In this document: positions 1 to 64,000 of the stretch, in pieces | Numbering within the stretch: position 1 is the stretch's first letter | How the letters are laid out: every line of letters starts with the position of its first letter | From: Candidatus Omnitrophota bacterium | GTDB taxonomy: Bacteria; Omnitrophota; Omnitrophia; Omnitrophales; JACROU01 | Reading direction: 5' to 3' | DNA length: 64,000 nt | Assembly (NCBI GenBank): GCA_029261035.1 | Contig: JAJDCD010000025.1 | Location: 124,001 to 188,000, forward strand | Made by a program: the position numbers and the translations under genes | Notes under the pieces: generated by a model | The model's input: the letters and a program-made list of their open reading frames with translations, nothing else | Database searches by the model: none | What the model was told of the DNA's origin: nothing

Positions 1-139
1 ACTTCGTCAATGCTTTATTGATATTAATAAACTCAGCTTCAAACAGCTCCTCCCTTGTTGATAAATCTTGCTTTAGCCCAGAAATATCATCCAAAGGCGT
101 CGCTCCTAATGGAGTTGATTGACTTAATTTTCTCGCCAT
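1..139 (-). CDS. Fic-family protein, mobile mystery protein B-like (partial, cut by window edge)
   Basis: Only the first 46 or so codons are inside the window; the gene runs off the left edge. The visible N-terminus carries the motif GATPLDD followed by a helix rich in acidic residues and TREEL, which resembles the start of mobile mystery protein B, a Fic/DOC-domain protein. The Fic catalytic motif (HPFxxGNGR in the family) would lie outside. The ATG at 137-139 overlaps the last 16 bases of the upstream XRE gene, so the two are translationally coupled. The family call rests on this short segment plus the neighbour; Fic proteins usually transfer AMP to a target, and here that is inference. Confidence 0.6.
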   Translation of the reverse strand, partial: MARKLSQSTPLGATPLDDISGLKQDLSTREELFEAEFININKALTK

Positions 140-585
140 AAAACATCTCGATGCTTTGTCATAATTTGTTTTTTTAACTCTTCTACCTGTTCTTCAATTA
201 AATCAGATGGAGGCTTCTGAGATTCCATAGCAGCATTCGCAACAGAAAGCTCTATAATCTCTCTCGCTTTCTCCTCCGCTTTTTTATCTATAAATGCAGC
301 AATATCTTCTTTGGGAACAAGTTGAATTAACAGCTCACAATTCAAACCTTCTGCAATTTTTTTTAACGTAGAAAGTCTCGGATCCACAGACTCATTCTCC
401 ACACGAGATAACATCATCTGCTCTCCATGAACTCGCTTAGCTAATTGCACCTGAGTCATTCCAAGTGCCTTTCTCATCAACTTCAACTGCCGACTCACAG
501 CCTGCCTCAACGCAAGCCACTGCGGCAACTCCCCAACCGTATGGTACTTTCCACTAAATCGAACTAACTCTCTCTTGGTTTTCAT
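124..585 (-). CDS. XRE-family HTH regulator, mobile mystery protein A-like
   Basis: DNA-binding protein of 153 residues. A central helix-turn-helix of the Cro/CI type (GMTQVQLAKRV ... SRVENE) is followed by LSTLKKIAEGLNCEL, typical of XRE antitoxin-like regulators, and by a charged C-terminal helix. The order matches mobile mystery protein A, which pairs with a Fic-type B protein, and such a gene overlaps its 3' end by 16 bases. An in-frame ATG ten codons upstream exists, but the ATG at 585 has the sequence GAGGTGAG 6-8 bases before it and is preferred. A TATAAT-like box lies about 20 bases further upstream. Likely autoregulator and possible antitoxin for the Fic protein; the toxin-antitoxin role is inferred from context. 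Confidence 0.75.
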   Translation of the reverse strand: MKTKRELVRFSGKYHTVGELPQWLALRQAVSRQLKLMRKALGMTQVQLAKRVHGEQMMLSRVENESVDPRLSTLKKIAEGLNCELLIQLVPKEDIAAFIDKKAEEKAREIIELSVANAAMESQKPPSDLIEEQVEELKKQIMTKHRDVLWREN

Positions 586-767
586 ATCTCTCACCTCTAT
601 ATAATTATAATACATATATGATATATTTCAATATATATTTATATATTTTAATACTTCCCATATGGGCCCGGGCCTGAATGAGGAGGGCCTGAACGAGGTG
701 CTAAATAGAAGAAAAGGTCATTGAGAGGCTTTAACAAAAGAGCCGCGGCAATCTCGGGGAATTGGAT

Positions 768-819
768 AAAGGGGACAGGCAACTTTTCTATTTGTTAAAA
801 AAAGTAGCCTGTCCCCTTT
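768..819. repeat. Palindromic repeat with GGGGACAGGC arms, overlapping a gene end
   Basis: Bases 768-780 (arm AAAGGGGACAGGC) pair perfectly with 807-819, and an inner 6-bp stem (782-787 with 800-805) closes the loop. The right arm touches the stop codon of the giant minus-strand gene, so the structure may end its transcript. A half copy (GGGGACAGGCAC) occurs at 6969-6980. Arms of this kind are a dispersed palindromic repeat type in many bacterial genomes. Confidence 0.7.
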
Positions 820-3800
820 ACGCTGCCGCCGCTACAAGCTCTTCAGCTTGGAACTGGGCATACACCTTATTTAATAGGGTTGTAATGAAACTGGCCCCAA
901 TAACCCATTCTTGACCATCAGGCTTGAAGCCGGCTTTGAGAAAAAGCTCCTCTCGAAGATCAGGGTAATTGGCTAATTGACGTAAGAGGGCTACGACCTG
1001 GACAGGATCTACTCCATTACCTGACAACACTTCTAAGTCAAGACGTACTCGATCTCCGTTACTGAAAATCATCTGGAATACATTTTCGTTTGGACTCACC
1101 CAAATACCTGGCACCTCATATTTTCTTAATGAAGCTCTAAAAATTTCTGGATTCAAAAGCTCTCGACGCACATCTTTAAGTTTAAATTGTTTTCCAGGTA
1201 ACTTATATAGAGCTTGAAGAAACTCCGGCTTACCTCTCCCCTCCCACGTTACCATCAACAAATCTTTTTTCTGCATCATGCTATTAAACTGAGATGCACT
1301 TCTTTCAGGGTCGTCCACATGACTTAAAATGATGTCATCCACGATCAGTGGAATGGGTTTATTGACTTCAGCTTCTAGCAACCCCGAAACTTCCAAAGAT
1401 AAATATTGAGTCATCACCTCTAAGGATTGATTAAAATCTATAATACGAGGATCTATGATTCGATCTACTGTATCTTCCAAAACTCCCATACGAATAAGTA
1501 AACTTTTAATAACCTCTAATGGAGAATTTGGCATAAATAAGATTTGCCCTGCAAAGGCTTGAGCAACTTGAATCATTCCTTCAACCGAAACATCTCGCGC
1601 TTTAATTTGAGTTAAAGCAGGTTCTGCTCCCAAACTCTGCGCTTCAGCTCTGAGCCATTCTTCTTCCGGACCACTCAGTTCGTTCGCCTCATCTCCAGAC
1701 TCTCGTTTCCATAATTCTGATAAAGTTTTTAACTGGTTTATAACTAAATCAAATCCTATACCTTCCTCTTTTTCTAGAATCATCAAAACCTCTTCCCCTC
1801 TTTTTGCTTTGATTAAATTTGCTCCATATTTACCCTCAATAAACCATCTTAAAAAATTATTTTGAAAATCAACTTTTTTACTAATATCCTTCTCAGCTAA
1901 CAACGTATCAAAAATAACAGAAAAAGCTTTTTCAATTCTTTCCAACTGTTTTAGTTTTTTATTTTCATCTAATACTGAAGGCATAGCTAAGAAAAGAAAA
2001 ACCACTAAGGGTAAATAGCGCTTTTCTTCTTTGGCCAACCTTATAATTTGATCTCTCAAAAATGAGTCTGTTGCATATCCAAATTGAACCATCTCAGATA
2101 GATGGGAAAACACCTTAGGCAAAGGATCATCCACATAAGGAACATAAAAACGATATATCAGAATTATAAACTCAATATTAAATATAGGGTGACGAACACC
2201 CATTTGTTCTTCTAATAAGATTTGATTCCATATATGAATAGCTCCGGATAAACGTCTAGCTCTAACATTGGTCAACAACTCCTTTAAACCATCAAGTAAT
2301 TCGTCCAAAGAAATGGTCACACGTCGTTTTGAAATGCTTGTAACCATTTCTTGTATTGCTTTGATAGAGTTTCTTGACAAATCTTTATCATGTTCAGCTA
2401 TAAACTTCTGCCAAATTCTAAAAGTGTTAATATCATGAATGAATTTATACTCAAATAATACTTCTAAAAGCCTTAGTATTTCTTCCCCTCTAAAAAAGGT
2501 CTCAAATCCAAAAATTTTGGACTCAGCATCTGGTTTAAAAAATGCTCGTTGAAATTTTTCATCCAGTTTTGTTGACGGGCCTATTATCTGAGTCAAAGAA
2601 GAATTATCATACTTTTGTCTTATATTCGAGTACGCCCCTAAACTCTGCGCATCCACTCTTAACCACTCAGGTTCCTCTCCTTCTGACTCAATACTTTCGA
2701 ACGGCCCTTCTTTTCCCCAAACATCTGCTATTTGCCTTAGCTGTTCTAAAACTTTTTCCTCTCCAACAGCATCTTTTCTTCTTATAATCTCTAAAACCTC
2801 CTCCGTTCTAAACATTCCGTTAGAACTTACTGTTAATCGTTCCCATACATCTAATCCTAATCTAGGCTCCTCCATACTCTCCATAAAAATCAAATATTCC
2901 ATTAGAAAATTCGGATCTAATACTCGGCCACTCCTTTCCACCTGTTCAAGAAAACTACCAACAACTTCAAAAGAAGAAGAAATTGTAAAAATGTCATTCA
3001 TTTCTACCACCTTACTGAGCCTTTCCCAGAGATCAGAATGGAGAACATCCTTATCTATCAATTCTTTTTTTATCAAAAAACCTAGGGTTCTTAACAGAGT
3101 AAAAGTACTTGTAAAAGAATCCTTGTTCAAATGAGCAAACCTAAATAATAAATTAATATCCAAAACTTGTTCATCAGCTCTCCCTGACTTCACAGCCACC
3201 CCCAACTCTACAAGCTGCTCAAAACTGCCCATCTCCCGCAAATCATAATATTGAGCCATTATAATGAACAGTTCCTCATTCCATAATTTTTCTGGAATCC
3301 TCTCCTCTGCTATGCCGGTTTCCATCCGTAACAAATCCTCTATAAGAGGTTGTATTTCCTTTGAATTCACCTGAACAAGCGCTTCCAAAAAATCTAAATT
3401 AAATCTTTCTATCCTTCGTCTTTTCTCTAGCAGGGAGTCTCCTAACTGTTCGATAGCTTGAAAAGACGTGATTCTATTATCCCTACTCCCTTTACTAACT
3501 ATTTCAAAAATTCTTTCTATTTTTTCTAATTCACTTACATCTTTAAAAATTTCTGTTAAAACGATAAATGCCTCCATAGCCGCTTCTTCATCTTCAAGCA
3601 CTTCAACTAACCCAGAAAAGTCCTGCTCAAACGCTTCCCACTCCATGTCCAGCCCCTCTAAAAGACCAGCCTCTTCATATCTATCACGAGCTCCTAAACT
3701 TTTTGCAGAAATGATGACGGGTGCCACATCAATCAATCTCTCAACTATCCCATCTACTTCTTCCTGAGGGGCTGTAATCATTCTTAACGCTTCAACGGCT

Positions 3801-6778
3801 CTCGTCTTTAGGTCTGAGCGTATTTCATTTAAATTTCCGGTTTGACGATTTCTTTGGGTCCATCCAACAACATCGTTTAAGTTGGCTTCTAGATCTTTTT
3901 TTGTTTCATCACTCATTTCGTAGAATACGTCTGGTGCATCAATCACAAAGCTGCGTCCAAACTCAGCGAAGGCGGATGTGTTTGTGAAGTGAGGAAAAGG
4001 AGTTCCTTGCACACGATCTGCAATGAACACCGTCATTTTAGAGGATTCAATGACAATTCCCGTCCCTACACCATCATCAATCGTAGAAATTTTAAAAGGT
4101 CCAACCTTTTTCCACTCTTTTCGCTTAGCTCTTTCGATTGGAAAATCGGTGCGCACCACATGGGAATGAATTTGGGCTTGGCTCGCTCCTCCCCGTGGAG
4201 GGTCTGCAATGTCTTGGTAGTGCCAGCCATTCATTGCCATTTTAAAACCATTTTGACCAAACTCTTCTTTGGGAATCATCAAGACATTAAAAGAATTTCC
4301 TTTTTCTGAAATCAGCTGTGTCGTCTTCGCAATAAGTGCGGCTAACTGCTGGTCTTCAACAGAGTCAGTTTGTATGACATTACTATTGGTATTCAATTCG
4401 TTTACGGCTGTAATAGCGTCCCGTATATGTGTTTGTTGATTCCACTCTTTTTGATGAACAACATCGTCTGCTCTAGAAAAAGTCATATGGTACGGTTGGT
4501 CTTCGTCATACAAACCTTCTCTTAGTGGCCAAATGGCATAAGGATTAAACGCAAACCACCATCGATTCCCACTAGGACCCTCCCATCGAAGTCTAAATTG
4601 TTTTTCATTTGCTTTCATTCGTTCGGGGTAAAGCACTTTCATGACAGGTGTGTCTTCGTTGATTTTTTCTTTTTTAACTCCGGTTCGATTGGGTCTTTTT
4701 GCTCGTGCCACATTCTGCACAAAAATAAACTCTGGATCCTCCTCTAACCCTACAGGCAATCCCCCTAGATAGGTTTTAGGAGATTCTTCTTCTGGAAAAT
4801 AAAGTGCGTATTCCACTGTGTTTCCATCTTCCATAATTTTTAAAAAATCTCTTCTTGATTTATCCATTTGTAAATTTAAAAAAGCTCTAACAGCATCCGA
4901 CAAATACTGGAAATAATTTGCCCTTAATTCCGGCTCTCCTGGAACAAAAGGACTAACCGACTGCACTCTTAATGAAGCGTTCTGTCTAAGCGCTTCAAAC
5001 GCTAGTACAATGTTTTTAATAATAAAATTGCTATTACTAACAGGAGCTCCCAGCGAAGCCGCTGAACTCAAATAATCATTACTAAAATCAATAGGAGCTG
5101 GTGTTGCAAGCGTTAACGCCACAACAGCTTCTAACACTCTTTGTTTTCTATCTTTAGAATACCTCGAATGCATCCCACTTAAATCCAAAGATAAAGGCGC
5201 TCCTATGTTCGATTCGGAGATTTTATTTAAAGTAGGAATAATTGATTTCAAATAAAGGTTACGACTATAATCAAAAGCTTCTATTTGTGGAGAGAGCGAG
5301 ACAACGGAATACCCTTTCTTGCCAAGCAAGTCTTGAACCCCTTCACTATGAAAACCTCCTGTTATCAAAATTCCCCTATCCTCTTTTCTTGTTTTCATAT
5401 GTTTAAGCATTCGTTGAACAAACTCATTCTCTCTTTTCTCTGCCAAAACATAGAACTGGTGTGCTTTTTTGAAGAGAAGCATCATGGATTCCGTAGATTT
5501 AAAAAACGTCTTTTCTTGCAATAATTTTTGAACATCTAATTGTAGCTGGAGTGGTACAGGACGAAGGCTTTCTTTGAAGAGCGTCGTATATTCTTCTCTA
5601 TTTAATTCCAAAATCAAAAATCGTTTTAGAGAAAGGTAGAGTTGGTTCAGTTGCATGATATTCTTTTCTTCTGCTGTGCTGGTCAATTGAGCCGCTAGCA
5701 TGTTTTCTAATAACCTAAGCTCTTCAAACAAACCTTGTGAATTAATTTCGGATTCGAGAATCTGATACTGAACCCATCGTGAAAAAGCCTCTAATTTAGG
5801 TGTTTCAACCCCTTTTTCCATAAGCTGCTCTACAACTTCTTCAAATAAAAACCGTGGGAACTTGATCTCACTCTCTACCCCTTCTCTCATACGATTAAGC
5901 CAAGTCTCAAATTGGGAATACAGTGACGCACTTAAGTGAGGTTGAATACTTTCTAAAAACTGATTTGATTCTTTAAATGCTAAACTGAAATTAACTTTAG
6001 ATTCGATAGACTTCATCGAAAACAATCGAACAAGGTTAGGGTAATCTAATTGGTGGACGGGATCATCAAAGTTAATTTGAAGTGCTTTTTGACTGTACTT
6101 CTTTAAAGTTTCCAAATAAGAATAAAGGTAATCTGAATCTTTATGATACTTACGCCATTCCTTTACATAAAGTTTAAGTTCATTAGAAAAATAACGATTT
6201 TCTAATTGCATTAGTTTTATTTCCACATCCTTCATCCATTCGGATGACATGGATTGGTTTTCTATCACATATTGAAACAACTGAAGGTCCTCATTGTAAA
6301 TTTGAGAATCTTCAACTCCAAAAGCTTCAATGGGCTGAGCATTTTCTTGAGAAAGCAAAAACATCTCTGCGCCTGTAACAACTCCTTCCTGCATGAGTTG
6401 ATCCGCCACTTCTAAATTAAATTTTTTATTCGGAGAAAAATGAAACAAGGAGGGATCTAACTTCTCTGTCCCTGCCTCTAAATACAACGTGGAGACTTCT
6501 TGAGACTCCGTAAGGACTTGCACCATTTTTTCTATTTGTTTTTGCGCTTGATAATTACTGTGGACATCTTGGATATGAAAAACAATACCTTTGGGTTTGT
6601 CTGGCACATTAGAATAAGTCACCCTTCCTAACTCGGGTGGCATCACATCAGAAAAAAGAGAGGTTGTGGAAGAAGTTTGACGTAGAACTTCTCTAGGTTG
6701 CGGTGCTTGCGCCCACAAACAGCTGTTGAACGTAAATACAACTGCTACTATAAGTGTAGTCAGCTTATTAAAATTCAA
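818..6778 (-). CDS. Giant secreted multidomain protein with a GDP-hexose phosphorylase-like (HIT/DUF4922-type) domain
   Basis: Protein of 1,986 residues with a Sec signal peptide (about residues 1-24, ending SCLWAQA). Residues about 60-500 form a first domain beginning GIVFHIQDVHSN and ending ITGGFHSEGV; this loosely recalls Tiki/ChaN/EreA-type hydrolases, but I cannot assign it. Residues about 680-1010 contain ASQAQIHSHVV then DFPIERA, very like the HIT signature and following strand of GDP-L-galactose/GDP-glucose phosphorylases (DUF4922 relatives). The rest is helical. Two related modules end in WLRxxAQSLGA near residues 1380 and 1715, with shorter SLGA motifs near 577 and 1028. The last 200 residues look like a separate domain. 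The ATG at 6778 starts the signal peptide. Large proteins of this build are typical of Omnitrophota; the overall function is unknown. Confidence 0.8.
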   Translation of the reverse strand: MNFNKLTTLIVAVVFTFNSCLWAQAPQPREVLRQTSSTTSLFSDVMPPELGRVTYSNVPDKPKGIVFHIQDVHSNYQAQKQIEKMVQVLTESQEVSTLYLEAGTEKLDPSLFHFSPNKKFNLEVADQLMQEGVVTGAEMFLLSQENAQPIEAFGVEDSQIYNEDLQLFQYVIENQSMSSEWMKDVEIKLMQLENRYFSNELKLYVKEWRKYHKDSDYLYSYLETLKKYSQKALQINFDDPVHQLDYPNLVRLFSMKSIESKVNFSLAFKESNQFLESIQPHLSASLYSQFETWLNRMREGVESEIKFPRFLFEEVVEQLMEKGVETPKLEAFSRWVQYQILESEINSQGLFEELRLLENMLAAQLTSTAEEKNIMQLNQLYLSLKRFLILELNREEYTTLFKESLRPVPLQLQLDVQKLLQEKTFFKSTESMMLLFKKAHQFYVLAEKRENEFVQRMLKHMKTRKEDRGILITGGFHSEGVQDLLGKKGYSVVSLSPQIEAFDYSRNLYLKSIIPTLNKISESNIGAPLSLDLSGMHSRYSKDRKQRVLEAVVALTLATPAPIDFSNDYLSSAASLGAPVSNSNFIIKNIVLAFEALRQNASLRVQSVSPFVPGEPELRANYFQYLSDAVRAFLNLQMDKSRRDFLKIMEDGNTVEYALYFPEEESPKTYLGGLPVGLEEDPEFIFVQNVARAKRPNRTGVKKEKINEDTPVMKVLYPERMKANEKQFRLRWEGPSGNRWWFAFNPYAIWPLREGLYDEDQPYHMTFSRADDVVHQKEWNQQTHIRDAITAVNELNTNSNVIQTDSVEDQQLAALIAKTTQLISEKGNSFNVLMIPKEEFGQNGFKMAMNGWHYQDIADPPRGGASQAQIHSHVVRTDFPIERAKRKEWKKVGPFKISTIDDGVGTGIVIESSKMTVFIADRVQGTPFPHFTNTSAFAEFGRSFVIDAPDVFYEMSDETKKDLEANLNDVVGWTQRNRQTGNLNEIRSDLKTRAVEALRMITAPQEEVDGIVERLIDVAPVIISAKSLGARDRYEEAGLLEGLDMEWEAFEQDFSGLVEVLEDEEAAMEAFIVLTEIFKDVSELEKIERIFEIVSKGSRDNRITSFQAIEQLGDSLLEKRRRIERFNLDFLEALVQVNSKEIQPLIEDLLRMETGIAEERIPEKLWNEELFIIMAQYYDLREMGSFEQLVELGVAVKSGRADEQVLDINLLFRFAHLNKDSFTSTFTLLRTLGFLIKKELIDKDVLHSDLWERLSKVVEMNDIFTISSSFEVVGSFLEQVERSGRVLDPNFLMEYLIFMESMEEPRLGLDVWERLTVSSNGMFRTEEVLEIIRRKDAVGEEKVLEQLRQIADVWGKEGPFESIESEGEEPEWLRVDAQSLGAYSNIRQKYDNSSLTQIIGPSTKLDEKFQRAFFKPDAESKIFGFETFFRGEEILRLLEVLFEYKFIHDINTFRIWQKFIAEHDKDLSRNSIKAIQEMVTSISKRRVTISLDELLDGLKELLTNVRARRLSGAIHIWNQILLEEQMGVRHPIFNIEFIILIYRFYVPYVDDPLPKVFSHLSEMVQFGYATDSFLRDQIIRLAKEEKRYLPLVVFLFLAMPSVLDENKKLKQLERIEKAFSVIFDTLLAEKDISKKVDFQNNFLRWFIEGKYGANLIKAKRGEEVLMILEKEEGIGFDLVINQLKTLSELWKRESGDEANELSGPEEEWLRAEAQSLGAEPALTQIKARDVSVEGMIQVAQAFAGQILFMPNSPLEVIKSLLIRMGVLEDTVDRIIDPRIIDFNQSLEVMTQYLSLEVSGLLEAEVNKPIPLIVDDIILSHVDDPERSASQFNSMMQKKDLLMVTWEGRGKPEFLQALYKLPGKQFKLKDVRRELLNPEIFRASLRKYEVPGIWVSPNENVFQMIFSNGDRVRLDLEVLSGNGVDPVQVVALLRQLANYPDLREELFLKAGFKPDGQEWVIGASFITTLLNKVYAQFQAEELVAAAA

Positions 6779-6865
6779 TAGAACGCCCCATATTTAATAG
6801 TTTTATAAACAATTTAACTATATCACATTTAAACAATGCCTTCAAAGTGGTAAAGGGAACCTCTT

Positions 6866-7038
6866 GTCATTCCCGAAATCTTTTATCGGGAATCCATGAC
6901 AAATTGAATATCTCTCTTCTTTAATAAAACCCTGGATCCCCGATCAAGTCGGGGATGACAATGGTAATGGGGACAGGCACTCCGTTCAGGATGACAAACA
7001 AACCCTGGATCCCCGACAAAAACATTCGGGGATGACAA
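6866..7038. repeat. Cluster of three palindromic repeats (ATCCCCGA/TCGGGGAT and ATTCCCGA/TCGGGAAT types)
   Basis: Three short hairpins lie between the giant gene and the ETF-QO gene. The first pairs ATTCCCGA (6869-6876) with TCGGGAAT (6886-6893). The second pairs ATCCCCGA (6936-6943) with TCGGGGAT (6949-6956). The third pairs ATCCCCGA (7009-7016) with TCGGGGAT (7026-7033). A GGGGACAGGC half repeat at 6969 and the words CCTGGATCCCC and GGATGACA recur. The open frame on the minus strand across this stretch is produced by the repeats and is not a gene. The last hairpin lies just after the stop of the ETF-QO gene. Confidence 0.85.
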
Positions 7039-7051
7039 ACTTTTAACCTTC

Positions 7052-8704
7052 TTACATATTTCCATACCGAGGCCCTCCTGATTCTGGAGTTTTCCACTGT
7101 ATTATTTGATATGGATCTTTAACAGCACATGTTTTACAGTGAACACAATTAGAAGGGTTTAATTTTATATCTCCATCCCCTTTTTCGTCCTCAATCCACT
7201 CAAATACATTAGCAGGACAAAAATGAATGCACGGATTTCCATACTCGTGATGACATTCTGTTCGACATATGTCCCTATTGGTTATAACAATATGCGACGG
7301 TTGATCTTCCTCATGATAAACTCCAGACAAATAGAGATCTGATGTTTTGTTAAATGTCAATTTTGAATCAAAGGAAACGATTTCGGGTTGCTGTTTTTTC
7401 TTATAATACTGATAATCCTTTTTATTTTTATAACGATTCAAAAAACCTCTTCCTCCTAAAAGCATTTGTGCAGATAAATGAAGCACCCCTTTGAATAATC
7501 CTTTCTGAAAAGCTTGTCTAAAATTTCTAAACTTCCAAAGTTCTTCCTTAGCCCAACTCGACTCGAACTTCTGTTGATAGTGAGACAACATTTTCTCTGA
7601 TGTGTCTGATTGAAGCAAAGACTCAAAAATTGTTTCAGCTGCCATCATTCCAGATTTAATCGCCAAATGAATCCCTTTAAGTCGTCCTGAGTTTAAGAAA
7701 CCTCCACTTTCTCCTATCAGCAAAAAACCATCCCCATAAAGGCGTGGCATCGCATAATAACCTCCTTCAAAAATCGATTTTGCTCCATAACTCACCAATG
7801 TCGCATTCGACAACAACTCCTTTATATATGGATGCGTTTTGTATTTCTGTAAAAGCTGATGCGCATCCAACTGAGGGTTGTCATAATCCAAACCTAAAAC
7901 AAACCCTATAGAAATAAAATGATCTTCCATGTGATAAATCCACCCCCCTCCAAATTGGTTTGTTTTTAAGGGATAGCCTAAAGTGTGGACCACTTTACCG
8001 GACTGATGTTTCAAAGAAAAAACCTTCCAAATCTCTTTCACCCCCAAGGCATATTGAGCTTCATTCTTTCCTTTTCTAAGATCCAGTTTATTGATAACCG
8101 ATTCTGAAAGATTTCCAAAAGCACCTTCTCCAAATACCGTTACTTTTGATTTAATTTTAAAACCTTCTTGAAAGTTAGATTTCTTCTCTCCAGTTCGTGA
8201 GAGGCCTTTTGCTGCCGTTTGTATTCCAATAACCTTATCCCCTTCAAATAAAACTTCTGCTCCCGGAGTATTCAGGAACAGGTCGACCCCTTGTTGTTGA
8301 ACTTTATCGCCTAACCACTGAACAAGCCTTCCTAAAGATAAAATGGAATAGCCTCTATTTTCCAAAAAATATGGCGTCCAAGGAAAGCTCCAAGCCTTCT
8401 GTTTTGTAAGGTAGCAAAAATCGTTTTTTGTTACGGGGACTCCGGTCGGAGCTTGTTGCGTTTGAAAGTCTGGAATCAATTCTTTTAAAGCTTTAGGATC
8501 CATAACCGCGCCAGATAGAATGTGTCCTCCAAGATCTGCAGATTTTTCTAAAATTCCAATAGTTATGTTTTCTAAAGGTTGGGAAGAATTTAATGTATTG
8601 TAGTTTTGAATGAGTTTGGATAAATGATAGGCGCTGGCAAGAGATGCCGGGCCTGCACCTACATAAAGAATGTCTAGCTCTAATGCTTCCATCGACTCAG
8701 ACAT
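7052..8704 (-). CDS. Electron transfer flavoprotein:quinone oxidoreductase (ETF-QO)
   Basis: Membrane-associated flavo-iron-sulfur enzyme, 550 residues as usual for the family. It would pass electrons from reduced ETF to the quinone pool. The N-terminus has the FAD dinucleotide fold VGAGPASLASAYH. The C-terminus has the family's 4Fe-4S module, in which the cysteines of CxxCAV and of ...CRTECHHEYGNPCIHFCP bind the cluster. The segment GEGAFGNLSESV matches the second FAD motif. A strong ribosome site GAGGTGA sits 4-5 bases before the ATG at 8704. No ETF alpha/beta genes are visible here, so the electron donor must be coded elsewhere. Palindromic repeats flank the gene on both sides. The family assignment is secure; the quinone type is not visible. 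Confidence 0.9.
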   Translation of the reverse strand: MSESMEALELDILYVGAGPASLASAYHLSKLIQNYNTLNSSQPLENITIGILEKSADLGGHILSGAVMDPKALKELIPDFQTQQAPTGVPVTKNDFCYLTKQKAWSFPWTPYFLENRGYSILSLGRLVQWLGDKVQQQGVDLFLNTPGAEVLFEGDKVIGIQTAAKGLSRTGEKKSNFQEGFKIKSKVTVFGEGAFGNLSESVINKLDLRKGKNEAQYALGVKEIWKVFSLKHQSGKVVHTLGYPLKTNQFGGGWIYHMEDHFISIGFVLGLDYDNPQLDAHQLLQKYKTHPYIKELLSNATLVSYGAKSIFEGGYYAMPRLYGDGFLLIGESGGFLNSGRLKGIHLAIKSGMMAAETIFESLLQSDTSEKMLSHYQQKFESSWAKEELWKFRNFRQAFQKGLFKGVLHLSAQMLLGGRGFLNRYKNKKDYQYYKKKQQPEIVSFDSKLTFNKTSDLYLSGVYHEEDQPSHIVITNRDICRTECHHEYGNPCIHFCPANVFEWIEDEKGDGDIKLNPSNCVHCKTCAVKDPYQIIQWKTPESGGPRYGNM

Positions 8705-8716
8705 AACATCACCTCA

Positions 8717-8902
8717 AAAGTCATTGCGAACGAAGTGAAGCAATCTCATGAGATCTCCATGCTCCTTATAGGAGCTCGCGATGACCATTGTCTTAGGCAA
8801 AGTGTCATTCCCGAAATCTTTAGTCGGGAATCCATAACACTTATGTATTACCGCACCTTTTGCCAAAAACCTGGATCCCCGACACAAACATTCGGGGATG
8901 AC
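8717..8902. repeat. Cluster of three palindromic repeats upstream of ETF-QO
   Basis: The first unit (about 8721-8786) has ends GTCATTGCGA and TCGCGATGAC, with inner complementary words AGCAATCTC/GAGATCTCC and GCTCCT/AGGAGC. The second pairs ATTCCCGA (8807-8814) with TCGGGAAT (8824-8831). The third pairs ATCCCCGA (8875-8882) with TCGGGGAT (8892-8899). The last two belong to the families seen at 6866-7038, so copies bracket the ETF-QO gene. After them (8920-8950) comes a run of CTTCAC/TCACG words with no clear function. Confidence 0.8.
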
Positions 8903-8951
8903 AATAGGTCGGCCCTCCTACTCGCTTCACTCTTCACGACTCACGCTTCAC

Positions 8952-8975
8952 GAGATATTCAGTCTTGAATATCTC
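8952..8975 (-). terminator. Hairpin at the end of the aminotransferase gene
   Basis: GAGATATTCA (8952-8961) pairs with TGAATATCTC (8966-8975) around a four-base loop; it covers the stop codon at 8974-8976. On the minus strand no clear run of T follows, so it may protect the 3' end rather than end transcription by itself. Confidence 0.45.
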
Positions 8976-10077
8976 ACAATAAGTATAACAGTCGATCTAT
9001 ATCTTTCTCATTATTGTAAAAGTGTGGGGCTACGCGTAAACCACCGCCTCTTGGAATGGAAAATATTTTTTCTTTAAATAAAGTTATAGCAGCTTTTTCT
9101 GGGTCAGACACTTTAAGAATCACAATACCTGAACGATACTCTGGTTCTATGGGTGACAAAGCAGGGATGTTCTTCTTTTGAGCTTGCTCAATGAGATAGT
9201 CGGTGAGAAAAAGAATGCGTTCTTGAATCTCTTTTTTTCCAATAGAATCAAAATAAGAACAGGCGGCACCTAAACTAAAATAGCTTGGAAATGAAGGGCC
9301 TCCATATTCAAATCGCGAACAATTAGGATTCAAAACCGTATTCTTATTATCATATCGATCCGGATCATCCACGCTACGCCATCCAGCAAAAGATGGTTTT
9401 TTGCTTTCCAAAAGTCCTTTTCGAATATACAAAACACCCCCTCCATAACCAGCCATCATCCACTTATAACTATTCCCCGTCATGCAATCAACGCCCATTG
9501 CTTTAACATCGATTGGGAAAGCCCCTAAAGCTTGAGAGCAGTTAACCACAAAATGTGCTTCCCGTTCTTTGGCTATTTCTGAAAGAGCTTTTAGGTCTTG
9601 TCTAAAACCTGTAGCGTATTGAACATAACTGGAAAGAATCGTTTTAATCGAAGAGCTCCACTTCTCTTTAAAAAGTTTAGGAAGCGTTTTATTGTCTTCA
9701 GAAGATAAAAAATGCACCTTTTCCGTTTGATGAAGCCAAGGCACTGTTGAAGCGGGAAATTCCATATCGCTCATCATAACTTCCCCATCACTTTTTAGAA
9801 GATCGACAATTAAATTCATCCCCTCAGAAGTACTATGCACAAAAGCAACTTCCTCAGGGTCTGCATTGATGAATTGAGCTACATTCCTTCGAGCTTCTTC
9901 TTTGCGCTCGAGCCACTCATCCCAAACAAAATCTCCTTGATTCAAAGACTCCTGCCAATACCCAGAAGCCGCCTCAAAAGCAGGACGAGACACTAACCCT
10001 CCAGCAGCATGATCCAAATAAACATAATCTTTCACACTAGGAAAATCCTCTTGTCTTAATTTACCCCAATCAATCAT
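8974..10077 (-). CDS. Class V aminotransferase (PLP enzyme)
   Basis: PLP-dependent enzyme of 367 residues, fold type I. The N-terminus YVYLDHAAGGLVSRPA and the pyridoxal-lysine region GNSYKWMMAGYGGG are typical of the class V family (cysteine desulfurase, isopenicillin-N epimerase, kynureninase relatives). VHSTSEGMN is the phosphate-binding region. The substrate cannot be told from sequence; no sulfur-transfer partner lies next to it. The frame could start five codons earlier at a TTG, but the ATG at 10077 is preceded by AGGGGAGGT and is chosen. Third codon positions in the first 50-60 codons are almost all G or T, unlike the rest of the gene, because the gene starts beside a composite hairpin element. 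Confidence 0.85.
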   Translation of the reverse strand: MIDWGKLRQEDFPSVKDYVYLDHAAGGLVSRPAFEAASGYWQESLNQGDFVWDEWLERKEEARRNVAQFINADPEEVAFVHSTSEGMNLIVDLLKSDGEVMMSDMEFPASTVPWLHQTEKVHFLSSEDNKTLPKLFKEKWSSSIKTILSSYVQYATGFRQDLKALSEIAKEREAHFVVNCSQALGAFPIDVKAMGVDCMTGNSYKWMMAGYGGGVLYIRKGLLESKKPSFAGWRSVDDPDRYDNKNTVLNPNCSRFEYGGPSFPSYFSLGAACSYFDSIGKKEIQERILFLTDYLIEQAQKKNIPALSPIEPEYRSGIVILKVSDPEKAAITLFKEKIFSIPRGGGLRVAPHFYNNEKDIDRLLYLL

Positions 10078-10097
10078 AATACCTCCCCTCAAAAAGC

Positions 10098-10281
10098 ATC
10101 GTCACACATGTGACGATACAATATACCTAGGCAAAATAAGTGCTCGATGCACTTCTTTTGCCAACCTCTCAACACTCACACTAATTTTATACCTCACAGA
10201 AAAAGATTGTTTTCCCGCCGCGAGTTCACAAAAATCGTATTGTATTTTTGTGCTGTCTGAGCGCCGGGAATACAATCTTTT
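10098..10281 (+). other. Composite hairpin element, copy 1
   Basis: Three hairpins in the order found in the other two copies. First hairpin: ATCGTCAC (10098-10105) with GTGACGAT (10110-10117). Second hairpin, 10130-10162: GGCAAAA with TTTTGCC, a T.C mismatch, AAGT with ACTT, and the invariant loop GCTCGATGC. A G-poor linker follows. Third hairpin, 10201-10281: AAAAGATTGT with ACAATCTTTT, one T.T mismatch, TTCCCG with CGGGAA, a C.C mismatch, CGC with GCG, the internal loop GAGTT opposite CTGTCTGA, and an inner stem CACAAAAAT with ATTTTTGTG. It lies between spoU-like (ending 20 bases away) and the aminotransferase. The plus strand here is given as the reference orientation. Function unknown; it could act as a terminator for the spoU-like gene. 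Confidence 0.8.
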
Positions 10282-10300
10282 CCGACCCACCTACCTAAAA

Positions 10301-10828
10301 TTACCCTCTCCCACCCCACTGTCTCAACAACTCATAAACAATAATCGAAGTAGCCGTAGAAACATTCAAAGAATTCTTCTCACCCCGCATAGGAATCTCA
10401 ATCGCCCGATCCGCATACTTCATCAATCTCTCATCAACCCCATTCACCTCATTCCCAACAACTAAACAAAGAGGATAAGGGTATTCCACATCCCAATACA
10501 CTTGAGATTCTTCAATGTGCTCTAACACCACTATGTGATATCCCGATCGAGTTAACGATTCTAACGCACGGGAGGCATCTACATGATACTCCCAAGGAAC
10601 CGTCTTCTCCGCACCCAAAGCCGTTTTACCTACTTTAGGGTTATCCGGAGTGGAAGTAATTCCCGCTAAAATAATTTTTTCCAATCCAGCACCATCCGCA
10701 AGACGAAACAAACTTCCCACGTTGTAAGAACTTCTAATATTATCTAGAAGTAAACAGACAGGCAAACACTCTAATTCCGAATTATTTTTCCTTAATTCTA
10801 ATATTTCTTGATGACTCAACTTTTTCAT
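10301..10828 (-). CDS. SpoU (TrmH)-family RNA 2'-O-methyltransferase
   Basis: SPOUT-fold methyltransferase of 175 residues that would methylate a ribose in tRNA or rRNA using S-adenosylmethionine. All three family motifs are present: motif 1 LLDNIRSSYNVGSLFRLADG, motif 2 LVVGNEVNGVDE, and motif 3 IPMRGEKNSLNVSTA, which form the trefoil knot. The length fits the short TrmH/TrmL-type proteins without the N-terminal L30e-like domain, so the exact target base is open. Toward the 3' end wobble bases become almost only G or T (36 of the last 38 codons), which matches the halo of the adjacent composite element. Confidence 0.9.
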   Translation of the reverse strand: MKKLSHQEILELRKNNSELECLPVCLLLDNIRSSYNVGSLFRLADGAGLEKIILAGITSTPDNPKVGKTALGAEKTVPWEYHVDASRALESLTRSGYHIVVLEHIEESQVYWDVEYPYPLCLVVGNEVNGVDERLMKYADRAIEIPMRGEKNSLNVSTATSIIVYELLRQWGGRG

Positions 10829-10868
10829 CGTTATAATGGCACCTTACTTCATTAGGAGAGCAATTAAT

Positions 10869-11285
10869 ATGTTTAAAAACCCAACAATGCATTCTAAACC
10901 AGATTTCTGGCTTAACTTACCCGGAATTGTAACAAAACTGGCTATTCTGCCCTTATCTATTTTTTTAGGCCTAATTCCCTCTATTATCTCCGGAGTACTT
11001 ACAGCGTGCATTATATGTCTTTTTAGGCATATCTCTTACAAAGAATCTTTTTACAAGATTCTCAAAGGAATTTCAGAACCTACATACTTTTTTATGCTAT
11101 CAGGAATTTTATGTATTTATTTCTATATGAATACAAATTGGCAGGGGTTAATACTTATAGTAACAAACTTATTTATAGGAGAGCAGCTTTGGAATAAATT
11201 GCCTTTATGGCTTGAAAACTACTATTGTGAGAAGGTAAATAAAACATCAAGTGTCGATCACATAAACCAAAAAATCAAAAGTTAA
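10869..11285 (+). CDS. Small membrane protein of unknown function
   Basis: Protein of 138 residues with about three to four hydrophobic segments (around residues 20-50, 70-90 and 95-115) and a charged C-terminus; not a family I recognise. The frame opens at 10836, but the ATG at 10869 has the sequence TTAGGAGAG about 8-11 bases upstream and is the better start. It is divergent from the SpoU-type gene, and its stop overlaps by four bases the stop of the convergent lysine-rich gene. With its moderate size and lack of signal peptide it is probably an inner-membrane protein. Confidence 0.6.
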   Translation: MFKNPTMHSKPDFWLNLPGIVTKLAILPLSIFLGLIPSIISGVLTACIICLFRHISYKESFYKILKGISEPTYFFMLSGILCIYFYMNTNWQGLILIVTNLFIGEQLWNKLPLWLENYYCEKVNKTSSVDHINQKIKS

Positions 11286-11758
11286 AAATCTTCATCATCC
11301 TCAAAACGTCCAGACAGTGTCGCCCCCCAAGTTCTACGGCCTCCATCAACAAGGTTGGGGTCCTCTTTGGTTGTTCCCCAATTAGAATTATCAACAGTTT
11401 CTGTTGTAGAGTAATCTTCCTTCTTACGTCTTCCTGGTTTTTTGAAATCTCTTTCTGTCATTTTTTCTTCTAAAAGTTTCTCATCCACCTGCAAAGGTTG
11501 ATCTACATTTCTCTTACGTCCTCTAGTTTTCTTTTCTGTAACTTCCTTTACCTTCACTTTATTAACAGATACAGTTTTCTTAACCCCTTTCGAAGAAGTT
11601 TTCTTCTTAGACAGAGAGGTCTTCTTTTCAACCTTTTTCTTAGCAATTTTTTTCTTGGAAGCCTTGGGTTTAACGACAGATCTCTTCTTAGAAGCCTTTT
11701 TCTTAACAGCTTTTTTCTTTCTTACAGGGGAAGACTTTGCTTTTTTTTTCTTAGCCAT
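11282..11758 (-). CDS. Histone H1-like lysine-rich protein with acidic C-terminal tail
   Basis: 158 residues in two parts. Residues 1-75 are a Lys/Ala/Ser/Val repeat (KKKA, SKKK) like the DNA-binding tail of histone H1 and chlamydial Hc proteins. Residues 90-158 are mixed-charge and end in an acidic FEDDEDF tail, with the motifs PGRRKKEDY and NWGTTKEDPN. Such proteins bind DNA or RNA non-specifically and compact the nucleoid. A GTG three codons upstream is possible, but the ATG at 11758 follows AGAGGTGATC and is chosen. It lies directly after a second histone-like gene, separated by a hairpin terminator. Function inferred from composition only. Confidence 0.7.
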   Translation of the reverse strand: MAKKKKAKSSPVRKKKAVKKKASKKRSVVKPKASKKKIAKKKVEKKTSLSKKKTSSKGVKKTVSVNKVKVKEVTEKKTRGRKRNVDQPLQVDEKLLEEKMTERDFKKPGRRKKEDYSTTETVDNSNWGTTKEDPNLVDGGRRTWGATLSGRFEDDEDF

Positions 11759-11803
11759 AAAGATCACCTCTTATGCGGATATCTCAATATAAGTATAAAT
11801 AGA

Positions 11804-11839
11804 AAAGGATATGGAGCCTTTAAAAACCCCATATCCTTT
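11804..11839. terminator. Intrinsic terminator between the two histone-like genes
   Basis: AAAGGATATGG (11804-11814) pairs perfectly with CCATATCCTTT (11829-11839) around a 14-base loop. On the minus strand the hairpin is followed by a T-rich stretch, so it would end the transcript of the upstream 73-residue gene. The A run on the plus-strand side also makes it usable in the other direction. Confidence 0.7.
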
Positions 11840-11887
11840 ATAAAAAACCCAACAAGCGATTGATTTATTAATAAGCAAATCCGTTTA

Positions 11888-12109
11888 TTATTTTCTTTTC
11901 TTTTTTGTAGCTTTTTTCTTTGCTTTTTTCTTAGCTGGCTTTTTCTTAGCAGCTTTTTTCTTTGCTTTCTTTTTTGCTTTTTTCTTAGCAGCCTTTTTCT
12001 TAGCAGCCTTTTTCTTTGCTTTTTTCTTAGCTGGTTTTCTTGCTACTTTTCTTTTCTTAGTAGCTTTTTTCTTACCAGCTTTTTTCTTTGCTTTTTTCTT
12101 TGCAGCCAT
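11888..12109 (-). CDS. Small histone-like protein (Hc1/H1-tail type)
   Basis: 73 residues made almost only of Lys and Ala with a few Arg, Pro, Thr and Gly, in repeats such as AKKK and AAKKK. This is the composition of the H1-like C-terminal tail found in several bacterial nucleoid proteins. The sequence AAGGAG precedes the ATG at 12109 by 6-7 bases. The gene faces an AT-rich spacer of more than 400 bases that would be a good target for such a protein. The low-complexity sequence prevents a family call beyond histone-like. Confidence 0.75.
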   Translation of the reverse strand: MAAKKKAKKKAGKKKATKKRKVARKPAKKKAKKKAAKKKAAKKKAKKKAKKKAAKKKPAKKKAKKKATKKKRK

Positions 12110-12580
12110 TGTTAACTCCTTCCCTCATCCTGAGGTTAAGTTAATGAACCTACTATTAATGAATCATCGCTTTATTAGGTTTAGTTTTCAAAAAACATTT
12201 ACTTTCGACTTTACTCTCAAAAATGCGAGATATTCTACTTCGAAAGTTTGTACTCTTATTAACGGAATAATATATCTATTCCTTTATAAAATATTTTACC
12301 ACTTCATTCTAGTGAATTACAAGTATTAATCGCATTTTTTTAAAAAAAGATTATTTATTTTTTTGCGAGAGAAATTATTTTTGTTTAAATTAAAAATATT
12401 TTTTTGAATTTTAGTTTTAAAATTTGTTTTTTCTCTTTTTTTTTCATAGCATTTTAAACTTTTGGTTTTAATTTTTATCAGCGTATTAAAAAATAAAACA
12501 TTAGATTAACTCTCTCTACCCTATAACAATGTGAGATGAACCTTTTGCTGCTATTATCAATAGTGAAAGGCAGGCAAAAT
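12110..12580. other. AT-rich intergenic region with inverted repeats
   Basis: About 470 bases without a convincing gene. From about 12300 to 12500 the sequence is nearly all A and T with long T runs. An 8-bp inverted repeat (ACTTTCGA at 12201-12208 with TCGAAAGT at 12240-12247) and a 6-bp one (AACCTA/TAGGTT at about 12147-12180) lie nearer the histone-like gene. It must hold the divergent promoters of the histone-like gene and the lipoprotein gene. A TATAAC box at about 12522 is a possible -10 for the latter. No DnaA-box cluster is seen. Confidence 0.6.
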
Positions 12581-13060
12581 ATGAAGTATCTTTGTTCTAT
12601 TTTTACCCTTATTTTCTTATTGTCTGGATGTATGAGCGCAGAAGAGCGCTTCCCTCCTGGGGCACGTGTTGAAGTAACTCAATGGGAATTACTCCAATCT
12701 TCCGATGGGACTCAAACCTTAAGAGGAATAGTAACAAACCATAGTCATTACTTGATTTACGACCTGGTTTTAGTGACCCAACTTATAAAAGAAGAAGAAT
12801 TTAAAGCAGAATTAAAAACGGAGTTAAAACCTTTATTCCCTAATACTCAAACCCCTTTTGAACTTATCTTAAGCCCTGAGATAGAAGGCGTCGTTCCACA
12901 GTTTTTTTACCAATTTCAATACACACGAGAAGAAGAGTTTTGGGACTATCGATACAATAAAAAATTTGGTGGACGTTCTTCTTATTTTAACCCCTCTTTT
13001 CGAGCTGGTTATTACCGACACCCCACCAGAGATTACATCGATAGCAAAAATCTAAAATAA
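12581..13060 (+). CDS. Lipoprotein of unknown function
   Basis: 159 residues. The N-terminus MKYLCSIFTLIFLLSGC is a lipoprotein signal with lipobox LSGC, so the mature protein starts at the Cys and is membrane-anchored. The rest is mostly beta-strand in character with many Tyr/Phe near the C-terminus; no family recognised. The frame is open from 12536, but the ATG at 12581 begins the lipoprotein signal and follows AAAGGCAGGC. It converges on dinB with only one base between the stops. Confidence 0.65.
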   Translation: MKYLCSIFTLIFLLSGCMSAEERFPPGARVEVTQWELLQSSDGTQTLRGIVTNHSHYLIYDLVLVTQLIKEEEFKAELKTELKPLFPNTQTPFELILSPEIEGVVPQFFYQFQYTREEEFWDYRYNKKFGGRSSYFNPSFRAGYYRHPTRDYIDSKNLK

Positions 13061-13061
13061 C

Positions 13062-14360
13062 TCACCTCCCTGACCCAAATAAATTAATAACATCACTCCG
13101 AATCTTTTTATCCTTATCAAAGTCCAATAATGCTAATTTTACTGTAAACTCTCCAAACTGATCATTGATGAGATCCATTGCTTTTCTCAACCTTAACTGC
13201 TTTTCTGATTCTTTAAGAAACCAAAGATCCTCCCCCTTACAGGACAAATCGGAAACACTCACCCCTATCAAACGAATTCCTCTCTTAATAAAAGAATGCT
13301 CCTTCGTCTTTTTAGAAAAACCCATAAATATCTCTAAAGACTCTTTATATATATCTTGTCCATCGTCCATAGCATAGTGACACTTCTTTTGCTTCCCCAA
13401 GCTCTTCTTATCACTAAATCGTATTTTTAAATGGATGGTTCTTCCTTGTAAATTTTGTTTCCGTAAACGTCTGCCTACTCTTTCTGAGAGCCAAAGCAAA
13501 TACTTTCTAAACTCTCGATAATCATAAGTATCTTCTAATAAAGTATACGAGTGTCCTACAGATTTAACTCTATCCTTTGCATCAGCCAAAGCCACAGGAG
13601 AATGATCTACCCCCATCCCCATACGTTTTAATACTGGTCCAATAATACCAAATCTCTCAAAGAGAATATCTTCCGGAAATTGAGCCAATTGACCGCAGGT
13701 ACGAACACCTAACAAATGAAGCTTATCTGTCATATTGGGACCAATACCACACAAGGCATTAATAGGCCTATCTTTTAAAAACCCTTCAACTTTAGGAGAA
13801 TCAATACGCAAGAGTCCATTAGGCTTACAATGATCACTGACAAGCTTAGCTAAAAGTTTATTAGGAGCTATTCCAACAGACATCGTAATACCAAAACGCT
13901 TCTGAACCCAAGACCTCAAACTGTTACCCAAATCTTCCACACAAGGAAAGAAAAACTTGTACGTATCTGTGACATCCATAAAAGCTTCATCAATCGAAAA
14001 TATCTCTACCTGAGGGGTAAACTCAGACAACTTCTGAAAAATAATCTGTGAGGTCTCTACATATTTTTGACTATTCGCCGGAACCACAATAGCATGAGGG
14101 CATAGTTTTCTTGCCTGAACCAAGCTCATTCCAGACCCAACCCCATAAGGGCGCGCTTCATAACTCGCAGCACAAACAACCCCTCGAGTCATCGAATGCC
14201 CTCCTACCAAAACAGGTTTTCCTCTATAATTTGGGTTGGCACTCTGTTCTACAGAAGCAAAAAAAGCATCCATATCGACATGAAATATGATTCTTTCTCT
14301 ATTGGATATATTTGTTGTTGGAAGTTGATTGGTAAGATGAACAGATTTACGAGTAAGCAT
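13062..14360 (-). CDS. dinB: DNA polymerase IV, Y-family translesion polymerase
   Basis: 432 residues. The palm carries FHVDMDAFFASVEQ and FSIDEAFMDVT, which supply the metal-binding acidic residues, and YEARPYGVGSGM is the usual fingers motif. A helix-hairpin-helix (ALCGIGPNMTDKLHLLGV) and a little-finger domain follow. It copies past damaged bases with low fidelity. It is the third gene after lexA and the DUF6504-like gene, so it is probably SOS-controlled through the lexA promoter, although a 100-base repeat separates it from its neighbour and I see no second LexA box. The ATG at 14360 has no clear ribosome site; no better start was found upstream of the essential DxD motif. Confidence 0.93.
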   Translation of the reverse strand: MLTRKSVHLTNQLPTTNISNRERIIFHVDMDAFFASVEQSANPNYRGKPVLVGGHSMTRGVVCAASYEARPYGVGSGMSLVQARKLCPHAIVVPANSQKYVETSQIIFQKLSEFTPQVEIFSIDEAFMDVTDTYKFFFPCVEDLGNSLRSWVQKRFGITMSVGIAPNKLLAKLVSDHCKPNGLLRIDSPKVEGFLKDRPINALCGIGPNMTDKLHLLGVRTCGQLAQFPEDILFERFGIIGPVLKRMGMGVDHSPVALADAKDRVKSVGHSYTLLEDTYDYREFRKYLLWLSERVGRRLRKQNLQGRTIHLKIRFSDKKSLGKQKKCHYAMDDGQDIYKESLEIFMGFSKKTKEHSFIKRGIRLIGVSVSDLSCKGEDLWFLKESEKQLRLRKAMDLINDQFGEFTVKLALLDFDKDKKIRSDVINLFGSGR

Positions 14361-14370
14361 TGAAACGTTA

Positions 14371-14453
14371 GAAGTCGGAAGTCAGAAGTCGGAAGTCAGA
14401 AAAGTTCTGATGTCCGCCTTCTGTCGTCTGACCTCTGCTTTCTGACCTCAGAG
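14371..14453. repeat. GAAGTCGGAAGTCAG tandem and inverted repeat
   Basis: The unit GAAGTCGGAAGTCA occurs twice in tandem (14371-14400) and is followed by partly complementary TCTGACCTC-type words (14421-14453), giving an imperfect hairpin. It fills the gap between the DUF6504-like gene and dinB and could separate dinB expression from the upstream genes. Confidence 0.65.
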
Positions 14454-14461
14454 GACAAGGG

Positions 14462-14731
14462 TTATGCAGAATAAGCCATTTGAAATTCTTCGTCATGAGC
14501 TTTCTCCAAAGACCAACCTAATGTCCTGGAGTTAAGACTGACTTCAAACACTCCAGAATCAGCAACGATCTGAAAGAAATAGTGAAGCGACTCCCCTTTC
14601 ATTTCATGCCACTGGTAAGTTACGGACTTCACATGATACTTACGACTCTTCCATATAAACCACACAGGTTGAGTAAGTCCTCTTCTAAAGATAGCTCCAA
14701 CTTCTATTTTCTCTGCAATTTCTGTAATCAT
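14462..14731 (-). CDS. Small DUF6504-like protein in the SOS cassette
   Basis: 89 residues. The core PVWFIWKSRKYHVKSVTYQW followed by a strand with FEVSLNSRTLGWSLEK resembles DUF6504, a small beta-rich domain found near ImuB/DnaE2-type mutagenesis genes in other bacteria. The resemblance is by eye and moderate. GGAGAG precedes the ATG at 14731. It sits between lexA (60 bases upstream) and dinB, so a role with translesion synthesis is likely but not shown. Confidence 0.6.
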   Translation of the reverse strand: MITEIAEKIEVGAIFRRGLTQPVWFIWKSRKYHVKSVTYQWHEMKGESLHYFFQIVADSGVFEVSLNSRTLGWSLEKAHDEEFQMAYSA

Positions 14732-14790
14732 AATCTCTCCATTTGTTTTCCGTTATTGGCTAAGAACCAAAAACATTATTTGTTAATTTT

Positions 14791-15384
14791 TTAGTATTTT
14801 CTAAACAAGCTTACGAGCTTACCTAAAACCTGAACATCCTTCACCTTGATATCTTCATACTTAAGATTTGCTGGTCTTAAAATAATATGGTTTTTCTTTT
14901 TATAAAATTGTTTGAGGGTCACCTCATCCTCTATGAGAGCAGCCACAATATCTCCATCTTGAGCTGTTTTCTGTTCATGCATTACCACATAATCCCCATC
15001 GTGAATTCCTTTCTCAATCATACTGTCTCCCTGGACCTTAATAATATAGTTACCCGCTTGAGCAAATTCTTTAGGCAAAGGAATACTCTCTTTAATATCT
15101 TCAACAGCCAACATGGGACGCCCAGCTGCAATTTGTCCAAGCAAAGGAATTTCTATCACTTCCGGCTTTTCAGAAGTAAATCGAATAGAACGAGATTGGC
15201 GCGGTTCATGAGTAAAAACACCTCGGGTTCTTAAATGAGACAGGTGCTCATGAACCGTGCTGGCTGCAAGACCCAAAGCTTTGGCTATATCTCGAACCGA
15301 AGGAGAGTATCCTTGTTCGGAGATAAAGCCTTGAACATATTCAATAATGCGTTGTTGTGTAATTCCAGTATTTGCCTTTGTCAT
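14791..15384 (-). CDS. lexA: LexA, SOS repressor and self-cleaving protease
   Basis: 197 residues. The winged HTH (PSVRDIAKALGLAASTVHEHLSHL, in part) binds the SOS box. The cleavage site is Ala-Gly in QIAAGRP. The catalytic Ser is in QGDSMIE and the Lys in TLKQFY. The frame extends to an ATG at 15408, but that codon lies inside the operator palindrome and downstream of the likely -35. The ATG at 15384 lies about ten bases after the -10 and is chosen. The message would then be almost leaderless, which agrees with the lack of a ribosome site. It begins a cassette with a DUF6504-like gene and dinB, and should repress itself. Confidence 0.93.
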   Translation of the reverse strand: MTKANTGITQQRIIEYVQGFISEQGYSPSVRDIAKALGLAASTVHEHLSHLRTRGVFTHEPRQSRSIRFTSEKPEVIEIPLLGQIAAGRPMLAVEDIKESIPLPKEFAQAGNYIIKVQGDSMIEKGIHDGDYVVMHEQKTAQDGDIVAALIEDEVTLKQFYKKKNHIILRPANLKYEDIKVKDVQVLGKLVSLFRKY

Positions 15385-15394
15385 AACAGTTCGA

Positions 15395-15423
15395 AGTATA
15401 CCGAACATATGTTCGGTTTACAA
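15395..15423 (-). promoter_or_regulatory. lexA promoter with a LexA operator filling the spacer
   Basis: On the minus strand TTGTAA (15418-15423) and TATACT (15395-15400) are separated by exactly 17 bases. Those bases contain the perfect palindrome CCGAACATATGTTCGG (with flanks an 18-bp palindrome, 15400-15417), which fits the Gram-positive-type LexA site CGAAC-N4-GTTCG. LexA bound here would block both promoter elements. The expected transcript start is within a few bases of the ATG at 15384. Confidence 0.9.
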
Positions 15424-15581
15424 GTATTATTTTATCTTTTTTTTATAGCATCTTAAGTTGTTTCTATTAAATAAGTTACAGTTGTAGTAATTATAAGCAA
15501 ATAAACAATTGAATTGTCGAAGTGTAGGAAGAAACAATAAAAGACAAAGATAATCATGACTATCTGTCCGCTGTCTTCTGA

Positions 15582-15587
15582 TATAAT
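15582..15587 (+). promoter_or_regulatory. Consensus -10 box immediately before the nuclease-like gene
   Basis: TATAAT lies nine bases before the ATG at 15597. Transcription would begin within about three bases of the start codon, and no ribosome-binding site is present, so the message is probably leaderless. The -35 is weak. Confidence 0.55.
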
Positions 15588-15596
15588 GCCTCTCCT

Positions 15597-16100
15597 ATGA
15601 AACATTTAATACTCTCTTTTTTAATTCTATGTTCGCTCGTCTTAGGAATCCCTTCTCTTCATTCCGAGGTTCCTCTTACCGTCAAATCCAAGAGCCCTGC
15701 TCCCCCATCCGAGTTTGTTGTTGAAGCCATTATTGACGTGAATATTTTAAAAAGCGCTGCAGGCCCTTCCATTCGAATGCTGGGAGTTGAAGCCACTCGC
15801 AATATTGAAGCTAAAAGAAAGGGGATGGAATATTTAGAAACAAATATAAAGGGGAAAACATTCACATTAGAATATGACAAAAAAACGAAAGACCCTATGG
15901 GAAGGTTTTTAGCTTACGTCTATTTCGAAGATGGAAACATGCTAAACGAAGAAGTTCTCTGGAGAGGTTACGGATACGCTTCCAAAAAGTATCCCTGCAA
16001 ATACATCTACAAATTCCGCCGCTACGAAAACGACGCCAAAAGAAAAAACCACGGCCTCTGGAAAAAACTAACCAAACCAGGTGAGACAAAAGACAAATAA
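15597..16100 (+). CDS. Secreted staphylococcal nuclease-like (SNase/thermonuclease fold) protein, active site altered
   Basis: 167 residues with a signal peptide (about 1-23). The SNase fold is recognisable from IRMLGVEAT, GKTFTLEYD, DPMGRFLAYVYF and the C-terminal ENDAKRKNHGLW. In the family the pattern DGDT supplies calcium-binding Asp residues; here it reads DVNI. The Asp of VDxPE is Glu and the catalytic Glu seems to be lost, while both Arg residues (in IRM and MGRF) remain. Catalysis is therefore doubtful, and binding of nucleic acid is an alternative. Third positions of the last 41 codons are A or C in 35 cases, against about half in the first 41, because the 3' end runs into a composite hairpin element. 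Confidence 0.75.
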   Translation: MKHLILSFLILCSLVLGIPSLHSEVPLTVKSKSPAPPSEFVVEAIIDVNILKSAAGPSIRMLGVEATRNIEAKRKGMEYLETNIKGKTFTLEYDKKTKDPMGRFLAYVYFEDGNMLNEEVLWRGYGYASKKYPCKYIYKFRRYENDAKRKNHGLWKKLTKPGETKDK

Positions 16101-16262
16101 CACGTCTTTACCCATAATAAAATAAGTGCTCGATGCACTTCTTTTATTATCTCCCTTCTCCCCACCCAAGTCTACACAAACAAGAAAAAGGGAATGCCTC
16201 CACTGCGAGTTGCGGAGGCCTTTGGCCGAGCATGTCTGAGCAGTGGAGGCATTCCCTTTTTC
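16089..16262 (+). other. Composite hairpin element, copy 2
   Basis: First hairpin weak: AAAGAC (16089-16094) with GTCTTT (16104-16109), overlapping the nuclease stop codon. Second hairpin, 16114-16150: ATAATAAAA with TTTTATTAT, a T.C mismatch, AAGT with ACTT, and the invariant loop GCTCGATGC. Then a G-poor linker. Third hairpin, 16184-16262: a perfect 23-bp stem (16184-16206 with 16240-16262) of sequence unrelated to copies 1 and 3, the internal loop GAGTT opposite ATGTCTGA, and an inner stem closed by GGCC/GGCC. It lies between convergent genes and could end transcription from both sides. Outer stems differ from the other copies but pair fully. Confidence 0.85.
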
Positions 16263-16299
16263 GCCACAACTTATAATCTTTTCTACTCACCTTAACAAA

Positions 16300-17484
16300 C
16301 TACTTCTTAACCACCTCAACCGTACTCCTAGAAGTAAACTGATACTCAATCCCTCTCCAAGTCATCTTTCGAGCAAAAGCAGGAATAATAAAACTTCCAA
16401 TCGCAAGCACTTGAGTCGCCAAAGCCAAAACAGGATACCAAATTGTAATCTCACCTATCGTAGGAACTTCCTCTTTAAGACCATCATCAATCGCTTTCTT
16501 CAATAAAAGTGTGTTCACAACAGACATATAAACAGGAGACAAAAATAACCAATGCCTCCAATCTAAAGTACCTTGCTGAGCAGCCATAACAAATACGACA
16601 GGACTCACCAACATAAACACAATTCGAGCAATAAACATCAAAGAAACCCCAGTCCACTTCTCTGGGAAATAAACGCGAGAAAGCAAAGACTGCCGATTGG
16701 CCCATTTAATAAAATCAATAAAACGAGTCCCCTCGTAGATAGGTACGATGTTCTGAGGAACAAAGTAATTCTCAAGCCCTGTTGGTTTTAATGCCATACT
16801 CAATGTTAAATCATCCGTAAGCGCTGTCTTCCATATCTCTCTTACATTAAACTCTTCAAAGTGTTTCTTACAGACAGCCATAGCACCCCCATAACACCCT
16901 CTAAAACGCTTTACTGTCACAAAGGCACCTAACCCTGACATCCAGGTAGACTTCACCAAAGACCAGAAAGTCTTCTTTAAAGGAACGTAAACAGGAATAC
17001 CCGTCGTTATTCCAACATGATCATATTGAAGAGGAGCAATTAGGCTTTTAATCCATAAAGGTTGAGGAGATGTATCCGAATCCATAAAAACTAAAACCTC
17101 AGACTTATCTCGAACAACTTCCGTCGCACGAACCAAATTATTAAGTTTCCCAGTATTTGTTACAGGATGTCCCGCAACCACAATTTGAGTCGGTATATCC
17201 AAATGAGCACTTGTTAATTCTTGAAGACGCTCATACGCAGGATCTTCTACTGTTGCTACAGCAAAAACAATTTCATAATCAGGATAATCCTGATTCAATA
17301 TCGATTTGATGCTCTTATCAAAATTAGGATCTATCCCCTTGCAAGGAATAATAACGGAAAGAGGAGGGAAATAATCAGGGTGTTTAATTTTAAGTCTTTT
17401 TTCCGTCACCCAAAAAAAGTTGAAAATAAAAAAGAATTGAAACAAAGTTAAAGTAACACAAACCACGGTTAGTATTTCAAACAT
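16300..17484 (-). CDS. GT2/GT21-type glycosyltransferase (ceramide glucosyltransferase/HpnI-like), membrane-bound
   Basis: 394 residues. An N-terminal membrane helix is followed by a GT-A domain starting VIIPCKGIDPNF. The metal-binding motif is MDSDT, the catalytic acidic pair is in TDDLTLS, and IKWANRQSLLSR replaces the usual Q(Q/R)xRW. Two to three membrane segments follow. This layout matches ceramide glucosyltransferase and the hopanoid enzyme HpnI, so a lipid acceptor is likely, but the sugar and lipid are not visible. The gene is eight bases downstream of a lipoprotein gene and probably co-transcribed with it. Its last 21 codons end in G or T except one. Confidence 0.8.
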   Translation of the reverse strand: MFEILTVVCVTLTLFQFFFIFNFFWVTEKRLKIKHPDYFPPLSVIIPCKGIDPNFDKSIKSILNQDYPDYEIVFAVATVEDPAYERLQELTSAHLDIPTQIVVAGHPVTNTGKLNNLVRATEVVRDKSEVLVFMDSDTSPQPLWIKSLIAPLQYDHVGITTGIPVYVPLKKTFWSLVKSTWMSGLGAFVTVKRFRGCYGGAMAVCKKHFEEFNVREIWKTALTDDLTLSMALKPTGLENYFVPQNIVPIYEGTRFIDFIKWANRQSLLSRVYFPEKWTGVSLMFIARIVFMLVSPVVFVMAAQQGTLDWRHWLFLSPVYMSVVNTLLLKKAIDDGLKEEVPTIGEITIWYPVLALATQVLAIGSFIIPAFARKMTWRGIEYQFTSRSTVEVVKK

Positions 17485-17492
17485 AAGTAATT

Positions 17493-18026
17493 CTATCCCC
17501 TTTTATTTGGTATTTTCTTGCCGTAAGCGTCTTTACGGCTGAGTGGATGAAATAAATGCCACAAAAAATCCCCCGCCGACTCAACAGCCCCCGGCTCTTT
17601 ATAAGGAGGCGGTGGTACATTGGGAGCAGGATATTTTTTAGCATTCTGAGTTACAGCTGTACTTGCACTGGATTGTTGTAACGGAGAGGCTGCATTTGGA
17701 TCCACCTTTTGTGCCATAACTTGAATTCCATTTACAGGAACTTGAAGATCTTCATCCGACACAGGTTCTGTTTCCTGCGAAGTAGTCACATCCTCTTCTG
17801 CAGTAACCGGAACAGTTCCTTGACTCTGAACCACACCTTCTGGAAGTTTTTGAGGAGGAATAGGTTCTTCTGTCTGAGGAACCACCTCATCCACTGTTTC
17901 TACTTCAGTAATCACAGCATCATTCTCTAACTCAACAAAGATATCCTTTCGCTCTTTCTTTCCACAAGCCGAAAAAGACATCATCACAATAAGCATAAAA
18001 ATAATAAAAAACCCAAATCGTCTCAT
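17493..18026 (-). CDS. Proline- and glutamate-rich lipoprotein of unknown function
   Basis: 177 residues. The N-terminus MRRFGFFIIFMLIVMMSFSAC is a lipoprotein signal (lipobox FSAC); the remainder is low in hydrophobic residues, rich in Pro, Glu, Gln and Val, and probably disordered, with a short polyproline run (NVPPPPYKEP) and a basic C-terminus. AGAGGTAG precedes the ATG. No family recognised. It may act as a tethered linker in the periplasm. Confidence 0.6.
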   Translation of the reverse strand: MRRFGFFIIFMLIVMMSFSACGKKERKDIFVELENDAVITEVETVDEVVPQTEEPIPPQKLPEGVVQSQGTVPVTAEEDVTTSQETEPVSDEDLQVPVNGIQVMAQKVDPNAASPLQQSSASTAVTQNAKKYPAPNVPPPPYKEPGAVESAGDFLWHLFHPLSRKDAYGKKIPNKRG

Positions 18027-18133
18027 ACTCTCACTACCTCTCTATATCAATTCTAACGCCTACTTAAGACGAACCATTATAACAGGATATTCACAACACA
18101 AAAGGACGGATTTAAAAGATGCTAGAAGTGATT

Positions 18134-19552
18134 TTAAAAGAAAACAGCAATGGATTGCTTTGTTAGAGACATAAATAAATGAGGAAAAAACCCTGTTACA
18201 ACCAGAACCGCAATAGATAAGTAGCAATAGATCTGATAAGCAGGTTTTAAACGAATCGGCTCCAAACCTCCCGCTTCTATCCCTTCGTCTGAATAAGCAT
18301 CCTTAACAACCATCAAGTAGTAGTAAAGAGAAATAATACTGTTAAAAATGGCCACTAAAGCTAAAACGTTATAACCCGAATTAACTGCTGCGGAAAATAT
18401 AAACCACTTCCCTGTAAAACCTGCAAGAGGCGGAATTCCTGCTAAAGCAAAAAAACTAATAAGCAAAGTCAAAGCCAGCAAAGGAGATCGTTTAAACAAA
18501 CCCTTTACAGCTGAAGTCGGTACATTATTTCCATTTTTAGACAATTGAGAAATAATAAAAAAAGCCGTTAAATTCATAACCAAGTAAGCAGCCGCATAAT
18601 AAATAGCTCCGCTAATTCCTTTCTCGCTAATACACAAAACTCCCACCAATAAATAACCCGCCTGAGCAATACTAGAATAAGCCAAAAGACGTTTTAAATC
18701 TTTTTGAATAAGCGCGGATAAATTACCAATAGTCATTGTGGCTATGGCAATAGCAACCCAAACATCATCTAATACATGTGCAGTCTCTCCTGCAAGCAAC
18801 ATAAATCGAATCAATACAGAAAGACCTGCTATCTTAGATACGGTAGAAATAAATCCAATGACCTGCGTATTTCCAGCCTCATAGACATCGGGTGTCCAAG
18901 CATGAAATGGAAAAAAAGATAACTTAAAGAAAAAACCCGCTAAGGAAAAAAAGAAAGCAACCCAGAAAATGGGCATCTGATACAAAAGAGGTAACTGCGC
19001 AGCAATTTCATTTAAATATGTGGTTTGAGTTAACCCAAAAAGCAAACTGAATCCATACACCATAATCCCAGAAGCAGCAATCCCTATCAATATATACTTA
19101 ATACTAGCCTCTGCACTCCCTTTTCCATTAGAACGCATAGGAATGAGCAAATACAACGAATATGAGGCTAATTCTAAGGCCGTATAAAGCGTAATCAAAT
19201 CTTTAGCACTCACGAGCACAACCATCCCTAAAGTAGATGTAGTCAAAAATAAATAAAACTCAGGTTGATGCTTCCCATCTACATCCTTAACTTCTTGAGC
19301 TAAAAATAAAGTAATAAAATAACCTAAAACCAAAATCACCTTCATCAACTGAGAAAAACCATCCATAACATAGACTTCTTGAAAAAACACTCCTCTAAAA
19401 TCAAACGAAAATAAGGCTGAAAGAAGAACAAGAAAGCCAGCCCACCCTACAAGCTTATGGAACAAAGTCAAATGGACTTCTTTTCTTAAGCTCCAAGAAA
19501 AGAAAAACAATGAAGCCAGAACTAAAAATGTTTCGACACTATAAAACCACAT
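18134..19552 (-). CDS. nuoN: NADH-quinone oxidoreductase-type subunit N
   Basis: 472 residues and about 13-14 membrane helices; one of the three antiporter-like proton-pumping subunits of complex I. The motif LYTALELASYSLYLL holds the conserved Glu of helix 5, and KLSFFPFHAWTPDVYEG-like residues (FHAWTPDVYEA) give the broken helix 7-8 region with its Lys. It is the last gene of the nuo operon and starts two bases after nuoM, with AGAGGA upstream as ribosome site. Length is normal for the family. Confidence 0.95.
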   Translation of the reverse strand: MWFYSVETFLVLASLFFFSWSLRKEVHLTLFHKLVGWAGFLVLLSALFSFDFRGVFFQEVYVMDGFSQLMKVILVLGYFITLFLAQEVKDVDGKHQPEFYLFLTTSTLGMVVLVSAKDLITLYTALELASYSLYLLIPMRSNGKGSAEASIKYILIGIAASGIMVYGFSLLFGLTQTTYLNEIAAQLPLLYQMPIFWVAFFFSLAGFFFKLSFFPFHAWTPDVYEAGNTQVIGFISTVSKIAGLSVLIRFMLLAGETAHVLDDVWVAIAIATMTIGNLSALIQKDLKRLLAYSSIAQAGYLLVGVLCISEKGISGAIYYAAAYLVMNLTAFFIISQLSKNGNNVPTSAVKGLFKRSPLLALTLLISFFALAGIPPLAGFTGKWFIFSAAVNSGYNVLALVAIFNSIISLYYYLMVVKDAYSDEGIEAGGLEPIRLKPAYQIYCYLSIAVLVVTGFFPHLFMSLTKQSIAVFF

Positions 19553-19554
19553 AA

Positions 19555-21021
19555 TTAATATCCTCTAAGCAGCACTATGCTGGTCTGTGAAATAAACTGG
19601 ATCAAGATCATGGGACAAATTCCCAAAAGAAGCAAAAATGAAAACAAAATGTATTGAGGGAGTGCTGTTTTCCAATTGTGATCCACCCCAACAGGTGCTG
19701 TGGATTTATCTGAAGGAACACCCCAAAAAGAACTCTTTAAAATGCGTAAGATATAAATCGCGGATAGCACTAACCCAAGCAAAGCTAAAGAACCGAACAC
19801 ATAAGAAACTGAGAACGTTGCATAGATCACAAGAAATTCAGCGACAAACCCACTCAACCCTGGCAACCCTAAACAAGTTAACCCTGCCAAAATAAAAAAG
19901 GTGGAAGCTTTTGGCATTTCTTTAAACAACCCTTTCAGGTCATCCAAGTTTCTCGTTTTCTTAGCTTCATAAATATAACCCACACTTGCAAATAAAAGAG
20001 CCGTCATAATTCCGTGGGAAAACATCTGAAACATCGCTCCATTCAAACCTGCCTGAGTCAATGTTCCAATACCCAACATCACAATACCCATATGAGATAC
20101 ACAGGAGTAACCAACAATGTACTTCAAATCTTTTTGTACAATCACACACAATGCTGCATAAAGAATATTAATAACACCAAAAGACAACATCAACCACTGC
20201 CAATAATGCGCTCCTTCAGGAAAAAGAGCAACAGCAACTCTTAAAATACCGTAAGCACCTAATGTCTTAAGAACAGCAGCATGTAACATACTGGCTGCTG
20301 TAGGAGCTGACGCATACCCATCGGGTGACCATGTATGAAAAGGCCAAGTTGCAGACAAAGTCCCGAAGCCAATGAGAAATAAAATAAATAACCCTTTTTG
20401 CATTCCAGGGCTAAATGAAGCCAACTCAAGCATATCTTTTAAATTAAATGTATTTAATCCAGAAACAAAATAAAGAATAAAAAATCCAAACAGAACTAAA
20501 CCGGAACCTGCCAAAAGATATAAGGTCAATTTATTCGCAGCATAGGTCTTGTTCCCTGTTCCCCATATATTAACAAGCAAGAACATAGGAATAACCGCTA
20601 ATTCATAAAAAAGAAAGAAGAAAAAGAGATCTAAAACTAAAAGAACCCCATAAGCCCCTGCCACCAAAAGCAATAAAAGAGCAAAAAACTCTTTAACTCT
20701 AAACTTCAAGTTCTGAGAAACAAGCACTCCTGAAAAAATAATAATCGAAGTCAACAAAACCAAAGGAATACTTAAACCATCCACTCCCAGAATAAACTGG
20801 ATACCCCACCCCGGAACCTCAAACCACTGCTCAACCCACCTAAATTCCGCAGAGTGATAATCATAGGCTAACACCAAATAAATCGACCCTAAAAAGGAAA
20901 TACCACTCCCTATCAAGGCAATTGATTTGATTAAACGCGAATTCTCTTCTTTTACAAACAAAATCAAAGCCATCGCAAGAAGAGGCGCTAATAAGATAAT
21001 ACTTAAAATAGGTAAATTCAT
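19555..21021 (-). CDS. nuoM: NADH-quinone oxidoreductase-type subunit M
   Basis: 488 residues, about 14 membrane helices; antiporter-like proton-pumping subunit of complex I. FFLFYELAVIPMFLLV carries the channel Glu, and WPFHTWSPDGYASAPTAASMLHA is the diagnostic NuoM segment with the central channel residues. It sits two bases after nuoL and two before nuoN. Nothing unusual in length. Confidence 0.95.
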   Translation of the reverse strand: MNLPILSIILLAPLLAMALILFVKEENSRLIKSIALIGSGISFLGSIYLVLAYDYHSAEFRWVEQWFEVPGWGIQFILGVDGLSIPLVLLTSIIIFSGVLVSQNLKFRVKEFFALLLLLVAGAYGVLLVLDLFFFFLFYELAVIPMFLLVNIWGTGNKTYAANKLTLYLLAGSGLVLFGFFILYFVSGLNTFNLKDMLELASFSPGMQKGLFILFLIGFGTLSATWPFHTWSPDGYASAPTAASMLHAAVLKTLGAYGILRVAVALFPEGAHYWQWLMLSFGVINILYAALCVIVQKDLKYIVGYSCVSHMGIVMLGIGTLTQAGLNGAMFQMFSHGIMTALLFASVGYIYEAKKTRNLDDLKGLFKEMPKASTFFILAGLTCLGLPGLSGFVAEFLVIYATFSVSYVFGSLALLGLVLSAIYILRILKSSFWGVPSDKSTAPVGVDHNWKTALPQYILFSFLLLLGICPMILIQFISQTSIVLLRGY

Positions 21022-21023
21022 TT

Positions 21024-22874
21024 CTATTTCCCAAAAATTAAATAAATAACAACAAACAAAGATACAACCACTGCCGTAATAATATATTGTTGAACCTGTC
21101 CCATTTGTAATGCCGCTGCTTTTTTACCACAACGAATGGCCGTCAAACCCACCTGATCCACAATCACATTAATAATATGAACATCCGTCCAAAAACTCAT
21201 TCTTGAAAATCTGTAAACCCCCTTGTCTACAACCCATTTCCAAAAATGATCCACAAAGAACTTGTTCTCAATCAAACCAGAAAGGCCTGGAATAAAGGAG
21301 ACCCACCCCTTTTCACTTGTAGCTTGCTTACGCCCAAAGTAAAAATAAGAAACTCCAATAGCAAGAACAACACCTATAGTGGTAATAAAAAAGTTCACCC
21401 ATTGCTCAGCATGCCACTCAGAATGTAAATGAAAGAACTCTGTAAGCGCTGGTAAGAAAATCCAAAACCCTATCAGAGTCATCAATCCTAAAAACGAAAC
21501 CGAAATTTTCATATACAGTGGCAAAGAGTTTTCTTGAGCATCTACCACTTCCCCATTTCTGGAAACAATAAAAGCCATTCGAGTGGTATAGTAAGCCGTT
21601 AAAAAACTAATCAGTAAAGCAACCCCATAAACACCGTAATGATGGCCTTCCATCAGAGAACCAAAGATCGTCTCTTTACTCAAGAATCCTGACAATGGAA
21701 ACAACCCACACAACGCTAGAGAGCCAACCCACAATAAAGCGACCATGAGTTTTGACTTTGTACCGTAGGACACCTTAGCCATAGAAAAAATATCATTCGA
21801 GTGGTGGGCCATATGAATAAAATATCCTGCCAAAAGAAACAACATTGATTTAAAGAAAGCATGTGTCAGGAGATGAAAGAAGCCTCCCTGCCAAGCTCCA
21901 GCCCCTATAGCCATAACCATAAAACCCAACTGACTAACAGTGGAGTAAGCCAAGATACGCTTCATATCTTTTTCTGTTAGAGCCATCACAGCAGCAATCA
22001 AAGATGTTAATGCTCCAATACATAAGATATAAGTCATCGCAGATTCTGAAAAAGCAATTAAAGGAAAGAGACGAACCAAAAGGTAAACTCCTGCCGCCAC
22101 CATGGTCGCAGAGTGAATCAAAGCACTTACGGGTGTCGGTCCTTCCATCGCGTCTGGCAACCAAGAATGCAAAGGAAATTGAGCCGACTTACCCATCACA
22201 CCCAAAAATAATAAAACAACAATCCAAAACACTTCTTGAGGAGATAACAGAGTTCCAGCAGCAGTGATCAATACTGGAATTGCTACTGTTTTCAATTTTA
22301 CTAGAAGAAGAATAACAGCCGCCAAGAGACCCAAATCACCAAATCGAGTCATAATAAATGCTTTTATCGCAGCACGTCGCGGCTCGGGTTTTTCATGCCA
22401 AAAACCAATCAGCAAGTAAGAGGCCAATCCCAAAAGTTCCCAAAAAATATAACTTCCAAAAAGGTCTATCGAAACAACAAAGAAAATCATGGCCCAACTA
22501 AAAAAAGTAATGGTTCCATAATATCTACGAATACCCGCATCGTCTTTCATATACCAAAAAGAATACATCTGAACCATAAAACTAATCACACAGACTGTCG
22601 TTAGCATCATCAAAGAAACTTTATCCAGGTAATACCCAATCAAAAGTTCTCCTGTATTCCATTTCAGCCATGTTACTGAAGCAGTAAGAGCAATATCTAA
22701 ATGAAAACGCTGAAAGAGTAAAACACAAGATACCAATGCACCCAAACCAGACAAAGTAATCGCCACTTTTGCCGCTAAAAAACGCTGTTCCTTCTTTTTA
22801 AGGAAAAACGTAATCAACAGAAATGCAACAAAGTTTGAAAAAACTGAAATATTTAATAAAGCTAAATGACTCAT
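21024..22874 (-). CDS. nuoL: NADH-quinone oxidoreductase-type subunit L
   Basis: 616 residues; the distal antiporter-like subunit of complex I, with the lateral helix at its C-terminus. FWELLGLASYLLIGFW holds the key Glu, and FPLHSWLPDAMEGPTPVSALIHSA (in part) is the family signature. The gene begins 28 bases after nuoK. Its ribosome site is weak (TTAGGAT about 15 bases away). Confidence 0.95.
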   Translation of the reverse strand: MSHLALLNISVFSNFVAFLLITFFLKKKEQRFLAAKVAITLSGLGALVSCVLLFQRFHLDIALTASVTWLKWNTGELLIGYYLDKVSLMMLTTVCVISFMVQMYSFWYMKDDAGIRRYYGTITFFSWAMIFFVVSIDLFGSYIFWELLGLASYLLIGFWHEKPEPRRAAIKAFIMTRFGDLGLLAAVILLLVKLKTVAIPVLITAAGTLLSPQEVFWIVVLLFLGVMGKSAQFPLHSWLPDAMEGPTPVSALIHSATMVAAGVYLLVRLFPLIAFSESAMTYILCIGALTSLIAAVMALTEKDMKRILAYSTVSQLGFMVMAIGAGAWQGGFFHLLTHAFFKSMLFLLAGYFIHMAHHSNDIFSMAKVSYGTKSKLMVALLWVGSLALCGLFPLSGFLSKETIFGSLMEGHHYGVYGVALLISFLTAYYTTRMAFIVSRNGEVVDAQENSLPLYMKISVSFLGLMTLIGFWIFLPALTEFFHLHSEWHAEQWVNFFITTIGVVLAIGVSYFYFGRKQATSEKGWVSFIPGLSGLIENKFFVDHFWKWVVDKGVYRFSRMSFWTDVHIINVIVDQVGLTAIRCGKKAAALQMGQVQQYIITAVVVSLFVVIYLIFGK

Positions 22875-22902
22875 ATTTTTAACTGTAATCCTAAGAGTTA
22901 CA

Positions 22903-23214
22903 TCACCCTTTCAGGTGATCCATTTTTTCCACATTAATCGTATTAAAATTTCGGTACACAACGAGCACGATACTTAAACCCACAGCCACTTCAGCTGCTG
23001 CAAGCGCAATCACAAAGAGCGTAAAAATCTGCCCTACAGCCTTATCCACATCCATAAACCGAGAAAAGGTCAAAAAGTTAATATTAGCTGCATTCAAAAT
23101 AAGCTCAGTAGCAATCAAAATACCAATCAAAGAACGTCTAGCAAGCAAGCCATACAACCCAATACAAAATAAGGCTGCTGACAATATTAAATAAGGAGTG
23201 ATGTCATTAATCAT
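22903..23214 (-). CDS. nuoK: NADH-quinone oxidoreductase-type subunit K
   Basis: 103 residues with three membrane helices. GLYGLLARRSLIGILIATELILNAANINF contains the conserved Glu residues of the E-channel (in IATELIL and later LAAAEVAVG). The open frame reaches 23256, but the ATG at 23214 gives the normal family length and overlaps the end of nuoJ by eight bases, as is common for this pair. Confidence 0.93.
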   Translation of the reverse strand: MINDITPYLILSAALFCIGLYGLLARRSLIGILIATELILNAANINFLTFSRFMDVDKAVGQIFTLFVIALAAAEVAVGLSIVLVVYRNFNTINVEKMDHLKG

Positions 23215-23737
23215 TTGGAGAATCCTGTATTGTTGTTTTTTTATCTTTTTGAGCAATCACCAAAGAGCCTAAAATAGAAACTAAAAGCACAACCGAAATA
23301 AGCTCAAAAGCAAAGGCATAGCGTTGAATAATAACTTCCCCTATATGTTTTACCGAGTTATCCCCTACCATCTCGGGAAGCACCACCCAAGGCGTATGAA
23401 TAAAAATATACGAAAGCGCCACAAATACTAAAAGACTTACAGAAAGAGAAATTAATATTTTAGTTACGCTTCTTTTTGACGGCTTCAACGAAAGTGATGG
23501 TGAAAGCATAATTGCAAAAATAATCGCAATCGAAATTGCTCCAGCATAGATTAAAATTTGTATCAAAGCCACAAATTCACTTCGAAGAAAAATAAAAATC
23601 CCAGCGGTTCCAAAAAGGGTCAAAGCCAAACTCAATGCGTTATGAAAAATATTCTTAAGACCCACAGCCATTACAGCACCGCCTAAGGTCACCACAACAA
23701 AAAACAAGAATGTAAGATCAGTTATTAGCGACAACAT
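23207..23737 (-). CDS. nuoJ: NADH-quinone oxidoreductase-type subunit J
   Basis: 176 residues, five membrane helices. The conserved region VALIQILIYAGAISIAIIF is the third helix with the pi-bulge. It overlaps the end of nuoI by 20 bases and nuoK by eight bases, so translation of the three is coupled. Confidence 0.93.
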   Translation of the reverse strand: MLSLITDLTFLFFVVVTLGGAVMAVGLKNIFHNALSLALTLFGTAGIFIFLRSEFVALIQILIYAGAISIAIIFAIMLSPSLSLKPSKRSVTKILISLSVSLLVFVALSYIFIHTPWVVLPEMVGDNSVKHIGEVIIQRYAFAFELISVVLLVSILGSLVIAQKDKKTTIQDSPND

Positions 23738-24188
23738 CCACTGGAACCTTTCTTTGTTCTACATCTTTTAGAAAATCGTAAATAAAGGTGTCTTTCTTAT
23801 CATCCGCTAAATTAAATTCCGGAGAATGCTCCAAAGTCTTTGTAGGACATACTTCAATACACAAACTACAAAGAGAACACGTGGAAAAATTATAAACAAA
23901 CTCTGTCGGTCTCTTACGACCCCCTTCTGGAGGCTTTTCGCCTGCTAACTCCAGAAAACATTTTGAAGGGCAAATATTTTTACATTTCAAACAGGCAATA
24001 CAATCATGATTTTGTGTTTCAGGAAAAACTACAAATCGAATTCTTCCCTTATGTACATTTGAAGGTTGAGACGGCTGTAATGGATATTGTAATGTAACAG
24101 GGCGTTTAAACATAAACTTCAAGGTCACACCCATACCCTCAACCAAACTCCACGCACCCAACCCAATTTCTTTAACTGTGTTTAACAT
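23718..24188 (-). CDS. nuoI: NADH-quinone oxidoreductase-type subunit I, 2x[4Fe-4S] ferredoxin-like
   Basis: 156 residues. Two ferredoxin motifs, CIACLKCKNICP and CSLCSLCIEVCP, bind clusters N6a and N6b, which carry electrons to NuoB. The amphipathic N-terminus lies along the membrane. It follows nuoH after a gap of about 140 bases filled with palindromic repeats. With NuoEFG absent, this subunit may be close to the electron entry point, as suggested for the ferredoxin-using 11-subunit enzymes. Confidence 0.95.
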   Translation of the reverse strand: MLNTVKEIGLGAWSLVEGMGVTLKFMFKRPVTLQYPLQPSQPSNVHKGRIRFVVFPETQNHDCIACLKCKNICPSKCFLELAGEKPPEGGRKRPTEFVYNFSTCSLCSLCIEVCPTKTLEHSPEFNLADDKKDTFIYDFLKDVEQRKVPVDVVANN

Positions 24189-24204
24189 CTTCTTTTATCC
24201 CTTG

Positions 24205-24331
24205 CCCTATCGGGCTATCAGCAATCAGCCTTCAGCGAAAATCAACTCATTGTCATTCTGATCCGCCTTTGGCGGAGAAGAATCTAAAACCATCTCTCTC
24301 AAGAGATCCTTCGTATGCACTCAGGATGACA
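24205..24331. repeat. Palindromic repeats inside the nuo operon, between nuoH and nuoI
   Basis: 24251-24331 begins TGTCATTCTGATCCGCC and ends TCAGGATGACATT, forming a large imperfect palindrome with an inner GATCCGCC/GGCGGA hairpin (24260-24277) and AAGAATCT/AGATCCTT words. Before it, 24216-24236 carries CTATCAGCAATCAGCCTTCAGC-type words (split here as CTATCAGCAATC and AGCCTTCAGC). Both look like dispersed intergenic repeats inserted in an otherwise tight operon. Confidence 0.7.
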
Positions 24332-25291
24332 TTACAACTTCAGCACTACCGCAGTGATTAATAAATTAAGAATAGCTATAGGCGTTAGTATCTTCCAACA
24401 AAAATTCATTAATTGATCCGGTCTCAATCGAGGAAAAGTCCATCGAATCCAAATAATCACAAAAACAAGAAAATAAACTTTAAGCAAAAACCAATGAATC
24501 CCATCCACGAAAGGCCCTTGCCACCCACCTAAAAACAAGGCTGTTGTCACGCAAGAAAGCAAAAACACATTAGTGTACTCTGCTAAGAAAAATAAGGCAT
24601 AACGCATACCCGAATACTCTGTGAGAAAACCCGCGACCAACTCGGACTCTGCTTCAGGCAAATCAAAAGGGGCTCGATTCGTCTCTGCAAGACCCGAAAT
24701 CATAAAAATAATAAATGCTATTGGCTGCATCAACACAACCCAAAATTGATCTTGATACGCAACCAACTCCGTCATCTTTAATGAACCTACCATAAACACC
24801 ACACTCAAAGCTGATAATAAAAGAGGGACTTCATAAGCGATAACCTGCGCTACAGATCTCATGGCACCCAGCAAAGAGTATTTATTATTCGAAGCCCACC
24901 CCGCCATAAAGATAGCAATCACTTCGATACTGGCAAATGAAAACAAATATAAAAGACCCACGTTCAAGTCTTTAATAATTAAATTTTCCCCAAAAGGCAT
25001 AACAATAAATAAAAGCAGCGCAGGAAAAAAGGCTAATAAAGGAGCTTGAATAAAAAGAAATTTATTCACGTTCTTAGGAATAATCTGCTCTTTCCCTAAT
25101 AACTTAATTGCATCGGCTATGGTCTGAAAAATACCATGGGGTCCTACATGCATCGGCCCTAATCGTCTTTGAATATGAGCACTTACCTTTCTCTCTGCAT
25201 AAACCAACACCAAGGCATTGATGCTCACAAACCCAAACACAACAACAGCTGTAACCGCAATATTCATTCCTTCAAATAATAATTCGTTCAT
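24332..25291 (-). CDS. nuoH: NADH-quinone oxidoreductase-type subunit H
   Basis: 319 residues, about eight membrane helices; the membrane subunit that forms the quinone chamber with NuoB and NuoD. The signature region AERKVSAHIQRRLGPMHVGPHG and the loop GLAETNRAPFDLPEAESELVAGF (in part) with its acidic residues are intact. It follows nuoCD after a 124-base repeat-bearing gap. Confidence 0.95.
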   Translation of the reverse strand: MNELLFEGMNIAVTAVVVFGFVSINALVLVYAERKVSAHIQRRLGPMHVGPHGIFQTIADAIKLLGKEQIIPKNVNKFLFIQAPLLAFFPALLLFIVMPFGENLIIKDLNVGLLYLFSFASIEVIAIFMAGWASNNKYSLLGAMRSVAQVIAYEVPLLLSALSVVFMVGSLKMTELVAYQDQFWVVLMQPIAFIIFMISGLAETNRAPFDLPEAESELVAGFLTEYSGMRYALFFLAEYTNVFLLSCVTTALFLGGWQGPFVDGIHWFLLKVYFLVFVIIWIRWTFPRLRPDQLMNFCWKILTPIAILNLLITAVVLKL

Positions 25292-25320
25292 TAATTATCC
25301 TTTTTCAGCTCAACCAGCGG

Positions 25321-25419
25321 ATAGCGCATAGCGTTTAGCGTATAGAAAAACAAAAAAACGCTTCATCTGTCTTTTTGACAAATGTCCCTATACGCTCCAC
25401 GCTAAACGCTCTACGCTAT
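25321..25419. repeat. GCGTTTAGCG/CGCTAAACGC palindromic repeat inside the nuo operon
   Basis: Left arm 25321-25345 (ATAGCGCATAGCG then TTTAGCGTATAG) is complementary to the right arm 25388-25419 (CTATACGC ... CGCTAAACGC ... ACGCTAT), with a short insertion in the latter. The right arm supplies the stop codon of nuoCD, so the repeat reaches into the coding end. Confidence 0.8.
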
Positions 25420-27029
25420 CGATCTATATCCGGTACAACGATATCTAAACTTCCTAAAACACAAACGGCATCCGCCAACAAGTTTCCTCGGACAACCTCT
25501 TTCATAACATTCATATTTGAATAACAAGGAGTTCTCATCTTAATTCGATATGGATTTTCAGTACCATCGCTAATCAGATAGATTCCCATCTGACCTCTTG
25601 GAGACTCTACAGAAAAATAATACTCTCCTGCCTCCGGTTTAAATCGTTTTGGAGCATCCGGGTTGTTATAAGGGCCTTCCGGAATCTTAGCTAAGGCCTG
25701 TTCCAAGATACTTAAGCTTTGCCACATCTCTTCAACACGAACTTCATAACGACTATAAGCATCGCCGGCTGTGGCTGTAGGGATATCAAATTTAAATTGA
25801 TTATAAATCCCGTACGGTTCGTTTTTACGAACATCGTATTCCACACCACAAGCTCTAAGAGGAGCTCCTGTAACTCCATAAGAAATTGCCTGTTCTTTGG
25901 TAATCACACCCACACCCTGAGTTCGTTTCTGAAATATAATATTTTTAGTTATCAGTGTTTCATAATCCTTAAGATTAGCCCTTAACATAGGAATAAATTT
26001 GCGAGCACGCTCTATGAATTCTGGAGACAAATCTCTTTCTTGTCCCCCAAACCGAAAGTAGTTGTAGGTTAAACGACTTCCGTCACACATCTCAAACATC
26101 GTTAAAATTTCTTCTCGGTCCTGAAAACAATAAAGAAATGGAGTAAAACTACCCAAGTCCATTAAAAAAGCTCCGTACCATAGCAGGTGACTTGCAAGAC
26201 GTTGTAATTCAGAAACAATAATACGAATGTATTCCGCTCTTTCCGTAATCGTAATACCTAAAGCCCGTTCAACCGTTCCCACATAACCCCAGTTATAAAT
26301 CATACCCGCCAAATAATCGACACGACTTGGATATGGGGTCCATTGCAAATAATTTCCATTTTCAGCCATCTTCTCATCTGCTCGATGAGCATAACCTACA
26401 ACTGGCTCCAAATCTAAAATAGTCTCCCCATCCATCTTAAGCAACAACCTCAGCACCCCATGCGTACTTGGATGTTGAGGCCCCAAATTAACAAAATATT
26501 CTTGTTCGTCCGAAACCAAGCTCTTATCACTTACTTGTTGGTTTGCGTTAGATTCTAATTCCCAAGCCCTATTTACATCTTCAATAGAATCACCCTCAAA
26601 TTTAAAACCTTTCCTAAGAGGATGAAAGTCCGAATATTCAGGAAGCAATAAACGTTTTAAGTTAGGATGATTCTTAAACTTAATTCCATACATATCATAA
26701 GCTTCTCTTTCATACCAATTCGCACCCCGATAAACTTGTGAAATACTAGGAACCTCTTCGGTCCATTCTTGCTTTAATCGAACAACCACACGAAGAAGAC
26801 CTTCGAAACGGTTAAACTGATACGCTAACAAAAAGTTTTCGCCAAAATCTGCAGCTGTAATGTTTTCTAGAAAAAAGTCTGCTTTCAGCATCACTTGAGC
26901 AACAGCAATCAATTTGTCTTGAGTGGTTTCAACTTCAAAATGAAATCCTGTTTTACTATAATCACTCACAACAGAAGTTTCTGGATTTACTAAACTAGTG
27001 AGTTGTGATTTGATTTCCTCGACTGTCAT
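25416..27029 (-). CDS. nuoCD: Fused NADH-quinone oxidoreductase-type subunits C and D
   Basis: 537 residues. Residues 1-150 are NuoC (30-kDa type), with YEREAYDMYGIKFKNHPNLKRLL and HPLRKGF. After a linker, residues about 175-537 are NuoD (49-kDa type), starting NLGPQHPSTHGVLRLLL, whose His helps form the quinone site. The C-terminal segment of NuoD relates to the Ni-Fe hydrogenase large subunit but lacks its metal Cys pairs. Fusion of C and D is common in several phyla. It starts one base into the nuoB stop codon. The last residues and stop lie in a palindromic repeat. Confidence 0.95.
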   Translation of the reverse strand: MTVEEIKSQLTSLVNPETSVVSDYSKTGFHFEVETTQDKLIAVAQVMLKADFFLENITAADFGENFLLAYQFNRFEGLLRVVVRLKQEWTEEVPSISQVYRGANWYEREAYDMYGIKFKNHPNLKRLLLPEYSDFHPLRKGFKFEGDSIEDVNRAWELESNANQQVSDKSLVSDEQEYFVNLGPQHPSTHGVLRLLLKMDGETILDLEPVVGYAHRADEKMAENGNYLQWTPYPSRVDYLAGMIYNWGYVGTVERALGITITERAEYIRIIVSELQRLASHLLWYGAFLMDLGSFTPFLYCFQDREEILTMFEMCDGSRLTYNYFRFGGQERDLSPEFIERARKFIPMLRANLKDYETLITKNIIFQKRTQGVGVITKEQAISYGVTGAPLRACGVEYDVRKNEPYGIYNQFKFDIPTATAGDAYSRYEVRVEEMWQSLSILEQALAKIPEGPYNNPDAPKRFKPEAGEYYFSVESPRGQMGIYLISDGTENPYRIKMRTPCYSNMNVMKEVVRGNLLADAVCVLGSLDIVVPDIDR

Positions 27030-27688
27030 TATTTATCTTCTTCCTTCTTTTCTTCCGTTTTTTCATCAAGCGTATCCAACGAAGAGTCCTTAACTGTTTC
27101 TATTTTTTGATCCGGACGAGGCCCAGCAGGCTTTTCTTCTCCTGGAGGCGTTGGCGACGGAGTTCCCGTTTCCGGTACCGCCAACACAACATCTTCTTGC
27201 CCTGCAACACCCGCAATAATTTTTCTTTGTAAAAGAAGTAAACCTTCGATAAGACCCTCAGGTCTTGGAGGACAGCCTGGGACATGCACATCCACAGGAA
27301 TAATACGATCCACACCTTCAACAATTGCGTATTGTCCTTCATACTGAAAAGGGCCTCCCCACATGGCACAGCCCCCCATAGCAATTACATACTTAGGAGA
27401 AGGCATTTGATCATAAAGCATTTTGATTTTAGGAGCCATTTTTCTAGAAACAGTTCCTGCAACAATCATCAAATCCGACTGTCTTGGAGAAGCACGAAAA
27501 ACACCAGCGCCAAAACGATCCAAGTCATATTTAGATGCACTTGCTGCCATCATTTCAATCGCACAACAATGAAGACCAAATGTGAGTGGCCACAATGAGT
27601 TTGCACGTGCAATATTTAATAACTTATCGAGTTTAAAAAAACTAAACCCAGGGGAACCTGATTTTTGAGATGCTTCTACTGACGCCAT
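27029..27688 (-). CDS. nuoB: NADH-quinone oxidoreductase-type subunit B with extended C-terminus
   Basis: 219 residues. Cluster N2 is bound by the tandem Cys in [10 protein letters not shown], the Cys in GGCAMWGG and the Cys in VPGCPPRPE. The normal domain ends near residue 165. A further 50 or so residues rich in Pro, Glu, Lys and Thr form a probably disordered tail that most NuoB proteins lack. The start overlaps the end of nuoA by 13 bases. Confidence 0.95.
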
Positions 27689-28038
27689 TGAAAAACTCCC
27701 TTACGCATCGCATAAATTAAAGCCAATGTTAAAATAGCAACAAAAACAATCACTTCTAATAAAACTCCCATTCCCTCAATACTTCTAAAGGCCAAAGCAA
27801 CAGGAAACAAAAAAACGACTTCCACATCAAAAACTAAAAAAATAAGCGCATATAAATAATAAAGGACATTAAAACGAATCCATGCAGAACCAATGGTGGG
27901 AACACCACTTTCATAAGTTGTTGTTTTGTCTTTCCCGATTCCCTTAGGGGCAATCAGATAAGGAACAACCGTGGCCATGAAAGCAAAGAATAAGCCAATT
28001 AGAATAAAAGAAAATACCCAGAAATAGTCTTGTAACAT
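27676..28038 (-). CDS. nuoA: NADH-quinone oxidoreductase-type subunit A
   Basis: 120 residues, three membrane helices, with the family motif [20 protein letters not shown] and the acidic pair of the second helix in [14 protein letters not shown]. First gene of the nuo operon; AGAAGGTC lies about eight bases before the ATG. A promoter and a leader hairpin lie upstream. Confidence 0.95.
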
Positions 28039-28088
28039 CTTAAGACCTTCTACTTTATTTAAACAGTTAAAGAAAGCAATGCGAAGTA

Positions 28089-28147
28089 GCTCCTTAAAAG
28101 GAGCGACATAAAGACGAGAATTATAGCAAAAATACTCCGGGTATTAA
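28089..28147 (-). promoter_or_regulatory. Putative nuo promoter, leader hairpin and upstream terminator
   Basis: On the minus strand TATAAT (28120-28125) lies about 80 bases before nuoA, with a weak TTTAAT 17 bases upstream. Downstream of it the leader holds a 6-7 bp hairpin, GCTCCTT (28089-28095) with AAGGAGC (28098-28104). Just upstream, AATAC/GTATT (28132-28146) followed by a T run on the minus strand may end the flippase transcript. Confidence 0.5.
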
Positions 28148-28171
28148 AGGGGGGAAAAATAAAAAATGGGA

Positions 28172-29671
28172 CTATTCTGAAGGTGGGTGTTTCTTCCTGG
28201 AGAATTGGTCTTTGAGAATATCAATTAAATGGCTCCAAAGCCCTGTTTCTTTGTTTAAATGGACTAAAAATGGCAAAAAAAGCACACAAAACAAGCCAAA
28301 CTGTGAAGCGTTCTTCAAAAGAGGAGTCCCCTCTCCTTTTGGAAAGAAATGTTCAATAGCCAGCATGGAGGCCACAAAAAAAACAAAAACACCAAAAACA
28401 CGCATAAACAATCTAAAAGCTTCTTTTGAATCCATCACCAAACGCACCCCTAAAAGAAAGTGGACTGCATAATACAGAAAGTAAGTCGCCGTCATCATCA
28501 TAGCTACCCCTGGAAGACCATAACCCGCTTTTATAACTGCGATCGAAAGAGTTGCTCCTAGTATAATCAAAGCTATCATTGCAGGAATTAAAGATAAATG
28601 TTTTTTCGCTGTAATTAATAGAGTTGCAAATTGTTGATTAAGCGAAAGAAAAAACAAACCCGGTAGAAGAATTTTTAATGGAAACAGCCCTGGCTTAAAT
28701 TGAGGAAGAATCAAAAACACTAAAGACTCCGAAAAGAACCAAACAGCAGCGAGTAATATCGGAAGAATGTAAGCTAAAGCTAATGTACTTTGATAAACAA
28801 AATTTTTCAAATCCTTAACATTGTCTCTCTCACTAAATCTATCTTGATAATGTGGAAACAAAACCACACGTAACATATTTGGGAAACTCGTTAAGTATCC
28901 CATTGCCATTAAAGACAACGAATAGTAACCCATATACTCAAAACCTAAATACCTTGGAATAATAATCCGGTCTAAACACCGAAACACTACGTCCATCGCT
29001 CCAATAATCATAATTGGAAATCCAAAAGTAATTAATGGTTTTAATCGTTCCCAAGAAAAATAAAAAGGGAATTTTTGTCCTGAACGAATAAACACGTAAA
29101 GGATGTTAACAAGAAAAATAAACGTAGTCGCAATATAAAACCCATAGATCTGATAATGCCATGTCATCCACAACAAAGGTAATGCACCAAAGGCACTTGA
29201 GAAAACAAGAGCCTGACTGGCCATCGTAAATTTTTTATATGCCCTAAGAACAACCATCTGATAATAATAAATACGCTGCAATACGAGCAAAACAGAAATC
29301 GTAATCAACCCCCAAAAGACAGGCTCCGAAATTCCTGGCCTCATCCCAAGAGCAACTAAAGCAATTCCACCTCCAAGCAAACACGAGTTCATAAAAATAA
29401 ACCAAAACACCGTATTTTTTATCTCTTCCGCTTTTTCAGGCTCTTTCTTACCTAAGCTATAGGGAATTTCTCGAGTAACAGCCTCAAAAGACCCCAAATT
29501 AGCAAATTTAGCATACATCAGGATAACTTGAAGACTAGCCCAAACCCCACTAAAAACAGGCCCTAAAAAACGTTTCATCAGGATAGAAATGATAAAATCA
29601 ATTCCATGCGTCAAATAGACCCCAGAAGCGTAGAGACTAATATCTTTAATGATTTCTTTTTTCTTAGTCAT
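28172..29671 (-). CDS. Oligosaccharide/lipid flippase of the MOP superfamily (Wzx-like)
   Basis: 499 residues and about 12-14 membrane helices. The N-terminus ISLYASGVYLTHGIDF and the helix-loop layout (GVWASLQVILMYAKFANLGSFEAVTREIP, in part) fit the polysaccharide-export flippases that move undecaprenyl-linked sugars across the inner membrane. The frame extends to 29734 and would overlap the FIST gene; the ATG at 29671 gives a more usual N-terminus and lies 28 bases after that gene, although no ribosome site is clear. The substrate is unknown; no complete O-antigen cluster is next to it. Confidence 0.8.
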   Translation of the reverse strand: MTKKKEIIKDISLYASGVYLTHGIDFIISILMKRFLGPVFSGVWASLQVILMYAKFANLGSFEAVTREIPYSLGKKEPEKAEEIKNTVFWFIFMNSCLLGGGIALVALGMRPGISEPVFWGLITISVLLVLQRIYYYQMVVLRAYKKFTMASQALVFSSAFGALPLLWMTWHYQIYGFYIATTFIFLVNILYVFIRSGQKFPFYFSWERLKPLITFGFPIMIIGAMDVVFRCLDRIIIPRYLGFEYMGYYSLSLMAMGYLTSFPNMLRVVLFPHYQDRFSERDNVKDLKNFVYQSTLALAYILPILLAAVWFFSESLVFLILPQFKPGLFPLKILLPGLFFLSLNQQFATLLITAKKHLSLIPAMIALIILGATLSIAVIKAGYGLPGVAMMMTATYFLYYAVHFLLGVRLVMDSKEAFRLFMRVFGVFVFFVASMLAIEHFFPKGEGTPLLKNASQFGLFCVLFLPFLVHLNKETGLWSHLIDILKDQFSRKKHPPSE

Positions 29672-29699
29672 AAGTAAATTTCGATTTATATAAAGTAGG

Positions 29700-30902
29700 T
29701 TAGTAGAACAGAGCAATACTTGCTGTAAATCCATGTAAAAAATTCTTATCCCCTATCGGGCCTATTTCTCCGGCACAAAAAAAACCTGAAATTGGAAAAT
29801 CTCCAAGCTGCTCATGAAGTAATGTTACATCATGGTTCTTCTCGTCAAACATATGTTTTCCCCGGCCATTACAATTAAAAATAAGTCCTGCTTTAGGAGG
29901 CGTGAATTTACTAGAGTTCACTTCTTCTTTTTTTTGGTCCAGACATAAAGTTTCCAGGTCTTCATGAGCCGATTGGGAGTCTCGCACATGAAACTGTACT
30001 GTATTTCCAATATTTACATAGTCAGAAACAGATAACGCTCCTGAATTACGATCTAACCCAACAACATTACGAATCACAAAGTCCCCTGTTTCTGGGTTTT
30101 GCTTTAACTCATCAACAAGAGAACCAATAAAAAGCGCTTGTCTTGCTAAAACCTGATCTCTCGCAGAAGCTTTTCTATAATTCTCCTCCAAAAATTGAAG
30201 AGCTGTCTTCCCTGCCAAATTATGAATAACATTTTCCTGGCACTCCGTAATAACAGCAGGCTCACCAAAAGGTCTACACCCTTGAGACACCAATGGTTTC
30301 ACTTTAACATTACCAGACAAAACAACGCCAACAGCACCTTCACTGCAGATGCCTTCAGACCAAAACAACACATTCTCACCCGGTTCTGTCGCAGCACTTG
30401 CCATCCCACCCACCATAGGGGCTCCCGGAAAGGCATGTTCAATGGATTCAATGAATAAGTTCATATTAAAACTAAATGGGTCAGGCAAAATGAAAAAAGT
30501 AGGATTCTCCTCAGAAGAAACCCCAAAAAATGCTTGGCACTTTTCTTTATCTTTCATTTGCTCTAGGTCAGAAGGTTTAATCCAAAAAGGAATTTTTTTA
30601 ACATCTGGAAGTTTTGCTAAAAATAACGAAATTGCAGAATCAGAGTCTAGCTCTTCATTAGTACCGATGACGTTCAAAGCACTACAGCCCATCAGAACAT
30701 CAATATCAATTTCTTTTCGAAGTAAATCCACTACTTCAAAATACTGGTCTTTAAATGCGGAAGTTACAAAAAGACAGGCTAAGTCTACCTTGTTGTCTGA
30801 AAAGCTCCTTAAAGCTTCTTGAGTAACCTGTTTAATAAGTTCTGGAAGCTGCTCCCCTTTAGCTACAGCGGAACCAAATTGAGACTGATTATGCTGTTCC
30901 AT
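29700..30902 (-). CDS. FIST domain sensor protein
   Basis: 400 residues. An N-terminal FIST domain (residues about 25-225, with DLACLFVTSAFK and VLMGCSALNVIGTNEE) is joined to a FIST_C domain (about 225-395, ending FPISGFFCAGEIGPIGDKNFLHGFTASIALF, here quoted in part: GFFCAGEIGP). Such proteins are thought to bind small ligands, perhaps amino acids, and often accompany signalling proteins. No kinase or GGDEF partner is adjacent. It is followed by a flippase gene and preceded by nfu. Function beyond the fold is unknown. Confidence 0.85.
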   Translation of the reverse strand: MEQHNQSQFGSAVAKGEQLPELIKQVTQEALRSFSDNKVDLACLFVTSAFKDQYFEVVDLLRKEIDIDVLMGCSALNVIGTNEELDSDSAISLFLAKLPDVKKIPFWIKPSDLEQMKDKEKCQAFFGVSSEENPTFFILPDPFSFNMNLFIESIEHAFPGAPMVGGMASAATEPGENVLFWSEGICSEGAVGVVLSGNVKVKPLVSQGCRPFGEPAVITECQENVIHNLAGKTALQFLEENYRKASARDQVLARQALFIGSLVDELKQNPETGDFVIRNVVGLDRNSGALSVSDYVNIGNTVQFHVRDSQSAHEDLETLCLDQKKEEVNSSKFTPPKAGLIFNCNGRGKHMFDEKNHDVTLLHEQLGDFPISGFFCAGEIGPIGDKNFLHGFTASIALFY

Positions 30903-30923
30903 ATTAAAGACACCTTTACTCGA

Positions 30924-31487
30924 TTATTCGTTAACCTGAACCACTTCTTTAATTTCAGGAATCAATTCTTTCAACCGACGTTCTACCCCCATTTTCAATG
31001 TCATAATAGAACTTGGACAAGAGCTACAAGCCCCTCTAAGGTGAAGCGTCACAACACCCTCTTCATATCCGCAAAAAACAATATCTCCTCCATCCATAGC
31101 AACAGCAGGTCGGATTTCTCTGTCTAAAATTTCAACAATTTGTTGCTCCACACTCCCCTGAACCGACTGGGTATTAACTTGAATTTTTGTAGAAATAATT
31201 TCTTTTTCAGAAGTTAAAATTTCTTTAAGCTTGTCTGCAACAACAGACAGCAAATCTCCCCACTCTGCCTCTTCAAGCTTTGTAACCGTAATAAAATTAG
31301 TCCCTATCATTACGCCAGACACATTCTTAATCTCAAACAAAGTTTCTGGAAGTAAAGACCCTTGAGCAACTTCTTTCGTAGGAAAATCAGCAACCCCATT
31401 TTCAAGCACAGGTTGATTGACATTGAATTTAATGGTATTTGGATTCGGTGTAATTTCAGCAGTCAACACGACTTCTTTAGAACTCAT
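30924..31487 (-). CDS. Nfu-type iron-sulfur cluster carrier protein
   Basis: 187 residues in two domains. The N-terminal Nfu_N domain (about 8-90: TPNPNTIKFNVN ... GVMIGTNFITVTK) precedes a NifU C-terminal domain (about 112-185) with VAMDGGDIVF and the cluster-binding GACSSCPSS (CxxC). Two monomers share a [4Fe-4S] cluster and pass it to target enzymes, and the many clusters of complex I are an obvious client. AAGGAGAAG precedes the ATG. Confidence 0.9.
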   Translation of the reverse strand: MSSKEVVLTAEITPNPNTIKFNVNQPVLENGVADFPTKEVAQGSLLPETLFEIKNVSGVMIGTNFITVTKLEEAEWGDLLSVVADKLKEILTSEKEIISTKIQVNTQSVQGSVEQQIVEILDREIRPAVAMDGGDIVFCGYEEGVVTLHLRGACSSCPSSIMTLKMGVERRLKELIPEIKEVVQVNE

Positions 31488-31566
31488 ATTCTTCTCCTTT
31501 TTAAACTAAGCCTATATAACAAGACTACCACAGGTAGGGTATTTTTAAGAGGTTCACAAAAGCTAT

Positions 31567-32877
31567 TTAAATCAAAAGATTTCGGAATAAAACAGCAAAA
31601 CCAAGGAAAGCGAAAAATCCCATAACATCCGTAATGGTCGTTAGTATGATATTAGAACATTGCGCAGGGTCTAGGCCAAGCCCTTTCATACTTAACGGAA
31701 TTGCAGCTCCGGCTAAACCTGCTACCACCAAATTAACAATCATAGCCAGACCAATCACCATTCCAAAGAAAGGATTTCCTACCCAAACCCAGGCGACACC
31801 CGCAGTCACCAAACCAATAATCAAACCATTAACAGCCCCTATCCAAGCTTCTTTAAGAATCAAAGCTAAAGCACGGTTCGATGGAATCTCTCGCATTACA
31901 AGTCCTCGCATTACCACAGCTAAAGACTGAGCCCCTGCATTCCCACCTTGCCCCGCAACAACAGGAAGAAATACAGCTAAAACAGTAATTTGCGCAATAA
32001 TACCTTCGAACAAAGCTACGACGGATGCAGCAAGAAACGCGGACAACAAATTTAAATGAAGCCAAGGCAATCTTTTCTTCAGCGAAAACCCCACAGTAGA
32101 AAAAGCACGTTCGTCACCACCCGCACCAAACATCTTTTGAATATCTTCCGTTGCCTCTTCTTGTACATCTCCAATTAATTGTTCAGCCTTAACAACCCCA
32201 AGTAAATGATTTTCATTATCAATAACGGGAGCCGCAAAGAAACGGCGTTTAGATAACTCTTCAGCCACTTGCTCTCTATCCATAAATGAGTTAACAGAAA
32301 AAATATCTTTACGCGTAATCTCAACTAGCTTCGCTTCTCCAGAAGCCAACATCAAATCTCTCATATTCATCACACCAACAAGATGGTTCTCTTCGTCAAC
32401 CACATAAGCATAAGATGCAGGAGCTTTTCTACGCGCCAAAACTCTAATTTTTCTAATCACATCCTTAACCCGAGTTTCAGAATAGAAAGCCAAAAAGTCC
32501 GTAGTCATAATTCGACCCGCACTGTCCTCTGGATAAGTTAAATATTCTCTAATTCTATTTTTTAATCTCTCAGGCAAAATAGCTAAAAAACTCTCTCTTT
32601 TTTCATTAGGTAAATCAAGAAAGATAGCAGCACCTTTTTGAGGGTCTAAATGATCTAAAATATGGGCAAACAACTCCGGAGAAACATCTTCTAATAAACT
32701 GGCAACCAAGTTAACCTGCATATGCGCCAAAGCTTGGGAAGTTAAGTGAGGAGGTAAACCTTTAATAACAGTGACAGCATCATCTTCGGGCAACGTTTCC
32801 AAAACATGGACAGCCGACATCAAATCTTCTTCAAAATATTTTTCAACTAAGGGCATTAAGGATGCTGGTGTCGACAT
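31567..32877 (-). CDS. mgtE: MgtE-family magnesium channel/transporter
   Basis: 436 residues. The cytoplasmic N domain (about 1-125) of helical repeats is followed by two CBS domains (about 130-250), a plug helix and five membrane helices (about 265-436) with VAGQGGNAGAQS and GAAIPLSMKGLGLDPAQCSNIILTT (in part), the ion-path motifs. In the family Mg2+ bound to the N and CBS domains closes the pore. It is 20 bases downstream of the cdaA-like gene and probably co-transcribed, which suggests control of ion balance together with c-di-AMP. Confidence 0.93.
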   Translation of the reverse strand: MSTPASLMPLVEKYFEEDLMSAVHVLETLPEDDAVTVIKGLPPHLTSQALAHMQVNLVASLLEDVSPELFAHILDHLDPQKGAAIFLDLPNEKRESFLAILPERLKNRIREYLTYPEDSAGRIMTTDFLAFYSETRVKDVIRKIRVLARRKAPASYAYVVDEENHLVGVMNMRDLMLASGEAKLVEITRKDIFSVNSFMDREQVAEELSKRRFFAAPVIDNENHLLGVVKAEQLIGDVQEEATEDIQKMFGAGGDERAFSTVGFSLKKRLPWLHLNLLSAFLAASVVALFEGIIAQITVLAVFLPVVAGQGGNAGAQSLAVVMRGLVMREIPSNRALALILKEAWIGAVNGLIIGLVTAGVAWVWVGNPFFGMVIGLAMIVNLVVAGLAGAAIPLSMKGLGLDPAQCSNIILTTITDVMGFFAFLGFAVLFRNLLI

Positions 32878-32897
32878 AACTACTCATTCCTATAAAT

Positions 32898-34079
32898 TTA
32901 TTCTTCTTTGATATCTATTTCAACATTAATTCTTCTAGGCTCCACGTTTTCCAAAACAACTTTTTTGTTCGAAAAAGTAACGTCTGAATTTGAAATAAAC
33001 ACACTTTGTTTTTCTTTTCTTACGTCTAATGTTCTTAGAATTAGGTGGATCGTATTCGCATTAGCAAAATAAAACGACCTTCTAGGTCCGGAAAAGCTAA
33101 CCTCTACGACTTCAGGGTCTGTTTTTACCTCAGTAACACTTTTAGGTAATTTAGCGTATTCTACAGGAATTTCGTAGGTTTTATAAACTAATTTAGACCC
33201 ATCTACTAAAACAAACCATAAAGCTAAGGACATAACTAATGCAATGACCTTTTCTCTATAGTTTTTCTTAAAGAAATGCTGCCATGGCTTCTTTTCTTCT
33301 TCTGGAGCAATCACCTTGTAGAATTTCTCTAGAAGACGGCTTAAAGCATTCGCATCTTCTATTTCCTTAATCTCCGCTTTATTAGCATAGGATATACTCC
33401 CTCTCTCTTCCGAAACGATCAAACACAAAGCATCTGAGAGCTCTGACAAACCTAAAGCAGCAGCATGTCGTGTTCCTGACTGGCCCAATTTCTTCATATT
33501 CTTAGACAAAGGCAAATGAGACCCAATTTGAGAAATTCGATTCTTTTCAACAATCACAGCACCATCATGTCCTGCAGAATGCGGATCGAAAATACTCTTT
33601 AAAATAGGCTCACTCAACTTCCCATCAAGCTCAACACCACCTTCTAAATGTCTCAAGATTAAATCTTTGCCTCGGATAACAATTAAAGCCCCAATACTCT
33701 CACGAGACAAATCCATAATTGTCCTCACAAGAACTTCTGTTTCAGGTCTTGTAATTCGCTCCCGCCCTCTTATCTTGAGCCTTCGCTTCAATCCAAAAAG
33801 TGCAATCTGTTCAAAGAAATGCCTTAACTCTTCCTGAAAAATAACCACAAGTGCTATTAAAAAAACAGCAAAAAAACCTTCAAAAATAGTAGATGTGAGA
33901 TACAGATTAAACTGTCTGGACAATAAATAAATGAGAGCAACAATAAATATCCCCGTCAACACAAACGCTGCTTTAGTCTTCTTAAACCACACAAGAATAC
34001 TATAAACAACCAGCGTCATAAAAAGAATATCAATCAACCCCGACACACCCATTTCCTTCAAAAAACTCAACACACCCAT
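32898..34079 (-). CDS. cdaA: Diadenylate cyclase CdaA fused to a YbbR domain
   Basis: 393 residues. Three N-terminal membrane helices (about 10-90) are followed by a DAC domain with the catalytic DGA (172-174, in HDGAVIV) and RHAA (204-207), which makes c-di-AMP from two ATP. A fourth membrane helix (about 278-293) then leads to a periplasmic YbbR-like domain (about 295-393). In Firmicutes CdaA and its regulator CdaR (YbbR repeats) are separate neighbouring genes; here one YbbR unit is in the same chain. GAGGGTG precedes the ATG. Codons 1-30 end in G or T in 29 cases, an effect of the composite element upstream. Confidence 0.9.
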   Translation of the reverse strand: MGVLSFLKEMGVSGLIDILFMTLVVYSILVWFKKTKAAFVLTGIFIVALIYLLSRQFNLYLTSTIFEGFFAVFLIALVVIFQEELRHFFEQIALFGLKRRLKIRGRERITRPETEVLVRTIMDLSRESIGALIVIRGKDLILRHLEGGVELDGKLSEPILKSIFDPHSAGHDGAVIVEKNRISQIGSHLPLSKNMKKLGQSGTRHAAALGLSELSDALCLIVSEERGSISYANKAEIKEIEDANALSRLLEKFYKVIAPEEEKKPWQHFFKKNYREKVIALVMSLALWFVLVDGSKLVYKTYEIPVEYAKLPKSVTEVKTDPEVVEVSFSGPRRSFYFANANTIHLILRTLDVRKEKQSVFISNSDVTFSNKKVVLENVEPRRINVEIDIKEE

Positions 34080-34230
34080 AACACACCCTCAATCTATAGC
34101 CATTAGCCATTAACTTCAACCGCCAGAAGCGGTCCGCTATCTTTACAGCGGATTCTAAATCCTAAACAAACACATCACCATAAACAACGCCTTCATCCCC
34201 AACCTAATCAAACCGCTAACAACAAAACGC
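34080..34230. other. cdaA upstream region with two small hairpins
   Basis: Part of a 370-base gap between the DHH gene and cdaA. CCGC/GCGG (34120-34132) and TCCGCT/AGCGGA (34133-34152) form two adjacent hairpins, and GCCATTAGCCATTAA (34098-34112) is a short repeat. The plus strand is rich in A and C. The cdaA promoter should be here, but no convincing -10/-35 pair stands out. Confidence 0.4.
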
Positions 34231-34425
34231 GTTTCGTTATGAATACCATAACGAAACACCTTAAACCCCAGAAACAATATGGGCTCGATGCCATCTTGTT
34301 TCAACCCCTAACACACTATCAAGCGTTCAGAACTTAAAGGAAAATAAAATGTTCCCGCCGCGAGTTCACAAAAATCGTTCCTCAATTTTTGTGCTGTCTG
34401 AGCGCCGGGAACATTTTATTTTCCT
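34231..34425 (+). other. Composite hairpin element, copy 3
   Basis: First hairpin: GTTTCGTTATG (34231-34241) with CATAACGAAAC (34247-34257). Second, 34271-34302: GAAACAA with TTGTTTC, a T.C mismatch in the same place as copies 1 and 2, ATG with CAT and the loop GCTCGATGC (with one extra G). Then a G-poor linker. Third, 34338-34425: a perfect 20-bp outer stem (34338-34357 with 34406-34425), a C.C mismatch, CGC with GCG, the internal loop GAGTT opposite CTGTCTGA and the inner stem CACAAAAAT with ATTTTTGTG, as in copy 1. It ends 24 bases after the stop of the DHH gene on the minus strand, again downstream of a minus-strand gene. Confidence 0.85.
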
Positions 34426-34449
34426 CTCACCCACATCCACGCTCCAAAC

Positions 34450-35514
34450 CTAACCCCTAAACGGATAAACCCACTTTACCTTCAAAGGAATCCTAACCCT
34501 CCTCATAAACCTCTGCACCAACTCTTTCTCCACCTTAATCCAAAATGCCTCATCCCTATTCTTCCCAATCTTAAAACTCCCCCCTCCAATACTCCCATGC
34601 CCCCCCGCATCTCCTCGATCATCAAAAATATCTCTCAACACTTCACCTGCTTGAGCATTAGGAGTTGAAGTTCTCAACGAAACATGAAGTTTCCCATTAT
34701 ATCTTCCCGTAGTTAAAGACCAACGGATTCCTTTGTACGTAAGCAGAAAATCAGCAATTTGAGAAACAAGATCTGGATTCTTAACGTCACCCAAATGAGA
34801 AAAAATAAGGCTTCGACATTTTACAGCTGTCTGAATTCCTTTTCCCAAACTAACAAAAAAACTGCGTGAAAGAGCCGATGGATTTTGAATACGTGCCAAA
34901 GCCCTCAAATCGCAATAAGGAAGTATGTCTAAATAAACACGAATTACTTTCGGATGTTTTGCTCGATATAAATTTAATGTATCCGAAATAATCCCATATG
35001 CAAGAGCCGTTGCAATCCGCACTGGAATTTCTTTACCTAAGATTAATAACGCTTGCGCCAATATAACCGATGTCGCTCCACAGTCAGGATCCACAATGCT
35101 CAAATCAGCATTTGGCTTCTCTTCCGAAGGGTGTTGATCTAGAACTATTCTAGAACGTCTGCTTTTGGGAAATGGATTGTTTTTAAAATTAGGCTGGGTA
35201 TCTACGAGGGCCACATTAGAATATTTCTTAAAATCATTTTTCCTTAACTTGTGTACTGGAATTTTAAGCGTATGGACTAATTCTTTATTTTCAACTCTCC
35301 CTATAATGCCTCCATAAACCATTTTAGACGGAACCCCATAATTACTCTCTACAATATGTTGCAAAGCAAAAGCACTCGCAATGGCATCTGGATCTGGAAA
35401 ATCGTGCATCAAAATTAAAAGCGGATTGATATCCTCTTTTTTTTCTTTTAAAAAAGACAATAGCTTCTCTGCATTTAGCTGAATATGATCTGGTTTTATT
35501 TTCATCTTCTTCAT
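34450..35514 (-). CDS. DHH/DHHA1-family phosphoesterase (NrnA/GdpP-like)
   Basis: 354 residues. The DHH domain has motif I PDPDAIASA, motif II in ALVDTQP and motif III as LDQHPS, where the usual DHH reads DQH. The DHHA1 part ends with GGHGSIGGGSFKIG. Such enzymes use two Mn2+ ions to cleave short oligoribonucleotides, pAp, or cyclic dinucleotides. Because the next gene downstream makes c-di-AMP, hydrolysis of c-di-AMP or pApA is a reasonable guess, but no membrane, PAS or GGDEF domains of GdpP are present. The second motif change does not remove the metal-binding His. Its last 51 codons end in G or T in 47 cases. Confidence 0.8.
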   Translation of the reverse strand: MKKMKIKPDHIQLNAEKLLSFLKEKKEDINPLLILMHDFPDPDAIASAFALQHIVESNYGVPSKMVYGGIIGRVENKELVHTLKIPVHKLRKNDFKKYSNVALVDTQPNFKNNPFPKSRRSRIVLDQHPSEEKPNADLSIVDPDCGATSVILAQALLILGKEIPVRIATALAYGIISDTLNLYRAKHPKVIRVYLDILPYCDLRALARIQNPSALSRSFFVSLGKGIQTAVKCRSLIFSHLGDVKNPDLVSQIADFLLTYKGIRWSLTTGRYNGKLHVSLRTSTPNAQAGEVLRDIFDDRGDAGGHGSIGGGSFKIGKNRDEAFWIKVEKELVQRFMRRVRIPLKVKWVYPFRG

Positions 35515-35650
35515 ACACCCCCCAATAAACAGACAATACTTTTATATATCGATCTTTTCAGGAACTTTCTGAACGAAAATAACCCTCAGGAAGAAGGTTT
35601 CAAGTCGTGAATAAAGGCAAGAGGTCTTCCAGGACTGTCTTAGGCTAGTT

Positions 35651-36985
35651 TCAACGTAAATTCTCTTCAACTAGCAACTTTTCTAAATACTCTCTAAGCT
35701 TCGCGCTATCATGTCGAACAAGATCCGTTTCATGGCCAATATCAGAAACAATTACTTTAGCTTTTGTAACTTTTTGAATTTTTTCCTTATCTTTACCATT
35801 AATAAGATTTTGGCCTTTTTTGGCATATTCCTGAATCGCTTTTCCAGAGACCTTGCTATTAGACAAAATTACATAATCCAAACAGTCAGCCTGAAGATAT
35901 TTAATTATTTCTGCAATATGATCCGAGGCATCAAAGTTGGTTGTTTCACCAGGCTTTGTCATTAAATTACAAACATAAATTTTCTTTGCCTTAGATTGTT
36001 GAATCGCTTCCTTAACACCCCCAACCGTTAAATTAGAAATAACGCTCGTAAACAAATCTCCAGGGCCCACAACGAGCAAGTCCGCATTGATAATTGATGA
36101 ATAAACATCCATGGTACAATTTACTTTTGGCTCATGCCACGTATCTGCGATCTTTAAATTAGGATCCCTTCCATTCAGAATATCAATGTTCGTCTCCCCT
36201 TTAATGACAGAACCATCCTCAAAACGAGCTGTTAAATCCGTTAATTGATCCGTAACAGGAAGTACGATCCCTTGAATATTCAGGATATCTCCCAACATCT
36301 TCACCGCACTTACCATCGATCCCGTAATATCGTTAAGTGCCGCTAAAAACAAATTACCAAAGCTATGTTCTGCTAAATCTCCACCTTTATTAAATCGATA
36401 CTGAATAATTTGATTCATCACTTCTGGGGCATTTGATAAAGCAACTAAACTTCGTCGAATATCTCCCGGAGGTAAAATCCCCATAGACTCTCTTAATCTG
36501 CCAGAAGACCCCCCACTATCACTCATAGTAACAATAGAAGTTAAAAGAACATTTGGAATTTTTTTAATCCCAATCAGCAGATTAAACAATCCTGTACCAC
36601 CTCCAATACATGTGATTCGAGTCTTGCGGTTTATGACCGAACTTACATAAGCAATAAATTCTCTATGGTTAAAAGGTCGTTGGATAATATGACTACATCC
36701 TAACTCTTTAACTGTTAATATGTTTTCTACAGAAATACCAGAAGCCACAAATAAATATTGGCTCTTTGAACCAGCAATCTGTTTAATTAGCTCTGTTTTC
36801 TCTGTTAAATTCTCAATATTTTCCGCATCCCCATCAATGACAATGCAGTCCATACTTTGCTGTCTGATAAGCAATTCTATTTCATTAATCGTATTAGCCC
36901 AAAATATATTCACGTCCAATGGACTTAAAATATCATGAACTTCTTTTACAAATAAATTCTCTCCAAAAATGAGTATCTTTTTCAT
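35651..36985 (-). CDS. YvcK/CofD-like protein with an N-terminal receiver-like domain
   Basis: 444 residues. Residues about 124-440 are the YvcK (gluconeogenesis factor, UPF0052) domain, starting ITCIGGGTGLFNLL and containing SDSGGSSGRLRE and GDIRRSLVALS. YvcK binds UDP-sugars and regulates cell-envelope growth in other bacteria. Residues 1-122 form an extra domain with the fold pattern of a response-regulator receiver (KKILIFGENL ... DCIVIDGDAENI ... LFVASGIS ... RPFNHREFIAYV). The phospho-acceptor position reads VIDGD, so phosphorylation is possible but unproven. GAGGAA precedes the ATG. It precedes a UDP-GlcNAc 2-epimerase gene on the chromosome, in keeping with a nucleotide-sugar link. 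Confidence 0.85.
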   Translation of the reverse strand: MKKILIFGENLFVKEVHDILSPLDVNIFWANTINEIELLIRQQSMDCIVIDGDAENIENLTEKTELIKQIAGSKSQYLFVASGISVENILTVKELGCSHIIQRPFNHREFIAYVSSVINRKTRITCIGGGTGLFNLLIGIKKIPNVLLTSIVTMSDSGGSSGRLRESMGILPPGDIRRSLVALSNAPEVMNQIIQYRFNKGGDLAEHSFGNLFLAALNDITGSMVSAVKMLGDILNIQGIVLPVTDQLTDLTARFEDGSVIKGETNIDILNGRDPNLKIADTWHEPKVNCTMDVYSSIINADLLVVGPGDLFTSVISNLTVGGVKEAIQQSKAKKIYVCNLMTKPGETTNFDASDHIAEIIKYLQADCLDYVILSNSKVSGKAIQEYAKKGQNLINGKDKEKIQKVTKAKVIVSDIGHETDLVRHDSAKLREYLEKLLVEENLR

Positions 36986-37030
36986 TTTATTAAATTCCTC
37001 AAACGAGTCACTTCTGATAATAAATTCATC

Positions 37031-38149
37031 TTAAACAATTTGCTTACTTAAAAACTGAATAATTCTCTTTGAAGCTTTTCCATCCCCATACGGGTTAGGT
37101 TTTCCCTGAAGTTTTTTTGTTAACTCTGGATTATCCAAACATCTCTTAGTCTCTTTAAAAATACGTTCAGGCTCTTGCCCCACAATACGACTAAATCCTG
37201 CTTTCACACCCTCAGGTCGTTCTGTTACATTTCTAAGAACAAGAATGGGTTTATAAAATGACGGAGCTTCCTCTTGAATCCCACCAGAATCCGTTAAAAT
37301 CAAATCGGAGTGTTGCATCATATAAACCAAAGAATCATAAGCTACAGGCTCAATTAAATGGATATTAGGGGTATTCTTTAACATAACTTTAACTACTTTT
37401 TGAACGTTAGGGTTTAAATGGACTGGGTAATAAATGTCTATGTCTGGATAGAAACGTGCCACTTTTTGAATTCCTTGACACAGCTTCTTGAAAGGAGCAC
37501 CAAAACTTTCTCTTCGATGCGCTGTCAGCAATATGTTTCTCTTATTTAAATCTAAATGAATGGGTGGTTTTTTTCTCTTCTTGAGAATTCTTTTCATTTC
37601 TATTAAAGCGTCAATTCCCGTATTTCCTGTCTTAACAATATTCTTTTTAGGCACACCCTCTTTAACAAGCCTCGAAAAAGCCAAAGAAGTAGGTGCAAAA
37701 TGAAAATCAGCAACTTGGGTTATTAACCGACGATTAATTTCTTCTGGAAAAGGCTCATATTTATCATCACTACGCAACCCGGCCTCGACATGTCCCACAG
37801 GAATTTTTAAATAAAAAGCAGATAAAGCGACCAAAAAAGCCGTTGAAGTGTCCCCTTGAACCAAAACACAATCTGGTTTTATTTTCTTTAACATGCGTTC
37901 CATGTTTTTTAAAATACGCTCACTTAAAGAAGATAGGGATTGGTTATGTGTCATTAATTTCAAGTTGTAATCCGCTTTTAAATTAAAAAGCTTCATCACT
38001 TGATTTGCCATGTGAATATGCTGCCCGGTCAAAAGAACAATAGGTTGAAGCTGCTTACTCTTTTTCATTTCGATTGCTAAGGGTGCCATTTTCAAAGACT
38101 CGGGTCTAGTTCCCCAACATAAAAGTATTTTCTTTTTAGATTTAGCCAC
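37031..38149 (-). CDS. wecB: UDP-N-acetylglucosamine 2-epimerase (non-hydrolysing)
   Basis: 372 residues. It interconverts UDP-GlcNAc and UDP-ManNAc. CWGTRPESLKMAPL, LVQGDTSTAF, HVEAGLRS, TAHRRESFG and LILTDSGGIQEEA cover the GT-B fold and its active site. The start is GTG at 38149 with AAGGAG five bases away. It lies just downstream of the exopolysaccharide operon on the same strand; ManNAc is the main sugar reported for the related Listeria polymer, so it may supply the precursor here. Confidence 0.93.
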   Translation of the reverse strand: MAKSKKKILLCWGTRPESLKMAPLAIEMKKSKQLQPIVLLTGQHIHMANQVMKLFNLKADYNLKLMTHNQSLSSLSERILKNMERMLKKIKPDCVLVQGDTSTAFLVALSAFYLKIPVGHVEAGLRSDDKYEPFPEEINRRLITQVADFHFAPTSLAFSRLVKEGVPKKNIVKTGNTGIDALIEMKRILKKRKKPPIHLDLNKRNILLTAHRRESFGAPFKKLCQGIQKVARFYPDIDIYYPVHLNPNVQKVVKVMLKNTPNIHLIEPVAYDSLVYMMQHSDLILTDSGGIQEEAPSFYKPILVLRNVTERPEGVKAGFSRIVGQEPERIFKETKRCLDNPELTKKLQGKPNPYGDGKASKRIIQFLSKQIV

Positions 38150-38252
38150 GAGACTCCTTGTCTTCTAAAGTTGAAATTGAAACTAAAAAGTAAAACACCC
38201 TATGTGCAAACTCTCAAAATTGCTCGTTTGTTTTCTTGAAAATTCTTAATTT

Positions 38253-39986
38253 CTAAAACCGATAACTAATGTAACTAGAAGCACTCGTTGCTTCAATGCT
38301 TGAATTATCTCGACTCCAAGATGTTCCAGCAACCAAATTCATTCGATCCATCAAACGATAACTCAAACTTCCATAGAGAGAAAGTGTATTACGACCTTCA
38401 TCCGTCACATCATAAGAAGTCCCCGTCGTCATCGTTAGCTTCTTTGTTAAAGTCCAATATTTTTCCATGTTAAGCGTATTCGTAATCAAAGTTAAATTCC
38501 CATCTGTGTTTTCAATAGAAACAAAGAAGTCGCTCACATCGTTTATGATGTCATAAGTAAACCGGTAGGACATCAACAGGTTGTGTTGTTTTAAAAAAGC
38601 TCTAGAAATTCCAAACCCCAAAGTGTTAGAACGATTTCTACTCGGGTCCCAATAAGTTTGATGGTGATGTAGCAAACTTACTTCCCAACGATCTTTAGGG
38701 ATCCATGTAATTGAATTTCTTAAACCCCAACGCGGGTTATTTCTCAAATTTTTAGTTTCCCATTTCAAATCAATACGATGAACCACTTTTTCAAATAGCT
38801 TGGACTGCAAACCTACTCCATAGGTGAATGAAGTTGTTTTGTGTGTATCATCATGCCGAGAAGATGCAGAAACAAAAGCTTTAAATGCTGCTGTAATAGG
38901 ATGTGCATACTCTAAAGTATTGTAAACAGATTCAGAACGAATTCGATTGGGAACACCTCTATCAGCCCCTTGTCGATTTCTTTCTTGATAAAAAAGAAAA
39001 GAATGCGCTAATGTGGGAGCTAAAGCTAAATTAATCTGTGAGAAACGAGAACTAATACGGCGAGAAGCATCCGGATTTGAATCCGACAATTGAGAATAGA
39101 CTTTCTCTGCAGCCCCATATTTCTGATTATAAAAATAGGTGTTTCCTAATTCTTCCAGAACCTCCGTATCATTAGGAGAACTTGCTAATAGCTTTTCGTA
39201 AGCTTCAGAAGCTTTGGTCCAAGATTGTAATTCAGAATAAATTTGCGCTAATTCTTTAAGAGCCCTTGAATTCGTTGGGTCTTTAATAACCACTTGTTCA
39301 TAAACAACTATGGCGTCCTTAGTTTTCCCAGCCCAATTTAACACCTGAGCTTTCTTCAGTAGGGCATCAACATCATCTGGATCTTCAGCTAAAACCTGAT
39401 CATAAACAGCCACGGAAGCATCCCACTGTTGTTGCCAATTCAAAAAATCCCCCATCTCTTTTTTAGCGGCTAAAAATTCAGGATCTTCTTCAATTATTTT
39501 ATTCAATTCTTTAACTGCCTTCTCCCGATAACCATAGTTCTCTAGAGCTCGAGGCCAAGCAAGGCGCATATTGTTATCGTAAGGTCTTAAAAAAGCTGCT
39601 TTTGCAAAATATTTCTCAGCTCGATACAAGTCTCCAACAGCAACATAAACTTCGGCTGCCTCATTCAAAATAAATGGGTTATCCGGGTGACGGCGCATCA
39701 AAACATCATATTTTTCTTTCGCAGATCCTTTAGCACGAAGGTAAGAATAAGAACGTGCTTCACGAAGAAGCTTTTTTGAATCTTTTCCAAGAGTGGATGT
39801 ATCCCAATCCTCCTTTCCATCTGAGGTTTGAGCATTTGCTTGAGGTGAAAAAAATCCTTTTAAGAATTTTTTTACTGAAAACTGAGTTTTATCCTCAGGT
39901 TGCCCAGCGTAACAAGTTCCAATAGAAAAAGTAATTAAAAGAAAAACTACAAAAAATTGCCGTGCTGAAAAAATTTTTCTACTCAT
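38253..39986 (-). CDS. TPR plus outer-membrane beta-barrel protein (YaiO-type)
   Basis: 577 residues. A signal peptide (about 1-27) is followed by TPR repeats (about 65-310, e.g. NPFILNEAAEVYVAVGDLYRAEKYF, in part) and a C-terminal barrel of alternating strands that ends in the outer-membrane sorting residue Phe (SYISYRF). The barrel resembles the YaiO family. TPR-then-barrel is the layout of polymer exporters such as BcsC and PgaA. Its start overlaps the stop of the BcsB-like gene by one base, so it belongs to the exopolysaccharide operon and is the likely export pore; the monoderm versions of this operon have no such gene. Confidence 0.85.
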   Translation of the reverse strand: MSRKIFSARQFFVVFLLITFSIGTCYAGQPEDKTQFSVKKFLKGFFSPQANAQTSDGKEDWDTSTLGKDSKKLLREARSYSYLRAKGSAKEKYDVLMRRHPDNPFILNEAAEVYVAVGDLYRAEKYFAKAAFLRPYDNNMRLAWPRALENYGYREKAVKELNKIIEEDPEFLAAKKEMGDFLNWQQQWDASVAVYDQVLAEDPDDVDALLKKAQVLNWAGKTKDAIVVYEQVVIKDPTNSRALKELAQIYSELQSWTKASEAYEKLLASSPNDTEVLEELGNTYFYNQKYGAAEKVYSQLSDSNPDASRRISSRFSQINLALAPTLAHSFLFYQERNRQGADRGVPNRIRSESVYNTLEYAHPITAAFKAFVSASSRHDDTHKTTSFTYGVGLQSKLFEKVVHRIDLKWETKNLRNNPRWGLRNSITWIPKDRWEVSLLHHHQTYWDPSRNRSNTLGFGISRAFLKQHNLLMSYRFTYDIINDVSDFFVSIENTDGNLTLITNTLNMEKYWTLTKKLTMTTGTSYDVTDEGRNTLSLYGSLSYRLMDRMNLVAGTSWSRDNSSIEATSASSYISYRF

Positions 39987-42151
39987 TAAGAATCCTTAAA
40001 AGGGTCTCTAAACCCATATTTTCTTCTTCTGTAAATAAATGCGCCTAAAACACTTGAAATTAATAATAGAACGCCCAACCACATAAAAAATGATTTATCT
40101 GTTTTTGATTTCTTTTTACCTTTACGTTTACTTTCACCTGGCCCATAGGAATACCATTGATCTTTTTCATTAATCAACACGACATCCCCATCCCACTGAG
40201 AGGAGATTTCTCGGTTCAAAAGATTCATGGTAGCCAACTCTACAAGCTCATCGGTCTTAGCCGAAACGACCATAATATTCCGATTCTTATTCCAAGGAGA
40301 AGTTAAAAGCTCTAACAAAGCTACATTTTGCAGGAATTGAGGCAAAATTTCAATCCTTGTTCTTTTTGGCTGGTCCGTCTGAACATCGATTGGAAGTGGC
40401 AGCTTTTTATTAACCTCTTCTATCAACGGATGTCTAGACAAACTCCCAATCAGAATAAAATCAAACTCTTTCTTCATCTCATCTGTAACTTCCGATGTTC
40501 TCAAAATATTAAATTTAGGTGTTTCGTTATAAGGCATCAAGGACGCTAGCATATATACCGAATTATAAGCAGCCTCAAACTCTTTAGTTGTAGCATCCTC
40601 TGGAATAACTATTTGAATAGGGTTCAATCCACGTTCCCCGTAAAAAGACGCTGGGAAATTTTGAAACCCTCTCTCTTCTGTAAGGAAATGAGGTACATGA
40701 AAATAAGAATTATCATGAATAATAAGCCATGCTCTATCATAATAACGACTTTCACAGTCATTTTGACCCACATCCAAATAAACACGGATGCGCACCAACA
40801 AATCTTCATCCTCTAAAACCTCTTCTGGAAGATTGAATTTCCAACGAGTACGGCCACCTCCCCCTGCAAGTTTAAATGTTTCTAAGGGTTTATCATTAAC
40901 CAAAACCGTAAGAATAGACTTATCTGGATCTAATAGTGGAGAATAACTCGCATCTAGAAAAAGCGATGTGCCTGGTAAGAGTTCCCAATGAGGGGGAACA
41001 TCATAATAAAACTCCACAGAACTCTCAAATGTTCCTGCAATTTTAGAAGTCACATAACCCAAATCTCTAAACGTAGGACTAGCCACATCGGCAATAATTT
41101 TTTTCTCTGGTAAATCCTCGGAAGTTTCGATAACAGCAAAGTTTCCTATCATTTTCTCCACTAAATCAGGAAAAGTTAACGCCTCCGCTGTTTTTTCAAG
41201 GGTGCTCTGATTCGCCCCTGAAATGATAGTAATCACTCTTTTCTGCTCAACAGGAGATCGAAGCATCACAACAACACCTTTATTCTCGTTTAATTGACCT
41301 AGAGCACCTGGGGGGATTGTCCGGTTAAATTCTTGTTGAAAGACATTCCTATCCAACGTTCCAATGGAAATAAGACTCGATCTTTCTAAATCATTTTTAG
41401 GGGGTTTTTTTCCTATAAAAACTTTTACTCTTGGATACAAAAAGGGCTCCGAAAATCCAAAATATTGAATTAAAACCGCTGCTGATCTCCTCTCCTCAAT
41501 AGTAGGATCCTCTGGAAGAACAATTAAAAGAGGCGTTCTCCCTTTTTCAAATTTTTCTACTTTTAAGTAAGGGTCTGGGAACAATTCAATATTATCTACA
41601 GACTTTGTTTGATAAGTCATCTGCAGTTCACTTTGCTTATGCACCACTACCCAGTTTGCAGGATTCTCTAAATCATGACAAGGTCTTGTAATGTTTTGAA
41701 TCGTATAAAAACGAAACTGAATTGAGTTATACCCCGACTTTAAAAGAGATTGAGGAATCGATAGTTCGTGAGGTTGAATTTCAGAATTTTCAGGCAATAA
41801 ATTCATACTATGGATAGGCTGTTCATTTACAAGTACGGTTACCGTAGAGGTCGGTGCTAATATATTTGAGTGACTCATTAAATAGATAAGCCGAAGGTTT
41901 TGAGTTATTTCCACATTTCTAGGAACAAGAAACCAGGCTGTAAATTGATTGAACAGTCCCGTCCCAACATAATCCTTACCTTCTAGGATCTTAAGATTAA
42001 TGTCTCTGGGAATATCTGCTGTCTGCAGCAAAACTTTACTTCCCTCAACAACTCCCTTAACAGGCCCTTCATTTTTCTTTGCCTGAACTTCCATAGGCAA
42101 AAGGATTGTGCTTACAAAAAAAATTAAAACAAAAGTTGATAATTTTCTCAC
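39986..42151 (-). CDS. BcsB-like (YdaN-type) polysaccharide synthase co-subunit
   Basis: 721 residues. A signal peptide (about 1-24), two related halves of the BcsB kind (carbohydrate-binding jelly rolls, e.g. LRLIYLMSHSNIL and VLVNEQPIHSMNL in the first, ASYSPLLDPDKSILTVLVND in the second) and a C-terminal membrane anchor (about 695-712) with a basic end. It would guide the growing polymer on the periplasmic side of the synthase. The start is GTG in a GTGA overlap with the glycosyltransferase stop. Matches YdaN of Bacillus in position and domain order. Confidence 0.85.
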   Translation of the reverse strand: MRKLSTFVLIFFVSTILLPMEVQAKKNEGPVKGVVEGSKVLLQTADIPRDINLKILEGKDYVGTGLFNQFTAWFLVPRNVEITQNLRLIYLMSHSNILAPTSTVTVLVNEQPIHSMNLLPENSEIQPHELSIPQSLLKSGYNSIQFRFYTIQNITRPCHDLENPANWVVVHKQSELQMTYQTKSVDNIELFPDPYLKVEKFEKGRTPLLIVLPEDPTIEERRSAAVLIQYFGFSEPFLYPRVKVFIGKKPPKNDLERSSLISIGTLDRNVFQQEFNRTIPPGALGQLNENKGVVVMLRSPVEQKRVITIISGANQSTLEKTAEALTFPDLVEKMIGNFAVIETSEDLPEKKIIADVASPTFRDLGYVTSKIAGTFESSVEFYYDVPPHWELLPGTSLFLDASYSPLLDPDKSILTVLVNDKPLETFKLAGGGGRTRWKFNLPEEVLEDEDLLVRIRVYLDVGQNDCESRYYDRAWLIIHDNSYFHVPHFLTEERGFQNFPASFYGERGLNPIQIVIPEDATTKEFEAAYNSVYMLASLMPYNETPKFNILRTSEVTDEMKKEFDFILIGSLSRHPLIEEVNKKLPLPIDVQTDQPKRTRIEILPQFLQNVALLELLTSPWNKNRNIMVVSAKTDELVELATMNLLNREISSQWDGDVVLINEKDQWYSYGPGESKRKGKKKSKTDKSFFMWLGVLLLISSVLGAFIYRRRKYGFRDPFKDS

Positions 42152-43413
42152 AACATCCTCAATTTAACTCTAGGTGTTTTATCCCAAAAAGGTTGCTTCC
42201 CTTTTTGCTCTGTTTTCTCAAAAAAACTTTTAATATTTAAAAAAATCCAAGCTTGCGAATAAGTGAAATACATGAGAATCGCAAGCCCTATATTTTTAAG
42301 GGTATTTTCTGAAGTCTCTTCAAAACTCATTGTCACAGCAATAGATACAACAAATAAAGTCAGAGCCATAAACCACGTTAAAAACAAGGGGCCCGACACA
42401 GATACATGAGCAATATTAATCACACCCAAAACGAATACGATATCAGAAACCACAATGGTAAACAAGAGAATTCCATAGACTGAAGCCATGTAAAAAATTT
42501 GTTTAATATTTTTAAAACTAAAATGCTCTCTGCTCAAATATTTCTTAACAATATATTGATTCCCCTTCAACCACCGCATTCGTTGTTTTTGCCAAACCTT
42601 CCATGATTCCGGCTCCTGTTCCCAAGTAATAGCAAATGGATTGAAAGCAACATAATAACCCATATCTAAAATACGTAACGTTAGTTCCGTGTCTTCTGTT
42701 AAGGCTGATTCATCCCACCCTCCCAATTTCTCCAGTATTTCTCGCTTAAAAACAAAATTCGTGCCGGGAATCATGGCTACCTTATCTTTATACCACCTTC
42801 CCGCCTGAACCATCCATTGATGAGAAATGAATTCCAAATTAATAAATTTGGTTAACAGGTTCTTTTTTCTATTTTGAGTTCTTACCTTTCCACACACAAC
42901 CGCATTTTTAGGATCGGAAAGCATTTCAGCCATAAGGTACTTTAGCGTCGTTGGCTCTGGATTATTATCTGCGTCATAAATGCAAATATAATCTCCTTTA
43001 GCTACTGCCATCGCTTGATTCAACGCAAAAGATTTTCCTTTCCTCCCCTTTCCTTTAGGTACATGAATCGGCTTAATTATTTTGAAACTTTTAGCATAAC
43101 TATCTAAAAGTTGTTTGGTATTATCCGTAGATTCATCATTGATAATCAAAACTTCATACCGGTCTGAAGGGTAATCAAGCTCAATCATCGAATCCATGGT
43201 TGATTCAATCACATTTTCTTCATTACTTGCTGGAATCATAATACTAACGAACGGAGGGTCCTTAAAATTGGATAAATTCTCTTCTAACCTTTGGCGTCCT
43301 GACATAAAAAATCGATAAGCCATAATTACAAGAGAAGAATGATAAAGCAGAACGATCCAAGTAATTATTAGGCAAACAAGAAAAACAATATCAATAAAAG
43401 CATTTTGAAACAT
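42148..43413 (-). CDS. Processive family-2 glycosyltransferase (YdaM/BcsA/PgaC type)
   Basis: 421 residues. An N-terminal membrane helix leads to a GT-A domain with MIPASNEENVI, the nucleotide-binding DESTDNT, DADNNPEP (DxD), the catalytic TEDTELT and QRMRW (QxxRW), followed by three to four membrane helices. This is the layout of synthases that add sugar units and extrude the polymer. No PilZ domain is fused, unlike BcsA. The frame opens at 43464, overlapping the deacetylase gene by 41 bases, but the ATG at 43413 follows AGGCAGGCC and leaves a ten-base gap, so it is preferred. Confidence 0.88.
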   Translation of the reverse strand: MFQNAFIDIVFLVCLIITWIVLLYHSSLVIMAYRFFMSGRQRLEENLSNFKDPPFVSIMIPASNEENVIESTMDSMIELDYPSDRYEVLIINDESTDNTKQLLDSYAKSFKIIKPIHVPKGKGRKGKSFALNQAMAVAKGDYICIYDADNNPEPTTLKYLMAEMLSDPKNAVVCGKVRTQNRKKNLLTKFINLEFISHQWMVQAGRWYKDKVAMIPGTNFVFKREILEKLGGWDESALTEDTELTLRILDMGYYVAFNPFAITWEQEPESWKVWQKQRMRWLKGNQYIVKKYLSREHFSFKNIKQIFYMASVYGILLFTIVVSDIVFVLGVINIAHVSVSGPLFLTWFMALTLFVVSIAVTMSFEETSENTLKNIGLAILMYFTYSQAWIFLNIKSFFEKTEQKGKQPFWDKTPRVKLRML

Positions 43414-43423
43414 AGAGGCCTGC

Positions 43424-45319
43424 CTACTCTTTATCTTTATGTTTTTTTCTAAAGTGACTTTCATGATAAGAAGTTCTAGAAATAAAAATCTTTAAAATAA
43501 TTCCAACAAAAACAATAGTTAAGCCAAAAAAGAACCACACAACCCAACGTTGAACTGTTTCTACTTGATTAGAGGTGTCTCCAATAATAAATCCATGCAC
43601 TTTCCCCATAAAACGTCTAATCGGAGAGGGTCTCTTCTTTGAGGTTTCAACCACAAACATACTATTCTCTCTATCAGGCACCAAAACCAAAGCTTGTCCA
43701 TCTGGAGCTAATTTCCACCTTTCATCCAAAGGTTCATAGTTCTCATTTAATAAAAAGGATCTTAACCATTCATTTTTCATTTTAACCTTCAACATTCGAG
43801 CGTTCCCATCCAGGGTCACCATTTTCTCGGTAGGTTTAAAAATTTCATACTGATCTAGCCCTGTAAATACTGTATGTTCATCTCCCAACACAACTCCGGG
43901 AACTTGCCTCAAATCAAAGGGGGAATACCCTAAATCCTTAAGCCCTTTAATCACCTGCATCAGGTATTTAGGTTTAAAATAAGGATGATAAAAAAACCCA
44001 ACCAAACTATCTCTAACGATACTATAAGGTTTAGCATTTTGTATTTTCTTATCAGGATCTTCACCTTGCTCTAAACTCACGTAACCCAAATTTTCTGTGA
44101 GCAACGTAAAACCATAAATGTCTTTTGTCAGATAAGGAACCGATTGCGTTATTGTATAGGACTCATTCGAAACTTGTCGCTGCTCTACTGCTATGGAAAA
44201 ATACTGGGATATAATTGAAAGAGATCGCTCGCCTGCTGCATAGTGAGGCGTTTCCCAAGCAACAGGATACAACCCAAGACTGGCTAATTCCCTAATTCCT
44301 TTTCTCATTTTTTCATGAATTATTTGTTCGGTGTATTCTTCTATAGGTCGATCATTGGGGACATCCCAAAACTCATAACCTTCCCCCGACTCATTTTTCC
44401 ATTGATGTGTATATCCATGTAAAAGAATAGCCCCTCCCATCGAAGCACAATCTTTAAGTACTTTCACTAAGTGAGGCCGTTCTTTCATATAAACAATTTT
44501 TTTTCCAGGTTGCTTGTAAACCGGAGTTACTGCCATCATAAATGGAACAGACTCCTCATAAAGTTCTTCACAAATATTTCTAAGCCTTGAGGGCTCTCGC
44601 ATGGGATGAATATCCTCTAGACGAACAAAGAAATGAGAGGAAATTTTATGGGGTTGCTGAAAAATTTCATGAAGAATATCAGCAAAGACAAGATTGGAAA
44701 CACCGTAATAAATAGAATCTGACACAAACCACAAGTTTCTAGCATGAATTGCAAAAGGAGCAAAACCAGAATCACTCAAAAATATTCCGTAAGTCTTTAT
44801 ATTTTTTCGATCCAATATTTCGGCCACAAGAACCTGCTCATTATCTACTCTAGAGTACACTTGCTTATTATACGTAATGCTATTAAAACCTCCCGATTGG
44901 GAAAGAATTCGGAATTTAAAAGCTTCAGGATGCCTTTCTAGTAATTGTTGAATATTCCATCTCAGCCAAACAACACTCGTGGTAGGATATTTAGGAATAT
45001 CATCAAGAAAAGCCTCTGGAATTTTATTTTCCTTAAGGTTTCCAATATAGAAGACAACATCATAACGTTTAAGGAGTCCTGGAACATATTTATCTATAGG
45101 CACTCGCGCAATTTTGGGGTTAAAGTGACCAATCAAATTGGTGAGCATGATCGGCTCGACTGGAATTTTTAGTACGTTTTGATCAAACTGTTTAATGGGA
45201 GTGTCATGATACAGAATCAAAACACGTGGAGCAGGCTCTTCTGTATGACCCACCATTGGAAAAAGAAAAGCACTAAGAAGAACAGAACCCGCTATAGCCC
45301 AAATACTAATCCGCATCAT
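43424..45319 (-). CDS. DUF2334 polysaccharide deacetylase-like protein (YdaL type)
   Basis: 631 residues. A signal peptide (1-26) comes first. A long N-terminal part of Rossmann character follows, then a DUF2334 domain with FVRLEDIHPM, AVTPVYKQP, ILLHGYTHQW and VAWETPHYAAGERS, which carry the Asp and His of an NodB-like deacetylase. A C-terminal membrane helix (about 595-615) and a short basic tail end it. It would remove acetyl groups from the exopolysaccharide in the periplasm. AAGGAGC precedes the ATG at 45319 (a second ATG follows directly). Confidence 0.87.
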   Translation of the reverse strand: MMRISIWAIAGSVLLSAFLFPMVGHTEEPAPRVLILYHDTPIKQFDQNVLKIPVEPIMLTNLIGHFNPKIARVPIDKYVPGLLKRYDVVFYIGNLKENKIPEAFLDDIPKYPTTSVVWLRWNIQQLLERHPEAFKFRILSQSGGFNSITYNKQVYSRVDNEQVLVAEILDRKNIKTYGIFLSDSGFAPFAIHARNLWFVSDSIYYGVSNLVFADILHEIFQQPHKISSHFFVRLEDIHPMREPSRLRNICEELYEESVPFMMAVTPVYKQPGKKIVYMKERPHLVKVLKDCASMGGAILLHGYTHQWKNESGEGYEFWDVPNDRPIEEYTEQIIHEKMRKGIRELASLGLYPVAWETPHYAAGERSLSIISQYFSIAVEQRQVSNESYTITQSVPYLTKDIYGFTLLTENLGYVSLEQGEDPDKKIQNAKPYSIVRDSLVGFFYHPYFKPKYLMQVIKGLKDLGYSPFDLRQVPGVVLGDEHTVFTGLDQYEIFKPTEKMVTLDGNARMLKVKMKNEWLRSFLLNENYEPLDERWKLAPDGQALVLVPDRENSMFVVETSKKRPSPIRRFMGKVHGFIIGDTSNQVETVQRWVVWFFFGLTIVFVGIILKIFISRTSYHESHFRKKHKDKE

Positions 45320-45337
45320 TATCCAAAGCTCCTTCTT

Positions 45338-46291
45338 CTAAGCATCAAGCTTATTTACGCCCAATTGTCCTCCTGATTTTAGGAGTCCTATGGTCTTCTT
45401 AATCTCTTTTTCACTTTCTTTAACTATTTTTTGATGTCCCTTACCCAAGCTTTCTAAATCCTTAATAACGGCCTCCATCAACTTTTCAGGCAATCTACCT
45501 GTTTCAGGGTAATTAGCGACCCCTGCAATCAAATCAATATCCGCTCTTAATTTACGACCTCGATAATCGATTTGAACTTTTAATAGATTTTTTCTAATCC
45601 TCTCTAAGACAACGTCTGTTTCTGCGCGAGAAGTATCCGGCAAAATAAGCCCATAAAGTGAAACGCCTAATTTTGCTTTCTTATCTATATCCCGAGTACT
45701 TCGGCAAATAGATTCCGATAATTTTTTAGAAGCTTCAATGGATGCATCAATCCCCATGAGCCGCTGAAGATTATCTAAATTTCCAATTTGTAATAAGAGC
45801 AAAGTAAAATTTGCTAAAGAACGTTTAGACCGAGAACACTCCTCTTTTAAATCTTCCTGAAAAGTAACCTCATTCCCAACCATTCCCAATTGTCCAGATC
45901 GAAGCAATGATTCTAGTTGCCTAGAATATTTTTTGAATAATTTCTCAACAAAAATAACACCATCACCCAGATACCCTCCTACGATAGCGCCTATTGGTAT
46001 TAAAAAAAGCCAAACCATATCTTTTGTGGTTAAACCAAAACGAAGCTCAAGAACATAAGCCTGGAAGAAGTAATTACCTCCGTAAACGATCACACCCACT
46101 AATGAAGCAATGAGACCAAGGGTAATTCCAAAGAAAACGGAAGCGATGATAACCGCGTATAGAATAAATACACACAAATAATCATCTGATGTCACTCTAT
46201 TAGATAAAAGAACAAACTGCGTAACCAACATAGAAAACAGCATCAACCCTGACACTACATATTTAATTTTTCTCGCATTAGATTGAATCAT
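45338..46291 (-). CDS. Membrane protein with degenerate GGDEF domain and intact I-site (YdaK-type c-di-GMP receptor)
   Basis: 317 residues. Four membrane helices (about 8-115) are followed by a GGDEF-fold domain (about 150-310). The GGDEF active-site loop reads GVSLYG, so cyclase activity is lost. The inhibitory-site motif RxxD is intact as RDID, placed in the standard register just before the loop. In Bacillus YdaK the same combination makes a c-di-GMP receptor that turns on polymer synthesis. The longer frame to 46384 is rejected; the ATG at 46291 overlaps the stop of the upstream gene as ATGA. Confidence 0.87.
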   Translation of the reverse strand: MIQSNARKIKYVVSGLMLFSMLVTQFVLLSNRVTSDDYLCVFILYAVIIASVFFGITLGLIASLVGVIVYGGNYFFQAYVLELRFGLTTKDMVWLFLIPIGAIVGGYLGDGVIFVEKLFKKYSRQLESLLRSGQLGMVGNEVTFQEDLKEECSRSKRSLANFTLLLLQIGNLDNLQRLMGIDASIEASKKLSESICRSTRDIDKKAKLGVSLYGLILPDTSRAETDVVLERIRKNLLKVQIDYRGRKLRADIDLIAGVANYPETGRLPEKLMEAVIKDLESLGKGHQKIVKESEKEIKKTIGLLKSGGQLGVNKLDA

Positions 46292-47412
46292 AAATTCTTC
46301 AATTTCCTCTCTAAAACATAGGTTAAAAGTACCTGCAAATGATCGAAAGAATGTCCACCCAACCCCACATAAGAACCTTCCCACAAAGATCCATTTTGAG
46401 TTTGAGATAGTATATTTACTCTATCTATAACAATATCATACAATTCTGACTCTTGCACCAGCACACATAAACGTCCTATAAGCGCGTAAACGACAATGCT
46501 TTCATAAGAGACCAACGCCTCTCCTGTAGAAGGCTCATACATCCCAAAGATCTTACCATCCTGAGCCCATTTTGACTTAATCACCTGTATAAAATTATTT
46601 ACCGAAAAACCTTTTTCAGCCAAATGAATAGCACAAATAACCTGATTAATAAAGTTCTTCTCAAAATCAAAATAAGTTTCTGTTTTCGTATTATAGCGAT
46701 CATAAAAAAACCCAGATTTATGGGTTCCTTTAAGAAGAACTTCTAAAGATTTTTCGTAAATAGCTTTCCAATCGGAATCAATTTTAGACAATAAAAACAT
46801 GCTTTCTAAATCCAAATAAGACAAATCAATAACTAGCTCTCCGCTCTCATCTCCATCGTACATGGGTTGATGGAGCAAATATCCTTTATATTGAGCCTCA
46901 TTTTTCATCGAATCAGCAAGTCTCATTGCAGTTTCTCTATATTGTTTTTTACTCCACTTATCTTCCGCTTCTAGCAACGCTCGTACTGTTCTTAAATCAT
47001 CAATGGTTGCTCCATAAGGATGAGGGATGGCTTCACCCTTCTCATCGATCTCAATCCTCCATGACAAGGAGTCATTTTTTAATAAAAAGTACTGCTGAAT
47101 AATTTCTAATTGCTCATCAAATTCTTTTTCTAAATTTAATAATTCTAAAATCCAAAGCCACATACTTACTGTTTCGGACAAAGACTCACGAACATAATCT
47201 TCACGATAAGGAATTTTATCTGCTTTTATGGGATAAGTTTCTATCAGTCCAATCTCATTCGTGAGTTGAGTTCGAACATAATCCAAAGCTTCTTGAACCC
47301 CTCTATCCTCCGGATAACTTTTTATAGATCCCTTAAATACGAAATAAGAAACTGCTATAACGAATAATGAAATACATAAAACCTTTATAGAAATAACGGC
47401 TTTTTTAGCCAT
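46288..47412 (-). CDS. Glycoside hydrolase family 8-like protein (YdaJ type), membrane-anchored
   Basis: 374 residues with an N-terminal membrane anchor (about 8-26). RESLSETVSMWLWILELL and ATIDDLRTVRALLEAEDKW match the two GH8 regions that hold the catalytic Glu and Asp, and LSWRIEIDEKGE fits the strand between them. GH8 enzymes cut beta-1,4 polymers and in synthase operons trim the product, as BcsZ does. It is the first gene of the exopolysaccharide operon, divergent from the ClpX-like gene. No lipobox was found, unlike the Bacillus protein. Confidence 0.8.
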   Translation of the reverse strand: MAKKAVISIKVLCISLFVIAVSYFVFKGSIKSYPEDRGVQEALDYVRTQLTNEIGLIETYPIKADKIPYREDYVRESLSETVSMWLWILELLNLEKEFDEQLEIIQQYFLLKNDSLSWRIEIDEKGEAIPHPYGATIDDLRTVRALLEAEDKWSKKQYRETAMRLADSMKNEAQYKGYLLHQPMYDGDESGELVIDLSYLDLESMFLLSKIDSDWKAIYEKSLEVLLKGTHKSGFFYDRYNTKTETYFDFEKNFINQVICAIHLAEKGFSVNNFIQVIKSKWAQDGKIFGMYEPSTGEALVSYESIVVYALIGRLCVLVQESELYDIVIDRVNILSQTQNGSLWEGSYVGLGGHSFDHLQVLLTYVLERKLKNL

Positions 47413-47569
47413 AAACCAACCCTTTTATACAAAATTAGACATACTCTTAATTATTACGTATCGACATAAAGAAGGGTTATCTAAAGCCTAAGAAAAAGAA
47501 CAGAAAAGCACCTTCTGTCTTCATTCAAATTAAGGTACAATTAGTACATAGACTACAAGGAGATCTATT

Positions 47570-49123
47570 ATGGCAGAACCCTTTGATCCAGACAAAATGC
47601 AAAAAGAGCTTATGGAGCAACTTAAGAAAATGATGGAGCAACAAGATCCTCCCCTTAAACCAGAAGAAGAAAAAGAACGTGAAAAAACAGACGAAGATGG
47701 AAAGGACTCCAAAAGACAAAAAGTTTTGGAATTTAACTTAAAACCCAAAGATGTAAAAAAACACCTCGATCGTTTTGTCATTAAACAAGACGAAGCAAAA
47801 AAAGTATTAGCAACTGCTGTCTGCGATCACTATAACCACGTCAAACTCCTGGCTCAAGGAGAAACAGACAGAAACTACATGAAACAAAATATTATTATAT
47901 TAGGCCCTACCGGCGTTGGAAAAACTTATCTTATTAAACATTTAGCAGATCTTATTGGTGTCCCCTTTATTAAAGCAGATGCAACGAAATTCAGCGAAAC
48001 GGGTTATGTCGGCGGCGATGTCGAAGACCTTGTCAGAGACCTAGTACAAAAAGCAGAAGGTGACATGGAACTTGCTCAGTACGGCATGATCTATTTAGAT
48101 GAAGTAGACAAAATAGCTACACCAACTAGCACAACAGGCCGAGATGTTAGTGGCAGCGGCGTCCAAAGAGGTCTTTTAAAAATCATGGAAGACACCGATG
48201 TTCCTCTAAGAAGTTCTATGGACATCCAATCTCAAATTCAAGGAATGATGGAGTTTCAAAAAAAAGGAAAAGTAACTAAACCTACTATCAATACTAAGAA
48301 TATCTTATTTATCGTGAGTGGTGCTTTTAGTGAGTTAACTCCTATTATTCAGAAACGATTAAAACAGTCTCAAATCGGATTCAAAATAGATACTGATCAC
48401 TCAGATATAAAAGAAAAAGAAATCTTCAACCAAGCTGAAACCAAAGATTTTATCGACTTTGGATTTGAACCTGAATTTATTGGAAGACTCCCTGTCAGAG
48501 TTATCTGTGACTCCCTCACAGAAGAAGACTTATACACAATTCTTAACTCTTCTGAAGAATCTATACTCAAACAATATATAAGTGCCTTTAAAGCATATAA
48601 CATTAAAATGAAAGTTAAAGACGAAGCTCTATGGGAAATCGCAAAAGTTGCTGCAAAAGAAAAAACAGGTGCCCGAGGTCTTTTTACTGTATTTGAAAAG
48701 ACGTTTCGTCATTTAAAATACGAACTTCCGTCAACACATATTAAGGAGTTTCAATTTACTCCTCAAATGGTACTAACTCCTAGCGAAGAGACAAAAGAAT
48801 TACTAAAAGAAGAAAGAAAACAAAAATTAAAAGAAATAGAAAAAGAAGTTTGCCAATTTGAAGAAGCTTTTGAAGAAAAAAATTCTATTCAAATCCAATT
48901 TGATTCTAAAGCATTGAAATGCTTACAAGAAAAAATTATAGAGCAAGACGAAGATACTCTTTCTTACTTAGAAAAACTTCTTTCCAACTACGCTTACGGA
49001 TTAAGTCTCATCCAACAAAAAAAAGGCACTAAAAAATTCACAATCACTAAAGATATAATCAACAAGCCCAATGTTGTTTTAGATCAATGGATCAAAGAAA
49101 CATTCAAATCAGATAAAAAGTAA
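47570..49123 (+). CDS. ClpX-like AAA+ ATPase without the zinc-binding domain
   Basis: 517 residues. An acidic and Gln/Lys-rich N-terminus (1-60) replaces the zinc-binding domain. The AAA+ core has Walker A GPTGVGKTYL, Walker B GMIYLDEVDK, the GYVGGDVEDLVRDL loop and sensor-2 KEKTGARGL. An IGF motif (RLKQSQIGF) like the loop by which ClpX binds ClpP is present, so a link to ClpP is possible. The C-terminal 110 residues extend beyond normal ClpX and are rich in Glu/Lys. AAGGAG precedes the ATG. Probably a specialised unfoldase paralogue; the true clpX is not in this window. Confidence 0.85.
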   Translation: MAEPFDPDKMQKELMEQLKKMMEQQDPPLKPEEEKEREKTDEDGKDSKRQKVLEFNLKPKDVKKHLDRFVIKQDEAKKVLATAVCDHYNHVKLLAQGETDRNYMKQNIIILGPTGVGKTYLIKHLADLIGVPFIKADATKFSETGYVGGDVEDLVRDLVQKAEGDMELAQYGMIYLDEVDKIATPTSTTGRDVSGSGVQRGLLKIMEDTDVPLRSSMDIQSQIQGMMEFQKKGKVTKPTINTKNILFIVSGAFSELTPIIQKRLKQSQIGFKIDTDHSDIKEKEIFNQAETKDFIDFGFEPEFIGRLPVRVICDSLTEEDLYTILNSSEESILKQYISAFKAYNIKMKVKDEALWEIAKVAAKEKTGARGLFTVFEKTFRHLKYELPSTHIKEFQFTPQMVLTPSEETKELLKEERKQKLKEIEKEVCQFEEAFEEKNSIQIQFDSKALKCLQEKIIEQDEDTLSYLEKLLSNYAYGLSLIQQKKGTKKFTITKDIINKPNVVLDQWIKETFKSDKK

Positions 49124-49228
49124 CTGCCCATATTCTCGTTCAATAAGCACTGATTTTGACCCATCTTTAGAAGAATAGTACAAAATACATGTTTGTTTCA
49201 TAAGGCTTTCTCTTGCATAAATCTTAAA

Positions 49229-49645
49229 TTACTGGCCAATGATTTTTACTAGCACTCTTTTTTTTCTTTGCCCATCAAACTCCGCATAAAAAATCTGTTC
49301 CCAAGGACCAAAGTCTAGCTCCCCTTTGGTAATAGCCACAACTACTTCTCTTCCAAATAACTGCCTTTTTATATGCGCATCTCCATTATCTTCACCTGTC
49401 TGATGATGTTGATATTTATCAATATCATAAGGAGCTATATTTTCTAAAAATTCATCAAAGTCTTTAATTAATCCAGACTCATCGTCATTAATATACACAC
49501 TCGCTGTAATATGCATTGCATTAACAAGACACAATCCTTCTTGAACACCACTTTCATGAACCAAAGATTCAACTTCATGAGTTATATTAATATAATCTCT
49601 TTTTTTCTTAATATTGAACCATAAATGCTTCGTTAATACCTTCAT
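49229..49645 (-). CDS. YjbQ/UPF0047 family protein
   Basis: 138 residues, the usual size. [19 protein letters not shown] and [19 protein letters not shown] (in part) with the conserved His residues, and [18 protein letters not shown], define the family; some members have weak thiamine-phosphate synthase activity. AGGAG precedes the ATG at 49645. No thiamine genes are near. Confidence 0.9.
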
Positions 49646-49678
49646 TAAATACTCCTATAATTAAGGGTGAGGAATAAA

Positions 49679-49716
49679 AAAAGAGGACATTCTAATGAAA
49701 TAGAACATCCTCTTTT
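49679..49716 (-). terminator. Intrinsic terminator of the inositol-phosphate synthase gene
   Basis: AAAAGAGGA (49679-49687) pairs with TCCTCTTTT (49708-49716), extended by TTCTA/TAGAA after two mismatches, around a short loop. On the minus strand the stem is followed by a run of T. It lies 23 bases after the stop codon. Confidence 0.85.
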
Positions 49717-49738
49717 GATTAAATAACAAAGAACGAAA

Positions 49739-50860
49739 TTAGGATACAGCTTCTGCTGTTTTTTGCGTTTCTTGACTTATAAAGTCGAGAGTCATTTGAT
49801 AGGCTTGATCATCTGTAAATTGCTTGGGAGGGTGTTTCTTAAAATAAGCAGATGGGCCGTAAAGAATCCCTCCTTCACCTCTATCTAAAGCTAATTTACA
49901 GCATCGAATAGAATCAATAGCAACTCCAGCAGAGTTAGGAGAATCTTCTACAGAAAGGCGTAATTCAATATTCATAGGCACGTTACCAAATAGCTTACCT
50001 TCCATTCTTAAAAAACAAACCTTATTGTCTTTTTGCCAAGGAACATAATCGCTAGGGCCAATATGAATATTTTTGCTTTCTAAACGCTCAGCACTCACAG
50101 ATTGAACAGCTTCGGTTTTAGAGATTTTTTTAGAATGGAGGCGCTTACGATTAAGCATATTCAAGAAATCGGTATTTCCACCTGTATTAATTTGATAGGT
50201 ACGTTCTAATTTAACTCCTCTTTTCTTAAAGAAGTCTGTTAACAAACGATGTGTTAACGTCGCCCCAAATTGAGCTTTGATATCGTCGCCAATAATAGGA
50301 AGGTTTTTCAATCTAAATTTTTCAGCCCACTCAGGATTACTTGCAATAAAAACGGGTATGCAGTTAATCAAAGCTACTCCTGCTTCCAAAGCACATTCCG
50401 CATAAAACTCCGTTGCTTGCTGAGATCCTACAGGAAGGTAATTAATTAAAACTTCTGCCCCTGTTTCCTTTAAGATTTTAACAACATCTTCTTTTTCTAA
50501 CTCAAGCTCTTCTGAAAGAAGAAATGTCTCATCTTCTTCATAATCTTTCATGTGTTTCGAAAAACCATCCAGAACCTTACCCATGGCCACTGTAACACCG
50601 CTCTCAGGAAGATCGTCACAAAAGACGGTTGTACAATTAGGCTTTTCAAAAATTGCTTGATTTAACTCTTTCCCCACTTTTCTTTGGTCTATATCAAATG
50701 CAGCTACAACTTCTATATCAAAAGGTTTATAACCATTGATATCCCAATGCAAAAGACCAATTGCTTCTTCCTCGGTTTTGCTTTGATAATAATAAATTCC
50801 TTGAATTAGAGAACTAGCACAATTACCAACACCTACTATAGCGATTTTTATTTTTCCCAT
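49739..50860 (-). CDS. ino1: Inositol-3-phosphate synthase (myo-inositol-1-phosphate synthase)
   Basis: 373 residues, the short bacterial/archaeal form. IAIVGVGNCASSLIQGI is the NAD+ fold. NTGGNTDFLNMLNRKRLHSKKISKTEAV (seen in parts GGNTDFLNM and KKISKTEAV) holds catalytic Lys residues, and SDYVPWQKDNKVCF is a further signature. It converts glucose-6-phosphate to inositol phosphate, used for phosphatidylinositol-type lipids. AAGGAG lies about ten bases before the ATG, and a terminator follows. No inositol lipid gene is adjacent. Confidence 0.93.
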   Translation of the reverse strand: MGKIKIAIVGVGNCASSLIQGIYYYQSKTEEEAIGLLHWDINGYKPFDIEVVAAFDIDQRKVGKELNQAIFEKPNCTTVFCDDLPESGVTVAMGKVLDGFSKHMKDYEEDETFLLSEELELEKEDVVKILKETGAEVLINYLPVGSQQATEFYAECALEAGVALINCIPVFIASNPEWAEKFRLKNLPIIGDDIKAQFGATLTHRLLTDFFKKRGVKLERTYQINTGGNTDFLNMLNRKRLHSKKISKTEAVQSVSAERLESKNIHIGPSDYVPWQKDNKVCFLRMEGKLFGNVPMNIELRLSVEDSPNSAGVAIDSIRCCKLALDRGEGGILYGPSAYFKKHPPKQFTDDQAYQMTLDFISQETQKTAEAVS

Positions 50861-51140
50861 TTAAATAAAGCTCCTTAATCCATGAAAAATTTTGTGCCCC
50901 CAAACCTAAAAAAAATGAGATAAGAAAGCGAAGAATTGCTCCCCTACTGTAAAAGGTGCCCTAGTTTACATCATGTCTGTGGATAAATAAACAAGAAAAT
51001 CCTGTTGTTTTTCAAAGCATAATTTTTGAGATATAAATTATTAAAAAAATGTAACTATATTAAAATAAACAAGTTACGATAGTAGTAATAATTAAAAAAT
51101 CACTTAAATTAATCCAACCACACAGTTCCACAACATCGAT
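50861..51140. other. AT-rich upstream region of ino1 with one perfect DnaA box
   Basis: 280 bases. TGTGGATAA at 50978-50986 is the complement of the DnaA-box consensus TTATCCACA. From 51000 to 51110 the sequence is very AT-rich. Only one perfect box is visible, so this is more likely a control site or chance than an origin. The ino1 promoter should be here. Confidence 0.4.
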
Positions 51141-51647
51141 CTAAAGCTTGTTTCCAAAAAGAATCTCTAGATAAGATCTGTCCTCAATATCAGTCTCTTT
51201 TAACGACAGTTTTTTAAACCACTGACGTATCGCGCTTTTACTTCCTTCTATCTCCAAAAACCAGCCTATTTTTTTAAGATAATCTAAAGTAATAAAGGCA
51301 CCTTTTACTTTGTACTCTTCTCTATGTTTAGAGTAGGAAAATCTCTTTGAATACCCTAATGTCCGCATCAACTCTTTAGCAAATCCATAGTCTATCTCCG
51401 TCTCAACTTCAAAACGTTTAACGGGTCTTTTAGTTAACCGACGTCCCTTAAGAGTTAACCAAGACTTATCCCCACATCGTCTTAAACGTAAAGCTATTTT
51501 TTTGTTTTTTAATTTATTCGAAAAATCATAAAATTCATTATGCTCTTCTCCCGATCGAATTTTTTTTGCTTTAAACTCCTTCATTTTTTTCCTTATTAAA
51601 GTGGGGGAGCTAACTTTACACTTAATCTCAATTTCATATTGCTTCAT
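51141..51647 (-). CDS. CYTH-domain protein (class IV adenylyl cyclase/thiamine-triphosphatase superfamily)
   Basis: 168 residues. The N-terminal IEIKCKV is the ExExK-type motif that binds metal and triphosphate, and RLRRCGDKSWLTLKG and FEVETEIDYG add the tunnel Arg, Lys and Glu residues. Members hydrolyse inorganic or organic triphosphates or cyclise ATP; the substrate here is unknown. GAGGTGAG precedes the ATG, which overlaps the upstream AlkD-like gene as ATGA. Confidence 0.85.
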   Translation of the reverse strand: MKQYEIEIKCKVSSPTLIRKKMKEFKAKKIRSGEEHNEFYDFSNKLKNKKIALRLRRCGDKSWLTLKGRRLTKRPVKRFEVETEIDYGFAKELMRTLGYSKRFSYSKHREEYKVKGAFITLDYLKKIGWFLEIEGSKSAIRQWFKKLSLKETDIEDRSYLEILFGNKL

Positions 51648-52348
51648 ATCTCACCTCTTAAATATTTCATTCTCTTCTTTTCCGAAAAGCGTTCGATAGC
51701 ATAACGCAACATCGTTCTAGGCATCTGCCTATAGTGTTTTTTTAAAAATATTTCTTCTTTATTTTGATCCTTCTTTCCAACCTCTCTCAACATCCAACCT
51801 ACAGCTTTGTGAATTAAATCATGTTCATCTTTCAATAAAATTTTTGCAATACGTAATGTTTCTTGATAACGATTCTTTTGAATAAAATAGTAAGAAGCAA
51901 CGATAGCCACCCTCTTTTTCCACAAATCATCTGAAAGAGCCAACTTTGTCAAAATAGCTGTATCTTGATTAAAAAGATAAGCTCCAACAATTTTATGAGC
52001 TGTTAAATCCACCAAATCCCAATTGTTAATCCATCGCATTGATTTTAAATAGAATTCATATATTTTTTTCTTCTCTCCACAAGAACCTTCTTGGAATTGA
52101 TTTACAAGGATTAGCAATGCCATCAATCTTTCTTCATGAATTTTTGATTGCATCAATGAACTCAATTCTTTAAGACTTAAATAAGCAAAGCTCTTAGAGA
52201 GCTCCCTCACGTCTGGAACAGTCACTCCAATAAACACGTCCCCTTCAGCGTATTCCCCAGGTCCCATTTTAAAAAAACGCATACTTTGCTTAGATCTTTT
52301 TAATGTTGCTCTTTTTCGAAGTTGTTTTTTAGCTAAACTTATAGACAT
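51644..52348 (-). CDS. AlkD-like DNA alkylation repair protein
   Basis: 234 residues of HEAT-like helical repeats. FIGVTVPDVRELSKSF and MRWINNWDLVDLTAHKIVG are the family regions; the latter holds the Trp/Asp used by AlkD to release alkylated purines. It would remove 3-methyl- or 7-methylpurines as a DNA glycosylase. AAGGAG precedes the ATG at 52348. Coupled to the CYTH gene by a four-base overlap. Confidence 0.88.
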   Translation of the reverse strand: MSISLAKKQLRKRATLKRSKQSMRFFKMGPGEYAEGDVFIGVTVPDVRELSKSFAYLSLKELSSLMQSKIHEERLMALLILVNQFQEGSCGEKKKIYEFYLKSMRWINNWDLVDLTAHKIVGAYLFNQDTAILTKLALSDDLWKKRVAIVASYYFIQKNRYQETLRIAKILLKDEHDLIHKAVGWMLREVGKKDQNKEEIFLKKHYRQMPRTMLRYAIERFSEKKRMKYLRGEI

Positions 52349-52451
52349 TTATCTCTCCTTAAAAAGGATATATTAGCAATATTTTAGTTAAGATTTAATA
52401 AAAAATAATCGACAATAGATAATAGTATCTATTTAACAATGGAGGAACAGT

Positions 52452-52904
52452 ATGTTTAAAGCCATTATGAAAACAAATGATAATGATTTTACGAGTTTAA
52501 TTTTACGTCTCTCCCTTGGGGTCGTTATGTTCCCACACGGGGCTCAAAAAGCTGTTGGTTGGTATGGTGGAAACGGTTTCGAAGCAACGATGAATTTTTT
52601 CACAACACAACTCAGCATCCCTCCTTATTTAGCAGTTCTTGTTATAGCAGCTGAGTTTCTCGGAGCACTAGGATTAATTGTAGGCTTCTTATCTCGAATT
52701 GCCGCCTTAGGTATAGGAATAACGATGACTGTAGCAGCTCTCATGTTTCATGCTCAACATGGCTTTTTTATGAATTGGTTTGGAAATCAAAAAGGCGAAG
52801 GAATTGAATATCATATCTTAGCCGCTGCTATATCTTTAGCCATCGTTATTCGTGGGTCTGGTTTTGGATCTTTAGACTCTATATTTTCTAAAAACAATCG
52901 TTAA
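52452..52904 (+). CDS. DoxX-family membrane protein
   Basis: 150 residues and four membrane helices; LSLGVVMFPHGAQKAVGWYGGNGFEATMNFF (in part: FPHGAQKAVGW) is the DoxX start. Members are linked to redox or quinone functions, but the role is not defined. GGAGG precedes the ATG. Single gene on the plus strand between minus-strand operons. Confidence 0.85.
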   Translation: MFKAIMKTNDNDFTSLILRLSLGVVMFPHGAQKAVGWYGGNGFEATMNFFTTQLSIPPYLAVLVIAAEFLGALGLIVGFLSRIAALGIGITMTVAALMFHAQHGFFMNWFGNQKGEGIEYHILAAAISLAIVIRGSGFGSLDSIFSKNNR

Positions 52905-52924
52905 TTGCTTCCAGGGAGTTGATA

Positions 52925-54181
52925 TTACTCAACTCCCTTACTTTTTAATCGATTCCGAACTCCTTGAGCGACTAAATAACCACTAGACCAAGCCCACTGA
53001 AAGTTAAAACCTCCAATCCTTCCATCAACATCTAAAATTTCCCCTGAAAAAAAGAGCCCTTCTTGCCGAAAGGATTCTAATAACTTAGCGTTTACCTCAT
53101 CTAAACAAACTCCCCCAGCCGTAACTTCGGCCTTAGAGTAACCAACAACACCCTCAGGCCGAAACTCATACGCAAAGAGTCCTTGAATTAAATTATTCTT
53201 GTTCTGCTTCGATAATTGATTGAGTATCTTATTTTTTTCCAAACTGATTTTTTTCAATAAAACATCCACGAATCGTTCCGGAAATATCTCAGACAGAAAT
53301 CGTCTCACATTCTTTTTTGGAAATTTTAAAATTGCTTTTTCCAACCTCTGTTTCCATTCTTCAGAATTGTGATCTGGCAAAAAATTAGCCAATATCTTCA
53401 CCTTTCCAATCTTCCTCAACCTTTCCCAATCTCTACTTATATTTAACACGGTCGGACCACTCAACCCTGTGTGGGTAAATAAAAACCCATCCTTAAAGCT
53501 CTTCTTTTTTTTACCATCAACCCACAAAGTTAATTCACAAGTAAAAGATATACCCGACAAAGAATTCCAATCAGAGTCCTTTAAGTTCAATGGAGTCAAT
53601 GCCGGTGAAGTCTCCACTAAATTGTGCCCAAAAGACTGTGCCAACTGATACCCGCTCCCATCACTTCCCGTAGTAGGATGAGAAAGTCCTCCCGTTGAGA
53701 GAACTACCGTTTTTGCATAGAGAGAAAAACCCTCCCCCTTTACCAAAAAAAGATTATTTAAAAAACACAAACTATTCACTTTATGGTTATTTTTAATAGG
53801 AATTTTCTTTTTAGAACATTCTTGAACGAGTGCATTTAAAACGGTTCTTGCAGAATGAGTCGAAGGAAAGAGTTTTCCTGTATCCTCCACAACCAGATTA
53901 ACTCCAATATCCTGAAAGAAATCTTTGGTTTTCTCTTGAGAATAGTTCTTTAGAACATTACGAACAAAACGAGGATGGGATGTTCCGTAATCCTTTTCTG
54001 TAACAACAACATGTGTCACATTACAACGGTTCCCTCCAGACATTAAAATTTTTGCTCCAATTTTATTTTTACTGTCCAAAAGAACTACGTTTACAGAATG
54101 GTTAGCACATTGAATTGCTGTCATCAGACCTGCTGCACCGGCACCAACAACAATACAATCATAGATAGGTTCTTGTTTCAT
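52925..54181 (-). CDS. HI0933/YhiN-family FAD-dependent oxidoreductase
   Basis: 418 residues. The N-terminus VVGAGAAGLMTAIQCA is the FAD fold, and GAKILMSGGNRCNVTH is the family signature. FSGEILDVDGRIGGFNFQWAW closes the C-terminal FAD site. The reaction is not established for the family. It follows the receiver gene by 29 bases and has no clear ribosome site. Confidence 0.9.
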   Translation of the reverse strand: MKQEPIYDCIVVGAGAAGLMTAIQCANHSVNVVLLDSKNKIGAKILMSGGNRCNVTHVVVTEKDYGTSHPRFVRNVLKNYSQEKTKDFFQDIGVNLVVEDTGKLFPSTHSARTVLNALVQECSKKKIPIKNNHKVNSLCFLNNLFLVKGEGFSLYAKTVVLSTGGLSHPTTGSDGSGYQLAQSFGHNLVETSPALTPLNLKDSDWNSLSGISFTCELTLWVDGKKKKSFKDGFLFTHTGLSGPTVLNISRDWERLRKIGKVKILANFLPDHNSEEWKQRLEKAILKFPKKNVRRFLSEIFPERFVDVLLKKISLEKNKILNQLSKQNKNNLIQGLFAYEFRPEGVVGYSKAEVTAGGVCLDEVNAKLLESFRQEGLFFSGEILDVDGRIGGFNFQWAWSSGYLVAQGVRNRLKSKGVE

Positions 54182-54210
54182 AAAGGATCATTAGAAGCTA
54201 AGATTAGCTA

Positions 54211-54567
54211 CTACGCCCCTATTTCCTGGAAAGTTTTATGAAGTTGTTCTAAATCTAGAGGTTTAATCAAGTATTGTTCCACACCCAAACTCATTGCTTG
54301 CTGCAACATATCTTCATTGTCTACAGCTGACAACATAATTACTTTAACATCTCGCCATTTTTGTTTAACTTCTCTTAAAAGTTCAATTCCATTCATTCCG
54401 GGCATTTTAATATCAAAAACACATAAGTCAGGTTGCTTCTTGTCTAAAAAGACCAGCGCCTCTTCAGCCGAGAGAACAAAATCAACTTGATAATTTCTTT
54501 CTTCCAAAAACCCTTTAAGAAAATCACAAATTTCTTCTTCGTCATCAACTAGCAATACATGTTTCAT
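54211..54567 (-). CDS. Single-domain response regulator (CheY-like)
   Basis: 118 residues, one receiver domain. The acidic pocket is in LLVDDEEEI, the phospho-accepting Asp in CVFDIKMPGMNG, the Thr/Ser position in MLSAVDN and the Lys in YLIKPLD. No output domain, so it would act by protein contact. No histidine kinase is adjacent. It overlaps the MauE-like gene by four bases. Confidence 0.92.
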   Translation of the reverse strand: MKHVLLVDDEEEICDFLKGFLEERNYQVDFVLSAEEALVFLDKKQPDLCVFDIKMPGMNGIELLREVKQKWRDVKVIMLSAVDNEDMLQQAMSLGVEQYLIKPLDLEQLHKTFQEIGA

Positions 54568-54986
54568 AAATCTCCTTCAAATGTTTTTTTTCGATTAAGA
54601 ACCAAAATCGTATCATAATCTCTAAGCAAATAAAGCGTTAAACAAGCTGCCAACATCGGAAATGCAGTAAAAAACAAAAGATGAATCTCAACATAAGGGG
54701 TTAAATATTGTTTAAATGTGGAAATTGTAGATATGAAGTGCAACAACAAGACTAATCCATAAGAGTATTTCTTAGCTATTCCAAAAAGAAAAAGAAAGCA
54801 AAGCATCAATTCCAAAGCCCCCACGACATACACCAAATTCAAGGCTAAATTAGGAAGTGAATAAAATGTCTTAAATACGGCTGCAGCATGATCAGGACGG
54901 AAAAACTTATCTAAACTCCACAATAAAAAAACAATAAAAACAGTCATCCGAATACTAAATAAAGCTACAGATAGTTTTTTATTCAA
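54564..54986 (-). CDS. MauE/DoxX-like membrane protein
   Basis: 140 residues with four membrane helices and a short charged tail. LLWSLDKFFRPDHAAAVFKTFYSLP is like the start of methylamine-utilisation MauE and DoxX relatives, which are thought to handle electrons or disulfides at the membrane. The start is TTG at 54986 with AGGAAGGAA upstream. It is the first of a small set with a receiver and an HI0933-like oxidoreductase. Confidence 0.65.
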   Translation of the reverse strand: MNKKLSVALFSIRMTVFIVFLLWSLDKFFRPDHAAAVFKTFYSLPNLALNLVYVVGALELMLCFLFLFGIAKKYSYGLVLLLHFISTISTFKQYLTPYVEIHLLFFTAFPMLAACLTLYLLRDYDTILVLNRKKTFEGDL

Positions 54987-55001
54987 AAAAAATTCCTTCC
55001 T

Positions 55002-57242
55002 CTATTCTAAACCTTTGTTTTTTCTAATAAACCAATCTAATGTTAATAAAAATAAAATCAATCCTAAAATCCACCATTGATTCCAAAAAGGTTTTGAAGC
55101 TTCTCTTAAATGAACTAATCTTAATTGGCTTAGAGCTTGTTCAAATCGACTCATCTCTGAAAAATCAAGGTATTGTCCCTCTGTAGTTTTAGCCAAAGAC
55201 TTCAGTAAAACCTCATCTTTTTCCATATGTAAAATTTCTAAGCGCGAAGCCTGCACAGAAAAGTGTTTTTCAATAATCTGCGGAACTGAATTTGGTTTTA
55301 AATAATGAACTCGAAACAAATAATCCCCTTCAGACAACCCATCAAATTGTTGCTTAATTTCCTGATCTACTTCTAGCACGCTATATTCTTTAATGCTTAA
55401 ACGTTCTTCTCCTTTAAATAGTTCTAAATGTAAACGTGTATTATCCGACCTACCTTCATTTTCGGGCAAAATCAGGGAAACATTTAAATCTCTCGACTCC
55501 TCAACAAAAGCAGGGAATAATTGTATTTGGATAGGATTTATTTTTTTCTTAAGTCTATTTTCCGTCAACCATTTAGTCGTATTAATCCAGAACTCAGAGA
55601 ACAACCATTCTTCTTGATTACCTTGCCAATCTTGAAACCACTGCCCCCAGTTGTAAGTAACATCTGAAGTAAATGCTAATACTTTTCCATTTCCATAGTT
55701 TTGTGAAGCTAAAATAACTCTAGGCCCAAAGGTACTTAAGTCCTCTGGATGTTTTAAAATAGAGGTTGCAGCTGGTTTTAGGCGTCCCACATAGTTATAA
55801 CCACCTAAATCAGGAACGCTCCCCCACAAAGCTTCATTCTCACTCTCATTATCTACTAATTGAAGAATCGGATGATCATAAGCACCTTCAGAAATGACCG
55901 GTTTAAATTTATTCTCCACTGTACCTTGAGCTCTCAAAAAGATATCTTTTTTATATTCTTCACTAATTTCAACAGGTAGCATTTTTTCAATTTCTGTACC
56001 CAAATAACCACCATCTCCAAATGAGTCAACGCCTCCGATCATCACCAAAGCCCCTCCCTCATTTTTAACCAAAGCCTCAATCCATTGAATTTGCTCATCT
56101 GTTAACAAACTACGTTTAACATCACTTAAAATCACAACATCATATTGAAATAATTCCTGTTTTGATTTTGGAAAACCATATAAAGGATCTTTGATAAATG
56201 GAACAGCTTCTTGCTTAGCAAAACCCTGCAAACTAGAAGCAAAAGTCACTTGAATATTAGGATCCTTCTCTAGGGCTATTTTAAATTTATTTTCATCTTT
56301 ATAAAAAGATTCTATGTAGAAAACATTTATCAACCTTTTACGCGCCTCTAACCAAACCCTCATATTATTATCTTCGTCGGTCGCCTCACCCTCTAAAGAA
56401 ATTAGTTTTAAATCAATGTAATGGACTCCAGGGTCTAAGATCGACAAATCAAGCTCCTTTGATTCAGAACTTAAATCAACTTCTTGCTCCAACTTCAAAC
56501 TGCCATCAACATATAATTCTAAACGAGTTGCATTAGCGGATGGAGACACCGAAGACCAAAGTGTTTTTACTGGAAATATTTCGTCAATAAAAACAAAGTC
56601 AGGAACCACAACCTCTTGTATCGAAGTATTAGAAACAGCCTCTTTATCCCCCATGCCAATAGCAACCCAAGGAAAAGATAATTCAGAAAAAATAGTTTCT
56701 TTGTCTTTAAATAAATCTGTTGCATTCCCATCACTAAACAAAACCCATCCTAATAATTCAGAGTCATCTGAGTACAAACGATCTATTTGTTTTAAAGCAG
56801 AAATAAGATTAGACTCACTGCCCTGAACACCCAACAAAGTCAAGTTATCCTGTTTTTTAGTTTTAATATCAAAAGAGTAAAGAGCAGTCTCTTCTTTATT
56901 AAGCATTTTCCGCCAATAATCATCTTCTTGAAAATAGTTCCTAAGCAAACCAACTCGAGACGTCCCCTCTCCCTTATCTACCACACCCATACTAGAGGAA
57001 GTATCCACCAATACTCCAACCCACTCTTTATCTCTTTCCTGATTCCAGTAAGGATCTAAAATCAGAAACACAATGAGAGCCAAAACAGATACTCTCAAAA
57101 AACCTAGAAAAATACGTGTACTTAGACTCACAGGGACTGAAAAGCGTAAATACGCAAAAAACAACACCACACATAAGCCCAAAATAAGCAAAGTTAAAGT
57201 TACGGGTGGTAACATATTTATATATTTAAAATCTTCTATCAT
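55002..57242 (-). CDS. Membrane-anchored vWA and glutamine-amidotransferase-like protein
   Basis: 746 residues. Two N-terminal membrane helices (about 12-62) precede a vWA-like domain with the metal site VDTSSSMG (DxSxS). Periplasmic beta domains and a class-I-glutamine-amidotransferase-like fold follow (about 340-560, with MIGGVDSFGDGGYLG and YGNGKVLAFTSDVTYNWG), and a C-terminal membrane helix (about 722-738). The same architecture occurs in proteins coded near MoxR/DUF58/BatA genes, as here. Function unknown. It is the last gene of that cluster. Confidence 0.75.
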   Translation of the reverse strand: MIEDFKYINMLPPVTLTLLILGLCVVLFFAYLRFSVPVSLSTRIFLGFLRVSVLALIVFLILDPYWNQERDKEWVGVLVDTSSSMGVVDKGEGTSRVGLLRNYFQEDDYWRKMLNKEETALYSFDIKTKKQDNLTLLGVQGSESNLISALKQIDRLYSDDSELLGWVLFSDGNATDLFKDKETIFSELSFPWVAIGMGDKEAVSNTSIQEVVVPDFVFIDEIFPVKTLWSSVSPSANATRLELYVDGSLKLEQEVDLSSESKELDLSILDPGVHYIDLKLISLEGEATDEDNNMRVWLEARKRLINVFYIESFYKDENKFKIALEKDPNIQVTFASSLQGFAKQEAVPFIKDPLYGFPKSKQELFQYDVVILSDVKRSLLTDEQIQWIEALVKNEGGALVMIGGVDSFGDGGYLGTEIEKMLPVEISEEYKKDIFLRAQGTVENKFKPVISEGAYDHPILQLVDNESENEALWGSVPDLGGYNYVGRLKPAATSILKHPEDLSTFGPRVILASQNYGNGKVLAFTSDVTYNWGQWFQDWQGNQEEWLFSEFWINTTKWLTENRLKKKINPIQIQLFPAFVEESRDLNVSLILPENEGRSDNTRLHLELFKGEERLSIKEYSVLEVDQEIKQQFDGLSEGDYLFRVHYLKPNSVPQIIEKHFSVQASRLEILHMEKDEVLLKSLAKTTEGQYLDFSEMSRFEQALSQLRLVHLREASKPFWNQWWILGLILFLLTLDWFIRKNKGLE

Positions 57243-57251
57243 AATTCTATT

Positions 57252-59231
57252 TTAACTTTCTGATAATAGTTGAAAATACTTAGAAACAGCAGAACGATAA
57301 ACCGTTGGAATGTTCTGATCTTCGCCCGCTCGATAAATTGAAACTTGTTTTTCTATTAAATCAATTTGAGGCTCCACGCTTTCAAGCTCATTTAAAAGTT
57401 CTTCGTACGTCACAGAAGCAGACTCGTAATCTGTGTACTCTCCTAAATTCAAGACGTCTAAAAGTCGGGTTGCTAATTCGGATAACTTTCTCAACTCCAT
57501 CACAAACTGATCTTGAGTATTCAAAACACCTATCTGTCTTTTGATTTCTTCAAGCTGAAATATAAACTGTTTTTGTTTTAAAATAAAATACTCTACTGTT
57601 GGATTTGGGTTTTCGAATTGACGTAAAGGTTTGAATTTTTTAACCTCATTAATAAACATCTTTTCTTGTAACATCCATTCTCTCAAATCACTTAAACTCT
57701 CTTCCAATTCTAATTCCATCTTCACATCTCTTTGATTATCTTCATTTGGAAGAGTTTGTTCTTCAAGCTGTTGAGAACTCCCCTGCACGCCCCCTTCTAG
57801 TTCTTTGACTACTCCCATAACTTGACTAGAACCAGCAGAGCCTCCCAAAGAACCTTCCAAATCTGATGCAGACGCCTTTCCCTGTGAGTCAGAAGATCCC
57901 TCACTTCCTTGCCCTAAAGACTCGGACACAGAGTCTCCAGATCCAGAATCGTCTCCTCGCCCATCTCCTAAATCAGCCCCCAGCTCCTTAGCTTTTTGTT
58001 CTGATTTTTCTGCCAACTCGGATAAATCTTTACTATCTCCCCCCTCACCACCAGGAGACACTCCTCCTTGAACTAAAATATTGTCATCATCCCCAGAATC
58101 TGCCGCATCACTTCCTTGTTGTCCCATTTCTGAAATACTATTTTCTTCAGAACCTTCCTCACCTTCCCCTCCAGATTTCGATTGAGCCTCACCTTTCCCC
58201 TGAATCCCTTCCGCCCCGCTACCTTCACCCATTCCTCCATCGCCATCGAGACCTTCATCCTGTCCTTCAGGCGCTTGAGCTTCTTCTGAAACAGCTAACT
58301 CAACACCCTCACCTTCACCTTGAGCCAGATCCTTTTCTTTCCCATCAGATGAACCAGCTTCTCCTCCGGTAGCTCCTGAGGCTGCATCTTCTGCATCCAC
58401 AGCTTCTTCAACATCCGCTCCACCTTCACCTTGAACCGATTCTGAAGCTACTTCGTCCGAAGATCCCTCTCTGTTTTTTGAATCCAACTGCTCTAAAGAC
58501 TGCCCCTCTTCTTCTTGATCTGTTGCTTTTTTATCTTCACCTTCTGCTTCAAGCTCAATTTCAGCATCTTCTGCTTTAGAAGCCTTTTCTTCAAGATCTT
58601 CCTGCTCCTCTAAATCAGATGAACCTTCATTCAAATCCATAGGCAAATCTTCTTCTGCTGACTTGGCAGGATCTCCTTCGGTCATAGGAAAATCCGCCCC
58701 CAACTCATCTTGAGTTTTAGATTCAAAAAGAGCAACCTCATCTCCCACAGCCTTTTCTTCTTTAGGAAATTTTCCTGGCGCTGTTTTCTTATCAAAATAA
58801 GAGCCAATCAAAGCACTTTCTCTTGGAACTGCTTTTTCATCCCAAAAATGTATTTCGCCGGTCAATGTTAAAGACATTCCTGAAAAGAAAGCCGCCTGTT
58901 CTTGGAAAGATTTAGACAAATCTTTCTCTTCCAAAAATTGCAAAGAAAAAGAAAGCTTTTCTCTATATGACTGAATCTGCTCAAAAGCCTCTGGCTCGTC
59001 CTCTATCAAATCTTGCCTTTCTTCCTGGATGTATTCAATTATCTTATCCACCTTTTCCAAAACCCTTTTTTGTTCTAATTTCAACTTATTCACCTGCCCC
59101 GCAGACTCCAACACCTCAAAGGAATCTTCTAAAAACGTTGGGAGCACTGCTTCTTCAGCAAATAACGTTCCAAGAAAACCCGTAGCTGTAACGACTGCAG
59201 TAAGTATGAATAATTGTTTAAAATACTTCAT
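57252..59231 (-). CDS. Exported acidic low-complexity protein
   Basis: 659 residues. A signal peptide (about 1-25) precedes a coiled-coil-like region (about 30-160). Then about 300 residues rich in Gly, Glu, Ser, Asp and Gln (repeats such as GEGEG, SGGEGEEGS) form a long disordered acidic stretch, and a second coiled-coil region closes the protein (about 500-655). In-frame GTG at 59243 is possible, but the ATG at 59231 begins the signal peptide and is preferred. It fits between vWA-type neighbours and may bridge or bind positively charged partners or calcium. No family recognised. Confidence 0.7.
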   Translation of the reverse strand: MKYFKQLFILTAVVTATGFLGTLFAEEAVLPTFLEDSFEVLESAGQVNKLKLEQKRVLEKVDKIIEYIQEERQDLIEDEPEAFEQIQSYREKLSFSLQFLEEKDLSKSFQEQAAFFSGMSLTLTGEIHFWDEKAVPRESALIGSYFDKKTAPGKFPKEEKAVGDEVALFESKTQDELGADFPMTEGDPAKSAEEDLPMDLNEGSSDLEEQEDLEEKASKAEDAEIELEAEGEDKKATDQEEEGQSLEQLDSKNREGSSDEVASESVQGEGGADVEEAVDAEDAASGATGGEAGSSDGKEKDLAQGEGEGVELAVSEEAQAPEGQDEGLDGDGGMGEGSGAEGIQGKGEAQSKSGGEGEEGSEENSISEMGQQGSDAADSGDDDNILVQGGVSPGGEGGDSKDLSELAEKSEQKAKELGADLGDGRGDDSGSGDSVSESLGQGSEGSSDSQGKASASDLEGSLGGSAGSSQVMGVVKELEGGVQGSSQQLEEQTLPNEDNQRDVKMELELEESLSDLREWMLQEKMFINEVKKFKPLRQFENPNPTVEYFILKQKQFIFQLEEIKRQIGVLNTQDQFVMELRKLSELATRLLDVLNLGEYTDYESASVTYEELLNELESVEPQIDLIEKQVSIYRAGEDQNIPTVYRSAVSKYFQLLSES

Positions 59232-59245
59232 TGCTATAAACACCC

Positions 59246-60967
59246 TTAAGCCTTACTTGATTCAAATTGTTGTTTATTCCAAGCTTTTAATGTTTCAACC
59301 GGAACACTAGAAATATAATCCCAAGTGTCCTCTAGTAATTTCTCTTGATCCAACATTACATCTTCAAATAAAATTCTGTAAGTTGATTGCTTTAACTCTT
59401 TATCCGCTTCTCTATACTCTTCCTCAGTATTTCGTATTAAAAAACTAAAATAAGGAGATCTAACAATATTAGAAACTTGGTCAAAATACCGATCACGAAC
59501 TTCAATATATACAAAAACCAAATCACTTCCTGACAAACCCAAAGGTTCTATTTCTAATATTGGGTTAAGCGTAATCTCGGTAACCGTATCTCCTTTAGGA
59601 ACAAGCCCTACACGTTGCTCTTTTCCTTTATACAAAATAACCATTTCCACAGAATCCACCCCGTAATCGTCACTAATAAAAATCTCAAAAGGAACGGAGT
59701 CGTCTGTGTTTACATAATTTTTTAATTGAGGTTCCTTCACATCTAAAAATGGGGGTAAATCCGGTAAGGTTTGTATCCAAACCGATGAAACATCTAACAA
59801 AGGATTTCCATTCACATCTTGAATATCCAAACTAATAAAAGCATCTCGCGTTGCAATGAATGAAGTTTCCAGAAACTGACTTATTTCGTTCAGCATCAAA
59901 GGAATCTGTCTTCCCGACTCAGACTTGACAAAAGCACTGCCTACTGGCTGGTTGAAATTAACAGAAAGAGTTATTTTAGTTCCTTTTGGAACTGTTAACT
60001 TATCCTTCCAACCTTCTTTAATTTGATCAGATAAATTCGTATTTTTAGGATATTCCAGTTTCCAAAATACACGATTCATCGTTAAAGATTCATATAGCTC
60101 AATATTAAACTTTGCAGATGTTTGATGATCCGCCTTTATGTAGTAGGTACTTTCGCGAGACACTCTAGACAATAAATAGACATACTGACCCTCCCCAACA
60201 GAACTCATTGGAACAACTCGCCATGCAGGATCATCCTTTTCACGGAAACAAAGCAGAACCTGCTCGGGCTTGTAATCTAATATGCGAGCCTTAATAAAAA
60301 GATTACTTTTTCTTGGAATCTCACAATCACCTGGGTTTACTTGAATTTCAAAAGAGGGTAAGTTTTCTGCTGCCAACATGGCTTCATCAGAAACATTGGT
60401 TTTAATCACAAAAGACTCGCCTGTCAACCTTTCCCAACTCGTCTTAAAAAATGAAGGATCTACTTTCCAATGAACAAAACCTCCTACCCCTATAAAAAAA
60501 ATAAATAAAAGCGGTAAAACAACTCGTCTGGGTGCAACTGCTTTAGAAAAATCAAAGCGGTCTAAGATACCAACCATCTTCCCCTGAAGACCTACAGCTA
60601 AGGCCTGACTAAAAGCATCTTTATTTAATTTTTTACGCTTCTTAGAAAACTCGAGTGCCGAGGTGAGCCGCCCTGCTAAACTCGGATAATTTTTTTCCAA
60701 CGTCACCGCTAGACGCCCCGGATTCCTTCGATTAGTAACATAGCTTACAAAAGCAAAGAAAAGAGGAACCCCTATCAAAGAAGCAAGCAAAGCTTCTTTA
60801 GGAATGTAAACAGGTATTACATCTGGATAAAAATAGGTTGTAACCAATAACAAATACATACAAACAACCAAAAAAACCAGAGTGTAAAGACACACACAAA
60901 AGGCCTCAAAAAAAACGACCCCCCAAGTTCTTCTTTTTAAAATATTTTCAAACGAAGCTGAACTCAT
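59246..60967 (-). CDS. DUF4175-like membrane protein
   Basis: 573 residues. Three membrane helices lie near the N-terminus (about 20-45, 60-80 and 150-170), and a long periplasmic part of beta domains follows (PGDCEIPRKSNLFIKARI, KGTKITLSVNFNQPVGSAFV). NPGRLAVTLEKNYPSLAGRLTSALEF is the helical region typical of this type. The frame extends to 61009 and would overlap the BatA-like gene; the ATG at 60967 lies just after that gene's stop and is chosen. Part of the MoxR/DUF58-associated cluster; function unknown. Confidence 0.65.
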   Translation of the reverse strand: MSSASFENILKRRTWGVVFFEAFCVCLYTLVFLVVCMYLLLVTTYFYPDVIPVYIPKEALLASLIGVPLFFAFVSYVTNRRNPGRLAVTLEKNYPSLAGRLTSALEFSKKRKKLNKDAFSQALAVGLQGKMVGILDRFDFSKAVAPRRVVLPLLFIFFIGVGGFVHWKVDPSFFKTSWERLTGESFVIKTNVSDEAMLAAENLPSFEIQVNPGDCEIPRKSNLFIKARILDYKPEQVLLCFREKDDPAWRVVPMSSVGEGQYVYLLSRVSRESTYYIKADHQTSAKFNIELYESLTMNRVFWKLEYPKNTNLSDQIKEGWKDKLTVPKGTKITLSVNFNQPVGSAFVKSESGRQIPLMLNEISQFLETSFIATRDAFISLDIQDVNGNPLLDVSSVWIQTLPDLPPFLDVKEPQLKNYVNTDDSVPFEIFISDDYGVDSVEMVILYKGKEQRVGLVPKGDTVTEITLNPILEIEPLGLSGSDLVFVYIEVRDRYFDQVSNIVRSPYFSFLIRNTEEEYREADKELKQSTYRILFEDVMLDQEKLLEDTWDYISSVPVETLKAWNKQQFESSKA

Positions 60968-60971
60968 TTCA

Positions 60972-63092
60972 TTAAACCCATGTTGTTTTATAAAGACGAT
61001 TTGCCACAAATGCTTCTAGTAAGAACAAAACTAAAAGAGTGTACAGCAAAGGTAAATAAACAAATTTACGGTGTTCTTTTAAATCCAAACTTTTTGTTCC
61101 TGTAGCTAAAACTTCCCGCTCTTCGTTAGAAGCTGCTAGCTGAATGTATCGAACTTGAGATTCTTTTGCATCGCTATTAATAGCAACCCTTCTTCTAACT
61201 TTGGTATTATCAGGTAAAATACCTGCCCACTCGTAGATACCTAATCCATTAGTTGAAAATGACGACGAACCTATCTGCCTATCATTATATAAAGTAATTT
61301 GCTCTCCATCAGGAGAACGAATTAAAATTCGATCAAAAACTTGATCTTTGGACTCTCCTTCAAAATGTATCAGATCTCCTACTTTCAAATTTGAGCCAAC
61401 CCCTTTAATCGGTTGATTTACATATTTAAATAACTCAAATAAAAAAGGAACGTATAAAGGATTTTTTGGAAAATCATTCCATTTCTGATTTAAGGTCGAA
61501 CACCAAATAAAGACACGCCCTTTTTCCAATGTTCTTTCAACAAGCAATGGCCATTGATCATCTAACCACAATAAGATTTGATTGTTCTGATCGGGCAACT
61601 GTAAAAAAGGAGCTAATTTCCAAAAAGAGACCTGATTTAACTTCCCCTGCTCCCCTAATTGAAAAACACGGAACAAAGGGTGTTCATAATCTATACTTTG
61701 AATAGAAAACGCCTTTTCTTTTCCTTTTTCCTTTTCTTTCAACGAAGAAAAATACCCGCCTAAAAGCTCTGTTAAGTATGGATTTTTTGAAGTGTTTTCT
61801 AGGCGAACACGATCTCCTAAAGAGTAGATAACATTCCCCCCAGAACGAACATAATATTTGAGCTGCGTTACCTGCTTTGGAGTTAATTCAGCTGTATCGG
61901 CGATCATAACAACACCATAATCGCTCAATTGAAACTTATCCATATTTTCTAATTGAATGGAGTTCATATCTACCCAAGAAGCTTTATTGTCTTCTTTAAA
62001 ACTCTGAAAGACTTTCGTTACATAAAAGTAAGGATTATCAAAAGGATAAACATAATTCTCATCCTGGACTAAAAGAATATTTAAACGTGGCTGAACCTTA
62101 GCTATTGCAAACCTCTTATTATCGATACTTAAGTTATCCCCACTCACCTTTACATGGATCGGAAATTCTCCCTGTGCAGGAAATGAATGATTAAACACGA
62201 CTGCATTTCTTCCAAAACGAGTCAGCTCTATTTCCTTAGAAGCAACCATCGTTTCATCTACCCAAAAACTAAAATCTAAACGCGTTCCCAAAGGTAACCC
62301 AGAATTACGATACACAACTTTAATATCTTCTTTAATGTTTGGCAAGAAAGGTTTGACCGGAAAAATCACATCTTCAATAAACACATTTTGATACTCCGAA
62401 GGTCTGACTTGCATCAAATTAATTTTCAACCCATCGGATTTCATCTCGTCCTCAAAATTAAGATGAAGCTCTTCATCTAGAATAGAAAAATCGGACACTA
62501 TATTAATCTCTGTCTTAGCCCATTCCTGTTGAGGAACCAAACTACTTACTTCTTGAGTCAACCGTTCAAAATTAGATGAAAAATCGGACAAAGAAATGTT
62601 TTCTAAAGCATAAAATAATTGATCTTTTTCATCTGTCTTTAAAATCTCAGAATATATATTTTGATTAAAAACATACAAAGAATACAAAGGACTTTTGACT
62701 TTATCTTGATTAATCTGCTTTACAATCCTCTCCTTCGCCTTTTCAAAGAGAGACTGGCCATCTTCTGAATAGCCCATACTATAAGAGTCATCCAGTATAA
62801 AAATAGAGTGCTTATCAGATTTCGCCTGAAGCAAATCAGATCTTTGTATAATAAAAGGTAACGTGAAAACCAAAACCAGCAATGCCAAAATAAGCAAACG
62901 AAGAATCAGTAGAAATAATTTCTTCCACTCAATCGTATTATAAGAACGCTTAGATATTTCAGCAAGAAACTCCACAGAACTAAAACTTGTTGTCTTCAAA
63001 GTTTTTGCTTTCGTCAACAAAAGTAAAAATGGAATAATAAGGGCCAGTAAACCCCAAAAAAATATAGGTGTTACAAAATTTAAAAATTCCAT
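60972..63092 (-). CDS. BatA-type vWA membrane protein
   Basis: 706 residues. The N-terminal BatA segment (VTPIFFWGLLALIIPFLLLL, then FSSVEFLAEISKR) with two membrane helices precedes a vWA domain whose metal site is ILDDSYSMGYS (DxSxS). A large periplasmic part follows with a Rossmann-like region (FQLSDYGVVMIADTAELTPKQV, in part), and a C-terminal membrane helix ends it. The ATG at 63092 overlaps the DUF58 stop codon by one base. BatA proteins are linked to stress tolerance in Bacteroides; here that is inference. Confidence 0.8.
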   Translation of the reverse strand: MEFLNFVTPIFFWGLLALIIPFLLLLTKAKTLKTTSFSSVEFLAEISKRSYNTIEWKKLFLLILRLLILALLVLVFTLPFIIQRSDLLQAKSDKHSIFILDDSYSMGYSEDGQSLFEKAKERIVKQINQDKVKSPLYSLYVFNQNIYSEILKTDEKDQLFYALENISLSDFSSNFERLTQEVSSLVPQQEWAKTEINIVSDFSILDEELHLNFEDEMKSDGLKINLMQVRPSEYQNVFIEDVIFPVKPFLPNIKEDIKVVYRNSGLPLGTRLDFSFWVDETMVASKEIELTRFGRNAVVFNHSFPAQGEFPIHVKVSGDNLSIDNKRFAIAKVQPRLNILLVQDENYVYPFDNPYFYVTKVFQSFKEDNKASWVDMNSIQLENMDKFQLSDYGVVMIADTAELTPKQVTQLKYYVRSGGNVIYSLGDRVRLENTSKNPYLTELLGGYFSSLKEKEKGKEKAFSIQSIDYEHPLFRVFQLGEQGKLNQVSFWKLAPFLQLPDQNNQILLWLDDQWPLLVERTLEKGRVFIWCSTLNQKWNDFPKNPLYVPFLFELFKYVNQPIKGVGSNLKVGDLIHFEGESKDQVFDRILIRSPDGEQITLYNDRQIGSSSFSTNGLGIYEWAGILPDNTKVRRRVAINSDAKESQVRYIQLAASNEEREVLATGTKSLDLKEHRKFVYLPLLYTLLVLFLLEAFVANRLYKTTWV

Positions 63093-64000
63093 CAATTCAT
63101 CTTCTCTCTCGTTTGAAGAAATACCCTTAACGCCTGATCAAAGGACGTTGTTGTTTCCAACATTTTATAAGTCACTTTCAATTTATGACATATTTGCTGA
63201 ATCTGATCTAAGTATTTTTTCATCTGCTCAACATATTCTTCTTTGAAATAATTAGGTTGCATCAAAATGCGATCTTTTGTTTCTAAATCTTCAAAAAACC
63301 CAAACTTTTCAAATGGAAATTTAAGCTCTTCTTCACTCAACACTTGAAACACAATTAGCTCGTTCTTCTTATGCATGAAATGTTTTAACGTTTGCTCTAT
63401 ATGTTCAGGGTTCGCTAATAAGTCTGAAAAAAGAATAATAAGACTTCTTTTCTTGATTCGATTAGCTACTAATTTTGCAGAATCATTAAAGTGAGACTTA
63501 CCACCTTCTTTTAAATGTTTAAACTCCTTTAGCAAACGACCCAATTGTTGATGAGAGGAGCTGGGATTAATTATTTTTCGAATCTTTCCGTCAAAAAGAA
63601 TAACTCCAACCATATCTCTTTGCTTTAACAACATGTAAGATAATGCCGCTGCAATATAAGAAGCATACTCTCTTTTACTCATGGCTATCTTATCGCCGGA
63701 ATAGCTCATAGACTTACTGATATCAATAACAATCCAAGCTTGAAGGTTTGTTTCTTCTTCAAACTGTTTTACAAAATAACGATCTGTCTTTCCAAACAAT
63801 TTCCAATCAACTAACTTTAAAGGATCTCCAGGGTAATAATCACGGTGCTTACTGTAGTCTAGTGAAACGGTATGACGCGGCCCTTTATGAAATCCCATAA
63901 AAAACCCGTCTATAATCAACCGAGCCAATAATTTATAATCAGAAATTGCAGAAATTACTTTAGGATCAAGAAATTTCTTACTTTCTTTAAAAGAAACCAC
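63092..64000 (-). CDS. DUF58 (vWA-like) protein, N-terminus at the window edge
   Basis: 302 residues visible. KHRDYYPGDPLKLVDWKLFGKTDRYFVKQFEEE is the DUF58 signature (parts: YYPGDPLKLVDW, YFVKQFEEE), and VIDISKSMSY is a vWA metal site. The first visible codon is GTG at 64000, so the true start may lie beyond the edge, though little of the family N-terminus is missing. DUF58 genes usually follow a MoxR AAA+ ATPase, expected just outside the window on the right. Confidence 0.85.
   Translation of the reverse strand: MVSFKESKKFLDPKVISAISDYKLLARLIIDGFFMGFHKGPRHTVSLDYSKHRDYYPGDPLKLVDWKLFGKTDRYFVKQFEEETNLQAWIVIDISKSMSYSGDKIAMSKREYASYIAAALSYMLLKQRDMVGVILFDGKIRKIINPSSSHQQLGRLLKEFKHLKEGGKSHFNDSAKLVANRIKKRSLIILFSDLLANPEHIEQTLKHFMHKKNELIVFQVLSEEELKFPFEKFGFFEDLETKDRILMQPNYFKEEYVEQMKKYLDQIQQICHKLKVTYKMLETTTSFDQALRVFLQTREKMN

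Follow-up and report, generated by a model that had tools for sequence, protein, structure and literature searches.

The locus examined here raises the question of why two genes read from opposite strands should choose their synonymous codons in such a way that one and the same DNA strand becomes rich in A and C. In the window (the whole stretch of 64,000 nucleotides that was analysed), a staphylococcal-nuclease-like (SNase) gene and a glycosyltransferase gene converge on the second of three copies of a hairpin element. Codons ending in A or C rise in the SNase gene from 20/41 at its start to 35/41 at its end, and in the glycosyltransferase gene 20 of the final 21 codons, and 37/41 over the final 41, end in G or T. 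An earlier note on this DNA had given the SNase counts and the figure for the last 21 codons, which were found to be exact, and its observation that the plus strand gains A+C on both flanks of copy 2, with the flanking genes on opposite strands, was confirmed. It had placed the effect at 15960-16560; a halo is present there but reaches further, to roughly 15.7-16.65 kb according to the mean profile over copies. Raw A+C across 15960-16560 is 0.62 against a window mean of 0.553, which is not extreme; the signal resides at third codon positions. The features around copy 2 are listed below.

15597..16100, plus strand: SNase (Staphylococcal-nuclease-like) gene, PF00565; the left halo of copy 2 covers its 3' half
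16300..17484, minus strand: glycosyltransferase family 2 gene, PF13641; the right halo of copy 2 covers its 3' end
15700..16650, plus strand: A/C halo of copy 2, approximate, from the metaprofile of 53 copies and 200-bp composition
16116..16148, plus strand: H2 of copy 2, with a variable stem and the loop CTCGATG
16185..16261, plus strand: H3 of copy 2, consisting of a variable outer stem, GCGAGTT, inner stem, TGTCTGAGC and outer stem

H2 and H3 are present at copy 2 and a clear H1 is absent; the predicted fold of H3 has an MFE of -56.7 and a shuffle z of -10. Genes for an IMS-family polymerase and for LexA also lie near this copy.

The composite element and its copies

The other two copies in the window, with their halos, are the following.

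10096..10119, plus strand: H1 of copy 1 (GCATCGTCACACATGTGACGATAC)
10130..10162, plus strand: H2 of copy 1
10199..10283, plus strand: H3 of copy 1
9770..10092, plus strand: left halo of copy 1, in a minus-strand aminotransferase gene; 79/107 third positions are A/C, first 41 codons 33/41
10301..10560, plus strand: right halo of copy 1, in a minus-strand SpoU methylase gene; 69/86, last 41 codons 39/41
34186..34200, plus strand: conserved box of copy 3, AACGCC-TTCATCCCC (consensus AACGCCTTTATCCCT)
34231..34257, plus strand: H1 of copy 3 (GTTTCGTTAT...ATAACGAAAC)
34271..34302, plus strand: H2 of copy 3
34339..34424, plus strand: H3 of copy 3
33910..34079, plus strand: left halo of copy 3, in the minus-strand gene 32898-34079; 48/56, first 41 codons 38/41
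34450..34650, plus strand: right halo of copy 3, in a minus-strand DHH-family gene; 57/66, last 41 codons 38/41

All of the gene ends beside these three copies (6/6) are biased, with 33-39 of 41 codons, and the other gene ends in the window mostly give about 16-30 of 41, with a maximum of 34.

A reading of all copies describes a composite of ~230 nt, in which boxes, H1, H2, a C/A-rich linker and H3 follow one another on the element strand. The boxes at the 5' end of that strand are AAATCCTAAACCAAC and AACGCCTTTATCCCT, H1 is GTTTCGTTATT...AATAACGAAAC or GTATCGTCACACATGTGACGATAC, the loop of H2 is CTCGATG, and H3, a strong hairpin, holds the core GCGAGTT...TGTCTGAGC; the linkers are G-poor. The stem sequences of H2 and H3 vary among copies, yet pairing is kept (covariation), as at pair 9 of H3, which is TA in 17 copies, GC in 13, CG in 10 and AT in 9. 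Stem mismatches of the A.C and G.T kinds occur about equally (18:18 in H3; 15 A.C and 18 G.T in H2), which is unlike RNA stems and is compatible with template switching (PMC7202029), in which, at the DNA level, a stalled hairpin has one of its arms rewritten to match the other.

By exact search, 39 + 13 copies were found in the 2.7-Mb genome (G000), and by tolerant search 53 were accepted in 1.55 Mb, the part of the 2.7 Mb that the halo analysis covered; the copies number about 54. On contig C16, strong A/C peaks without an exact copy revealed copies that had been missed, at C16:52683, 348920 and 336020 and, in broken form, at 389.7 kb. The element gives no match above the gathering score with the Rfam 15 covariance models, and no matches in plasmids or viral contigs; no relevant paper with both core motifs was found, and the element is undescribed in the literature searched.

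The window holds further repeats. Dense CTTTTTTCTTAGCAGC-type repeats at 11620-12118 apparently belong to a minus-strand Lys/Ala-rich histone-H1-like coding region, and a widespread kind of inverted repeat, GTCATTCCCG / GGATCCCCGAC, is present at 6865-6901, 7000-7038, 8803-8839 and 8866-8904; at the copies of these inverted-repeat types elsewhere in the genome the halo is absent.

The halo across the genome and in relatives

The halo is a genuine, strong and unexpected phenomenon. The z value of each copy was computed from residuals after correction for codon class, gene strand and region; by this measure 52/53 copies are A/C-enriched at synonymous sites on the element strand, with a mean z of 4.06 and 36/53 above 3, a value exceeded by 1.7% of background windows. 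In comparison with random intergenic gaps, the copies have a joint z of 22.8, and 65% of them lie beyond the 99th percentile of the control gaps. On contig C18 (388 kb), each of the five top A/C peaks at third positions falls on an element copy, and the stretches of G000 that were analysed contain no N. The window is A/C-rich overall, yet chance or region-wide skew is excluded by corrected residuals that still reach z 4.1 per copy. The earlier claim stands both against the element-free gene ends, about 1,500 of which show no halo and average -0.016 to +0.004, a null that also rules out generic gene-end codon usage, and at the other copies of the element, where the skew is positive in 52/53. 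No comparable shift is seen at hairpin repeats of other types (GTCATTCCCG, GTGACNGTCAC, GGATCCCCGAC) or at terminator-like sites (mean z -0.96 to +0.32).

Averaged over copies, raw A+C is ~0.63 adjoining the core and ~0.545 past 500 bp. On the right the mean profile starts at +0.24 and is close to zero within about 400 bp; on the left it starts at +0.18 beside the composite and has all but vanished about 600 bp from the core. The halo is symmetric around the composite, keeps to one strand throughout both flanks and has a range of about 300-400 bp per side; as regards its centre, the composite of ~230 nt, with two or three hairpins, is borne out and the core hairpin is not. Third positions shift most (0.61 to 0.78), first and second positions little.

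Single copies depart from this average. At least one intact copy, that at C18:336649, has no halo, and the halo is likewise slight or absent at the intact copies at C16:319484, 346692 and 73789; such copies could be young insertions, usable for dating. The strongest halo on C16 belongs to the copy without a left arm at 389.7 kb (L086), where third-position A/C is 0.044 on the plus strand, that is 0.96 on the copy's own strand.

The bias tracks the element strand and not the coding strand, left-hand genes giving 0.763 when they lie on the element strand and 0.748 on the opposite one. All copies (53/53) lie on the C-rich strand, as judged from the skew over +-15 kb, and this strand is identified as the lagging-sense one by dnaA, which is found at a sign switch of the skew (C16:247 kb). 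Since every copy has the same placement, element orientation and the direction of replication coincide completely in G000: the bias does follow the element strand, as the earlier note had proposed in tying it to element orientation, but replication direction is inseparable from it. A second sign change of the GC skew, at ~95 kb on C16 and 150 kb from dnaA, may be a terminus, an inversion or a misjoined contig.

Relatives provide the element-free counterpart. In G001, of the same family and a different genus, the convergent glycosyltransferase and SNase genes abut without a gap and without the element. The last 41 codons of the glycosyltransferase gene give 37/41 here versus 20/41 (G001) and 19/41 in orthologues, and those of the SNase gene 35/41 versus 16/41 in the element-free G001 orthologue. 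The same holds for G/T-ending codons in the last 50 of MnmE (0.98 here versus 0.36 in G001 and 0.30 in G002) and at the end of NuoD (0.90 versus 0.56 and 0.52), and for the DHH end (0.92 versus 0.48-0.62 in five relatives); in these MnmE, NuoD and DHH relatives the core is absent within 900 bp downstream. Amino-acid identity at the gene ends is undiminished in MnmE and NuoD and somewhat lower in the glycosyltransferase and DHH proteins. Taken together, the element-free orthologues and the protein identities indicate that the bias accompanies the element and is mainly synonymous. No window of G001 passes |z| 5 in about 270 kb.

The core hairpin is distributed over Omnitrophota, Atopobiaceae, Eisenbacteria and others, and the two-sided halo was seen only in G000, being absent at the copies of G006, other Omnitrophota and Eisenbacteria. 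G000 itself is probably a member of the Omnitrophota, judging by its relatives. In G006, of the same order, the core hairpin is placed and oriented as it is here, and no halo surrounds it; core and polarity are thus insufficient, and a fuller composite or a host factor are candidates for the extra requirement. Extreme peaks in G006 turned out to be masked N runs. At the Atopobiaceae loci (L087-L166) the shifts are opposite-signed across the core, a rise of coding-strand A/C at gene 3' ends, and an effect that flips sign in this way is a gene-end effect and not a halo. For SbcD, a hairpin-cutting protein, TIGR00619 gave no match in G000 and seven relatives of the order (13/14 controls match); its absence may help hairpins to persist, but does not account for a halo in one lineage alone.

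Single-strand exposure as a proposed cause, and competing explanations

The kind of change was read from four-fold sites of right-hand genes on the opposite strand. Far from the element, A/C/G/T stand at 0.449/0.190/0.097/0.264, and near it at 0.491/0.379/0.029/0.101, so that C/(C+T) rises from 0.42 to 0.79 and A/(A+G) from 0.82 to 0.94, and the purine fraction goes from 0.55 to 0.52. Since the purine fraction is conserved, the shift consists almost purely of transitions (T>C, G>A). If A and C were simply favoured alike, the purine fraction would at equilibrium be about 0.65, as calculated from the same counts, and symmetric selection for the two bases was rejected on this ground. The spectrum favours mutation over selection, although selection could mimic it if transversions were too slow to equilibrate. 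By the same four-fold counts, the halo multiplies the replication log-odds asymmetry about 3.4-fold locally.

Of the three causes that the earlier note had offered, exposure of the minus strand as single-stranded DNA (C to T, A to G) is the one that fits this spectrum best. We give about an even chance to the reading, drawn from sequence, that the halo is a mutational scar, formed because the lagging-strand template near the element becomes single-stranded again and again. It builds on what was observed at the copies, namely the halo, its strand, symmetry and range, its transition signature, its presence or absence with the element, and its lagging polarity. The G-rich strand, complement of the element, would serve as the lagging-strand template. 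At each copy it would be exposed with unusual frequency or for unusually long spells, across the element itself and some 300 bases of each flank. C to T and A to G changes in the exposed strand would be read on the element strand as the complementary transitions, G to A and T to C, and synonymous sites would drift to A/C while selection preserved the proteins. We infer that the exposure occurs during replication, with the hairpins hindering completion of Okazaki fragments, and that its source is damage to exposed bases rather than polymerase error; any reason for the equality of the two sides would likewise be conjecture. The direction of the halo, which is that of the genome's replication skew, amplified, counts for exposure, as do the unbiased orthologues without the element, the likeness to mitochondrial DNA, the covarying stems with their balanced mismatches and the missing SbcD. 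Simple polymerase blocking would predict a one-sided excess, against which stands the near symmetry of the halo, and the undiminished identity of the MnmE and NuoD ends, which gives no sign of a raised mutation rate, the halo-free hairpin of G006 and the copy at C18:336649 also speak against exposure. Double-strand break resection was rejected, as it would put opposite strands on the two sides and the sign of the halo is constant.

Selection on the element as a folded single strand, RNA or DNA, near which G and T would be purged so that the hairpins stay unpaired, is in our judgement rather unlikely. It would agree with the G-poor linkers, with the weaker predicted folding of the element strand in the halo (-7.2 versus -10.8 kcal/mol per 90 nt) and with tandem G-A pairs that, judging from GCGAG/TGAGC, could close the internal loop of H3 on the element strand only. 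However, permutation of synonymous codons in the halo leaves the predicted folding unchanged, the native order being no less structured than the permuted one (z -0.04 +/- 0.21), so there is no sign of structure-avoiding selection beyond base composition, and the selection for a strand unable to pair with itself that the earlier note had considered finds no further support. Such selection would also have to act on ~100-200 synonymous sites at each of 54 loci, and it sits poorly with the four-fold purine fraction that is kept, with the equal A.C and G.T stem mismatches, unlike the folding of single-strand RNA, and with G006, which retains the hairpin and has no halo.

Transcription offers another route to the same changes and is judged improbable: RNA of leading-strand genes would form R-loops at the element and leave the displaced strand exposed. 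The right-hand gene points toward the element at 46/51 copies, with a median distance of 44 bp between gene and core, and it is the G-rich strand that matches the transcript, an arrangement shared with R-loop-prone GC skew. Yet the four copies between divergent genes keep the halo when pooled (R z 4.1, L z 5.5), strongly at C4:264508 and C16:348920, two of the four being weak; neither the 5' nor the 3' ends of leading-strand genes without the element, ~650 of each, have a halo; and the element's orientation is tied more tightly to replication (53/53) than to the direction of the genes (46/51).

Repeated error-prone synthesis over the element, by gap filling, mismatch-repair or retro-copying tracts with a transition-biased polymerase, would yield the same local, two-sided and transition-rich pattern, and is thought highly improbable as a separate cause. 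The earlier note's error-prone polymerase is compatible with the data but indistinguishable on them from exposure, for it requires preferential resynthesis of one strand and hence again a single-strand gap, and the IMS-family and LexA genes beside copy 2, which might seem to favour it, are of little help because the IMS-family gene is a lone coincidence, unlinked to the other copies. Insertion of the element into strands already A/C-rich is scarcely credible, for even though the element strand is the C-rich strand everywhere, relatives are unbiased at the same genes, including the gap-free convergent SNase-glycosyltransferase pair, and peaks of such strength are rare without the element.

Relation to known systems

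Base composition near the element resembles that of vertebrate mitochondrial third positions. The changes are complementary one-strand G>A and T>C transitions, dominated by third positions and graded with distance, as in the gradient that strand-displacement replication leaves opposite the exposed strand of vertebrate mtDNA, where the asymmetry is attributed to deamination and exposure of a long-lived single strand and is graded by the time spent single-stranded (PMC8565317, PMC3269015). Unlike that gradient, the halo is local (about 300 bp per side at ~54 dispersed elements), two-sided and centred on a repeat in a bacterial chromosome. Bacterial replication GC skew has the same polarity, with the lagging-sense strand C-rich genome-wide, but the halo is tied to the element and locally amplified. 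Tentatively, and as a possibility well short of even, the ~54 dispersed, lagging-polar sites may each be a patch of ~800 nt that is regularly single-stranded, a built-in lagging-strand gap or start site with a mitochondria-like mutational field.

At the ends of ~100 genes, what determines codon choice is a nearby DNA element rather than the gene, its expression or its coding strand, and the element itself, with covarying stems and strict lagging polarity, is new relative to the literature searched. If the exposure reading is true, composition would be a fossil record of repeatedly single-stranded chromosome sites, which could be located in any genome from sequence alone, and the copies would form a dispersed natural test bed for the cause of replication-strand asymmetry, with the empty sites of relatives as controls.

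Two transcription-related classes were considered and rejected. Like intrinsic (Rho-independent) terminators, most copies lie close to the 3' end of a gene aimed at them, at a distance of about 44 bp, but most copies have by reading no T tract, 4 stand between divergent genes and orientation follows replication. The G-rich displaced strand near transcript ends recalls eukaryotic R-loop GC skew at gene ends, but at the copies between divergent genes the halo persists with no flanking gene pointing into the element.

As dispersed intergenic hairpins with a single-strand biology coupled to the lagging template, the copies are also like REPs with TnpA-REP (RAYT) and IS200/IS605 ends, and TnpA-Y1 family genes are present in the genome at four Y1_Tnp loci. 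Unlike REPs, the element is a larger three-hairpin composite with variable stems, placed away from Y1 genes, and we know of no halo at REPs. REPs are defined by a 5' GT[AG]G tetranucleotide at the hairpin foot (PMC6006769); a GTAG scan found it at 0/52 H3 feet, with GGAG near 9, and membership was rejected. A REPtron arrangement was rejected as well, 0/4 Y1_Tnp loci having the GCGAGTT core, although one of the four is bordered by GTGACNGTCAC palindromes. A nested GTGACNGTCAC- or GGGACNGTCCC-type palindrome sits in the inner loop of at least 12 H3 copies (L193-L205), and this palindrome type also flanks a Y1 transposase gene (C18:332816, L189), which suggests one repeat family inside another.
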